Shown here: in pieces, positions 1 to 40,291 of the stretch
Layout: every line of letters starts with the position of its first letter
Numbering within the stretch: position 1 is the first letter of the stretch
IMG/VR virus record: IMGVR_UViG_3300020118_000062
Span: 1 to 40,291 of that record
DNA length: 40,291 nt
Origin: a virus
Strand: one strand, 5' to 3'
Notes under the pieces: generated by a model
Databases searched by the model: none
Told to the model about the DNA's origin: nothing
The model's input: only the letters and a program-made list of their open reading frames with translations
Program-made: the position numbers and the translations under genes

Positions 1-327
1 CCTGCTCACGCTCGCGCACCTTCTGGGCGTAGCGGCGAAAGATCGCGCGCATCCGGACCGGGTCCGGGAAACGCACCGGAGGCTCAGCCTTCGGCTCTGC
101 GCGAAGGCGTGCGCGCTCGGTCTCGTCCCATTGCTGAAGCTGCGTGATCTCGGGCCAGCGCTCCTTCGGCGCGCCGTCGTGCCACCGGCACAGGCGGCCA
201 TTGCCCATGTCGACGCTCCAGCGGTTCGGGCAACCGTGCGCAGAGCACATCAGCTCGTGAGGAACGCCGCCGTTATCGCCTCCGTCGCCCGCTGCGGAAT
301 CGTGCTTGGCCTTGGCCTTGGCGTAGC

Positions 328-331
<4 letters not shown>
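1..331 (-). CDS. Partial phage protein with Cys/His cluster (3' end beyond window)
   Basis: The ATG at 331 overlaps the stop of the replication gene upstream (ATGA), so the two are probably translationally coupled. The 110 visible residues run off the left edge without a stop. C29, H32, C34, C48 and H51 form a small zinc-ribbon-like cluster, followed by a charged stretch and an Arg-rich helix. Small Cys/His proteins of this kind commonly follow DUF1376-type replication genes in phages of Burkholderiales, but I know no assigned function. If the genome is circular, its C-terminus may be the partial ORF at the right edge (40156-40291, minus), although the reading frame does not match in a direct join. 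Confidence 0.7.
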
Positions 332-1283
<952 letters not shown>

Positions 1284-1287
<4 letters not shown>

Positions 1288-1676
1288 AGTGGGATCCTCG
1301 AATCAAGATCCCAACTGCGCAGACGTTCGTTCCACAGAGGAGCTGGCGGCGGCTCAGCGATGGGACGCACGACGTTCCACGCGGGGCGTTCGTGCCAAAT
1401 GGCCGCCGCTTCCGCCTGCTCAGCCAGGTCACGGAATGGCCACCATTCGATCTCGATGCGCACGATCTTCTCGAACCAGGACGCGTTGTGCTTGTGCTGG
1501 CCGAGCCGCTGCACCGCGCTGAGGCTGATCCCGACGTACAACAGCTGGCCGTCGGCATCGAAGTGCCGATACAGGGCAGTTCGTCGTTCGTTCGCCACCG
1601 CACCGACCGAATAGACCGTCGAGGAGCCCAATGCGGCGGTGCGAGAGCGTGTCGCTGGTTGGTGGCGGCGATTCAC
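1284..1676 (-). CDS. GIY-YIG nuclease-superfamily protein
   Basis: The protein has 130 residues from a GTG start at 1676 that overlaps the CII stop (GTGA). The GIY-YIG fold signature is present in degenerate form: A34-L-Y-R37, then Y47-V-G-I-S51, conserved R57, candidate metal-binding E89 and N101. The spacing fits a single minimal GIY-YIG domain with no attached DNA-binding module, so it could be a small nuclease or a homing-type remnant. Its place between the cII and replication genes is unusual for lambdoid maps. The first 30 residues look poorly structured, so a later start is possible. Substrate unknown. Confidence 0.75.
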
Positions 1677-1975
1677 GACAATCCCCCGAATCCCGAGTCA
1701 GTCGGCTTCGATTCGCTCTGCATCGCGTCCATGGCCAGGATGCGCAGCGCCCAGACCTTCTCCGCGCTGATGCTCTCGTCGGTGACGTTCGTGACCTTCA
1801 AGCCGCAGGCCGCGAGCACCGCCGACAGTCGCTCGAGCTGCTCGGCCTTGAATACCGACAGCGTCGAGCCCGAGCAGCCGATCAGCTCGGCAACCCGCTC
1901 CTGGCTGACCCTGGCCAGCGCCTGCAGGATGAGCGTGTGGTTCTTGCGCGCCTGGCGCGCGATCGAGTCGTTCAT
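1673..1975 (-). CDS. cII: CII-like transcriptional activator
   Basis: The protein has 100 residues, the usual size of lambda CII. Residues about 3-60 match the CII family pattern: a basic N-terminus, then a helix-turn-helix in which SQERVAELIGCSGSTLS is the likely recognition unit, followed by a helical segment. In lambda-type phages CII activates the promoter for repressor establishment. The gene is the second regulator after the Cro-like gene on the same strand, and a good plus-strand promoter (2027-2055) lies just upstream of its start, where pRE would be expected. Start: ATG at 1975 with GAAGG upstream. Confidence 0.75.
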   Translation of the reverse strand: MNDSIARQARKNHTLILQALARVSQERVAELIGCSGSTLSVFKAEQLERLSAVLAACGLKVTNVTDESISAEKVWALRILAMDAMQSESKPTDSGFGGLS

Positions 1976-2026
1976 GCGCGGCCTTCGGAGACTTTCGGCG
2001 GCCGAAATTGCGGCGCGCGGACTTCG

Positions 2027-2055
2027 TTGGCATTCGATCTGGGCGCCGATAGATT
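2027..2055 (+). promoter_or_regulatory. Candidate pRE-like promoter (TTGGCA, 17 bp, TAGATT)
   Basis: TTGGCA at 2027-2032 and TAGATT at 2050-2055 are separated by 17 bp. The promoter points towards the repressor gene, is antisense to the Cro-like gene and starts about 50 bp upstream of cII. This is the position and direction of lambda pRE. I see no clear TTGC-N6-TTGC CII site, so CII dependence is an inference. Transcription would start about at 2062-2063, at the ATG of the next ORF. Confidence 0.5.
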
Positions 2056-2062
2056 GCCCGGC

Positions 2063-2182
2063 ATGGACAGATCACGACACGACGACTGGGCAGCGCACGC
2101 GGTGCGGCGCCTGCTGGTGAACGCCCTGCTCGCGCTGGCGTTCCAGTTCGAGCAGCTCGCACAAGCGGAGAGCGGGCGATGA
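2063..2182 (+). CDS. Small ORF, 39 aa, possibly translated leaderless
   Basis: This short ORF begins seven bases after the TAGATT -10 box, so the transcript would start at or next to the ATG. No Shine-Dalgarno sequence is present. The product is an acidic/basic N-terminus followed by an amphipathic helix (VRRLLVNALLALAFQFEQL). Its stop overlaps an ATG at 2179 (ATGA) that opens another frame through an inverted repeat. I do not recognise a family. It could be a real leader peptide of the establishment transcript or chance coding. Confidence 0.35.
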   Translation: MDRSRHDDWAAHAVRRLLVNALLALAFQFEQLAQAESGR

Positions 2183-2195
2183 ACGCGAAGCGGGT

Positions 2196-2256
2196 GGAGT
2201 CCCCCGCCGTGGCAGGATTTGCCTTCCACAACTCGGCCTGCCACGGCAGGGACTCC
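2196..2256. repeat. Imperfect 20-bp inverted repeat with 20-nt loop before a start codon
   Basis: The arm at 2196-2216 (GGAGTCCC..GCCGTGGCAGG) is complementary to the arm at 2237-2256 apart from one bulge and one substitution. The right arm contains the purine-rich stretch CAGGGA, the only plausible ribosome binding site for the ATG at 2258, so the folded RNA would hide that site. There is no T-run, so it is not a simple terminator. Confidence 0.8.
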
Positions 2257-2257
2257 C

Positions 2258-2518
2258 ATGAACGACATCCAGGCGCAGCGCATCACAGAGGCCCTGAATC
2301 GACAGGCCGCGAAGCTGATCGCGGTCGAGGCCGCGCTGCAGGCGGTTCTGGAGTGCCTGCCTCAGGCGGCACGAACAGCGACTGCTTCTGCGCTGCGGCT
2401 GCGTGCGGCCAGCGCGATGCAAAGTCAAGCTCAGGGGCTGACTCCGGATATGGATCGGACGATGTCGCTGTCCCTCGCAGCATTGCTCGAAGCAGCCGGC
2501 GAGCCGCCGCGGCGATAG
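2258..2518 (+). CDS. Small helical phage protein of unknown function
   Basis: The product has 86 residues, starting at ATG 2258 directly after the inverted repeat. The sequence is Ala/Gln/Leu-rich and almost entirely helical, with regularly spaced hydrophobic positions suggesting a coiled coil (about residues 1-35 and 45-80). Codon use is much more natural than in the overlapping frame opened at 2179. It lies on the plus strand between the divergent Cro-like gene and cII, so it would be carried on the pRE-like transcript, antisense to the early minus-strand message. Function unknown. Confidence 0.6.
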   Translation: MNDIQAQRITEALNRQAAKLIAVEAALQAVLECLPQAARTATASALRLRAASAMQSQAQGLTPDMDRTMSLSLAALLEAAGEPPRR

Positions 2519-2573
2519 CCTTCGTGATCCGGCGCGCCTTGTACGGAGGCACCTCGTGAACGCGGTGCATGGC

Positions 2574-2774
2574 TCAGGCGGCTTTGGCGGTCGACTCGGG
2601 GACCATCTCCTCCAGCGTGACCTCGCCCTGCGTGAAGTCGCGGATCGCCTTCATCTTGGATACCGGCACGCCGTTCGATCGCCACTGCGATACCGCGGAG
2701 CGTGTCAGCCCGAAGTGCGAAGCGATGGCGGCGGCTCTGCCGTCCTCTTTGTCGAGCCAGGTGATGAAGTCCAT
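2574..2774 (-). CDS. Cro-like helix-turn-helix regulator (YdaS/Cro type)
   Basis: The product has 66 residues, the usual size of Cro. It is a single helix-turn-helix domain: helix 2 and the recognition helix are around AAIASHFGLTRSAVSQWRS (residues about 14-32), followed by a short dimerisation tail. It is the first gene of the leftward early transcript and diverges from the larger repressor gene. Its -10 box ends six bases before the ATG, so its mRNA would be leaderless, and no Shine-Dalgarno sequence is present. One operator dyad overlaps this promoter, suggesting control by the divergent repressor and perhaps by itself. Confidence 0.75.
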   Translation of the reverse strand: MDFITWLDKEDGRAAAIASHFGLTRSAVSQWRSNGVPVSKMKAIRDFTQGEVTLEEMVPESTAKAA

Positions 2775-2780
2775 GCCGAA

Positions 2781-2810
2781 AGTTTAGTTCATCCTAAACC
2801 CATTGGTCAA
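2781..2810 (-). promoter_or_regulatory. Leftward early promoter (TTGACC, 18 bp, TAAACT)
   Basis: Read on the minus strand, TTGACC (2810-2805) and TAAACT (2786-2781) are 18 bp apart and drive the Cro-like gene. The -10 box and spacer are covered by the operator dyad at 2782-2799. The predicted transcription start falls on the ATG itself. Confidence 0.6.
2782..2799. promoter_or_regulatory. Operator dyad O1, GTTTAG-N6-CTAAAC
   Basis: This is a perfect 6+6 bp dyad overlapping the leftward promoter. The same half-sites and the same spacing recur at 4132-4149 over the rightward promoter, as expected for binding sites of one dimeric repressor. Confidence 0.7.
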
Positions 2811-2817
2811 GGATGCT

Positions 2818-2836
2818 CTAAACCGGCGATGTTTAG
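2818..2836. promoter_or_regulatory. Operator-like dyad O2, CTAAAC-N7-GTTTAG
   Basis: The same two half-sites appear here in outward orientation with a 7-bp spacer, across the possible upstream ATG (2829) of the repressor gene. It may be an autoregulatory site or part of a cooperative cluster with O1. Confidence 0.55.
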
Positions 2837-2849
2837 CATTGCCTTACCA

Positions 2850-3440
2850 ATGAATCACGACAGCCGACGCCGCAGATTCCTCGCGTGGTACGCGCGCGAG
2901 TACGGCAATCTGGCGAACGGCAAGCAGAAGTTCATCGAGGCGACGCGCGGCGGCGACGACAACAAGCCGCTGACCAAGGGCCGCATCTCGCAGCTGTTCG
3001 ATCCCGAGCAGGCTTTCGGAGAGGCTGCGGCCAGGAGCCTGGCAAGGCGTCTGCAGCTGCCAGAGGACATATTCCTCGTCGACAGCGAGGCCACACTCGA
3101 TCAGGAGTACGTGGACTTCGACGCGGAGCAGCGCGAGATCTGGGTCGACATGCTCGACATCCGCAACATCAACCCCGACACGTATGCAAACCTGAAGGCG
3201 CGGATCCATGCGATGGCTGAGGGCGCGCGCGCATCGGATGCTGTGCTCGGCGGCCACAGCAAGAACGGCTACGTCGATCCCGATCGCATCCGCCAGACGC
3301 TGGGCAAGCTCAAGTCCCCGGTCGTGCCGGATGCCGCGACCGGCAACGACAAATTCCGCGGTGGCACGTCGGACTTCGGCGAGCTCGACGCGCTCAGTTC
3401 GTCGCAGACATCGAAACAGAAGAAGGGAAAAAGGCGGTGA
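2850..3440 (+). CDS. Prophage repressor-like HTH protein without peptidase domain
   Basis: The product has 196 residues from ATG 2850; an in-frame ATG at 2829 lies inside operator O2 and is less likely. Residues about 1-75 form an HTH region (LTKGRISQLFD as turn and recognition helix, then a helical stretch ending SLARRLQLPEDIFLVD) of a type common in repressors of Burkholderiales phages. The middle is helical and the last 60 residues are polar and Lys-rich. The Ser/Lys S24 (LexA/CI) peptidase domain is absent, so RecA-triggered self-cleavage is unlikely. It diverges from the Cro-like gene across O1/O2, the standard cI position. No Shine-Dalgarno sequence is obvious. Confidence 0.65.
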   Translation: MNHDSRRRRFLAWYAREYGNLANGKQKFIEATRGGDDNKPLTKGRISQLFDPEQAFGEAAARSLARRLQLPEDIFLVDSEATLDQEYVDFDAEQREIWVDMLDIRNINPDTYANLKARIHAMAEGARASDAVLGGHSKNGYVDPDRIRQTLGKLKSPVVPDAATGNDKFRGGTSDFGELDALSSSQTSKQKKGKRR

Positions 3441-3682
3441 GACCCCCTTTCATCCTGATACCAGACAACCTGTCGAACGACACCATCGAGTGCCTGCAAA
3501 CGCTTCTCGATGAGGCGAAGGCGGGCAAGGTGATCGGGCTCGCATTCGCCGCGGTATTGAAGCGCCGCGGCTACATCGTCAATACGGCCGGCGAGGCGCA
3601 TCGCAACCCAACGTTCGCGCGGGGGATGTGCGCCGCGCTGGACGACGAACTCAGCACACGAATAAGGGGTGGATCGTCATGA
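3437..3682 (+). CDS. Conserved small phage protein downstream of repressor
   Basis: The product has 81 residues from a GTG start at 3437 that overlaps the repressor stop (GTGA), so it is cotranscribed and probably coupled to it. The core (TIECLQTLLDEAKAGKVIG, then a short strand-rich region and GEAHRNPTFARGMCAALDDEL) resembles a small protein family I associate with the immunity region of phages and prophages of Burkholderiales. It has no membrane segment or metal site. Function unknown. Coupling to the repressor suggests expression in the lysogen. Confidence 0.7.
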   Translation: MRPPFILIPDNLSNDTIECLQTLLDEAKAGKVIGLAFAAVLKRRGYIVNTAGEAHRNPTFARGMCAALDDELSTRIRGGSS

Positions 3683-4050
3683 AGAAGGTATTGCCCATGG
3701 TTCTCTTGCTGGCCGGCTGCGCCCACCCCACGATGTGGAGCAAGCCCGGCGGATCGGAACAGCAGTTCTATGCTGATCGGTACGAGTGCGAACAGCAGGC
3801 CGCGGGCAGTTATCCGTCAGCGCCGCAGCAAGTGATGACCAGCCCGGGCGTCTCGATGCCGCAGCAGCAAACGACACAGACGAACTGCCAGATGTACGGC
3901 AATCAGATGCAGTGCACCAGCCAGCCGACCGGCGCCAACACAGCGATCTACAACCGGCCGCCGCAGTACATGACGGTCGATGCGAATGCCGGCGGCCGCG
4001 CAAACGCCGCGCGCTCCTGCCTGATGGCAAAGGGCTACCGAGCGCAGTAG
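3679..4050 (+). CDS. Putative lipoprotein expressed with the repressor
   Basis: The product has 123 residues and its ATG overlaps the stop of the preceding gene (ATGA). A short signal sequence (MKKVLPMVLL) is followed by a good lipobox LAGC, so Cys14 is the likely acylated residue. The mature part is rich in Gln, Pro and Met, contains further cysteines, and ends GRANAARSCLMAKGYRAQ, a tail typical of small bacterial lipoproteins of unknown function. A terminator follows at once. As the third gene of the repressor transcript it would be made by lysogens and placed in the cell envelope, so surface modification or exclusion is possible (inference). Confidence 0.75.
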   Translation: MKKVLPMVLLLAGCAHPTMWSKPGGSEQQFYADRYECEQQAAGSYPSAPQQVMTSPGVSMPQQQTTQTNCQMYGNQMQCTSQPTGANTAIYNRPPQYMTVDANAGGRANAARSCLMAKGYRAQ

Positions 4051-4067
4051 GCGCCCCGCCCCCGCAG

Positions 4068-4090
4068 AGCCCGCCGCGCGCGGGCTTTTT
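4068..4090 (+). terminator. Rho-independent terminator of repressor operon
   Basis: AGCCCGC and GCGGGCT form a 7-bp GC-rich stem around a short CGCGC loop, followed by TTTTT. It separates the repressor operon from the rightward early promoter about 35 bp further on. Confidence 0.8.
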
Positions 4091-4122
4091 CACGCCTGCT
4101 CGATTCGTAGTTTAGATATCGC

Positions 4123-4150
4123 TTGACTTAGGTTTAGGTTCGGCTAAACT
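4123..4150 (+). promoter_or_regulatory. Rightward early promoter (TTGACT, 16 bp, TAAACT)
   Basis: TTGACT at 4123-4128 and TAAACT at 4145-4150 drive the recombination operon. The -10 hexamer is the same as that of the leftward promoter, and an operator dyad covers it. The transcription start would be near 4157. Confidence 0.65.
4132..4149. promoter_or_regulatory. Operator dyad O3, GTTTAG-N6-CTAAAC
   Basis: The same half-sites and 6-bp spacing as O1 overlie the spacer and -10 box of the rightward promoter. A further lone GTTTAG half-site is at 4110-4115. This indicates that one repressor silences both early operons. Confidence 0.7.
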
Positions 4151-4159
4151 TCTCTTCAC

Positions 4160-4178
4160 GCGCTGACGGTTTCAGCGC
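4160..4178 (+). other. 5'-terminal mRNA hairpin
   Basis: GCGCTGA and TCAGCGC form a 7-bp stem with a 5-nt loop, right at the predicted 5' end of the early transcript and just before the GGAG of the first gene. It could stabilise the message or act as a boxB-like element; no convincing boxA lies within the transcript. Confidence 0.5.
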
Positions 4179-4190
4179 CTGGAGCCGCAA

Positions 4191-4445
4191 GTGAACTTCC
4201 CGACCCTGAACCTTGCCGAGCGCGATGCGCTGGAAGCCAGATTCAAGAAGCAAGCCCCGCGCAGATTCACGGCCGAGCCGCAGACGGGCTTCGACCTTCC
4301 GAACTGGGCGCAAGTCCTGACGGACATCCGCGAGGCCGACGAGGACGAGGCGCGCGCGATCGAGCGCAAGCGCGAGATCCTGGCCGAGGAGTACGCCGAC
4401 CAGCTGGCCGACGAGCGGCGCGAGCGTATCGAGGCAGGGCTGTGA
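4191..4445 (+). CDS. First early-operon protein, charged and helical, unknown
   Basis: The product has 84 residues from a GTG start at 4191, with GGAG ten bases upstream. The N-terminal half contains a basic segment (ARFKKQAPRRF) and the C-terminal half is a long charged helix rich in Glu, Asp and Arg, a likely coiled coil. It is the first gene after the repressed rightward promoter, where lambda carries N, and small basic proteins here can be antiterminators. However, this one is acidic overall and I see no Arg-rich RNA-binding motif like that of N. Family not recognised. Confidence 0.65.
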   Translation: MNFPTLNLAERDALEARFKKQAPRRFTAEPQTGFDLPNWAQVLTDIREADEDEARAIERKREILAEEYADQLADERRERIEAGL

Positions 4446-4549
4446 TGAGCCGCGAAGGCCGCACCACGCTGCTGTTCCTTCTCGGGGCGGCCGCTGCGAT
4501 CGCGCCCTGGCTGTACGTGCTGCACGGCCTCGCGGGGATGCTGCGATGA
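4445..4549 (+). CDS. Small single-span membrane protein, 34 aa
   Basis: The ORF has ATG 4445 next to the stop of the preceding gene and a TGA at 4547-4549 overlapping the next ATG. A charged start (MSREGRTT) is followed by a hydrophobic segment LLFLLGAAAAIAPWLYVL, then a short tail. One membrane span with an uncertain topology is predicted. The tight coupling on both sides is the main support that it is real. Confidence 0.6.
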   Translation: MSREGRTTLLFLLGAAAAIAPWLYVLHGLAGMLR

Positions 4550-4788
4550 ACAGCGCGCGCCAAGACCGCGACCCGCTGACGTTTCGCTACCCGCGCACGT
4601 TGCGCGAGGCCGAGCGCGACCCCTCGGACTGGTGGCAAGAGGCCGAAGCCGCCATCGCCGAAGAGGAGCACATCCGCGCGATGTTCGCCGAGCCGGAGCG
4701 CGAGTCGCGCTCGAACGTCTGGGCCAACCGGGCGCTGTACGCCTTAGCGGCGGTCGTCTTCTTCGCTTACTTCAAGGGGTGGATCTGA
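4546..4788 (+). CDS. Small phage protein with C-terminal membrane anchor
   Basis: The product has 80 residues. The N-terminal 55 residues are charged and helical, with a WW motif near residue 30. The C-terminus carries one hydrophobic span (ALYALAAVVFFAYF) followed by KGWI, so the protein is probably tail-anchored in the inner membrane. Start and stop both overlap their neighbours, placing it within a coupled run of small early genes. Family function unknown. Confidence 0.65.
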   Translation: MNSARQDRDPLTFRYPRTLREAERDPSDWWQEAEAAIAEEEHIRAMFAEPERESRSNVWANRALYALAAVVFFAYFKGWI

Positions 4789-4988
4789 TGAACGTCGCGA
4801 TGACCGCGCGCGTGCTGCAAAACCTGCACGTCGACGATACCCTGCCGCTCGATCTGCTGGCGCAGTTGAAGCGGGTGACCTTTCTGCTGTCGTCGGCGCG
4901 GCTGGTGATCGCCGACCAAGATGCGCGCAATGCCGCCGGCGCCGCGGTGCGCGATGCGCAGGCCGTGATAACGCGGGCCGAAGCATGA
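4788..4988 (+). CDS. Small hypothetical early protein
   Basis: The product has 66 residues and starts at ATG 4788, sharing one base with the preceding stop. It is Ala/Leu-rich and predicted helical throughout, with no cysteines and no membrane span. It ends four bases into the exonuclease gene (ATGA coupling), so it is made together with the nuclease. Function not recognised. Confidence 0.6.
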   Translation: MNVAMTARVLQNLHVDDTLPLDLLAQLKRVTFLLSSARLVIADQDARNAAGAAVRDAQAVITRAEA

Positions 4989-5815
4989 ACGCGCGCAGCG
5001 ATCACCCGCTCGGCCTGATCCTCGACATGCCGGCCGATGAGTACCACTCGACGCACGCGATGAGCGCCGGCGGCCTCAAGCGTATGCGCCAGAGCCCGGC
5101 GCACTTCTTCGGCGTGCAGTTGGACCCAAATCGCCCGCCGCCAGGCGAACCGTCGCCCGCGCTGAAGAACGGCACGCTCGTGCATTGCGCGATCTTCGAA
5201 CCGGACCAGCTTTCCAGCCGCTACCACGTCAAGCCGCCCGGGATTGACGGCCGCACCAAGGAAGGAAAGGCATGGGCTGAGCGTCACGCCGCATTCGAGC
5301 TCGTCGACGCTGCGCAGATGGCCGCGGCGCAAGCGCAAGCTGCTGCGCTGCGCCGGTTGCCCGAGATCGCGGCGCTGCTATCCGATGGATTCGGCGAGGC
5401 CTCGGCCTTCTGGATCGACGAGGCGACGGGCGAGCTGTGCAAGTGCCGGCCCGACTGGACCAGCCCAGCCGGGGATGGCGTGATCCTCGTCGACGGAAAG
5501 ACGTGCCAGGACGCGAGCCCGGACGGGTTCAGCCGCGCGATCTGGAACTTCGACTACTGGCTGCAGGCCGCGTGGTACTCGGACGGCTACGAGCGCGCCA
5601 CCGGCAAGCACGTGCACGGTTTCGTCTTCGCGGCCGTCGAGTCGTCATGGCCGCACGCGGCGGCCGCCTACATGCTCGGCGACGACGTGCTCGATCGCGC
5701 ACGTACCGAGAACCGCCGCCTCCTCGACCTCTATGCCGAGTGCCGCCGCACGAACATTTGGCCCGGCTACCAGACCACGATCCAGCCGATCTCGCTGCCC
5801 GCTTGGGCGCGCTGA
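4985..5815 (+). CDS. PD-(D/E)XK exonuclease, RecE/exonuclease VIII type
   Basis: The product has 276 residues. The opening (LILDMPADEYHSTHAMSAGGLKRM, read in two parts) and the block SPAHFFG match RecE-type phage exonucleases. Catalytic residues are visible as D157 in CRPDW and D170-G-K172 in VILVDGKT, with the downstream Q-Y helix around QAAWYSDGY. Such enzymes degrade one strand of double-stranded DNA ends for phage recombination and concatemer formation, together with an annealing protein. The next gene is the natural candidate partner. Length fits the isolated C-terminal nuclease domain of RecE. Start ATG overlaps the preceding stop. Confidence 0.85.
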   Translation: MNARSDHPLGLILDMPADEYHSTHAMSAGGLKRMRQSPAHFFGVQLDPNRPPPGEPSPALKNGTLVHCAIFEPDQLSSRYHVKPPGIDGRTKEGKAWAERHAAFELVDAAQMAAAQAQAAALRRLPEIAALLSDGFGEASAFWIDEATGELCKCRPDWTSPAGDGVILVDGKTCQDASPDGFSRAIWNFDYWLQAAWYSDGYERATGKHVHGFVFAAVESSWPHAAAAYMLGDDVLDRARTENRRLLDLYAECRRTNIWPGYQTTIQPISLPAWAR

Positions 5816-5843
5816 CCCATCACCACCACGAGGGAAATTCCCA

Positions 5844-6896
5844 ATGAGCGAAGTCATCGAGTCACCATTTGCCGCACGCACCGCCGTCGCGCCGCACGAT
5901 AGCGCTGGCTCGCGCCAGAACCAGAGCCGCGAGATGGCCGAGACGCAGACCAAGTACCTCATGGCCGAGCGATTCCCGCGAGATGAAGTCGCGGCGATGG
6001 ACCGAATCCTCAATGCGTTCTCACGGCCAACGCTCGCCGAGAAGGCCGGCTACCAGTTCGCGCGCGGCGGCACCGACATCACCGGGCCGAGCATCCGCGC
6101 AGCAGAGGCGATCGCGCAGCAGTGGGGCAACATGGACAGCGGCTGGCGCGAGCTGCAGCGCGGCCAGGACGCCACCGGCGTGCCGTTCTCCGAGGTCGAG
6201 GCATTCTGCGTCGACCTGCAAAGCCGCAACAGCAAGCGGCTGCAGTTCATCGTGCGCCACTGGCGCGACACCAAGAGCGGCGGCTACAAGCTGAAGGACG
6301 AGCGCGACATCTACGAGCTGTGCGCGAACCAGGCGCAGCGCCGGCTGCGCGCCTGCATCCTCGCGTCGGTCCCCGGCGATGTGACCGAGGCCGCGATGCA
6401 GCAGGCCGACGTGACCTTGAAGGCGAAGGCCGACACCAGTCCCGAGGCCATGCAGAAGATGGTCGAGGCGTTCAGCACCTTCGGCGTCACGCGGGAGTCC
6501 ATCGAGAAGCGGATCCAGCGCCGGCTCGACGCCATCCAGCCCGCGCAGGTCGTCAGTCTGAAACGCATCTACGCCAGCCTGCGCGACGACATGAGCGCGC
6601 CGAAAGACTGGTTCGATATCGAGGCCGAAGCGCCTGCATCGAGCGGCCTCGAGGCCGTGAAGGCGGCGGCCGCAGCAAAGAAGCCCGCGCCGGCGAAGAG
6701 GGCCGCCGTCGACCAAGAAACAGGCGAGATCGGCCGCCCAGTGTTCGATGAGACCGCCTTCGCCAAGAGGCTTCAAGCATGCACCAACGTCGACATCCTC
6801 GACTTGGCCGCCGACGAGCTGCGCGACATCCCCGACGAGGCCATGCGCGCGCGCCTCACCGAGATCTACACAGCGCGCCGCAAAGCCATCGGCTGA
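5844..6896 (+). CDS. Probable recombination partner of the exonuclease (annealing protein?)
   Basis: The product has 350 residues, with ATG 5844 preceded by GAGGGA. The conserved region is residues about 30-260, with blocks such as GTDITGPSIRAAEAIAQ, VRHWRDTKSGGYKLKDERD and ANQAQRRLRACILASVPGD. A Lys/Ala-rich linker and a short helical tail follow. I recognise this as a family that recurs next to RecE-type exonucleases in phages, but I cannot assign it with certainty to RecT, Erf or Sak folds. Position and size suggest a single-strand annealing protein (inference). Confidence 0.65.
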   Translation: MSEVIESPFAARTAVAPHDSAGSRQNQSREMAETQTKYLMAERFPRDEVAAMDRILNAFSRPTLAEKAGYQFARGGTDITGPSIRAAEAIAQQWGNMDSGWRELQRGQDATGVPFSEVEAFCVDLQSRNSKRLQFIVRHWRDTKSGGYKLKDERDIYELCANQAQRRLRACILASVPGDVTEAAMQQADVTLKAKADTSPEAMQKMVEAFSTFGVTRESIEKRIQRRLDAIQPAQVVSLKRIYASLRDDMSAPKDWFDIEAEAPASSGLEAVKAAAAAKKPAPAKRAAVDQETGEIGRPVFDETAFAKRLQACTNVDILDLAADELRDIPDEAMRARLTEIYTARRKAIG

Positions 6897-7012
6897 CTTC
6901 CCAGGCGCGCCGGGCTGGCGCTACCCCCCATGTCTCCCTCCACCTTGTTGGCCAGCCTGCACCGAGCAATCGGTCGCCTGATTTCTTTCCCCACCACCCG
7001 CCAGGAGCCCGA

Positions 7013-7831
7013 ATGATCACCCTCTCGACCCCCGTGAAGCACAAGCTCACCGACCTGGGCGTGCTCTCCAGCAAGAACCGCAAGCCGGACGAGAACCCTG
7101 GCGCGCAGCTCTCGCTCGAGGCGACGCTGCCGCTCGACGTCGCCGAGCTGATGTTCCCCGGCGTGCGCCTCTTCTACGAAGCGAAGGCCGCCAAGCAAGG
7201 CGCGCTCGACGGCATGGCGCTCGAGCAACTCACGGCGCTGGGCGAGAAGGTCGGTTGGATCGTCTGGAACAAGGACCACTCCGCGCACACGGTGACGATC
7301 GACTTCGGCATCGGCGGCACGTCCAACCCAGTGATCAGCGATTGCCGGCTGCATCGCTTCCGCTTCCGGCCGGAGGAGGGGTCGATCTTCGTCAAGTACG
7401 TGGCCGAGTCGCCAGACGTGAGCGAGGCGCTGTTCGGCAAGCTAGCGAAGCTGAAGTCGTGCGACGTGCAGCTGCTGATCGCACCTCCGGAGATCTCGCA
7501 GCAGGAAATCGACGATCCGGTGAAGGCCGCGCCGACGCACAAGCCAGGCGCTGCGGAGCGCGCGGCCGCGGGCGTGAAGCCGACGGCGAAGCACAAGGAG
7601 CCGACGAAGGCCGAGGCGCGCAAGACGGCCGAGGAGGCGTTTGCCGGTGCTCCGGCTGCCAAGCTAAGCGCCGAGGCTGCGTGGCCATTTCCGAAGAACG
7701 GCCGCGCCGATGGATCGCCGCCGCCGCAGTCCGTGACGACCGAGAGCACCACGCGCAGCCCGGCCGGGTCGCGCACGGCGCGCGGGCGCGAGAAGACGGC
7801 CGCGGCGCTGGCCGCTGGCGCGAAAGCGTGA
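7013..7831 (+). CDS. Phage DNA-metabolism protein of unknown fold, possible ssDNA-binding role
   Basis: The product has 272 residues, with CAGGAG upstream of ATG 7013. Residues about 1-165 form a compact strand-rich domain with many aromatic residues. Residues 170-272 are low-complexity Ala/Lys/Pro with an acidic patch and look disordered, like the tails of single-strand DNA-binding proteins. It follows the exonuclease and its probable partner, so a role in recombination or as an SSB substitute is reasonable, but no OB-fold motif is clear to me. The 116 bp between 6897 and 7012 hold no gene I can support. Confidence 0.6.
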   Translation: MITLSTPVKHKLTDLGVLSSKNRKPDENPGAQLSLEATLPLDVAELMFPGVRLFYEAKAAKQGALDGMALEQLTALGEKVGWIVWNKDHSAHTVTIDFGIGGTSNPVISDCRLHRFRFRPEEGSIFVKYVAESPDVSEALFGKLAKLKSCDVQLLIAPPEISQQEIDDPVKAAPTHKPGAAERAAAGVKPTAKHKEPTKAEARKTAEEAFAGAPAAKLSAEAAWPFPKNGRADGSPPPQSVTTESTTRSPAGSRTARGREKTAAALAAGAKA

Positions 7832-7841
7832 AAGGCCACCA

Positions 7842-8927
7842 ATGAGCCGGGCGCCCTTGTTGACTCTCAGCCTGGCCGTGTCCGCGATGGCCGCGCTCAA
7901 AGAATTGCACCGTGTCTGCGAGGCAATGGACGCAGAGCGTGACGGAGATCGCCCAAGCGAGGACGTCTACCAAGCCGCGACGGCGCAGGCGGCGCGGGTA
8001 CTCGCGAAGGCACCACCGCTACCGCATCCCCCAGCCCAAGTGGGTGAGCTGCCGCCGCTGCCTAAGCCCAAGTTCGAGGACATCGACTACGAAATATGGG
8101 GCCAGAACGCGAAGTGCGACGCCTACACCGCCGACCAAATGCGAACCTACGCCCGAGCCGCCCTCGCATCTGCTCGGCCCTCAGTACCGCAAGAGGCGCA
8201 GATTACGGCCGATCAGACCAAAGAACTGTTCCACAAGTATGGAACCGGTCGGCTGGAAGGATTTACCGCAGCACTTGCGCACGCTTTCGCTCTTGCCACC
8301 CCAGTACAGCCGCAACCCGCCCCCGAGGCCACGCAGCGCGAACTTCGCCTTGATGCCTATGCGCTCATTCGAGAGATCGATTCGGCCGGAAGTTGGTCCG
8401 ACAGACGTATGCGGGACAGTTTTTGGCGCTGCGTGGATGCCTTACGAAATACGCTGACTGCCGCCCCCTCGGTTGACGGCCAGATGGCCCTGGATGCGCG
8501 ACGGCTGGACGATTCGGCACCGCAATTCATTCCACTACGCGCCAAGGGCGTGCTTGATGGCGACAACAATCTCGATTGCTGGGACACGCCGCCATACGAC
8601 CTAGCGGCGCAGCATGTCAACGAGTTGCAGGCAAAAGACCCGGCAGCCGCGTGGCGGTTGGATCAACTCTACGTCCTGGCTCATGGAACTGCTGCTCCAG
8701 AGTCGTCCCCGGATGCAAGACGGTGGCAATACTGGCGCGACAAGCGGTCGGTGACCATCGACGTTGCACTGCACGGAAACGGGTGCACGCCGCATTCAGC
8801 GGCTGAACTTGACGCAGCGGCCGACGCCGCCATGAACGCCGCGCTCCCTCCGTCTGTTCAACCCCCTGCTAGCCCTGGTTTGGGTGATTCGACCGAGCCT
8901 ACTTCGGCGGTTTCGCGCGATCAATGA
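7842..8927 (+). CDS. Modular accessory phage protein, unknown function
   Basis: The product has 361 residues and looks assembled from short modules: an N-terminal hydrophobic helix (LLTLSLAVSAMAAL), Pro-rich linkers, and blocks such as CDAYTADQMRTYARAALASA and DARRWQYWRD that I know as recurrent pieces in mosaic proteins of Burkholderiales phages. The tail (about 330-361) is Ser/Pro-rich. No catalytic signature is visible. Its 3' end overlaps the convergent gene 8899-9060 by 29 bp. Start ATG 7842 lies ten bases after the preceding stop. Confidence 0.55.
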   Translation: MSRAPLLTLSLAVSAMAALKELHRVCEAMDAERDGDRPSEDVYQAATAQAARVLAKAPPLPHPPAQVGELPPLPKPKFEDIDYEIWGQNAKCDAYTADQMRTYARAALASARPSVPQEAQITADQTKELFHKYGTGRLEGFTAALAHAFALATPVQPQPAPEATQRELRLDAYALIREIDSAGSWSDRRMRDSFWRCVDALRNTLTAAPSVDGQMALDARRLDDSAPQFIPLRAKGVLDGDNNLDCWDTPPYDLAAQHVNELQAKDPAAAWRLDQLYVLAHGTAAPESSPDARRWQYWRDKRSVTIDVALHGNGCTPHSAAELDAAADAAMNAALPPSVQPPASPGLGDSTEPTSAVSRDQ

Positions 8928-9060
8928 GCCTGCGTAACCACGCCATGCCGTATTCGTCCACCTTCGCCCATTGCGCCGGCTTGAGCCGCATTGCACGCAG
9001 TTCGAGCTTCTCTTCTGGCGGCGTCGGCGGCCTGCCTCGCGGTCGTTTCGGTTCGTCCAT
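8899..9060 (-). CDS. Small DNA-binding protein with AT-hook-like motif, opposite strand
   Basis: The product has 53 residues from ATG 9060; an in-frame ATG at 9108 would add 16 residues. The N-terminus carries KRPRGRPPT, an AT-hook-like Arg-Gly-Arg-Pro core. The rest (LELRAMRLKPAQWAKVDEYG, then AWLRRLIDRAK) has the strand-helix-helix pattern of short ribbon-helix-helix-like regulators. It diverges from gene 9157 across an AT-rich region with a duplicated 14-mer, as expected for a local autoregulator. It is the only minus-strand gene between 2.8 and 12.3 kb. Confidence 0.6.
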   Translation of the reverse strand: MDEPKRPRGRPPTPPEEKLELRAMRLKPAQWAKVDEYGMAWLRRLIDRAKPPK

Positions 9061-9080
9061 GTCGCCAAGTGTAGGCGAGT

Positions 9081-9129
9081 TTTGTTGTTCTACAAATAGT
9101 TCTTGCAATCGCTTGTTTGTTGTTCTACA
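9081..9129. promoter_or_regulatory. Two 14-bp direct repeats TTTGTTGTTCTACA in divergent promoter region
   Basis: Perfect copies lie at 9081-9094 and 9116-9129, with starts 35 bp apart. The second overlaps the -10 box of the plus-strand promoter. They are candidate operators for the small regulator encoded at 8899-9060. Confidence 0.65.
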
Positions 9130-9131
9130 TT
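9103..9131 (+). promoter_or_regulatory. Promoter TTGCAA, 17 bp, TACATT
   Basis: TTGCAA at 9103-9108 and TACATT at 9126-9131 drive the gene starting at 9157. TTGCAA is its own reverse complement, so it could also serve as a -35 box for the divergent gene. Confidence 0.55.
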
Positions 9132-9156
9132 AAACACATCAACACGGGGCACAAAC

Positions 9157-9489
9157 ATGGCGAACATCAAGCACTTCAGCGACATCGGCGGCGTAGCGAC
9201 TTTGCTCAAAGGCAGCTATGGGATGGACAACAAAGAGTTCGCGCTCCGGTTTCCTGGTGTCAAGGGACTGCGGTGCGATGGCTACACGATGTGGGTCGGC
9301 TACCCGCTCGAAGGCACCGGCGGCCAGATGCCGGTAACCCGCAAGATTGAGTACAAAGCCTTCCCGTCGCGGCACGAATGCAATGCGAAGTGCATGGGCG
9401 GAAAGATCAACGGCACATGCGAATGCCAGTGCGGCGGCAGGAATCACGGCGCGGGCATGTTCACGCAACTTCTGCGGGTGGCGGCATGA
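9157..9489 (+). CDS. Small conserved phage protein with C-terminal cysteine cluster
   Basis: The product has 110 residues, with CGGGGC upstream of ATG 9157. The N-terminal half is mixed and holds MWVGYPL. The C-terminal half carries C-x3-C-x7-C-x-C-x-C followed by GGRNHGAG, which probably binds a metal. I know this Cys cluster with the NHG ending from small phage and plasmid proteins without assigned function. It has its own promoter and heads a coupled set of accessory genes that runs to the excisionase. Confidence 0.65.
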   Translation: MANIKHFSDIGGVATLLKGSYGMDNKEFALRFPGVKGLRCDGYTMWVGYPLEGTGGQMPVTRKIEYKAFPSRHECNAKCMGGKINGTCECQCGGRNHGAGMFTQLLRVAA

Positions 9490-10043
9490 ACGCGGCTCTT
9501 CTCGCAAAGGCCATTGGTAACAAAGCCAATGCGCTGATGGACGCGGCCTACGACTCGCAGGACGACATCCCACGCGAACGCTTCGCACTCATGCGCGATG
9601 TCGCCGAGCTAGCGCATTGCGCGCGCCGGATGGTCGAAGGCAAGTCCATCACGCGCGCTTTCGGTGCGCCGGGCGACTGGGGCTATGGAACACCCATCGG
9701 TGACGCGCTGGCGTCGCCGTCCGTCGCCGCATGTGAAGAGTGGCAACCAATCGAGACAGTGCCAAAGGACGGCAGCTACTTCCTTGCGTCGAACCACTGT
9801 GGAGTGTGGATTGCGCACTACGAGCCGCAGGCTGTGTCTGGCTACGTGTTCGATGACCCGGTGCGCTCGGTGATGTTGAACCACTGGCACATCGACAAGA
9901 CAACGCGATACAACGCGGCCACCCATTGGGCGCCGCTGCCAGCGCCTCCGTCAACCGCGCCAGATGCCTCGCCCGAAGCGCCTGGGCCAAGTGAACAAAC
10001 GCAGGGCGCGCATCCAGTCCTTCAGGCAGGAGAGCAAGCGTGA
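9486..10043 (+). CDS. Phage protein with DUF551-like domain
   Basis: The product has 185 residues; ATG 9486 overlaps the preceding stop. Residues 1-75 are helical. Residues about 85-155 match the DUF551 pattern: an opening WQPIETVPKDGSYFL, a central Trp/His-rich part and the closing ATHWAPLPAPP. DUF551 proteins are small accessory products of tailed phages with no known activity. The last 30 residues are Pro/Ser-rich and probably disordered. Confidence 0.7.
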   Translation: MNAALLAKAIGNKANALMDAAYDSQDDIPRERFALMRDVAELAHCARRMVEGKSITRAFGAPGDWGYGTPIGDALASPSVAACEEWQPIETVPKDGSYFLASNHCGVWIAHYEPQAVSGYVFDDPVRSVMLNHWHIDKTTRYNAATHWAPLPAPPSTAPDASPEAPGPSEQTQGAHPVLQAGEQA

Positions 10044-10483
10044 AGATCACTACAGGTGCTGTTTCCAAAGAGGATGCCCTGCGATTCGCTGACGAACTTG
10101 AGGCAGCTATCGGGCGCGTAGCCAGCGGGCAATTGAAGCCAGGGTTCATTCCTATGGAGCCCATCGCCCGGCTGATCCAGTTCGCACGCGATACCGCCGC
10201 CACTCCTGCTGCCCCCACTGGGGCCGCACCGAGCCCGGATTCTGTTGAACCTGTCGCCGCATGTGAGGCGGCCCTGCGCGAGTTGATCGAATCGAAGGAC
10301 GCGCACGCGGCCGAGTGCGAGAAGTGGGCGAGAGAGAACCCGCCTCTGGCGTGGGGCGACCCGAGGGCAACGTTCAGTTCCGAAGGGCTGACGTGCAGGC
10401 CAGCGCCCGGCATCGACGCCGCTGTTGCGCGCATGAACGCGGCTTGGGACGCGGCCCGCGCAGCCATGCAGGAGACGCCGTGA
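10040..10483 (+). CDS. Hypothetical accessory phage protein
   Basis: The product has 147 residues from a GTG start at 10040 that overlaps the previous stop. An N-terminal helical part (about 1-55) is joined by an Ala/Pro-rich linker to a second helical part with a Cys/Glu-rich segment (ECEKWARENPPLAWGD) and a closing Ala/Arg-rich helix (VARMNAAWDAARAAMQ). Such segment-swapped proteins are common in this accessory region. No function is recognised. Confidence 0.6.
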   Translation: MKITTGAVSKEDALRFADELEAAIGRVASGQLKPGFIPMEPIARLIQFARDTAATPAAPTGAAPSPDSVEPVAACEAALRELIESKDAHAAECEKWARENPPLAWGDPRATFSSEGLTCRPAPGIDAAVARMNAAWDAARAAMQETP

Positions 10484-10896
10484 GCGAGATTGCAAATCTC
10501 GACGCACACCCAAGCCGTGTATTGGCGGCCCTGACCCCGGCTAGCGCAATCTCTTGCCTCTCAGCGCTCGGCGGCACTATCACGAAGCCCGAGGCGTTCT
10601 CGCTGTCGCGACGCAAGGGCGGTGCGCAGGTTTGGCTACATTGCGGCCGGCTCACCGTGAACCTGAACCTTCAACTCAAGCACGAACCGGCGTCGTTTGC
10701 GGACGCGCGCGAATGGATTGGCACGCTTGAACGTCGCTTCGGCATTGAACTGCCAGAGCGTCCAAGGCGCAAATTGGGACGCGCCCGACTGCGATTGCTG
10801 CCAGGGCCTTCAAAGGCCGCGGCAGATCACGCCCCGCAACGCTCGGCCTCATTGCCCAAAGAATCGGGCGGCGCTGCTGATGGGAGCGAGAGGTAG
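10480..10896 (+). CDS. Hypothetical accessory phage protein
   Basis: The product has 138 residues from a GTG start at 10480, again overlapping the preceding stop. Residues about 25-90 look globular with alternating strands (AQVWLHCGRLTVNLNLQL) and a helix (FADAREWIGTLERRFGIEL). The last 45 residues are basic and Ser/Ala-rich. It immediately precedes the excisionase. No family recognised. Confidence 0.6.
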   Translation: MSEIANLDAHPSRVLAALTPASAISCLSALGGTITKPEAFSLSRRKGGAQVWLHCGRLTVNLNLQLKHEPASFADAREWIGTLERRFGIELPERPRRKLGRARLRLLPGPSKAAADHAPQRSASLPKESGGAADGSER

Positions 10897-10900
10897 CCAC

Positions 10901-11254
10901 ATGCTGACGGCGAAGCAAGTCGGCGAACTGCTCGGCATCAAGCCGCGCACGGTCTATGACATCGACCCCGAACTGCTGCCCCGGTACGAAATCGGCGGTG
11001 CGGTACGCTATGAGCAGTCCGACGTGACGGAGTACAAGGCGAAATGTCGATCCACCGCGACAAGGAACATGGTTGCTGGCGCTTTGAGTTCGACCGCGTC
11101 ATTGAGGGCAAAGGGCGAGTCCGAGCTCGAAAGCGACTTCCGAAGAAATGGACTCGTGCCGAGGCTGACGCCTTTGACGGGGAAGAAACGCGGCGGCTCT
11201 ACAAGCTCGCAACGGGCATTGAGAAGCCTGTCGCTGGTATCGAGCAAGCCGTAG
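10901..11254 (+). CDS. AlpA/excisionase-like HTH protein, overlapping integrase
   Basis: The product has 117 residues, ATG 10901 preceded by GAGAGGTAG. Residues 1-45 are a winged HTH_17-type domain (MLTAKQVGELLGIKPRTVYD, then RYEIGGAVRYEQSDVTEYK), as in AlpA-type excisionases and regulators. The frame stays open for 211 nt into the integrase gene. The tail there (about 47-117) has a recognisable layout, CRST..., DFRRNGL and a Leu/Ser ending, which resembles tails I recall for homologous proteins, so the overlap may be truly bicoding. Role: excision directionality or regulation of int (inference). Confidence 0.7.
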   Translation: MLTAKQVGELLGIKPRTVYDIDPELLPRYEIGGAVRYEQSDVTEYKAKCRSTATRNMVAGALSSTASLRAKGESELESDFRRNGLVPRLTPLTGKKRGGSTSSQRALRSLSLVSSKP

Positions 11255-12033
11255 CGCTCTACCTGCGCCACCAGCTTCCGAACCTCAAGAGCCGCGTCGG
11301 GATCGGCCACTACCTGGCGCTCACATACTGGGCCTACCGTGGCCGGCCGATCACCGCCCTGGCTGAGGTCTGCGCCGCGATCGAGGAGCAGTACGCGGGC
11401 GAGCTGGCGCCGGCCACGATCCGCAACCGCATCCGCTACCTCACCGCCGCGTGCCGGTGGGCATGGAAGAAGCGCCACATCTGCGAGCACGATCCGGCCG
11501 CTCGGGGCACGGGGCCAGCGGACAGCAACGAGCGGCAGGTCTACACCGACCGCGCGTTCATGCTGCTGATTGCGCAGGCGGCGCCGTGCCGAGAGACGCG
11601 GGCCATGATCCGCATCGGCTTCTACTCGGGCATGCGCGTGGCTGAGATCCGCCGCGCGACGGTCGATGGCGGAGTGTTCAAGCTGCCGGACACAAAGAAC
11701 GGCGACCCGCGTTGGGTGCCGATCCATCCGCGCATTCGCTGCTGCGTCGGCTACCTGCCGTTCACGTCTGCCAGGTCGACGCTGGACAAGCGCTGGGCGC
11801 TCGCGCGCGACGCTGTCGGCATGGGCCATCTGCACTTTCACGACCTGCGCCACAGCACTGCGAGCGAGATGATCAACGGCGGCGTCGACCTGTACACGGT
11901 GGGCGCTGTGCTGGGTCACAAGTCGGCGCAATCGACCAGGCGCTATGCACACCTGGCTACGACGGCGCTTGAGGCCGCGCTCGGCAAAGTTGGGCAGAAA
12001 ACTCCCCCACCGATGATTCGCAACGCTGCGTGA
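11044..12033 (+). CDS. int: Tyrosine-recombinase integrase
   Basis: The product has 329 residues, a normal length for a phage integrase. A short N-terminal arm-binding region leads into the SAM-like core-binding domain (about 65-160) and the catalytic domain. Visible catalytic residues are R198 (in GMR), H266 and R269 (in HDLRH), H292 (in LGHK) and the nucleophile Y301. The gene ends 20 bp before the tRNA-derived core site, the usual int-attP arrangement, and its last codons contain one of the two direct repeats that flank the core. It starts inside the excisionase gene, in another frame. Confidence 0.95.
   Translation: MSIHRDKEHGCWRFEFDRVIEGKGRVRARKRLPKKWTRAEADAFDGEETRRLYKLATGIEKPVAGIEQAVALYLRHQLPNLKSRVGIGHYLALTYWAYRGRPITALAEVCAAIEEQYAGELAPATIRNRIRYLTAACRWAWKKRHICEHDPAARGTGPADSNERQVYTDRAFMLLIAQAAPCRETRAMIRIGFYSGMRVAEIRRATVDGGVFKLPDTKNGDPRWVPIHPRIRCCVGYLPFTSARSTLDKRWALARDAVGMGHLHFHDLRHSTASEMINGGVDLYTVGAVLGHKSAQSTRRYAHLATTALEAALGKVGQKTPPPMIRNAA
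11998..12011 (+). promoter_or_regulatory. Candidate integrase arm-type site 1 (AAAACTCCCCCACC)
   Basis: A perfect 14-bp match to the copy at 12198-12211, same orientation, exactly 200 bp away. The two copies lie on either side of the tRNA-derived core, which is the layout of arm-binding sites of tyrosine integrases. This copy lies in the 3' end of int. Confidence 0.65.
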
Positions 12034-12052
12034 AATCGGGCCGTAGCCCGCG

Positions 12053-12107
12053 TGGTGCCTCGGGTCGGACTTGAACCGACACGCCTTGCGGCAACGGATT
12101 TTGAGTC
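12053..12107 (-). other. attP core: 3' half of tRNA-Leu(CAA)
   Basis: Read on the minus strand, the segment runs from GACTCAAAATCC (anticodon loop CT-CAA-AA and 3' stem) through a long variable arm (TTGCC..GGCGT), a perfect T-arm (GTCGG-TTCAAGT-CCGAC) and the acceptor 3' strand ending GCACCA. The long variable arm and the CAA anticodon identify tRNA-Leu. Upstream of 12107 the anticodon stem no longer pairs, so the 5' half is absent. Phages that use tRNA genes carry exactly such a 3' segment as the attP core, which restores the host gene on integration. Confidence 0.85.
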
Positions 12108-12197
12108 TTGCGCGCGCTCCCCGCACCAGCCGCGTAGCAGGGAGAGATTGGCGCGCGGATTCGGCGAATCAGGCCTGGAAAGCGCCCAGTCGGTCAA

Positions 12198-12211
12198 AAA
12201 ACTCCCCCACC
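12198..12211 (+). promoter_or_regulatory. Candidate integrase arm-type site 2 (AAAACTCCCCCACC)
   Basis: This is the second copy of the 14-mer, on the late-gene side of the core. A perfect 7-bp palindrome (TAGCCAG-TT-CTGGCTA) follows at 12234-12249 and may serve the 3' end of the late transcript or excisionase/IHF-type binding. The rest of 12108-12310 holds nothing I can name. Confidence 0.65.
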
Positions 12212-12310
12212 CGGCGGCCCTCAGAGCATCAACTAGCCAGTTCTGGCTACCCTGGCATCAACCGACCGTTGATCGACTCACGGCGGCCCGTCTGGCGCGT
12301 TGGCGATAGC

Positions 12311-12490
12311 CTACCGAAGTGCCAGCACCGTGCGAAGACTCTCGGCGATCGCCTCGACCTGGCGCAACGCGTCTTGCAGCGCGTCCGTGAGCGCGGCGTT
12401 GTGCCTTTCCAGCACGCCGAGGTCGGCCAGCGGCACGAGCCTCTCTCCAGTGCGAGGATCAATGTGGCAGATCAGGCCGCGGTCTGACAT
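12311..12490 (-). CDS. Small coiled-coil protein at the end of the late operon
   Basis: The product has 59 residues from ATG 12490, overlapping the end of the DUF1353 gene by 19 bp. After MSDRGLICHIDPRTGERLVP the remainder is a heptad-like helix (LGVLERHNAALTDALQDAL). It is the last gene before attP. It could be a small spanin-like or regulatory protein, but there is no signal sequence or membrane span. Function unknown. Confidence 0.55.
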   Translation of the reverse strand: MSDRGLICHIDPRTGERLVPLADLGVLERHNAALTDALQDALRQVEAIAESLRTVLALR

Positions 12491-12870
12491 GCCGCCGCCG
12501 CTGCGCGCTGATCCTCGACGTACGAAGCCAGTCCGCCGAGCCGCACGCCCTCGTAGATCGCGTCGGCCTTCCAGCGCTCGCACCCGAGCTCGAGCATGGC
12601 CTCGAAGAGCATGTTGTCTGCTGCCCCCTTGCCGACGCCCAGCGTCGCGTAGGCGGCGTCGTGGAACACCGCGGCGACGCGGTACAGCCCGGTGAACGGC
12701 GAGCCGAGCAAGCCCCAGAACTCGGGCGGGATGCTGGCACCGTCGGTGACGAAGCCCGCGGGCACCTTCCAGGCGCGGCCGTCCGGGTCGGTGTACGTCA
12801 GTTCGTCCAGCACGATCATGTGCCGGCCATCATCGACCCACTGCGTGCGCACCGGCCCGCTGAACGGCAC
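12472..12870 (-). CDS. DUF1353 family protein in the lysis region
   Basis: The product has 132 residues from a GTG start at 12870; the open frame further upstream is Arg-rich shadow sequence. The DUF1353 signature is clear: WKVPAGFVTDGASIPPEFW, then a Gly/Pro segment, and YRVAAVFHDAAYAT with a conserved His-Asp pair, followed by a helical region. Proteins of this family are common at the end of phage lysis or tail modules and in prophages. Their activity is unknown, though the His/Asp pair suggests a metal site. Confidence 0.8.
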   Translation of the reverse strand: MPFSGPVRTQWVDDGRHMIVLDELTYTDPDGRAWKVPAGFVTDGASIPPEFWGLLGSPFTGLYRVAAVFHDAAYATLGVGKGAADNMLFEAMLELGCERWKADAIYEGVRLGGLASYVEDQRAAAAACQTAA

Positions 12871-12880
12871 AGCGGCGCCC

Positions 12881-13123
12881 CTACTTCGGCGCCGAGGCCG
12901 CGATCGCGGCCGGGCTGACGACGAGCGTCGAGGCCGTCTGCACCTTCGCGCATAGCGCATCGGCATCGGCCACCGGGTTCGTGAGCGCCAGCGGCCCGTA
13001 GGTCACGATGAACGTGGCCTTGCCGTCGAGCGAGCAGCTGATGCGGTGGTCGAGTCCGGGGTTCGTGGCGCAACCGGTCAGCGCCAGCGCGACAAGGGGA
13101 AAGAGGGTGGCGGCGTTCTTCAT
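12881..13123 (-). CDS. Small lipoprotein in the lysis cassette (possible outer-membrane spanin)
   Basis: The product has 80 residues. A signal sequence (MKNAATLFPLVALA) ends in the lipobox LTGC, so Cys18 would be acylated. The mature 62 residues contain two more cysteines and no Pro-rich stretch, unlike typical Rz1. It follows the endolysin in transcription order, where spanins are usually encoded, but no inner-membrane Rz partner is evident. The assignment as o-spanin is therefore weak; a general phage lipoprotein is as likely. Confidence 0.7.
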   Translation of the reverse strand: MKNAATLFPLVALALTGCATNPGLDHRISCSLDGKATFIVTYGPLALTNPVADADALCAKVQTASTLVVSPAAIAASAPK

Positions 13124-13146
13124 GGTGGGGCTTTCGTGGTGGTGAT

Positions 13147-13719
13147 CTATGCGAGCGCCGTTGTCCCGGCCTTCCAGAACGCCAGGCGCTCCGGGTAGCC
13201 GTTGCTGTCGCCCTCGACCTCGGTCTTGTGGCCGCGGTTGATCTCGTCGCAGCAGCCGTCGAAGTCGCCGGCGTCGGCCAGCTCGTTGCAGCCGTGCTCG
13301 GCCCAGAACCAGGCGGCGCTGTAGGCGGCCCAGCGCGGCAGCTCGAGCAGCACCGGCGACTGTTCGAAGTCCGGCACGCTGGACAGGTACTTGCGCAGCC
13401 CGTCGCGCACGCCGATGTAGTTACCGTGGCCGGTGATCTGGATCAGGCCGCGACCGAGGAAGCGGTACCCGTCGCCCGGGCGAAGGTTGCCCAAGTCCTT
13501 GCGGCCTTCGTAGCGCAGCTGCACCGGCGTCGGGCCCCAGGTCTCACGCACCAAGCGCAGGCGGGCGGACTCGTGCCCGACGTTGGCCAGGAACGCCGCT
13601 CTGCGCGCCGGCGTGTTGATCTTGAACAGATCCATCGCCGAGGTGATCGGCGCGAGCCACGTGCGCGCGAGCTGGAACGATGCGCCGGTGCACGCGGCGA
13701 GCTGCTCGGCGGTGATCAT
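13147..13719 (-). CDS. Endolysin, glycoside hydrolase family 19 (chitinase-like lysozyme)
   Basis: The product has 190 residues, the usual size of phage GH19 endolysins. The catalytic region contains FLANVGHESARL with candidate acid E50, and the substrate-groove motif GYRFLGRGLIQITGHGNY. The C-terminal part is Trp/Cys-rich (AAWFWAEHGCNEL, then EINRG), as in GH19 lysozymes of phages. It hydrolyses the glycan strands of peptidoglycan. It has no signal sequence, so it needs holin pores; its ATG overlaps the stop of a holin-like gene just upstream. Confidence 0.88.
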   Translation of the reverse strand: MITAEQLAACTGASFQLARTWLAPITSAMDLFKINTPARRAAFLANVGHESARLRLVRETWGPTPVQLRYEGRKDLGNLRPGDGYRFLGRGLIQITGHGNYIGVRDGLRKYLSSVPDFEQSPVLLELPRWAAYSAAWFWAEHGCNELADAGDFDGCCDEINRGHKTEVEGDSNGYPERLAFWKAGTTALA

Positions 13720-14045
13720 CGCGACTCGTCCAGCAAATCGGCCCAGTCGGTCGTTCGCCGAGCCGGATGATGGTCGCGCGCCTTGCGCCGCAGGTAGCCG
13801 ATGATCACCAGCGCCAGGCCGGCGTTGATCAGCAGCAGCCCGTTGCCCATGCCCTGCACGCTGGAAGGCTTGAGGCCGGCGAACAGCAGCAGCGCGATCG
13901 AGCCGAAGCCCAGCGCCATCGGGATCAGGCCGGCCTTGATGATCAGCCCGTCATGGAACCTGGGCGACAGGATCATCCAAATCAGCACGAGCGAGATCAG
14001 CCCGCAGGCGAAGGAGTTGATCAGCGACAGAACGATGTTGATCAT
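13716..14045 (-). CDS. Holin-like membrane protein (3 spans)
   Basis: The product has 109 residues with three hydrophobic spans: about 4-26, 38-60 and 70-88 (LLLINAGLALVIIGYL), followed by a charged tail ending RKARDHHPARRTTDWADLLDE. The strongly charged C-terminus and the position directly before the endolysin fit a holin or antiholin. Coupled by ATGA overlap to the other membrane protein upstream (14042-14392), so the two may act as a holin/antiholin pair. Sequence family not certain. Confidence 0.65.
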   Translation of the reverse strand: MINIVLSLINSFACGLISLVLIWMILSPRFHDGLIIKAGLIPMALGFGSIALLLFAGLKPSSVQGMGNGLLLINAGLALVIIGYLRRKARDHHPARRTTDWADLLDESR

Positions 14046-14392
14046 GGCCGGCTCCCGAAGATCGCACTGAGCAGCACGCCGATCCGCTCGGAGACGATCT
14101 TGGCCAACTGGGTCTCCTTGACCGCCTGCAGCAGCGCGGCGATCAGCGACATGCCGAGCAAGCCGCAAACGAACGCCGCGCCGCTCGCATAGGCCGCTGA
14201 CGTCATATGCAGCCACTCGACCAGCGCCGGCGTGACGAAGCCGGCCGCGGCCGAGCCGGCGAAGATGCTGAAGATGCGCTCCGGCCACGCTGCACCCGGC
14301 ATGAACCTGACGGCGGTGATGAGCGCGCCTATCGCGCCGATCGCGAATGGGCTGCGCGCAACGTCTCCGATGCGCTCGGGGTCGAGGTCCAT
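14042..14392 (-). CDS. Holin-like membrane protein
   Basis: The product has 116 residues. After an acidic N-terminus (MDLDPERIGD) come three hydrophobic segments: about 15-32, 40-58 and 68-88 (ASGAAFVCGLLGMSLIAALL), then an amphipathic tail. This layout resembles class I phage holins. The gene directly follows the glycine-rich fibre gene and precedes a second membrane protein and the endolysin. Which of the two membrane proteins is the effector and which the inhibitor cannot be read from sequence. Confidence 0.68.
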   Translation of the reverse strand: MDLDPERIGDVARSPFAIGAIGALITAVRFMPGAAWPERIFSIFAGSAAAGFVTPALVEWLHMTSAAYASGAAFVCGLLGMSLIAALLQAVKETQLAKIVSERIGVLLSAIFGSRP

Positions 14393-15501
14393 TACTTCGA
14401 GTACTCCCAGACATAGACCACGCCAGATCCACCAGCAGCGCCGCCGCTGGTGCCGCCTGATGCGCCGCCGCCGGTATTGGCGTCACCCGCCTGCGCCGCG
14501 CCGTCGCCGCTGCCGCCGCCCACATTGCCGCGCGCGCCGCCGCCGTGCAGCGCGGAGCCGCCGCCGTCGCCGAACAGGGACAGGCCGCCGGTCTGCGCGC
14601 CCCAGCCGCCGCCCTTGCCGCGCAGGTTGATGTCGCCACCGGTACCGACGCCACCGAGGCCGCCCTTCGTCACGCCGCCAGCAGTGCCGCCAGAAGCCGC
14701 GCACCAGGCGCCGAAGCTCGACGTGCCTCCCGTGGCGCCGATCGCGCCGCCGGCGCCCACCGTGACGGCCTCAGTCGCGCCAGGCGCCGCGATCAGCATG
14801 CGGCTGCTACCACCGCCGCCACCGCCGCCGGAAGCGACCACAGAGGCATTGCTGCCGCCACCGCCGCCCGACAGCTCGACGAACACCGAACCCACGTCGG
14901 TGCCCTTCGTCCATGTCCCGCTGGCCAGGAACGGCGTGATGCGCAGCAGCTGCGTGCCCACCGTCTTGGCGACGATCTCGGCGAGGGCCGCCTGCACGTC
15001 GGTGGCCGCCAGCCCGCTGATTGCAGCGACCGTCACCGAGTCGGCCGGCGGCGCGTTCGCACGATCCGCGATCTGATCGAGCGCGGACTCGACCTCATCG
15101 GCCGTCAGCCAGGTCGCGGCCGATGAGGTCGTGTACGGGATGCCGCTCGCGTCCAGCACCACGATGCCGGTCAGCCCGTTGATCGACACCACCGTGCCGG
15201 TCGTGAGCGCCGCGGCGCCGACGTTGTTCCATGTGTTGACCGGCACACCCAGAAGGTCGAACAGCACGAAGGTGTAGAGCACGTCCGGGTCGAGGTACAG
15301 CGTGCATCGTCCATCGTCGTCGAGCACGATCGGATTCGTGTTCACGTCCGGGAAGCCGCCCGGGTCGAAGTAGGTGTCGTGCGGCGTCGTTGTGCCGCTC
15401 AGATAGGCCTGCAGCGTGTAGCCGGCTGCGACCTTCGCCACGCCGTCGACGGCAGGGGCGAAGAACTGCGAATTGAAGACTGAAGGGAGGTTCGCGCTCA
15501 T
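14392..15501 (-). CDS. Tail fibre / receptor-binding protein with polyglycine-rich tip
   Basis: The product has 369 residues. The N-terminus (about 1-120) is a virion-attachment type domain common in podovirus fibres, with segments such as VAAGYTLQAYLSGTTTPHDTYFDPG. A helical stalk follows (about 130-190), then a strand-rich region with FLASGTWTKGTDVGSVFVELSG, and from about 215 a Gly-rich domain with many GG and GGG runs closing in SGVVYVWEYSK. Glycine-rich tips of this kind form polyglycine sandwiches in the adhesins of T2/S16-like phages, so host recognition is likely (inference). Separated from the other fibre genes by three ejection genes. Confidence 0.75.
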   Translation of the reverse strand: MSANLPSVFNSQFFAPAVDGVAKVAAGYTLQAYLSGTTTPHDTYFDPGGFPDVNTNPIVLDDDGRCTLYLDPDVLYTFVLFDLLGVPVNTWNNVGAAALTTGTVVSINGLTGIVVLDASGIPYTTSSAATWLTADEVESALDQIADRANAPPADSVTVAAISGLAATDVQAALAEIVAKTVGTQLLRITPFLASGTWTKGTDVGSVFVELSGGGGGSNASVVASGGGGGGGSSRMLIAAPGATEAVTVGAGGAIGATGGTSSFGAWCAASGGTAGGVTKGGLGGVGTGGDINLRGKGGGWGAQTGGLSLFGDGGGSALHGGGARGNVGGGSGDGAAQAGDANTGGGASGGTSGGAAGGSGVVYVWEYSK

Positions 15502-15504
15502 AAT
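15499..15504 (+). promoter_or_regulatory. -10 element CATAAT for an embedded plus-strand gene
   Basis: CATAAT matches the -10 consensus in five of six positions and ends six bases before the ATG at 15511. The nearest -35-like sequence (TTGAAG, 15473) is 20 bp away, which is long, so the promoter may be weak or activated. Confidence 0.4.
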
Positions 15505-15510
15505 TGGCCC

Positions 15511-15696
15511 ATGTCGATGTTCTGGGTGATGCTGATCAAGACCGTGCTCGCGGTCGTCGTCTTCGGAACGGCGTTGGCGGTCTCGCGCTTGGTCATGAAG
15601 ATTCCGATGCCCGGCTGGCTGAAGCGAGCGCTAGTTCGCCCGATTGGCGCCGCGGGACGTGCCCGCGTTCGCGAGGGCCGGCGCGGCCCGCTGTAG
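15511..15696 (+). CDS. Small membrane protein on the opposite strand inside the late operon
   Basis: The product has 61 residues with one strong hydrophobic span (FWVMLIKTVLAVVVFGTALAV in two overlapping reads, residues about 4-24), then basic amphipathic MKIPMPGWLKRALVRP and an Arg-rich tail. It sits between the fibre gene and an ejection-protein gene, which are both on the minus strand, and overlaps the 3' end of the latter by 66 bp. A -10 box six bases upstream predicts a leaderless message. This is the layout of a moron expressed in the lysogen; superinfection exclusion is one plausible role (inference). Confidence 0.5.
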   Translation: MSMFWVMLIKTVLAVVVFGTALAVSRLVMKIPMPGWLKRALVRPIGAAGRARVREGRRGPL

Positions 15697-17517
15697 CAGC
15701 TGTTGCAGCTGTCCGGGCGGCAATCGCATATCCGAGGCCTTGGCGCGCGCTAGAAAGTCAAGCGCCTTCGCCGGGTCGAGCAGCGCCTCGGACAGTTCCT
15801 TCTGGATCCGCGCGTCGAACGTCTTCATGGCGAACGACGGCACTCGCTGCAGCGCCTCGGAGATCGCGTTGGTCGCGAGGCTGTCTGGCAACCCGAGCGG
15901 CCCCGCGATCTGCCGCACCATGTTCTGCGATGCCAGCATCTTCGCGGTCTGCGAGCCGGCGCCGTTCGCTGCGTTGCCCAGGTTGGCCAGGATCTCCAAC
16001 TCGTTGCGCACGCCGCCGATCTTCGCCATCTGATCGGGCGTCATCAGGTCCGCAAGTTCCTTGTACTGGCGCTGCCCGGTCGCGGTCTTGAGAAGCTGGC
16101 CCTCGTCGTTCAGTGCGGTCGAGAACTTGTTGGCTTGCAGCGGCTGGTTGCCGCTGAAATCGCGGATCGCGCCGGTCGTCTTGTCGAGCAGCCGCTGCGC
16201 GACGTCGGCCTGATTTACCGGGACCGAGTTCTGCGCGAACTCCGCGTTTGCCTTCGAGAAGCCGGGCGAGAGCTGCTCGAGCGTGAGGTTCAAGTCGCGC
16301 GCCGTCTGCGTCATCGCGCGGAACTCGTTCGAACCCGGGATCGCCTTGCCGATCCTGTCGTCGAGCGCCTGCTTCAGGAACTGCAGGCCCTGCACGCTGG
16401 TGTTGTCGCCGATGTTCAGGCCTTGCTCGGCCGCCAGCGATTGCGCATCGGCCTGTGCCGCCTTGATGCTCGGCCGCGAGAGCAGCGCCTCGATCTGCGG
16501 ACGCATCGATTCCGCGACTGCTGGATCGATTCCGGCCTGCTCGGCCGCGCCGTAGGAGGTCTTCGCCGCGGCGGAGCGCGTGGCGCGCGCCGGCGCGCCG
16601 ATATCTGCGATGCCCTGCAGCGTCTGCAGCCGCGCCGCGTTGTTGGCCTGCCCACGTGCTGCAAAGGCTGCCGCGGCGTCCGGGTCCATGGTGCTCAGCG
16701 CGCGCTGCAGCGTCGCGATGCCGGGGTCGCTTGCGGCCTCCGCGAGAGTCGGAACCGCACCGGTGACGGTCGGCGCACCGCTGGCGCTTGCCACCGCTGC
16801 CGGGTCGGTCGTGAACTGCTGAATAGCGCGGCCGGCGATGCGCTGGCGCCCCGCCTGCGTGACCGGCTCGACAAGCCCCTTCACGATGCCTTTGCCAACG
16901 TTGTAGACGACCGGTGCGGCCGCGCCCAGCGCTCCGCCCGCAGCCCCTGCTGCGGCCCCCAGGGAACGATCGCCGACGCCGCCCTCGGTGGTAGCCGCTC
17001 CGGTGAGCGCGCCGGCAGTGACGGCGCCTGGCAGCGTCGCTGGCGTGAAGGGGACAGCGAGCAACGCTGGCGCCACTTGACCGACGACCTTTCCGACCTG
17101 CGCCGCTCCGGTATTCATCAACGGCGCGTCGGTCTGTGCGGCCTCCGCGGCTGTGGACGGCAAGCCAGGGAGCCCGAGCTTCTCCATCAACTTGCCGCCA
17201 CCGACGGCGCGCAGGACGCTTTGCATGCCGGCCCCGAGCCCCGCGCGGAAGCGCTCGCCCTCGTCCATGTCGTTGACCGGGTTCAATGCCGCGCGCTGCG
17301 TGTCGTAGTCGATGCGCTTGACGAACTGTCCCATCGGAATATCCGGATAGAACTTCTGCCGGATGCCGCTGAGCAGCTGGTCGTCGTTCAGGTCCGAGTA
17401 CATCGGGAACTGCGAGCGAATGGCCGACAGCTTGATCTGCGGCGGTGCGGCCGACGCCGCGGGCGCGCCGCCGGTGATCAGGTCGCTCAGCGAGAGGTTC
17501 GAGACTGCGTCTCCCAT
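15631..17517 (-). CDS. DNA-ejection (internal virion) protein, large, with hydrophobic core
   Basis: The product has 628 residues. An N-terminal part (about 1-90, including FPMYSDLNDDQLLSGIRQKFYPDIP) is followed by a long Ala/Gly-rich hydrophobic region (about 125-220) that could insert into membranes, then a mostly helical remainder. Injection proteins of P22-like phages, such as gp16, share this size and character and form the conduit for DNA across the cell envelope. Third of three consecutive ejection-type genes, each separated by 2 bp. Assignment rests on position and composition more than on a clear motif. Confidence 0.7.
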   Translation of the reverse strand: MGDAVSNLSLSDLITGGAPAASAAPPQIKLSAIRSQFPMYSDLNDDQLLSGIRQKFYPDIPMGQFVKRIDYDTQRAALNPVNDMDEGERFRAGLGAGMQSVLRAVGGGKLMEKLGLPGLPSTAAEAAQTDAPLMNTGAAQVGKVVGQVAPALLAVPFTPATLPGAVTAGALTGAATTEGGVGDRSLGAAAGAAGGALGAAAPVVYNVGKGIVKGLVEPVTQAGRQRIAGRAIQQFTTDPAAVASASGAPTVTGAVPTLAEAASDPGIATLQRALSTMDPDAAAAFAARGQANNAARLQTLQGIADIGAPARATRSAAAKTSYGAAEQAGIDPAVAESMRPQIEALLSRPSIKAAQADAQSLAAEQGLNIGDNTSVQGLQFLKQALDDRIGKAIPGSNEFRAMTQTARDLNLTLEQLSPGFSKANAEFAQNSVPVNQADVAQRLLDKTTGAIRDFSGNQPLQANKFSTALNDEGQLLKTATGQRQYKELADLMTPDQMAKIGGVRNELEILANLGNAANGAGSQTAKMLASQNMVRQIAGPLGLPDSLATNAISEALQRVPSFAMKTFDARIQKELSEALLDPAKALDFLARAKASDMRLPPGQLQQLLQRAAPALANAGTSRGANRAN

Positions 17518-17519
17518 GG

Positions 17520-18965
17520 CTACCTCCGCAGGCCAAGAGGATCAGCAGCGCCCGCTGCACCAGCGCCCCCAGGGGCCTGCGGCGCGATCGCGTCCAGCTG
17601 TGCGCGCGCGGCCGGCGACAGGTACTTCGTGCGGAAGTCCGTGCGACCGTTCGTGCCGGCCAGGTACTGCTGCTCGAGGCCCTGCAGCTTGCCGGCCATC
17701 AGCGGCTTGATGACCTTGCCGATCACCTCCGCGAACTGCTGCGGCGACGATGCCGAATTAATCGCTTGAGCCGACGTTTCCCGGTCGCCGAGCGTCGCAC
17801 CACCGGCCGCCACGACGTTGGCCACCTCGCCCATCACCAGCTGGCGGGCTGCGGCCAAGTTCGTCGGCGCCGTCTGGCCCGTCTGGGTCTGGTACAGGTT
17901 CGACAGCTTGTTGATCAGCGGGTAGTCGCCATTGCCCATCGCCTTCGTGAGCTCGGACAGCGTGTCGAGGTGCGTCAGTGCCACGTTGTTGGAGCGCACC
18001 GCGTTGCCCAACGGCCCGTTCGCCATCGACCCGATCGTCTTGTTGACGCCGTTGAAGTCGGCCTGGCTGTAAGAAGGGTTCTGCTGCAGGACCTGCGCCA
18101 TGACGGTGGCGCGCATCGGCAGCGGCACGCGCGTCAGCGCCGCGCTTTCTGGGATCTGGTAGTTCGCGATCCCGCTGATCAGTGGCGCCATGCCGCCGGC
18201 GGCGCTCGCGTCGAAGTTGCCGTTGGCGTCCAGCCCATTGATCTTGTAGTCCTTGGCGATGTTGGCGCGCGTGTTGTACATCGAGGCGCCGGCGCCGATG
18301 TTGGCCCCCTGGATGTGGGCGGCATTGGTGGCGGCGTTGTTCGCCGTCGACGTGGCCGCGTTCAGCTTGGCATTCGCATCGGGCGTGGTCAGCGCCGTCT
18401 GGTCCTTCGGACTCATCAGCGACTGGATGATCCGGTCCTTGGCGTCCTGGAAGCCCTTCGGGTTGATGTTGCTGTCCGGGAACTGCTGGATCATCTGGTT
18501 GGCGTCGGCCTGCGACAGCTTGCCCATCTGCACGCCGTTGGCCAGAAACTGCTTCACGTCGTTCGTGTTCGCGAAGGTGGGGATGGCCTGCAGGTAGATC
18601 TGCCGGTTCTCGTTCTGGCTCTTGGATGTCGTCGCGCCCGCGTCGGCATAGGCCTTCGTCGCGTCCGCGGTGGTCTTCACCCGGTTCTGCATCGACGTGT
18701 CGAGCTTGTCAGCCTCGTCGTAGAAGCCGGCGTTGCGCAGCGCCGCCAAGCGATCGAGGTCCGTCGATCCGGCCGGCAGGTTCCGACTCAGCGCCAGCAG
18801 CTGATTCGAGCGGTCGAGGTTGCGCTGCGCGATCTGGTAGTTCAGCGCGCCGGTCTGGTTCTGCTGCTGTACGCCCTGCAGCTGCGCTGCCTGCATGTCG
18901 TAGTCCGCCACCGACTTCGGCGGCTGCAGCAGGCCCGAGAAGATCGAGACATCAGCGGTTGCCAT
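17520..18965 (-). CDS. DNA-ejection protein, gp20-like position
   Basis: The product has 481 residues, rich in Ala, Gln and Asn with few charged clusters and predicted mainly helical. The N-terminal 90 residues (ADYDMQAAQLQGVQQQNQ and so on) are typical of phage internal virion proteins delivered into the host. It lies between two other ejection-type genes in the order expected for gp7-gp20-gp16. There is no enzymatic motif. The last 25 residues are Gly/Ala/Pro-rich. Confidence 0.68.
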   Translation of the reverse strand: MATADVSIFSGLLQPPKSVADYDMQAAQLQGVQQQNQTGALNYQIAQRNLDRSNQLLALSRNLPAGSTDLDRLAALRNAGFYDEADKLDTSMQNRVKTTADATKAYADAGATTSKSQNENRQIYLQAIPTFANTNDVKQFLANGVQMGKLSQADANQMIQQFPDSNINPKGFQDAKDRIIQSLMSPKDQTALTTPDANAKLNAATSTANNAATNAAHIQGANIGAGASMYNTRANIAKDYKINGLDANGNFDASAAGGMAPLISGIANYQIPESAALTRVPLPMRATVMAQVLQQNPSYSQADFNGVNKTIGSMANGPLGNAVRSNNVALTHLDTLSELTKAMGNGDYPLINKLSNLYQTQTGQTAPTNLAAARQLVMGEVANVVAAGGATLGDRETSAQAINSASSPQQFAEVIGKVIKPLMAGKLQGLEQQYLAGTNGRTDFRTKYLSPAARAQLDAIAPQAPGGAGAAGAADPLGLRR

Positions 18966-18967
18966 GA

Positions 18968-20104
18968 TCAGTGCTTCCTCGTCTTGCCCGCGGCGTGCGC
19001 CTTGATGCGCTCGCGCATCTCGTTGAGCAGCGCCTGGCCGCGTTCGTTGTCGCCATCGCCGAGTGCGGTCACCGAGTCGGCGTCGAACATGTGCTCGCCG
19101 TTGCTGGCCATCACCGGCACGACGTCATCCTTCGGTCCGCCCGGGCCGCGCACCGCGCCGCCGCCGGCGAGCTGCTCGGGCTGCATCCGACCCGCGGTGA
19201 TGCCGCCCGGGTTCATCACTGGGTTCGTGGGCAGCGCGGCGATGCCGCCGGCCTGGGCCTGCGCGTGCGCAGCGTCGAGCGCGGCCAGGATCGCCTCGCG
19301 GCTCATCCCGCCGCCGGTGCCACCAGCGGGTGGCGCTGCGCGCGTGCCGACGCGTGGCTCCGATCGCACCGGGCCGCCGTCGGCGAGGTACTGGCCCATG
19401 TCCTGGTTGCCGAACGCTGTGCCGGTGCCAAAACCGGCTGTGCCGCCACCGGTGGACTGCCAGGTGCCTGGCGCCACGGCCTGGTTGTTCATGCGCCCGT
19501 AGGCGCTCACGCCCTGGTTGATCAGCCCGCTCCAGATGTTGCCCTGCGCCAGGTCAGCCGCGGCCGCTGAGTTGCCGGCGCCGATCGTGTTGGCCCCGAC
19601 GTTGTTGGCGTAGTTCTGGCCGGCGGCGCTCGTGTTGTTGGCGGACGCCTGGCCGAGCCCGGTGAGCTGCATCAACTGGCTGAACTGCTGGCCCTTCGCG
19701 GCCTGGTCGCGCTGGAATGCGTCGCCCAGCTTCGAGGTGGCGTAGTTCGTGCCGAACTCGTCAGCAGCCTTCAGCGCCGCACCCGACACGCTGCGCCCGC
19801 GCGCCGCGAGCGAGTTCTCCAGCGCCTTCTGGCCTTGCTGCAGGCCGAACTGATAGCCAGGCTCGCTCAGCAGCGCCTGCGGGTCGTAGCCCGTATTCAG
19901 GCCCGGCAGCTTCTGCTGCAGCGTCGTCAGCGCATCGGTACCGGCGCCGTAGAACGGCGCATTGCGCTGGACGGTCGCGCCCAGGTTCGCCTGCTGGACG
20001 GCGTTGGCCTGATTCGCTGCGTCTTCCTGCGCTCCGGCGGCCTTGTTGGCGGAATACGCGGTTCCTGCAGCCCCGACGGCTGCTGCGGCTACTGCCCAGG
20101 GCAT
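18968..20104 (-). CDS. DNA-ejection protein, gp7-like position
   Basis: The product has 378 residues, with AAGGAGA just upstream of ATG 20104; longer frames upstream are not supported. A hydrophobic Ala-rich start (MPWAVAAAAVGAAGTAYSA) precedes a Gln/Ala/Asn-rich body. From about residue 240 it becomes Gly/Pro-rich, then ends in a block with DDVVPVMASNGEHMFDADSV that I know from the C-termini of many phage internal or tail-associated proteins. First of three ejection genes. It overlaps the end of the homing endonuclease gene by 16 bp. Confidence 0.7.
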   Translation of the reverse strand: MPWAVAAAAVGAAGTAYSANKAAGAQEDAANQANAVQQANLGATVQRNAPFYGAGTDALTTLQQKLPGLNTGYDPQALLSEPGYQFGLQQGQKALENSLAARGRSVSGAALKAADEFGTNYATSKLGDAFQRDQAAKGQQFSQLMQLTGLGQASANNTSAAGQNYANNVGANTIGAGNSAAAADLAQGNIWSGLINQGVSAYGRMNNQAVAPGTWQSTGGGTAGFGTGTAFGNQDMGQYLADGGPVRSEPRVGTRAAPPAGGTGGGMSREAILAALDAAHAQAQAGGIAALPTNPVMNPGGITAGRMQPEQLAGGGAVRGPGGPKDDVVPVMASNGEHMFDADSVTALGDGDNERGQALLNEMRERIKAHAAGKTRKH

Positions 20105-20622
20105 GGCGCTTCTCCTTTGTGGTTGGCGGCCGATGTCCATCGGACACCGCCGCATATCTGAGAGACATTGCTCTGCGTCACGCCGAAGTCGCGTGCGACG
20201 ATCCGCTGGAATTCACCGGCACGGACGCGTCGACGGATCTCGGAAACCTTCGCCTCGGTGAGCTTCGCGTTGTGGCTTCGCTCGCCGGCAGTCGACTCAC
20301 GACCGAGCGCGAATGAGTGCGCGCGGTTGGCCGAAGGCGTGCAGTACTCGAGGTTCACGGCGGCGTTGTTCGGCTTTTCAGCGTCGACGTGGTTGACCTG
20401 CATTCCTTCGGGCCGCGGCCCAATGAACGCGGCGGCAACAAGGCGGTGCACTGCGTGCGTTTTCTGCTCGCCGCCCCTATAGAGCCCGACCGTCAGATAG
20501 CCGTTCGAGCCTCGGGATACCTTCAGGACGCGAGAGCGATTCCCTCTGACCGAGCGCACCCGCCCTCGATCTGAGACCTCGTAGAGGCCCTCGTACCCAG
20601 CAACCATCTTCCAGAGTTCCAT
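20089..20622 (-). CDS. NUMOD4 / HNH homing endonuclease
   Basis: The product has 177 residues. NUMOD4 DNA-binding motif at the N-terminus (WKMVAGYEGLYEVSDRGRVRS), HNH_3 catalytic core in the middle (HRLVAAAFIG, then VNHVDAEKPNNAAVNLEYCT), and a C-terminal helix-turn-helix (FQRIVARDFGVTQSNVSQI) that probably adds target recognition. Free-standing enzymes of this build move between related phages by cutting genomes that lack them. It is inserted between the hydroxylase gene and the ejection genes and is not expected to be part of virion assembly. Confidence 0.9.
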   Translation of the reverse strand: MELWKMVAGYEGLYEVSDRGRVRSVRGNRSRVLKVSRGSNGYLTVGLYRGGEQKTHAVHRLVAAAFIGPRPEGMQVNHVDAEKPNNAAVNLEYCTPSANRAHSFALGRESTAGERSHNAKLTEAKVSEIRRRVRAGEFQRIVARDFGVTQSNVSQICGGVRWTSAANHKGEAPCPGQ

Positions 20623-20624
20623 GC

Positions 20625-21158
20625 TCAGCCCTTATCGGTCTTGATGCAGCAAATGAGCGTGATGCGGTCGTGCGGCGTGTCGTTCGTCACCCAGTGCTCG
20701 AACGAGTTGTCGAAGGTGTAGGTGTCACCCGGCAGCGCCTCGAGGCTCTCGCCCTCGAAGCAGAAGAGCTGGCCCGGTGCGCTTTGCACCTGGACCGCGA
20801 ATTTCTCGTAGTAGCGCGCGTGCCAGCCGTCGTCCCGGTGCGGCTTGCACTGCTTGCCGGCGCGGATGCGCGTGATCAGGATGCCGCCCAGGCGCTCGCC
20901 GCGCACGAAGTGCATCAGCGGGTAGACGATCTCGCGCACCGGCAGCACCGCGGCGGCCGGGTACCAGACCGCTTCGTGCGGGCCTGGCTCCTCGGGCGTT
21001 GCCGAGTAGCGGACCCAGATGTCGTCGACCTGGCTGTGCGGCGAGCTCGCATCCTTCGTGCGCTGCGTGTCGGCGTTCCACAGCTGCGGGTTTGCCTGCA
21101 GCGCCCACAGCAAGGGCGTCACGTTGACGCCGCCGGCGATCTTGCGGATCTTGCTCAT
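20625..21158 (-). CDS. Aspartyl/asparaginyl beta-hydroxylase-like 2-oxoglutarate dioxygenase
   Basis: The product has 177 residues. The double-stranded beta-helix iron site is visible: H107 and D109 in KPHRDDGWH, and H155 in FEHWV, with R165 as the likely 2-oxoglutarate ligand (TPHDRITLI). The segment FAVQVQSAPGQLFCFEGE and the turn PGDTYTFDN complete the Asp/Asn hydroxylase pattern. The family oxidises side chains of proteins or small molecules using Fe(II) and 2-oxoglutarate. It is coupled by ATGA overlap to the cupin gene upstream and lies beside the fibre genes, so a virion protein could be the substrate (inference). Confidence 0.82.
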   Translation of the reverse strand: MSKIRKIAGGVNVTPLLWALQANPQLWNADTQRTKDASSPHSQVDDIWVRYSATPEEPGPHEAVWYPAAAVLPVREIVYPLMHFVRGERLGGILITRIRAGKQCKPHRDDGWHARYYEKFAVQVQSAPGQLFCFEGESLEALPGDTYTFDNSFEHWVTNDTPHDRITLICCIKTDKG

Positions 21159-21454
21159 GCGATCAGCACCTGGTCGACCTTGCCGGGATCGGTCTCGTCG
21201 GTGATGTGCGAGCAGTACCACTCGACGTCGGTTACCGCGATCACCTCGTGCGCGATGCCCGCGACGATCAGAAGCGTCTTCGGTGCCTCGTATCGGTTCC
21301 ACGTGAAGCCGCCGTCGATCGAGACCGCGGCAGTGCCCTTGATCAGGTGCGAGGCGTGGTCGTACGCGTGCACGTGCTGCTTCAGGTGCATGCCCGCGCC
21401 GATGCGCGAGAGCTTGTTGTACAAGCCCGGCAGGAAGTGGTGTTCGATGTGCAT
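21155..21454 (-). CDS. Cupin-fold small protein
   Basis: The product has 99 residues with the cupin pattern: LKQHVHAYDHASHLIKG supplies the His cluster of motif 1, and GIAHEVIAVTDVEWYC corresponds to motif 2. A single compact beta-barrel is expected. It directly precedes the dioxygenase gene and overlaps it by four bases, so the two are probably made and used together. Cupins can be metal enzymes, isomerases or sugar-binding modules; which applies here cannot be read from the sequence. Confidence 0.75.
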   Translation of the reverse strand: MHIEHHFLPGLYNKLSRIGAGMHLKQHVHAYDHASHLIKGTAAVSIDGGFTWNRYEAPKTLLIVAGIAHEVIAVTDVEWYCSHITDETDPGKVDQVLIA

Positions 21455-21455
21455 G

Positions 21456-22358
21456 TCAGTGGCCTGCGTCTGCCTTGAACTGCGCCCAGGTCTTGCCGGC
21501 GCCAGCGTTGTAGAGGTAGGTTTTCTCGGCAGACGTCAGCGCCTTGTTCACGAAGAACGCCTCGTTGACCTGCATCGTCATTGCGCGCGAGGTGTCTACG
21601 ACGGACCCGTTGTTGGCGCCCTGCCCCGTCGAGAAATTGGCATTGCCGGCGAACAGGGTGCTGGACCACGATGTAGGCGTGCTCGTGGTGCCGTTGACCG
21701 TGACCCTGATCTGGCTGTTGGTGTGGTCGTAGTCCGCGATGACCAGATACCAAGTCGTCGACAGAGTTGCCGCCGCAGCCGCCGTTGTCGATGTCGTCGT
21801 CAGGCTGGTGCCGTTGGACGAAACCGCGAATAGCCACAGCGGCGTCGAACTGTCTCGGTTGAGATAGATGCCGTACGAATAGTTGGTGCTGCCGCTGACG
21901 ATCGGCAGGCGCCCCATGACCGTCGAGCCGAGTCCGCCACTAAAAGTTGTGTAGCCCGTGACCTTGACCCACGCGCCAAACGAGAAGTCCGTCGACCCGC
22001 TCTTGTCCAGGTTGGTGTTAGAGCGCGCAAGCCAGACGTCATTCGCCGAACTCGGGATGCCCAACCATCCATTGAGAAACGCCGGGCTGTTCGCATACCA
22101 CGAGCTCGTGTTGAACCCGCCCACCGTCGTCATGTTGTTCGAGGCAAAGCTATCGAGCACCGTCGTGCTCGCAGCGTTGTCGTCCATCGCCCACCACGAG
22201 ACGAGGTTGTTGTAGATGGACGCAGCCTCCGGCACGACGGTGCTGCCGAACGCATACGGGTTGATGACGAACTGCGCGCTGCCGATCTGCGGGATGAGAA
22301 GCGCGAGCGCGAAGACGCCCCTCTGGAACAGCCCGCGCACGCAGGTTGGAATCCTCAT
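21456..22358 (-). CDS. Signal-peptide-bearing lectin-like (LamG/concanavalin) tail protein
   Basis: The product has 300 residues; ATG 22358 overlaps the stop of the preceding fibre gene. Residues 1-28 look like a Sec signal sequence (RGVFALALLIPQIGSAQF, with SAQ as a possible cleavage site). From about 47 the sequence follows the LamG-like concanavalin fold: YNNLVSWWAMDDNAASTTVLDS opens the domain, FSFGAWVKVTGYTTF and the NEAFFVNKALTSAEKTYLYNAG ending close it. Such domains bind glycans, fitting a receptor-binding role next to the main fibre. The signal sequence is unexpected for a virion protein. Confidence 0.75.
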   Translation of the reverse strand: MRIPTCVRGLFQRGVFALALLIPQIGSAQFVINPYAFGSTVVPEAASIYNNLVSWWAMDDNAASTTVLDSFASNNMTTVGGFNTSSWYANSPAFLNGWLGIPSSANDVWLARSNTNLDKSGSTDFSFGAWVKVTGYTTFSGGLGSTVMGRLPIVSGSTNYSYGIYLNRDSSTPLWLFAVSSNGTSLTTTSTTAAAAATLSTTWYLVIADYDHTNSQIRVTVNGTTSTPTSWSSTLFAGNANFSTGQGANNGSVVDTSRAMTMQVNEAFFVNKALTSAEKTYLYNAGAGKTWAQFKADAGH

Positions 22359-24358
22359 GGCTTCGTCCCGATCAGCGCAACCTTCAATCCGGCCGCGCCG
22401 CTGGTGCCGACGGTGTCGATCGTGATCGTGATCTCGTCGTCGTCGGCGATGGCGGTTGTGCTCAGCACCGAAGGCGTCGCGGCGGTCTGCGTCGTCTTCT
22501 CGGTGTTGTCGAACGTCGGCGTGGTGCTGAAGACGGTGGTGCCGTTCTTCTTCACATTGAAGGTCAGCAGCGAGCCCGCCGACTGGGCCGTGGTCAGCGA
22601 GCCGCGAACGCTGGACAGCGTGAAGGCGTACGGCGCGCGGAAGGTGACCTTCGTTCCGGTCGTAAGGGCCGTGCTCTCGTCGCTCGCGGCAACCTGGATC
22701 AGGACGGGCGTCGCCTGCGACGTGAGCGCGAGCGTGCCGGTCGTCGCTGGCAGCGTGAGCGTGACCGAGCCGAGCGCGCCGGTCGTCGATTGCAGTGTGA
22801 TCGTGCCGCTCGTGGCGTTCGCGAGAACGACCTTGCCGACGGAAGTGCCGGCGACGCCAAGATTGAGCGCGCTGGTGCCGTCCGTCGTGATGCCGGCTAC
22901 CACCTTCGTGTCGACCGTGCCGGCGCCGAGCACGACGGAATTGGCGGTCAGGTTGCCACCTGTATTCGTGACCGTGCCACCGGTCGAGGACAGCGATCCA
23001 GCCGACAGAGTGAGCCCGGTCCCGATGCTGATCTCTTCGGCGGCGCCGCTCGACGCTGTGGTGCGCCCAAGCAGCCGCGCCGTCGCCATCGTCATGCCGG
23101 CGCTGGTGTAGCCACCGGTCAGCTGCGAGCCGGCGATGCTCTTGTTGGTCAGCGTGTCGGTCGTATCGCGGCCGACCAGAGTGGTCGTCGCGCCAGGCAG
23201 CGTGATCGTCGAAGTGCCAGCCGTTGACGGCGCGGCCAGCGTGGCCGTGCCCGAGCTCGCGCCCGTGAACGACACGCCGGCGCCGCCCACGAGCAGATGC
23301 ATGCCGGTCGAGTCCCACTCGACCGAGTCGACGCGCGTCGTGCTGCCGGCCGCGGTGAGCCCGAAGCCGAACTTGCCCGGGCGGCTCGAGCTCGTCCAGT
23401 CGGCGGTGGACTTGAAGTAGAACGAGGCTGCGCTATCGACATTGGTGCCGCTGCTGTCCCGCCCCCGCATGCCGAACGACATGAAGGTCATGTTGTTCAG
23501 CGTGGCAGTCGGCGACGCCTGCGAGCCTCCCATGCGGGTGAAGTGGAAGTTGCCGCCGTAGACGCCTGTCGGGCTCCCGTAAGCCGACCAGCGCATGAAC
23601 TGGATGCCGAGGCCTGTACCTCCCGCTTCAAGCGACGGATCGGAGACCAGCTCGATCAGGTGGTCGTCGTCGCTCGGCGGGGTATTCGCGTTGCGGACGG
23701 CGCCAGTGCCGAGCAGGATGCGCTGCATCGACAGCGTCTTGACCGACGAGTCGTACTCGAACCCGGCCGTCGCGCCGAACGCGCCCGAGTTGTTGTACTG
23801 GACCTGCTTGTTGGAGCCCGCGACGGCCCCTCCTGCCGGAGTAGCCCAGGTGCCATCACCGCGCCAGAAGGTCGTCGAGCTGGCCGACGTGCCGCTGTTC
23901 AGGTGCGAGACCGCCAGGTTGCCAGTGACGCCGGTCGACAGGGGCAAGCCGGTGGCATTCGTCAGCACCAGTGCCGAGGGCGTGCCGAGGGCTGGGGTCG
24001 TCAGCGTCGGCGAAGTGCCGAACACCAGCGCGCCAGAGCCGGTCTCGTCGGTGATTGCCGCGGCGAGGTTCGCGCTGGAAGGCGTCCCGAGCCATGCAGC
24101 GATGCCGCTGCCGAACGATGTGATCCCGGTGCCGCCATTGGCCACCGGTAGCGTCGTCGAGCGCACGTAGGTCAGGATCTGCGACGGCAGGATCTTGGCA
24201 TTGGCGCCGCTCTGCACGCCTGCCAGGTACTCACTTCCGGTGAGCGCGCTCGCGGTTGGCAGTGCGCTGATCTTCGTTTGAGCCAGCGTCTGGCCGACCA
24301 GCAGCAGCGACATCGCGCAGGCGACGACTCGCTTAATAGGCATGTTCATGTTCTTCAT
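22355..24358 (-). CDS. Large tail fibre protein with N-terminal signal sequence
   Basis: The product has 667 residues. The start MKNMNMPIKRVVACAMSLLLVG and QTLAQ is a convincing signal peptide with cleavage near residue 27. The next block (TKISALPTASALTGSEYLAGVQ) is a fibre motif common in Burkholderiales phages. Thr/Ser/Gly-rich strands with repeated turns such as VANGGTGITSF and TPALGTPSALVLTNATG follow, typical of trimeric fibre shafts, with an intramolecular pattern around 120-260. The C-terminus is strand-rich. Four coupled genes around it make up the host-contact module. Confidence 0.78.
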   Translation of the reverse strand: MKNMNMPIKRVVACAMSLLLVGQTLAQTKISALPTASALTGSEYLAGVQSGANAKILPSQILTYVRSTTLPVANGGTGITSFGSGIAAWLGTPSSANLAAAITDETGSGALVFGTSPTLTTPALGTPSALVLTNATGLPLSTGVTGNLAVSHLNSGTSASSTTFWRGDGTWATPAGGAVAGSNKQVQYNNSGAFGATAGFEYDSSVKTLSMQRILLGTGAVRNANTPPSDDDHLIELVSDPSLEAGGTGLGIQFMRWSAYGSPTGVYGGNFHFTRMGGSQASPTATLNNMTFMSFGMRGRDSSGTNVDSAASFYFKSTADWTSSSRPGKFGFGLTAAGSTTRVDSVEWDSTGMHLLVGGAGVSFTGASSGTATLAAPSTAGTSTITLPGATTTLVGRDTTDTLTNKSIAGSQLTGGYTSAGMTMATARLLGRTTASSGAAEEISIGTGLTLSAGSLSSTGGTVTNTGGNLTANSVVLGAGTVDTKVVAGITTDGTSALNLGVAGTSVGKVVLANATSGTITLQSTTGALGSVTLTLPATTGTLALTSQATPVLIQVAASDESTALTTGTKVTFRAPYAFTLSSVRGSLTTAQSAGSLLTFNVKKNGTTVFSTTPTFDNTEKTTQTAATPSVLSTTAIADDDEITITIDTVGTSGAAGLKVALIGTKP

Positions 24359-24483
24359 TCCTTCGCCAACGGCGTGGTCCCGTCTTCCATCACGATCACG
24401 CCGCTGTCGTCCTCGAGCTCGAAGCCCTCGGCCGTGATCTCTTCTTCCATCAGCAGTTGAATGAAGCCTTCGAGCGCGTTCAT
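24355..24483 (-). CDS. Small acidic protein, 42 aa
   Basis: A short ORF whose ATG overlaps the upstream stop and whose stop overlaps the fibre start, so it is coupled on both sides. The product is acidic (FIQLLMEEEITAEGFELEDD) and probably partly helical. It could be a fibre chaperone or minor tail component. No family recognised. Confidence 0.55.
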   Translation of the reverse strand: MNALEGFIQLLMEEEITAEGFELEDDSGVIVMEDGTTPLAKE

Positions 24484-24932
24484 GCGCGAGCCTTCGACAA
24501 GGTCACGTCCCAGGCGGTAGCGTTGTTTCGCGTGGCCAGGCCCATGAGGTCGACCGCACCGTTGACCGTTGAAACAGCCACAGGCAAACCGCCTCGCCAC
24601 TTGAAGGACGCGGGATAGGCGAACGTGTATGGACCGGCGCCCTGCGTGATCCAGAGCAACTTGCTGGCACCCTTGCCGGCGCCCGGAGGATTCGAGAACG
24701 TCAGCGACGTGATGTTCTCGGTCAGGGTCAGTTGGAAGTAGTCACCGAGCGAGCAATCGATGTCGACGACTCCAGCGGCACTGGTCAACGTGGTGACGTC
24801 ATTTCCGCCCGACACCGCACCAAGCGACGCGATCAGCGCCTGCTTGACCACGCCGCCCTGAATGATCGGAACCGTGTCGGAGCTGGCCGGGGCAACGACG
24901 GGATAGGAGGTTCCAGAGCCGATGAATGACAT
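24480..24932 (-). CDS. Tail-associated beta-rich protein
   Basis: The product has 150 residues, with an N-terminus MSFIGSGTSYPVVAPASSDT of the type that starts virion fibre adaptors. The rest is strand-rich (YFQLTLTENITSLTFSNPPG, then LLWITQGAGPYTFAYPASFKW), a small domain found in many tail fibre and tail-tip proteins. It probably forms part of the fibre base or tail tip. Function by position only. Confidence 0.68.
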   Translation of the reverse strand: MSFIGSGTSYPVVAPASSDTVPIIQGGVVKQALIASLGAVSGGNDVTTLTSAAGVVDIDCSLGDYFQLTLTENITSLTFSNPPGAGKGASKLLWITQGAGPYTFAYPASFKWRGGLPVAVSTVNGAVDLMGLATRNNATAWDVTLSKARA

Positions 24933-24935
24933 GGT

Positions 24936-25343
24936 TCAGGCGTCCGTGAAGATCAGACCGGCGTCGTCGAGCAGCAGCCGGCCCTGGTCATCGCACAGCA
25001 GCGATGACAGGGGCAGCCCTGGCGGCGGGATCTCAGGCAGCGCACCCCAGAACGGCGCAGCGCCCGGCCCGCCGTCGTAGAGCACGTCGCCCAGCTTCTT
25101 GCCGGCCAGACGCTGCAACGTGTTCGCGCCGCTTGGGAAAACCGTGCCGCCGTACTCGAAGGCCGGCTGCGCGTCGAATGAGATCCCGGCACCCGCCGGG
25201 CCGCTCGGGACCGTCGCCTTCGACAGCTGCTCGAGCGCGCGGTACCAGGGCTGCGACATGTAGACCGGCACGTCCTGGCCATCCGGGCTGCGGAACGAGC
25301 CGACCGCGACGCGCTGCGGCTGGATGTTGAAGATGCCGGCCAT
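24936..25343 (-). CDS. Tail-associated protein downstream of the neck genes
   Basis: The product has 135 residues; ATG 25343 overlaps the stop of the gp10-like gene. The first 45 residues (MAGIFNIQPQRVAVGSFRSP) look like a virion-binding segment, the middle is Gly/Pro-rich, and the end (LLCDDQGRLLLDDAGLIFTDA) has the repeated short strands that often end podovirus tail proteins. It is coupled to the neck protein and may link neck and fibre. Family not certain. Confidence 0.65.
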   Translation of the reverse strand: MAGIFNIQPQRVAVGSFRSPDGQDVPVYMSQPWYRALEQLSKATVPSGPAGAGISFDAQPAFEYGGTVFPSGANTLQRLAGKKLGDVLYDGGPGAAPFWGALPEIPPPGLPLSSLLCDDQGRLLLDDAGLIFTDA

Positions 25344-26626
25344 CAGGCGACTCCCTGAATCGCGGCGCCAACCCACTGCAGCGGCGCGTCGTCGGTGAAC
25401 CGGAAGTGCCAGGCCCGATCGGTCGACGAGCCATTGCGCAGGAAGCGCACCGGCTGCTGGTACTCGCCGACCGCGCCGATGCTCGTGCGGTTCCAGTCCT
25501 CCCAGCTCCGCGCGCCGTTGTCCGAGTAGCGCATTAGCATCTCGCACGCGCTGCCGTCGGGCTTGCCGGCGCCGGTCTGGACGTCTAGTCGCACCTCGCC
25601 GAACTTGATGCGCTTCTGTGATGGTTGCGCGTAGTGCGGGGTGACCCGGTCGCGCACCAGGATGTCGCCGGCGTTGTTGTTCGTCGCCGGGTTCCAGACG
25701 TACAGGCGTCCCGCGCCATCGCCCACGATGTGCTTGCCGTAGCAGTAGGCGTGGTGCGTGACGCGGCTCGGCTTGTACCAGCCGGTCGCGAGGTCGAGCT
25801 CGGCGCGATCGTGCCACTGGCCCGAGGCGACGTCATAGCCGAGCGTCGTGTCGAGGCCGGGAACCGTCAGGAGGTAGAACGAGCGGCCGTTCTGCTGGTA
25901 CGCGAGCGCGATCGACTTCGTCACGTCGGCGCCCGACTCGATCACGCGCTGGATCTTCTGCTCGATGGCCTGGTTGGAGATGCGCTGCGGCTGGTAGCCC
26001 TGTGCGCGCCAGACCATGCCGCCGCCTTGTTGGTCGCGACCGAGCCAGTAGAGCGTGTTGTCCAGCGCGCGCACGCTGAAGGCAGCGACGGTGCCGGTCT
26101 GCATGATCGCGCCGCGGTTCTGCTCGAACGGGAAGTCGGCCACGCCGTTGACCGTCGTCCCGCCGGTGAGCGTCCAGGGTTCCACGCTGGCCGAGCCGAA
26201 GAGCCACGCCTCGCCGTGGTCCGCGACGGGGCAGATGATGTTGTCGGGCGAGCTGGGCGCCTGCGCGAAGTCGAGAGGATCCTCGCTGGTGGCGTCCTCG
26301 ATCGCGCTGATGTACCAGTTCTGCGTGTTGGGCTGGCTGAACAGGAAGAAGCCGCCGGCATAGCCGGTGCGTGTGGACCCGAGCCAGCCGCTGTTGACGA
26401 TGCGCGTGAAGGTCATCGTCTGCAGGTCGTAGACGTAACCGTTCGGGCCGTCGGTGACCACCAGCTGGTTCGCGCCGATGCACATGTCGACCCAGCCATT
26501 GCGGCTGTTCAGCGTGCCGCGCAGGGTGCGCGCGCCCTTGCGGTCGACCGACAGCAGCAGGGAATCTTGCACGCAGAACAGCGCTGTGCCGTCGGCGTTT
26601 GCGACGAGGCCGCGGATCGCGCTCAT
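25343..26626 (-). CDS. gp10-like packaged-DNA stabilisation protein, beta-propeller part
   Basis: The product has 427 residues and corresponds to most of the P22 gp10-like tail hub protein. Recognisable blocks include LVVTDGPNGYVYDLQTMTF, SQPNTQNWYISAIEDAT, DHGEAWLFGSASVEPW, FPFEQNRGAIMQTG and YWLGRDQQGGGMVWRAQGYQ, the repeated Trp/Gly strands of a propeller. In homologues the first 50 residues precede this region in the same chain; here they are in the gene upstream (26623-27813). The ATG at 26626 overlaps that gene's stop (ATGA). The protein seals the portal after DNA packaging. Confidence 0.82.
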   Translation of the reverse strand: MSAIRGLVANADGTALFCVQDSLLLSVDRKGARTLRGTLNSRNGWVDMCIGANQLVVTDGPNGYVYDLQTMTFTRIVNSGWLGSTRTGYAGGFFLFSQPNTQNWYISAIEDATSEDPLDFAQAPSSPDNIICPVADHGEAWLFGSASVEPWTLTGGTTVNGVADFPFEQNRGAIMQTGTVAAFSVRALDNTLYWLGRDQQGGGMVWRAQGYQPQRISNQAIEQKIQRVIESGADVTKSIALAYQQNGRSFYLLTVPGLDTTLGYDVASGQWHDRAELDLATGWYKPSRVTHHAYCYGKHIVGDGAGRLYVWNPATNNNAGDILVRDRVTPHYAQPSQKRIKFGEVRLDVQTGAGKPDGSACEMLMRYSDNGARSWEDWNRTSIGAVGEYQQPVRFLRNGSSTDRAWHFRFTDDAPLQWVGAAIQGVA

Positions 26627-27813
26627 GTGTCCTGCAGCGCGAAAGAGTCCCAGCCGGCGGGCTGGTACTGGAACTCAGCGGCCTTGGTGCGGATGGTGTA
26701 GCTGCAGGTGATGCTTCCCGCGAAGCCCCACATCGCCATCGTCACCGGGCCGAGAAGATTGGTGTAGGCCGGGAAAGCTTGGGTCGCCGGCACGAAGCTC
26801 TGGTCGGGAACGCTGGTGCCGTTGTTGAACCACTGGCCGTTCACGCCGAAGGCAAGCACGCCGGTATCGAAGTCCATCGCGACCATCAGCACGTCGCCGT
26901 CGGCGTCGACATTCGGTTGCGTGATGCCGTTGTTGTCGTCGACGCTCAGATGCTTGACGTAGGACGCCCGCAGCCGCGCCCAGGCGTTCGCATCGTTGCC
27001 GGGAAAGCCAGTCGCAGCAGGACTCCATGTGCCGTTCGCGATCGCGTAGCACATGTCCTCCTTTTCGAACGTCGCCATAGCCAGGTGGTCTATGTGCAGT
27101 TCGAGGTAGCGTTTGCCGGTGTGCCGGAAGTGGTCGAGCCTGATGCCATAGGCCGGGTCCGCCGACGTGATTGCTGTCAGAGAGACAGTCAGGCCGCCGT
27201 TCGAGATGACCCAGTGTGCCGACTTGCTGGCGGCATCCCAGACGATGTCCTCCTCGACTCGGGTCGTGACCGTGGTCGTCACGCTGGCCGTCGAGGTGCC
27301 GCCGCCCACGTGCCCGGCCGGCGGCGTCGCCGTGGTCGTGTTGACGAGGCTGCCGGCATCGCTGAGAGTGCCGGTAATGGTCATGGTCGCCGTGCCGCCC
27401 GACGGCCATGGCGTGATGACGATCCCGGCGAGCAGTTCCGCCTGCGTGGCCGTGGCCGGCCCTGCGGCGCCACCCGCGTAGACGATGTCGCATGACGCGA
27501 ACGTGAACCCCGCCGGCATGGTGTCGGTGACGGTCCCGCCGTCGGCCTCATCGGGACCGAAATTCGTCGCGATCACGCTGTAGGTCTGGGAGGCGCCAAC
27601 AAACGCCGCGTCGACCTCCTGCGTCTTCACGACAAGCAGATCGTTCTGCAGCGCCGGCTCGCTGAACACGTCAAGGCCCGGCACCTGCTGGAAGTAGGCG
27701 CCGGTCTTCCCGCCGACCACCTCGTTCATCACCGGGAACATGTTCACGGTGCGCTGCACGTCCGCCTTGGGCGTCGCCAGGTCGTACGAGGGGCCGATGA
27801 TCGGGACGGGCAC
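26623..27813 (-). CDS. gp10 N-terminal segment fused to DUF11 and SPRY domains
   Basis: The product has 396 residues. Residues 1-51 (MPVPIIGPSYDLATPKADVQ and so on, ending VPGLDVF) match the N-terminus of gp10-like neck proteins. Residues about 62-185 are a DUF11/Ig-like repeat (YSVIATNFGPDEADG, TVTDTMPAGFTF). Residues about 190-396 are SPRY-like: YGIRLDHFRHTGKRYLEL, then GDVLMVAMDFDTGVLAFGVN, and a closing strand set. The rest of gp10 is a separate ORF immediately downstream. The whole looks like a cassette inserted into the gp10 gene, with translation restarting after it. Confidence 0.8.
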   Translation of the reverse strand: MPVPIIGPSYDLATPKADVQRTVNMFPVMNEVVGGKTGAYFQQVPGLDVFSEPALQNDLLVVKTQEVDAAFVGASQTYSVIATNFGPDEADGGTVTDTMPAGFTFASCDIVYAGGAAGPATATQAELLAGIVITPWPSGGTATMTITGTLSDAGSLVNTTTATPPAGHVGGGTSTASVTTTVTTRVEEDIVWDAASKSAHWVISNGGLTVSLTAITSADPAYGIRLDHFRHTGKRYLELHIDHLAMATFEKEDMCYAIANGTWSPAATGFPGNDANAWARLRASYVKHLSVDDNNGITQPNVDADGDVLMVAMDFDTGVLAFGVNGQWFNNGTSVPDQSFVPATQAFPAYTNLLGPVTMAMWGFAGSITCSYTIRTKAAEFQYQPAGWDSFALQDT

Positions 27814-27823
27814 GGCGACTTCC

Positions 27824-28522
27824 TCAGAGGCCGCCGAGGAACTCGGCCTTGGTGTACCAGCCGCGCTGCTGCGTAGGTAGCGGCACGTCCAGCTGCGGCA
27901 CCGTCAGGTTCGCGCGCTTGACCATGCGGCGCGCGCCGGCGGCCCGTCGCGCGACCGAGTCGGGCACGGCCGTCTCGTAGTCCGGCGCGATCTCTTCGGC
28001 CAGCGAGAAGATGAACGCGCGCTCGTAGCCGGCCGGCAGCTGGTAGTCGGTCGTCACATTGGCGAAGTTGCCAGCGGATAGGCGCGTGACCAGGTGCAGC
28101 TCGCACTGCGCCTGCGGCCAGAAGAACAGGTTGGCGGTCGGGTTGCCGCCGTCGAAGAAGCAGGCGACCGGCCACGCGGTCCCGATCGTCTTCTGGAAGA
28201 TCGAGTTGTAGGTCTCGCGGTCGATGACGTCGAGCGGATGGTCGATCGTCGCAACGCGCGTGAAGGAGCTGATCTCGATGCGCGTCGGCCGCGGGATGTC
28301 GATCTGCATCCCGGGCCCGATCGTCACCGACGAGACCGCGGGGAGCGCGAAGACCGTCTCCAGGTCGTTGAACGCGAAGGTCGGGCCCAGGTTCCAGCCG
28401 TCGATCATGGTGTTCAGGCGCTCGAGGCAATGCTCGAGGTCGCCGCCGCCCACGCGCTGGCTGGCGCCGCGCAGCCCGAGCGCGCTCATTGCGCCGCGGA
28501 TGATCTTCGTGGCCGTGGTCAC
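27824..28522 (-). CDS. gp4-like tail accessory / head-completion protein
   Basis: The product has 232 residues. The start TKIIRGAMSALGLRGASQRV and the helix EHCLERLNTMIDGWNLG, followed by a strand-rich core with ETYNSIFQKTIGTAWPVACF and the late motif AGYERAFIFSLAEEIAPDYE, are characteristic of the P22 gp4-like family. The protein binds below the portal ring and begins the tail. Its place between the coat and gp10-like genes agrees. Confidence 0.82.
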   Translation of the reverse strand: MTTATKIIRGAMSALGLRGASQRVGGGDLEHCLERLNTMIDGWNLGPTFAFNDLETVFALPAVSSVTIGPGMQIDIPRPTRIEISSFTRVATIDHPLDVIDRETYNSIFQKTIGTAWPVACFFDGGNPTANLFFWPQAQCELHLVTRLSAGNFANVTTDYQLPAGYERAFIFSLAEEIAPDYETAVPDSVARRAAGARRMVKRANLTVPQLDVPLPTQQRGWYTKAEFLGGL

Positions 28523-28531
28523 GGCTGGCGC

Positions 28532-28795
28532 CTACTTGCCGGCGCCGCGCGCGACGCCCGGTTTGCGCTTGGGCTTCGCAGGGGCCTCGTCGTCAGCCTG
28601 CAGCTCGCCGGCGCTCTTCACTTCCGCGTCGACGTCGATGACTGCATCGGTCGGGTCGGGCTTGACGGTCAGGGAGTGGTCGATGGGCGCGAAGCCCTCC
28701 TCGACGGCGGCCTTCTCTGCCGCCTCGTTGTGCACGATGCGGTGATCGTGGGCGTGTGGGGACCACTTGCCGCCCCGGTAGAGAAACTTGCTCAT
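28532..28795 (-). CDS. Small basic protein after the coat gene
   Basis: The product has 87 residues. The first 40 (MSKFLYRGGKWSPHAHDHRI, then NEAAEKAAVEEGF) resemble a short domain repeated in phage head and neck regions. A long acidic linker and a basic Lys/Arg/Ala tail follow. It may be a head-decoration or neck-accessory protein. Position between coat and gp4 is the main support. Confidence 0.6.
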   Translation of the reverse strand: MSKFLYRGGKWSPHAHDHRIVHNEAAEKAAVEEGFAPIDHSLTVKPDPTDAVIDVDAEVKSAGELQADDEAPAKPKRKPGVARGAGK

Positions 28796-28820
28796 CGCTG
28801 TCCTTCGGTGGTGAAAGGAA

Positions 28821-28846
28821 GAGGCGCCTCGCGATGGAGGCGCCTC
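28821..28846 (-). terminator. Strong hairpin after the coat gene (10-bp stem)
   Basis: GAGGCGCCTC, six bases, then GAGGCGCCTC again. The decamer is its own reverse complement, so the pair forms a 10-bp stem, followed on the minus strand by TTCCTTTC. It lies 11 bp after the coat stop and may act as an attenuator or mRNA stabiliser that favours coat expression. Confidence 0.65.
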
Positions 28847-28856
28847 GGGGACAGAC

Positions 28857-30233
28857 CTACTCGGTCATCCGGCAGGCCCACTCGTTTCGAACCGCGGCGA
28901 GCGTGCACAGCACGTCGATACGGGTCGATTCGATGTCGTTCACGCCGTCGCCGAAGGTCATCACCCGCATGGAGAAGCCCTTGGCGTTGTACGTGTAGCC
29001 CACGCAGCTCGCGATCACCGGCAGCGGCATCATCGCGATGGTGAAGGCGTCCTTCTGGTACATCAGGTTCTGCTTGTACGCGGTGGACGCAGCGCCGACG
29101 AAGACCAGCGCCGCGGTGTCGGCCGGCACGGAGTCGATCGTCTGGTTGGGCATCGCCGCGGTGAGCGCCGGGTAGATGCTCAGCAGCGTGGTGGTGGCGC
29201 CGCCCGTCGCGTCCGCGGTGACGACGAACTGCTGCAGCGTGGCGTAGCTGTTCCCGGTCAGCGGGTGCACCGCGTTGACGCCGGCGATAGTGAAGACCGT
29301 GCCCTTCGTGACGATCGCGCCGGTGGTGATGCCGGCCACCAGCAGCGTGCTGCCGGTCTGGCCAGCGCCCGACACCGTCGCGCCCGTCACGTCAGCGCCA
29401 TTGCTGTGCGAGGGCAGGTTCACGCACTCGAAGAACTCCGCACCTTGGGCGCCACCGATGTAGCCCTCGATGTACTGCTTGGAGATCTTCGCGTCCGGGT
29501 TGAACAGGCCCTTGCTCGCGTCCACCAGGCCGAGGTTGGTGGTGTCGCTGATGAGCGAGTACCTGTCCACCATTGGCGCCAGCGAGCGCTGCAGCTTGGC
29601 GCGGGCCTGCGCCACGACCGACATCGCGGTGATCGCGGTGCCAGGCGTGCCGACGAGGTTCGGCGTCAGGTTCACGGCGCGCGAGATCATGTCGGCGTCG
29701 ACGGTGGCCGCGAGCGACGCCATCTTCGGCTTCAGGAAGCGGTCGATCCAGTCCTGCTTCGCGTCGGGGATGTTGAACACCTTCTCGAAGGTGCTCATCG
29801 ACAGCGTCACGTGCTTGCGGTCGGTCGCGTCGCTGAAGGTGACGGGCACCTGGCGCTCGGTGAACGCCTCGGCCGAGCCGCCTTGCGCGAACTGCGCGCC
29901 GGTGTAGACGTGCGCGGTCGGGGGCACCGTGATGTTCACCGTCGAGCCGGGCTTGTACTTGTCGTACTTGCGCTCGAAGTCGTCCTCGGTGGCGCGGTTC
30001 ACGTTCGTGATGAACGGGGCGTTCTCCTCGAAGATCGCCGCGGCCTCGCGGGCCAGCGTCTGGTAGACGTTGATGGAGTTGGTGACGCCCAGCACGAGGC
30101 CGTTGCGGGCCATGTGTGCAAAGAGCGCGTCGTGGAGCTTTACCCCCAGCGACTTGATGAAGCCAGGCGGCGCGAACACCGCGCTGGCGAAGGCGACGGC
30201 GGCGAACGCCATCAGGATGAGGGAGTGTTTCAT
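28857..30233 (-). CDS. Major coat protein, P22-type, with hydrophobic leader
   Basis: The product has 458 residues from ATG 30233, which overlaps the scaffold stop. From about residue 48 it follows the P22 coat pattern: INVYQTLAREAAAIFEENAP, the DDFERKYDKYKPGSTVNITV segment and the HVTLSMSTFEKVFNIPDA helix, with an Ig-like inserted region rich in Gly/Thr (about 270-370). Residues 1-22 (MKHSLILMAFAAVAFASAVF) look like a signal sequence, which is unusual for a capsid protein. An internal Met41 (30113) is a possible alternative start but has no clear Shine-Dalgarno. Confidence 0.83.
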   Translation of the reverse strand: MKHSLILMAFAAVAFASAVFAPPGFIKSLGVKLHDALFAHMARNGLVLGVTNSINVYQTLAREAAAIFEENAPFITNVNRATEDDFERKYDKYKPGSTVNITVPPTAHVYTGAQFAQGGSAEAFTERQVPVTFSDATDRKHVTLSMSTFEKVFNIPDAKQDWIDRFLKPKMASLAATVDADMISRAVNLTPNLVGTPGTAITAMSVVAQARAKLQRSLAPMVDRYSLISDTTNLGLVDASKGLFNPDAKISKQYIEGYIGGAQGAEFFECVNLPSHSNGADVTGATVSGAGQTGSTLLVAGITTGAIVTKGTVFTIAGVNAVHPLTGNSYATLQQFVVTADATGGATTTLLSIYPALTAAMPNQTIDSVPADTAALVFVGAASTAYKQNLMYQKDAFTIAMMPLPVIASCVGYTYNAKGFSMRVMTFGDGVNDIESTRIDVLCTLAAVRNEWACRMTE

Positions 30234-31027
30234 GAGGGTTCTCGTTTCTTGAAGCGCTGCGCGCGCCACTCCGCGTCGGTGAGCTTCGTCTCGTCCTTCG
30301 ACGAATCGGAGCGGCCGCCGACGGGCGTGAGGGGCCTCGCAGCTTTGGATCGGGGTTCCGGCTTCTTCGTGATCTCGATCTCGATCAACGCAAGGCGCCG
30401 GATCTGTTGGCGCTCGCTCATCTCGGCCAGGTCGCCCAGCACGTCGGGGTTGCGCCCGAGGTACGTGAGCATCTCGGCGGCCACCTTCGGCGCGCGATCC
30501 AGCAGGTCCTCGATGAAAGGCGTGGGCTTGCCACTGCGATCGAGGAACGGGATCTCTTGCGCCACTTCGGCGGCCAGGGCCTGGAAGCCTTCGAACTCCT
30601 TGCCGGCGTCGACCATCGCCCGCGTCTTCGAGGAGATGTTCTCCTGGTAGAAGCGTTGGGCGGCCAGCTCGTCGGCGCGGCGCTCGATGTCGGCCTCGCT
30701 CAGTTGTCGGGCGGGGGGCTTGGTGGCGGGCGTGCCGCCGTCGTCCTGCTCCGAGGGTTGCGAGCGTTGTGCCTCGCGCTCCGCGAGCTGGCGACGAAGG
30801 TGCGCTATTTCCGCGTCACGCTCGCCGAGCCCGCGCGTACGCGAGTCGATTCGCCGCTGCAGCTTGCGGATGGTCTTGTCGTGGTCGCTTGCAGGCGCCG
30901 CGTCACCATTCGCCGCCGGGCTGGCGGGATCATCGTCTTCAGGGGTCTGCAGCGCGTTGAGCTGCGCATCGGCCTGGATTTGAGTCGCGGCCGAAGTGTC
31001 GACTGGGGTCAGGGTTTCAGTGTTCAT
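30230..31027 (-). CDS. Scaffolding protein
   Basis: The product has 265 residues, predicted helical and highly charged, with coiled-coil segments around 50-95 (KTIRKLQRRIDSRTRGLGER) and 110-190. The C-terminus is basic (EWRAQRFKKREPS), as in P22-type scaffolds where a basic helix-loop-helix binds the coat. The gene lies between portal and coat. It would guide procapsid assembly and then leave the shell. Confidence 0.8.
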   Translation of the reverse strand: MNTETLTPVDTSAATQIQADAQLNALQTPEDDDPASPAANGDAAPASDHDKTIRKLQRRIDSRTRGLGERDAEIAHLRRQLAEREAQRSQPSEQDDGGTPATKPPARQLSEADIERRADELAAQRFYQENISSKTRAMVDAGKEFEGFQALAAEVAQEIPFLDRSGKPTPFIEDLLDRAPKVAAEMLTYLGRNPDVLGDLAEMSERQQIRRLALIEIEITKKPEPRSKAARPLTPVGGRSDSSKDETKLTDAEWRAQRFKKREPS

Positions 31028-31069
31028 CGCTTGGATGTGGCAAGCCGAGAAGCGTCGGCGAGAGCGCGG

Positions 31070-33268
31070 TCAGGACGGCTGCCCTTCGGCAGCCGGTTGG
31101 GGAACCTGGGAGGCATCGATCGGCGGCAAAGGCTGATCGGGCGGCATGACCTGGTCGTGCAGGCCGGCGTGCGCGTCGGTGAGCGCGGCAATCTGGCCCT
31201 GCGTATGCATCAGCGCCTGGTGGATCTGGCCGAGCACTTCATCGTGCTGCGAAACGATCTCGGTGATCTGCTGCATGGCAGGCTCAGAGCCGACCTTCGC
31301 GGCCGCGGCGTCCGCACTGATGCGCGCGGTCTTCGCCTCGTACCACTTGATGTCCAGCTCCTTCGACTTGTTCGCGGCGTCGGCAGCGTCCTGCGCGGCC
31401 TTCTGGGCGTCCTCGTCGTTGGCCTGGTTCAGCTCCTGGCTGAGCTGCTGGATCAACTGCGTCGCCTGTTGCAGCTGCTGCTGCATCGACAGCACCTTCT
31501 GCTTGACCTGCGGCGGGATCTCGGCGCCTTCTTCGTCATCGTCGTAGGCAGCCTGCACCGGCGGCGGCAGCAGCGCCAGGCAGATGCGCGCGACGCGGTC
31601 GGCGTCGGGCATGTCCGCCATCTTGACCATCAGCGGCGCGAGTGCCGCGGCCAGCTGCGGATTGCCCTGGCCGAGCTGCGTCAGGCGCTCGTTGAGCTCC
31701 TCGCGCTGAGTCGCGTGGCTCGGGCCGATCTTCACGCGGCAGTCGTACTCGCCGATGCTCGGATTGATCGCCGTGACCTTGCCGTTCGCGTCCTTCTTCG
31801 TCGGCGTGTCCATGTCGGGATCGACCTGGATGAACGAGACCTTGTTGTTCTCCAGGCCCAGCGTACGCACGCGCCGCGGCGTGTCGTTGAGCCGGCGCTC
31901 CATGTCGACCAGGATCCGGCCAAGCTGCTCCAGGCTGATGCGCCGGTTGTCGTGAAAGTTGAAGGTGGCGGTGTCGCCCTCGCTCTTGTCGGCCAGCTTC
32001 GCGCGTCCGCTCACGGCGTTGGACTGCTGGCCGAGGTTCGACTTGTACATGCCGACCGAGGCCTGCATCTCGTTCAGGCCGAGGTTGGCGCCATTGGCGA
32101 AGCCGATCGGGAATTGCGGGCCAGCCAGGCGCTGGGGCGCCCCCACTTCGTTGCCGTCGTCGTCGATGTCGTTGTACGGCAGGTACGACGGGTTGCCGCT
32201 GTTCAGCTTCTGCCAGTGGTCTTCGTAGCCCTCGATCGCGCGCCCAGGCGCGATGAACGGCGCCTTCGGCTGCGCCAGCATGGTCTCGGCCAGGCTGGTC
32301 ATCTGGTAGTTGTGGAAACGCTGGCCGTTCATCAGCCGGCGCGTGAGGCCGCAGATGTAGCGCTTGCCGCGCACCGTGATGACGTGGCCGTAGACCGGCA
32401 CCAGGCCGATCCACTGCGAGGGGAAGTCGGTCTCCTCGAGGAACTCGACGCCGCTCATTTTGTACCACTTGACCGAGCGCTCGGCGGCCATGAAGGTGCT
32501 GATCGGCGCGGGCTTCACGCCGGTCTTCTTCGCCGTGTCGTGGTACTCGTCCTCGGTCACGGTGTAGCTGTTGCCGCTGTCCGGGTCCTCGAGCTCGATG
32601 TGGTTGACCTGCTTCTCTATGACCTTGAAGTATTCGGCTACGCGGATGCCGTCTCGCTCGGTGCACCAGTCCTGCGCCGAGCCGAAGCTCATCGCCTTGG
32701 CCTTCGGGAACTGGCGCTCGAAGGCGCGCTTGCTCAGGATGGTCTCGGCGAAGCCGTACATCGCGTCGCGGCCGTCCAGCTCGACCGAGTCGCCATCGAT
32801 GCAGCACGACAGCGGGTCGTTGACCGAGAAGATGCGCGGCTCCTGCAGGTTCTTCTCGCCGTCCATCACGACGGGCACGACGCGCAGCCACCCGAGGCCG
32901 ATGCGCGCGCTGTATTCGAGCGCCGTGTCGTAGGCGGTGCCGGCGCGCGAGGCGTATTCGATGTGGCGCAAGCGGCCGTTCAGCTGCTGCGCGACCAGCA
33001 CATCGGCCTTCGAGTCGACCGGAACCACCTGGATGCTCGGGCTGTTCTGGCGGCCGTCGTTCACCACCTGCTGGATGAACTGGTTGGTGTTGTCCAGCGT
33101 CAGCGTGGGCCGGCCGGTGCGGTCGGCGAGCGTTTCCTTCTGCCACTGCTGCGGGTCGGCCGGGTTCGAGAACTCCAGGTCCTCTTCCATGCGGAAACGG
33201 TTCTCCCGCATGGCTTCGCGCGCATCGTCGTAGCGCTCGCGGGCCTGCTGGAAGTCGTCTTGGGGCAT
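31070..33268 (-). CDS. Portal protein, P22-like
   Basis: The product has 732 residues, close to P22 gp1. Characteristic blocks include RENRFRMEEDLEFSNPADPQ, RPTLTLDNTNQFIQQVVND, SARIGLGWLRVVPVV and the region around NPSYLPYNDIDDDGNE. From about 560 a long helical region rich in Gln (QQQLQQATQLIQQLSQELNQ) corresponds to the barrel of P22-type portals. The protein forms the ring through which DNA enters and leaves. Neighbouring terminase and scaffold genes agree. Confidence 0.88.
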   Translation of the reverse strand: MPQDDFQQARERYDDAREAMRENRFRMEEDLEFSNPADPQQWQKETLADRTGRPTLTLDNTNQFIQQVVNDGRQNSPSIQVVPVDSKADVLVAQQLNGRLRHIEYASRAGTAYDTALEYSARIGLGWLRVVPVVMDGEKNLQEPRIFSVNDPLSCCIDGDSVELDGRDAMYGFAETILSKRAFERQFPKAKAMSFGSAQDWCTERDGIRVAEYFKVIEKQVNHIELEDPDSGNSYTVTEDEYHDTAKKTGVKPAPISTFMAAERSVKWYKMSGVEFLEETDFPSQWIGLVPVYGHVITVRGKRYICGLTRRLMNGQRFHNYQMTSLAETMLAQPKAPFIAPGRAIEGYEDHWQKLNSGNPSYLPYNDIDDDGNEVGAPQRLAGPQFPIGFANGANLGLNEMQASVGMYKSNLGQQSNAVSGRAKLADKSEGDTATFNFHDNRRISLEQLGRILVDMERRLNDTPRRVRTLGLENNKVSFIQVDPDMDTPTKKDANGKVTAINPSIGEYDCRVKIGPSHATQREELNERLTQLGQGNPQLAAALAPLMVKMADMPDADRVARICLALLPPPVQAAYDDDEEGAEIPPQVKQKVLSMQQQLQQATQLIQQLSQELNQANDEDAQKAAQDAADAANKSKELDIKWYEAKTARISADAAAAKVGSEPAMQQITEIVSQHDEVLGQIHQALMHTQGQIAALTDAHAGLHDQVMPPDQPLPPIDASQVPQPAAEGQPS

Positions 33269-33271
33269 GGC

Positions 33272-33556
33272 TCAGGCTTTGGCAGCTTCGAGCGCTTCTG
33301 TCTTCGCGGCTTGGCCCTTCTGGTATGGCATCCACTGCGCGAAGTAGCCGTTGGCTGGGATCGGGTCCTCGTCCTGGAGGAGCGGGACCGAGCACGCGGC
33401 GAACGGGGTGCCGTTGCCGTCGAAGCCACCGACATTGATGCAGTGGTCGCCGTGCACGTAGGCGACGAGCGCGGCGTACGGCTGGTCGCGCAGCGGCTGG
33501 CCCGGCGCGCATGCCGGCTGGAACCAAACGACGCGGCCGATGGTGGGACTGATCAT
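33272..33556 (-). CDS. Conserved small protein between terminase and portal
   Basis: The product has 94 residues, ATG 33556. The sequence VGRVVWF-like start, the AALVAYVHGDHCINVGGFDG core and the ending YFAQWMPYQKGQAAKTEALE belong to a small family that recurs between terminase and portal genes in phages. It is likely a compact beta-barrel. A packaging role is possible from position, but no function is known to me. Confidence 0.7.
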   Translation of the reverse strand: MISPTIGRVVWFQPACAPGQPLRDQPYAALVAYVHGDHCINVGGFDGNGTPFAACSVPLLQDEDPIPANGYFAQWMPYQKGQAAKTEALEAAKA

Positions 33557-33579
33557 TGCGAGACCTTTCAGGTTGAAGC

Positions 33580-34842
33580 TCACCCGGCGAAGCTGGGCTT
33601 GCTGAGGGGAATCTTTGGGCGACGGGAGTCGGCCGCGCGGGCCGCGCGCCGCGCGCCTTCGCAGGCGTAGCGCAGCGCGTCGATGACGTTGTTCTTCCGG
33701 TCCTCGAGGATCGGCAGGACCTTGCCGGTCAGCGGGTCGGTCTTGTACTTGTAGCCAGTGAGCTCGTCGATCGTGTTGACGCACGCCGGGCTCACGACGA
33801 TGTCGAAGCCCTTCAGGAAGGTGACGCCCTCCTCGATGGAGCCGGGCCCCTTGATCGCCGGCGCCATCTTCGGGAAGCCGTTGCGCTTCATGTGCGAGAT
33901 CGTCTCGGGCCTGGCGCTGTCGGCCGTGATCGGCCACAGCCTGGAGTCGGGCACGGTGTCGAACAGCGCCGGCGTCTTGTCGATGTCGCAGCCGATCTCG
34001 TAGGCCTCGAAGTCGATGAACAGATGCTTGCCGCGGTCGTCCGCGATCGCCACGCCCTTCTCCCAGCGGCCGATGAAGCAGCGCACCAGCACAGTCGGGT
34101 CGACGCTGAAGCCCCAGTCGGCGCCGAAGCGCAGCGTCGCGTTGCTTGGGGTGTCGAACTCTTCGACCTGCCAGCGCCGGAACACCCGCGCCTCGCTGTG
34201 CTCCTCGTAGCCGCCCATCCACACGTGGGCGTATTTGTCCTTGTCGTACTGGCGGTCGAACTCGACCTTCGGCAGCAGCACCTGCGGGAACCATGGGTTG
34301 TCGCGGTAGTTCGCTTGCACGACCACCGCACCAGGAGGCTTCACCGGGCCGCGCAGCAGCTGCTCGACCGGGTCTGTCGCGTGCCGCGGGTTCCACGCGA
34401 ACCAGAGCTGGCTGTCGTCGGCGCGAATCGTCGGATCCAGCAGGTCTAGCGAGCGCTGGCTGAGCGTCTGCGCCTCCTCGACGTACGCGCGCTTGAAGCC
34501 CTCGAGCGACTTGATCGAGTCGGCCGTCTGGTTCTGCATCCCCTCGAAGATCGTGATCCCGCCGTTGGCCGACGTGATGATCTTGTCCTGCACCTGGAAG
34601 TAGGCGCCAGCGTTGAGCTGCGCGATCTTCGATTCGATCGTGCGCTTCACCGAGAACCGCAGGGACCGCTGCACCTCCCGGATGCAGACCGTGTCGATCT
34701 TCTCGGAGATGTTCTCCTCGACGAGCAGCTCGGCGAAGAAGTGAGACTTTCCGGAGCCGCGGCCGCCGTGCGCCCCCTTGTACCGCGCCGGCGCCAGCAG
34801 GGGCACAGCCCACCGCGGCGTCGGGATCTGCAGCAGGCTCAC
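33580..34842 (-). CDS. Terminase large subunit (ATPase and nuclease)
   Basis: The product has 420 residues, the usual size of the PBSX/Terminase_3 family. Walker A GGRGSGKS at 26-33 and Walker B AYVEE at 119-123, with E122/E123 as acidic residues, mark the ATPase. The nuclease domain follows with FGADWGFSVDP, IDFEAYE and the late acidic motif DRKNNVIDALRYA. It powers DNA packaging through the portal and cuts concatemers. Start ATG 34842 overlaps the small-subunit stop. Confidence 0.92.
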   Translation of the reverse strand: MSLLQIPTPRWAVPLLAPARYKGAHGGRGSGKSHFFAELLVEENISEKIDTVCIREVQRSLRFSVKRTIESKIAQLNAGAYFQVQDKIITSANGGITIFEGMQNQTADSIKSLEGFKRAYVEEAQTLSQRSLDLLDPTIRADDSQLWFAWNPRHATDPVEQLLRGPVKPPGAVVVQANYRDNPWFPQVLLPKVEFDRQYDKDKYAHVWMGGYEEHSEARVFRRWQVEEFDTPSNATLRFGADWGFSVDPTVLVRCFIGRWEKGVAIADDRGKHLFIDFEAYEIGCDIDKTPALFDTVPDSRLWPITADSARPETISHMKRNGFPKMAPAIKGPGSIEEGVTFLKGFDIVVSPACVNTIDELTGYKYKTDPLTGKVLPILEDRKNNVIDALRYACEGARRAARAADSRRPKIPLSKPSFAG

Positions 34843-35252
34843 TTCGTCGGCGCCGGGTCCACGATGGTCCGCTCGATCTTCTCGAAGCGGATCGGGCCGC
34901 CGCCAATCCCGCCGAGCTCGTGCTTCTCGGTGAACAGCTTGTAGTGCTGCCCGAGGAGATGGTTCGCGCGCACGGCAGCGGCCAGGTCGCCGGCCGCTTC
35001 AGCCTTGCAGGCCAGCCGATCGATGCGCTTGAGCACCATGTCAGCCGTGATCAGCGTGCGCTTTTGCTGCTGCTCGAGCGCGACCTTCAGCGCCTTCTTG
35101 ACGTCTGGCCTGGCCAGGACCACGCAGCCGATGTCGTGCGCTGAGCGCGCGCTGTAGCCCGCGCGCATCGCGGCCTTGGTCGCGTTCCTGTCCACGAGGT
35201 ACTCGTCGACGAACGCGGTCTCCTTGGCAGTGAGGCCCTTGGTCTTTGGCAT
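34839..35252 (-). CDS. Terminase small subunit
   Basis: The product has 137 residues from ATG 35252; an in-frame ATG at 35318 exists but the family start is MPKTKGLTAKETAFVDEYLV. The HTH region (VDRNATKAAMRAGYSARSAH, then GCVVLARPDVKKALKVALE) is of the Terminase_2 type and binds the packaging site. The C-terminal half is helical and is followed by a tail ending RTIVDPAPTK. Coupled by ATGA overlap to the large subunit. Confidence 0.88.
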   Translation of the reverse strand: MPKTKGLTAKETAFVDEYLVDRNATKAAMRAGYSARSAHDIGCVVLARPDVKKALKVALEQQQKRTLITADMVLKRIDRLACKAEAAGDLAAAVRANHLLGQHYKLFTEKHELGGIGGGPIRFEKIERTIVDPAPTK

Positions 35253-35453
35253 GGTGGTGGGGTGCCGCTTGGGCACTGCATGCAGGAGAACCGCTGCAAG
35301 TCGGTTGAGAGGGCGCATCGGATTTACGCCGTCGCGGCGCTGCGCCTAACCGTTCTCACCTCCCCTGATCACCGGCGGTGCAGTCGGCTGCATACCCGGC
35401 GCGGCATCGGCCGTCGCGCCGGCCCGGTCAGGTTCCGGGGCTCCTGCTCGAGA
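35253..35453 (-). other. Non-coding leader between the first late gene and terminase
   Basis: About 200 bp without a gene I can support. It is GC-rich and contains short inverted segments, but no promoter or terminator that I can defend. A pac or cos-like recognition site is often near the small-terminase gene, so this stretch and the gene itself are candidates (inference). Confidence 0.3.
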
Positions 35454-35714
35454 TCAGGCGGCCGGTGCGTCCGGGTTCAGATCGTCGAGGCCTTGGACGC
35501 TGCCCTTCAGGTCGGCCAGTGCGGCGTCGACCTCGGGGGTGGTGGCGCCGCCAGCGTTGATCGCGTCTTCCAGGGACTGCACCTTGGCGACGATTTCGGC
35601 CTTCGCCTTGTCGGCCTGGGCCTTCAGGTCCTTCAGGGCCTGAGCGAGTTGGGTCTGATCCATGATGATCCTTTGGAGTAAGTCGAGGACAGGGCGAAGC
35701 AGCCAGTTGCGCAT
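35454..35714 (-). CDS. First late gene: small coiled-coil protein with two possible starts
   Basis: The product has 86 residues from ATG 35714, preceded by AAGGAG. A second ATG at 35663, in frame and preceded by AAAGGA, would give 69 residues (MDQTQLAQALKDLKAQADKA and so on). The body is a heptad-like helix with a short Gly/Ala/Asp tail. The 17 extra residues of the long form are basic and hydrophobic. It is the first gene behind the late promoter and terminator. Its role is unknown; a head-associated or small regulatory protein is possible. Confidence 0.6.
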   Translation of the reverse strand: MRNWLLRPVLDLLQRIIMDQTQLAQALKDLKAQADKAKAEIVAKVQSLEDAINAGGATTPEVDAALADLKGSVQGLDDLNPDAPAA

Positions 35715-35752
35715 GGCGGGGCTCCTTCGAGGTGGAACCGACCCCGGAAACG

Positions 35753-35776
35753 AAAAACCCGCCTCAAGGGCGGGTT
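35753..35776 (-). terminator. Terminator right after the late promoter
   Basis: On the minus strand AACCCGCC pairs with GGCGGGTT around a 5-nt loop, followed by TTTTTCG. It lies about 50 bp downstream of the predicted late transcription start and upstream of the first late gene, as tR' does in lambdoid phages. Confidence 0.8.
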
Positions 35777-35831
35777 TCGGGAACAGCGGCGCCAGAACTT
35801 GAGCCGTTGGTCCGTGGGGTTCGGATGCGCG

Positions 35832-35862
35832 ATTATCTCGCAGACATCCGGTTGCGAGTCAA
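35832..35862 (-). promoter_or_regulatory. Late promoter candidate (TTGACT, 19 bp, GATAAT)
   Basis: On the minus strand TTGACT (35862-35857) overlaps the NinX stop codon and GATAAT (35837-35832) follows after 19 bp. The spacer is longer than ideal. Together with the terminator at 35753-35776 and the Q-like gene just upstream it reproduces the lambdoid pR'-tR' arrangement. Confidence 0.55.
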
Positions 35863-36188
35863 GCGGCTTGGTTTCCCCGGCTCGCGACAAACGCACGCAT
35901 CGCCGCAACAAGAGGCGTATCTGCTTCGATCCGAACGCCCGGAGACTTGAATGCCCACCAGCGCGTGCCGACGTTCGGCCGCAGATGAATCGGACCAATC
36001 TCGATCCTCTCGCGCTCGATGATCGGTCCGCCCTGTTCCCATCGCTCGCTGGGTTTCCACTCTTCCCGGCCTGGCCGCGCCCAACATGTTCCGTCGTCGG
36101 GGTCGCGCCAGTAATCCGGCAAAGCGTCACCCAATAGGTCGGCCACGGCCGCGTCCAGATCGGCGCCTTCGAGTTTCGGTGTGTCCAT
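35859..36188 (-). CDS. ninX: NinX-like protein (DUF2591)
   Basis: The product has 109 residues. The family features are present: an N-terminal helix (LEGADLDAAVADLLG), a middle segment WKPSERWEQGGPIIERERI that matches the typical WxQGGPIIERE signature, and the ending DTPLVAAMRAFVASRGNQAA. NinX proteins are common in the nin region of lambdoid phages and have no known function. The stop codon lies within the late promoter's -35 box. Confidence 0.82.
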   Translation of the reverse strand: MDTPKLEGADLDAAVADLLGDALPDYWRDPDDGTCWARPGREEWKPSERWEQGGPIIERERIEIGPIHLRPNVGTRWWAFKSPGVRIEADTPLVAAMRAFVASRGNQAA

Positions 36189-36196
36189 GCCGAATC

Positions 36197-36742
36197 CTAC
36201 AGTTCAAGGCGCGGCGCCAGCGCAGCCATCGCAGCCGGCCCGGCGAGACTCATTTCACGCTCGAGCTCGATCAGCGCCCAGCGCGCCAGGTCGACGCGAT
36301 CGGCGGTGAACAGGTCCTCGTAGTTGCGGCGCGCGGTGCCGTCGCACACGCGGCAGACCTTCTTCCCGAGCGTCGGCGTGCCATTGATCAACGCGAAGCC
36401 ATGGCCGCCGCACGCCTTGCACGCCGGGTCGCGGAACCAGTCGATCGCGTGCCGCGCGATGATCGACGCCGCCGGGTGGCCGATCTCGCGGCCCATGCGG
36501 TAGGCCTTGCCGATCATCATCGCCGTGAGGATCTCGACCAGCGCATCGGCCGCATGGCTGTCGCCGGTGCACAGCCGCAGCAGCGCGACGGCGAGCGGCG
36601 AGCCCGGCCGCGGAAAGTCGGTCTCGGCGAAGCGCACGCGTTTGGCGATGAACGCGCCGGCGCCCAGCGTGTCGGTGTCGGCGCCGCCGCTCTTCAGGTT
36701 CGAGCTGGTCGCGGCGCTGGCGTAGCGGTCGATGAAGGCCAT
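36197..36742 (-). CDS. Late antitermination protein, Q-like, zinc-finger type
   Basis: The product has 181 residues from ATG 36742 (a GTG three bases upstream is also possible). The C-terminal half holds two CxxC pairs with Gly, CKACGGHGF and CRVCDGTA, in the DnaJ-like zinc finger arrangement of phage antitermination proteins. An HTH-like helical part precedes it (AADALVEILTAMMIGKAYRM). In lambdoid phages Q lets RNA polymerase read through the terminator after the late promoter. Both elements follow within 1 kb, in the expected order. Confidence 0.72.
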   Translation of the reverse strand: MAFIDRYASAATSSNLKSGGADTDTLGAGAFIAKRVRFAETDFPRPGSPLAVALLRLCTGDSHAADALVEILTAMMIGKAYRMGREIGHPAASIIARHAIDWFRDPACKACGGHGFALINGTPTLGKKVCRVCDGTARRNYEDLFTADRVDLARWALIELEREMSLAGPAAMAALAPRLEL

Positions 36743-36981
36743 CACCCCCCCGCCTTGAGCATGTCGAGCAGGTGCGCAGCGCCGAGGTGCAGATCCTCGA
36801 AGACGTGCGTCGCGTCGGCGCTGGATCCCAGACCTAGCACCTGCACCCCGTCCGGTGTGCGCAGCACGACTGCGCAGCGCCCAACCTCGAGCTCGCCCGA
36901 CGCGATGCGGTGCGCCAGCCGGCGCAGCTTGGCCGGGATGTCGGCCAGGTCGTGGTCCTCGATGACGTGAAGCGCGCCCAT
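36742..36981 (-). CDS. Small conserved phage protein
   Basis: The product has 79 residues. Its ATG overlaps the stop of the DUF1996 gene and its stop overlaps the start of the Q-like gene. It reads as two helices with a strand hairpin (ELEVGRCAVVLRTPDGVQVLG), and the ending DLHLGAAHLLDMLKAGG is helical. I know similar small proteins from the nin regions of phages, where their role is unknown. Confidence 0.62.
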   Translation of the reverse strand: MGALHVIEDHDLADIPAKLRRLAHRIASGELEVGRCAVVLRTPDGVQVLGLGSSADATHVFEDLHLGAAHLLDMLKAGG

Positions 36982-38390
36982 CAGTACAGCATGTTGATGT
37001 TGTCGCCCAGCAGGTAGTTGTGGCAGTCCCGCTGCTCGTTCAGGCAATGCGCGGTGAAGTTGTCGCGCGTCGCTGTGTCCCAACCGAAGAAGTAGTCCGC
37101 GTGCGCGCTGCTGCCGGGCGGCGCCGGAAAGCGGTCAGAGGACAGGTACCAGCGCCCGACTGCCTGCGCGTTCGGGATCGCGTAGTGGATGTTGTAGCTG
37201 ATGGTCGGCAGCACGGCCGGGTGATCTACAGGGCACGACCATGGGTAGGTGTCGACGCCGCCGACCGTCACTTTGGTCTGGTGCGCGCCCACGACGTGCG
37301 CCTTGTGGTCCGGCGAGTCCAGGTTCACGCCGTCCCAGCAGATCGGGAAGTCGATCTCGGCAATGAACTCACTGCGGCCGGTGCCCACGCAGGTGCCATC
37401 GGCGAACGCCGCGCTGATCGTGTTCTTCCACCCCGGGTTCTCGCCGTTCGGGCCGATGCAGATGAACCGGCCCCGGCCCTTGGCCGGGTCGGTGTTCGTC
37501 GAGTCGCCCGTGATCAGGTGCAGGCCCGACGGCACCGGCACGATCTGGTTGAACGTCGGGAAGAGGTACGAGCCCTTGTAGTAGACGTTGTTCCCGGTCG
37601 GCTTCTGGGGCGCGCCGTCGAGCGTGTCGATCATCGCCGGCATCCAGTAGGCGGCGCGGTTCAGCAGGCCGCCAGCGCACGTCGATGTCGTCGCATTGAG
37701 GATGCCGCTCGAGGTGGTGAACGCATCCGCGATGACGCCGAAGTAGGCGTGCAGGTGCGACACGCCGGGCTGGCCCGGGAATACGAGCGCGTCATCCTTG
37801 TTCATGCCCGCGTAGAAGCACGACTCGCGGAATGCGCCGATGGTGGCGAGGTTCTGAGCCGCGAGGAAATTGCCGGTCGGCGGCTGCGGCACGAGCTTCG
37901 AGCGGTTGGCGCTGTACTGCTGCGTCGGGTTCACAACCGGGACCTTGCTCATGTCGACGATCGGCAGGCCGGTCACCGCATCGAAGCCGCCTGGATTCGG
38001 CGTCGGGGCCATGGCGGGGCAATCGGGCGGCGAGATCGGCGCGGCCGGCGTCCATACGTTCGCGACCCAGCACGTCGGCGCCGGCGCGGCGGCGTAATCG
38101 CGCTGCTGCGTCCAGTCCCCGACCGTGCCGGCCGGGCACGTGTTCGTGCGCGACTCAGCCGGCGGCTGCGCTGGGCACGGCGTTGGCGCGGGCGATGGCG
38201 CCGGCACGTCGTAGCAGTGCGATGGCTTCGGATACTTCGCGCTCGTCGCGGCGCACGCGACGAAGGTGTTGTAGGTCGCGAGCAGCTTGCCGCTCACGCC
38301 GGTGCCGGCGCCGCTGCGCAACTGCACGGGGACGGCCTGGGCGGCGGTGGCGGCGAAGAGCGCGGCGACGAGGGACAGTTTCAGGGCCAT
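36981..38390 (-). CDS. Secreted DUF1996-domain protein (phage moron)
   Basis: The product has 469 residues from ATG 38390 with GGAGAG upstream. A signal peptide (MALKLSLVAALFAATAAQA) is followed by a Cys/Pro-rich spacer (about 20-185). The DUF1996 domain follows: VSHLHAYFGVIADAFTT, an AYWMPAMIDTLDG block, YYKGSYLFPTFNQIVPVP with GLHLITGDS, an IDFPICWDGVNLDSPDHKAH stretch and a late CPVDHPAVLPTISYNIHY block. DUF1996 is known mainly from secreted proteins of fungi and some bacteria, and its activity is unknown to me. The gene stands among small nin-type genes and is much larger than they are. A lysogenic or lytic cargo role is inference. Confidence 0.78.
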   Translation of the reverse strand: MALKLSLVAALFAATAAQAVPVQLRSGAGTGVSGKLLATYNTFVACAATSAKYPKPSHCYDVPAPSPAPTPCPAQPPAESRTNTCPAGTVGDWTQQRDYAAAPAPTCWVANVWTPAAPISPPDCPAMAPTPNPGGFDAVTGLPIVDMSKVPVVNPTQQYSANRSKLVPQPPTGNFLAAQNLATIGAFRESCFYAGMNKDDALVFPGQPGVSHLHAYFGVIADAFTTSSGILNATTSTCAGGLLNRAAYWMPAMIDTLDGAPQKPTGNNVYYKGSYLFPTFNQIVPVPSGLHLITGDSTNTDPAKGRGRFICIGPNGENPGWKNTISAAFADGTCVGTGRSEFIAEIDFPICWDGVNLDSPDHKAHVVGAHQTKVTVGGVDTYPWSCPVDHPAVLPTISYNIHYAIPNAQAVGRWYLSSDRFPAPPGSSAHADYFFGWDTATRDNFTAHCLNEQRDCHNYLLGDNINMLY

Positions 38391-38518
38391 AACTCTCTCC
38401 AGTTCGAGTATTTCCTGCTCATGCGCAGGTGGTGCTTGAAGATGAACCACGCTAGCGCGCGGCTGCTTTGTGGCCGATAGACGAGGTACATGCCGAGGGC
38501 GTAGAGAAGGTGCTTCAC
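38381..38518 (-). CDS. Small basic hydrophobic protein, 45 aa
   Basis: GTG start at 38518 overlapping the preceding stop (GTGA). The product, VKHLLYALGMYLVYRPQSSR and so on, has one amphipathic hydrophobic segment and a basic, aromatic remainder (FIFKHHLRMSRKY). A peripheral membrane association is possible. No family recognised. Confidence 0.5.
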   Translation of the reverse strand: MKHLLYALGMYLVYRPQSSRALAWFIFKHHLRMSRKYSNWRELWP

Positions 38519-38664
38519 GGAAGCACCCTGCAGATGCGCCAGACGATGCCGCCCAGCGTGAGCAGCTGGCCAGCGCGAATGAGCAGCGGCGATGCGCGCT
38601 TGCCTTCGAGCGTCACGGTCATGCTGGCCCATCGGCCACGCCCGCGTGGTTTGAGGATCAGCAT
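38515..38664 (-). CDS. Small protein, 49 aa
   Basis: ATG 38664 overlaps the upstream stop by one base (TGATG), and the stop overlaps the next GTG. The product is strand-rich with basic residues (MLILKPRGRGRWASMTVTLE, then LLTLGGIVWRICRVLP). It could be a small beta-barrel. Coupling on both sides is the main support. Confidence 0.55.
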   Translation of the reverse strand: MLILKPRGRGRWASMTVTLEGKRASPLLIRAGQLLTLGGIVWRICRVLP

Positions 38665-38876
38665 CACGCCGCCCTCGCCTTGCGCGCGTCGTGCAGCGAC
38701 TGCATCGCGGTCATCAGCTCGGCGGTCGCCAGGGCACCGCGCCGACTCTCGAAGTCCGCCAGCCACGCGCGGCGCTCGTTCAGCGTGAGCAGCGCCAGCA
38801 CGTGACGCGCGAGGCACTCGAAGCGCCATTCCTGCGAGTCGGCTTCGACCTGGCGGCCGTCCACGAGCGTCTTCAC
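38664..38876 (-). CDS. Small nin-region protein (DUF7696-like)
   Basis: The product has 70 residues from a GTG start at 38876 that overlaps the preceding stop (GTGA). The pattern VEADSQEWRFECLARHVLAL followed by a charged helix and the ending MTAMQSLHDARKARA resembles a small phage family I know as DUF7696, usually found in the nin region. Function unknown. Confidence 0.68.
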   Translation of the reverse strand: MKTLVDGRQVEADSQEWRFECLARHVLALLTLNERRAWLADFESRRGALATAELMTAMQSLHDARKARAA

Positions 38877-39268
38877 ACCAGCACTCCGAGCGCGTTGTCG
38901 CCGACCATCCATCCGGGAGGCGTCGGGATCACGCTCTCGGTCGGCCGCCACAGGTGCAGGCAGAACGAGTGGTTGTTGACGTAGTTCGCGCGCGTCGGAT
39001 GGAGCTGCATCACGCAGTCGTCTTCGCCCCAGAAGATGAGCTTCACGAAGTGCATTTCCGCCCACGTTGGGCAGCGATCTGGAAGCGACACGCTGACGTG
39101 CTCCCAGCCTTCGCCGTCGCTCGCGATCACCTTCAACGGCATCGCGCGGGCTTGTGGCGTGGCGCCGGCGCGGTTCGGGATGAAGAACGCGCCGCAGTTG
39201 CCGACAGACTCATCGCTGGCCATGAAGCCCTTGCGAACGCGGTAGCGATTCGGGACGGTGAAGCTCAT
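38873..39268 (-). CDS. Conserved phage protein (DUF7694-like)
   Basis: The product has 131 residues from ATG 39268, overlapping the RusA stop. The motif set ASDGEGWEHVSVSLPDRCPT, FVKLIFWGEDDCVMQLHPTR, YVNNHSFCLHLWRPT and PTPPGWMVG is a well conserved signature of a small phage family that I know as DUF7694. It is compact, Trp/His-rich and found near RusA and other nin-type genes. Function unknown. Confidence 0.72.
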   Translation of the reverse strand: MSFTVPNRYRVRKGFMASDESVGNCGAFFIPNRAGATPQARAMPLKVIASDGEGWEHVSVSLPDRCPTWAEMHFVKLIFWGEDDCVMQLHPTRANYVNNHSFCLHLWRPTESVIPTPPGWMVGDNALGVLV

Positions 39269-39720
39269 GCTGCAACCTCGAGCAGCTCGCGCTGCTCCAC
39301 CGGCTGCGCAACCGACCAGACCTCGACGCGCACGCACGGCGTCGCGCTGTAGCGCTTGCGGATCCGCGTGTCGACCACCAGGACGTCATCGCGCCACAGC
39401 ACGCCGTTGCAGCCATCGAAGATGGCCTTCACGACGTTGTCGACGTCCGGCTTGGACGTCGGCAGCACCTCGCCGGCCAGCGCCAGGCGCTGCTTCTTCT
39501 GCGACCAGCTGGCGGGCACCTGGCAGTCGATGAAGACGTTGCAGCCGAGGGCCTCGTCGAAGGGCTGAGCGCCGCGCATCGCGAGTTGCGCCGCGTGGGC
39601 GACGAGGCCCTCGTATGCGACCGTCTTCTGCGGCGTGGCCATGCGCGAGAAGCCGCCGATGCGCACTATCTTGGCTCTGCCCTTGCCTTGCGGCTGGCCG
39701 GGGACGATGAAGGCGATCAT
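39265..39720 (-). CDS. rusA: RusA-like Holliday junction resolvase
   Basis: The product has 151 residues from ATG 39720; the open frame upstream is not supported. It starts MIAFIVPGQPQGKGRAKIV, as RusA proteins do, and holds the signature KPDVDNVVKAIFDG followed by LWRDDVLVVD, which provides the catalytic aspartates. RusA dimers resolve Holliday junctions formed in phage recombination, fitting the RecE-type system in the early operon. Start overlaps the stop of the preceding gene (ATGA). Confidence 0.9.
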   Translation of the reverse strand: MIAFIVPGQPQGKGRAKIVRIGGFSRMATPQKTVAYEGLVAHAAQLAMRGAQPFDEALGCNVFIDCQVPASWSQKKQRLALAGEVLPTSKPDVDNVVKAIFDGCNGVLWRDDVLVVDTRIRKRYSATPCVRVEVWSVAQPVEQRELLEVAA

Positions 39721-39950
39721 GCGAGCCTCCAGACGAGCCAAGCGCCGCCGTAGAACACGACCGCGATCACGATCGCGACAGCCCATCCGAGCGCGCGTCC
39801 GTCGTGCTCATGACGCGCCTCTTCGTCCGCCTCTTCGAGCCAGCGCTGCAGGTCGGAATCGGTCGCCGGTTCGATGATCGGTTGATGCGTGCAGGCGCGG
39901 CCTTGGACGCAGCTGGCGGTGCACGGCGGGCAGGTCAGAGGCGAGTCCAT
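39717..39950 (-). CDS. Small membrane-anchored protein with N-terminal cysteines
   Basis: The product has 77 residues from ATG 39950. The first 25 residues carry a Cys cluster (CPPCTASCVQGRACTH) that could bind a metal. An acidic helix follows, and the C-terminus is one membrane span (LGWAVAIVIAVVFYGGAWLV) with a short basic end. It overlaps its upstream neighbour by 16 bp. Function unknown. Confidence 0.62.
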   Translation of the reverse strand: MDSPLTCPPCTASCVQGRACTHQPIIEPATDSDLQRWLEEADEEARHEHDGRALGWAVAIVIAVVFYGGAWLVWRLA

Positions 39951-40159
39951 GCGGCCTCCCGAGCGATTCGAGCGAACGTGCGCGGCAGCGCGGCGGGTAA
40001 CGTGCTCTCCCACGTGCCGACAGGCTGAAAGGCGCGGATCACGGTGTCCGGCTCGATGTCGCCGGTCTCGCGCAGCGCCGCGGTGATGAGCGTTTCGCTT
40101 ACGTTGGCGCGGCCATCACGCACGGCGTCGAGCAGATCTCGGGCCTCGGTGAGCGTCAT
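39935..40159 (-). CDS. Small conserved nin-region protein
   Basis: The product has 74 residues; ATG 40159 overlaps the stop of the partial gene to its right (ATGA). It is helical, with MTLTEARDLLDAVRDGRANV at the start and VIRAFQPVG with LPRTFARIAREAA later. Small proteins of this type are usual in phage nin regions. No function recognised. Confidence 0.6.
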   Translation of the reverse strand: MTLTEARDLLDAVRDGRANVSETLITAALRETGDIEPDTVIRAFQPVGTWESTLPAALPRTFARIAREAAWTRL

Positions 40160-40291
40160 GGGAGCGCTCCCTCGTCGGCGCCGACTTTTGCCGGTTCGGG
40201 CGGGAGAGCCTCGCGCCACGCTTCCCGCTGCATGCCGCAGAGCTTCTCGCCGCCCTCTTCCCGCGCCCTCAGCCGACGTGCCCAACGCAGC
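40156..40291 (-). CDS. Partial protein at right edge (5' end beyond window)
   Basis: Of the three minus-strand frames here only this one looks coding: WARRLRAREEGGEKLCGMQ, then EAWREALPPEPAKVGADEG, ending in a TGA that overlaps the next ATG. Forty-four residues are visible and the 5' end is cut. In circular order it follows the partial gene at 1-331, and its composition fits the missing C-terminus of that Arg-rich protein, but a direct join would shift the frame by one. Confidence 0.6.
   Translation of the reverse strand, partial: LRWARRLRAREEGGEKLCGMQREAWREALPPEPAKVGADEGALP

Follow-up and report, generated by a model that had tools for sequence, protein, structure and literature searches.

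In short-tailed phages, hub proteins belong to the conserved parts of the virion. P22 gp10, Sf6 gp8 and the hub proteins of Pam1 and Pan3 (Hc3, PF11134, phrog_578) share their profile, their fold and a position after a gp4-like adaptor with the locus described here. However, they are single chains of ~440-475 residues, and they lack an insert at the loop where our locus is split. The nozzle proteins SU10 gp17 (PMC9509320) and T7 gp12 (PMC6702177) belong to the same propeller-nozzle class and, unlike our locus, are also single chains. SU10 gp17 has inserted Ig-like domains too, but these make up the nozzle and sit between blades 2 and 3, whereas ours lie at the boundary between platform and propeller (PMC9509320).

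Two other kinds of system are related in part. The lactococcal 936 phages likewise carry exchangeable carbohydrate-binding modules on conserved virion proteins, namely the neck passage structure, evolved Dit and TpeX (PMC6669499), and domain shuffling is known in neck passage structures (PMC10684548). The 936 decorations are extensions, in-chain insertions or a frameshift extension, but the carrier gene is never split into two chains. The split nrdA of phage Aeh1 and the split DNA polymerase 43A/43B (PMC2988022) likewise make one protein as two reassembling chains. However, these are enzymes whose genes were divided by homing endonucleases or by untranslated sequence, and neither half bears a displayed domain. 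Virion binding modules, Ig-like domains in nozzles and two-chain phage enzymes are each known separately. In the open literature (most subscription papers lie outside it), we found no description of a virion hub that is split and has an exchangeable module on one half.

The DNA that we analysed is a metagenomic virus record of 40,291 bases (the "window", meaning this whole stretch). It has P22-type head and tail genes on its minus strand, in the order large terminase, portal, scaffold, P22-like coat, gp4-like adaptor, a pair of ORFs called A and B, and tail-fibre and ejection genes. The integrase gene is on the plus strand. In the small group of environmental short-tailed bacterial viruses to which the window belongs, the gene of an essential tail-hub protein is divided at a natural domain boundary, and this conserved part of the core has seemingly been turned into a swappable display site. 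The relevant features are listed in Table 1.

Table 1 Positions of the A/B pair, its parts and its neighbours in the window
Feature	Position	Strand	Remarks
gp4-like tail adaptor (Ad3), upstream neighbour	27824..28522	-	phrog_12985, phrog_637
ORF A: gp10 N-terminal piece plus insert	26623..27813	-	GTG start, 396 aa
gp10/Hc3 N-terminal piece, A residues 1-54	27652..27813	-	phrog_578 positions 5-68
DUF11 (Ig-like), A residues 57-162	27328..27645	-	PF01345
SPRY/lectin-like region (weak), A residues 188-343	26785..27252	-	PF00622 below cut-off, phrog_10080
ATGA overlap, A stop / B start	26623..26626	-	kept in L001, L002
ORF B: gp10 remainder (propeller plus C-terminal platform strands)	25343..26626	-	ATG start, 427 aa
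Downstream neighbour, 137 aa	24936..25349	-	resembles ORF directly downstream of B in L001 (by eye)

ORF A opens with MPVPIIGPSYDLATPKADVQRTVNMFPVMNEVVGGKTGAYFQQVPGLDVFSEP, after which come 342 foreign residues, and ORF B opens with MSAIRGLVANADGTALFCV. The two overlap by the 4 bases ATGA. Within PHROG 578 (head closure Hc3, 486 positions), residues 2-66 of A match positions 5-68 (E 6e-4), and residues 9-424 of B match positions 64-468 (E 5e-83). Given this complementary coverage, the two halves adjoin, and together they match the gp10/Hc3 profile across the whole protein. B also matches the Pfam family Phage_stabilise (PF11134; 29.2 bits, cut-off 25), and its profile matches include the hub proteins of P22, Sf6, Pam1 and Pan3. 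The original prediction read the upstream ORF as beginning like gp10 and the downstream ORF as the remainder, starting where the first part stops. Both readings hold, although the N-terminal piece is ~54 residues long rather than 51, and gp10, there called a neck protein, is strictly a tail hub/nozzle subunit. Members of the family are single continuous chains, whereas A and B are two ORFs in different frames, and we therefore regard them as a split variant of the P22 gp10/Hc3 family.

Judged by its sequence, gp10 is split without loss of residues at the junction. The spacing from PGL to [IV]RG is 12-13 residues in intact proteins, and in the window it is filled by FSEP from A and MSAI from B. 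Upstream of B, its frame stays open for just 6-21 codons (in the window the open frame has 443 codons, versus 427 from the ATG), so B has no longer form. Estimates of dN/dS, which are rough because the sequences are short, are ~0.2-0.4 for the N-terminal piece and 0.2-0.3 for B, and point to purifying selection on both.

Two contigs from other metagenomes, L001 and L002, have the same split, N-terminal piece and ATGA. Their cores are 72% and 76% identical to B of the window, respectively. Two further contigs, L098 and L101, were found through the N-terminal motif; in these, the same N-terminal piece leads into different inserts. They stop at contig ends ahead of the core, such that both halves are present in three contigs only. 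The N-terminal piece of the window is 65-75% identical to those of the four contigs, and the gp4-like adaptor is directly upstream in L001, L002 and L098 as well. A relative in which the downstream ATG opens a full-length gp10 would have counted against the original prediction. The two relatives that reach the core, L001 and L002, share this ATG, but in each an ORF with the N-terminal piece precedes it.

By contrast with the conserved pieces, the inserts differ. We detected no similarity among the inserts of the window, L001 (~200 residues) and L002 (~330 residues). The L001 insert has no significant match to a known family, and that of L002 matches Laminin_G_3 below threshold. L101 has a DUF11 domain ~62% identical to that of the window, but the region after it differs. 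The L098 insert is short, with DADLSTPxSGTLD repeats; within L098:1-1418 its own ATGA comes next, and the contig ends in a tail-fibre gene (phrog_4176, E 5e-62). As this gene lies before any core, the insertion site may accommodate whole genes. An insert is present in all five contigs that bear the signature FPVxNEVxGGKT. Thus, as in the 936 decorations, non-homologous exchangeable modules occur on a conserved carrier, here in five members with different inserts. This exchange between relatives is a stronger point than the two-chain reading. The remaining viral scans with clade-specific motifs yielded no additional members, scans of bacterial genomes found no close relatives, and plasmids gave distant hub homologues only.

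These relatives also bear on whether the split is an artefact. In a metagenomic virus record such as the window, an assembly chimera or a sequencing error could in principle join frames wrongly. However, independent contigs have the same arrangement and the same neighbours with different inserts. Since L001 and L002 come from other metagenomes and combine the same split and ATGA with unrelated inserts, an error is refuted as the cause of the split, and we give this explanation practically no weight.

The insert of the window was originally described as ~340 residues of DUF11 and SPRY sequence. Its length is 342 residues and the DUF11 domain is clear (PF01345, 49.4 bits against a cut-off of 24.6, E 7e-13), with a match to TIGR01451 that also exceeds the cut-off. 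The assignment of residues 188-343 to a SPRY or phage lectin type is only suggestive: PF00622 scores 13.5 bits against a cut-off of 26.3, phrog_10080 matches with E 9e-5, and a virion structural protein of a Xanthomonas phage matches in tblastn with E 1e-3. A structural model of ORF A has a pLDDT of 52 overall; the DUF11 part is mostly at 70-89, and the SPRY-like region is of low confidence. In Foldseek searches, the modelled DUF11 part resembled the CLIPPER domain of a fibrillar adhesin and the RrgB pilin, which are stalk-like Ig folds of surface adhesins. A search of solved structures with the SPRY-like region gave no meaningful match, and the insert had no match among named phages at E 1e-3. 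An Ig-like stalk with a lectin-like head is a reasonable guess for this insert.

Split phage genes usually originate from mobile elements (PMC2988022), and the gene might accordingly be broken by an intron, intein or homing endonuclease, or be decaying. In the window, however, no intron or other structured RNA matched Rfam at the gathering threshold, profile searches found no endonuclease or intein domain in the insert, and the frame of A runs unbroken from the gp10 piece to the insert. Both pieces have low dN/dS, and the arrangement recurs in several contigs. The relatives largely refute decay or a mobile-element break, which we consider very improbable.

Homologues at a greater distance consist of a single ORF of ~470 aa. 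The N-terminus is fused in one frame in 88/88 of these loci, which comprise 8 phage records and the best 80 of >580 viral contigs, some of them near-identical. It is likewise fused in a single ORF in the nearest intact relatives (35-44% identity). In a tree, the three split cores group as a single clade (support 100/100) that is nested next to intact relatives, a pattern that fits one split with later exchange of inserts. With the root placed at the midpoint, the direction from intact to split is indicated mainly by how widespread the intact forms are. One contig with intact hubs, IMGVR_UViG_3300019124_000103 (82,500 bases), has two similar copies of the gene, L095 and L097. This duplication suggests that two related phages lie in tandem or that the assembly is concatenated.

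The position of the split was examined on one of these intact proteins, L099, which is modelled with a propeller-plus-platform fold like that of P22 gp10. Its model, built with a 38-sequence alignment, has a pLDDT of 90 and a TM score of 0.86 to P22 gp10 (8u10), within a range of 0.82-0.86 for the hub proteins of Pan3, P22, Sf6 and Pam1. The model has four strands up to residue 53, 28 across residues 58-353 and seven from residue 366 on. Going by this count, the 28 strands would form seven four-stranded blades, as in the T7 and SU10 nozzles. The N-terminal piece matches the N-terminal strands that precede the propeller, and the split is predicted to fall in the loop 54-57, between these strands and the first of the 28. 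T7 gp12 builds three strands of its C-terminal platform barrel from the first 45 residues of the chain (PMC6702177). In SU10, the polypeptide passes from the N-terminal platform part into blade 1, whose edge holds the dock of the short fibre (PMC9509320). By analogy with these two proteins, chain A would be a donor of platform strands, with the insert leaving at the boundary of blade 1.

We favour the explanation, with a probability of roughly 70%, that the hub reassembles from two co-translated chains, with A displaying a swappable stalk/lectin-like adhesin. A and B would be made from one message by termination-reinitiation at the ATGA. A, with the N-terminal strands and the insert, would fold together with B, with the propeller and the C-terminal strands, and might thereby supply strands to the platform domain. 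The hub hexamer would then carry about six copies of the displayed module per tail. If the related nozzles are a guide, the Ig-like stalk and lectin-like head may lie on the outer tail surface, near the place where fibres dock. A swap of the module between phages would alter or strengthen binding to the host surface, and the insert, an exchangeable domain, probably grips this surface. The two-chain reading of the original prediction is the best supported; the co-assembly of the chains and the binding by the insert are what we infer. The odds seem about even that this is a natural form of split-protein display, in which the hub is divided at a domain boundary and the short strand-donating chain can be exchanged together with its adhesin while the core chain is left untouched. 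If the chains do reassemble, a site on the hub carries and exchanges foreign domains of 130 to >340 residues, and the locus would show how podoviruses gain host-binding functions outside their tail fibres and offer a directly testable case of a two-chain virion subunit.

Tail fibres commonly reuse anchor domains. This, together with the good conservation of B by itself, would fit a different arrangement, in which A is an independent tail adhesin anchored by a borrowed gp10 N-terminus and B forms the hub without A. However, the window holds one gp10 core and one N-terminal piece: a profile of this piece finds it with E 6e-29 as the sole convincing match, and profile searches found no second copy in the window or its relatives. 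In every member, B lacks the N-terminal piece and has no upstream frame that could encode one. The piece is also under purifying selection and joins B with no residues missing. We consider an independent adhesin unlikely.

Overlaps of the ATGA type are ordinary in phage operons, and a second gene pair with one is present in the window. The ATGA between A and B occurs in all three complete members, which suggests reinitiation. The same overlap could instead be the site of a frameshift that fuses A and B, making gp10 one continuous protein with a large insertion inside it. Relative to A, the overlap puts B in the -1 frame, and a single -1 slip would therefore fuse them; in 936 phages, programmed frameshifts yield extended tail proteins (PMC6669499), which provides a precedent. 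Nevertheless, the three sequences share no visible slippery heptamer ahead of the junction, A ends in codons that vary between them and B has its own conserved ATG, such that fusion by frameshifting is improbable.

Apart from the displayed module, smaller insertions occur in the hub genes. Six residues around position 155 of the window's B (TTVNGV region) are an insertion that L001 and L002 lack. In the intact hub L054:5833-7371, 34 residues are inserted relative to L099; they follow residue 397 and belong to the C-terminal part.
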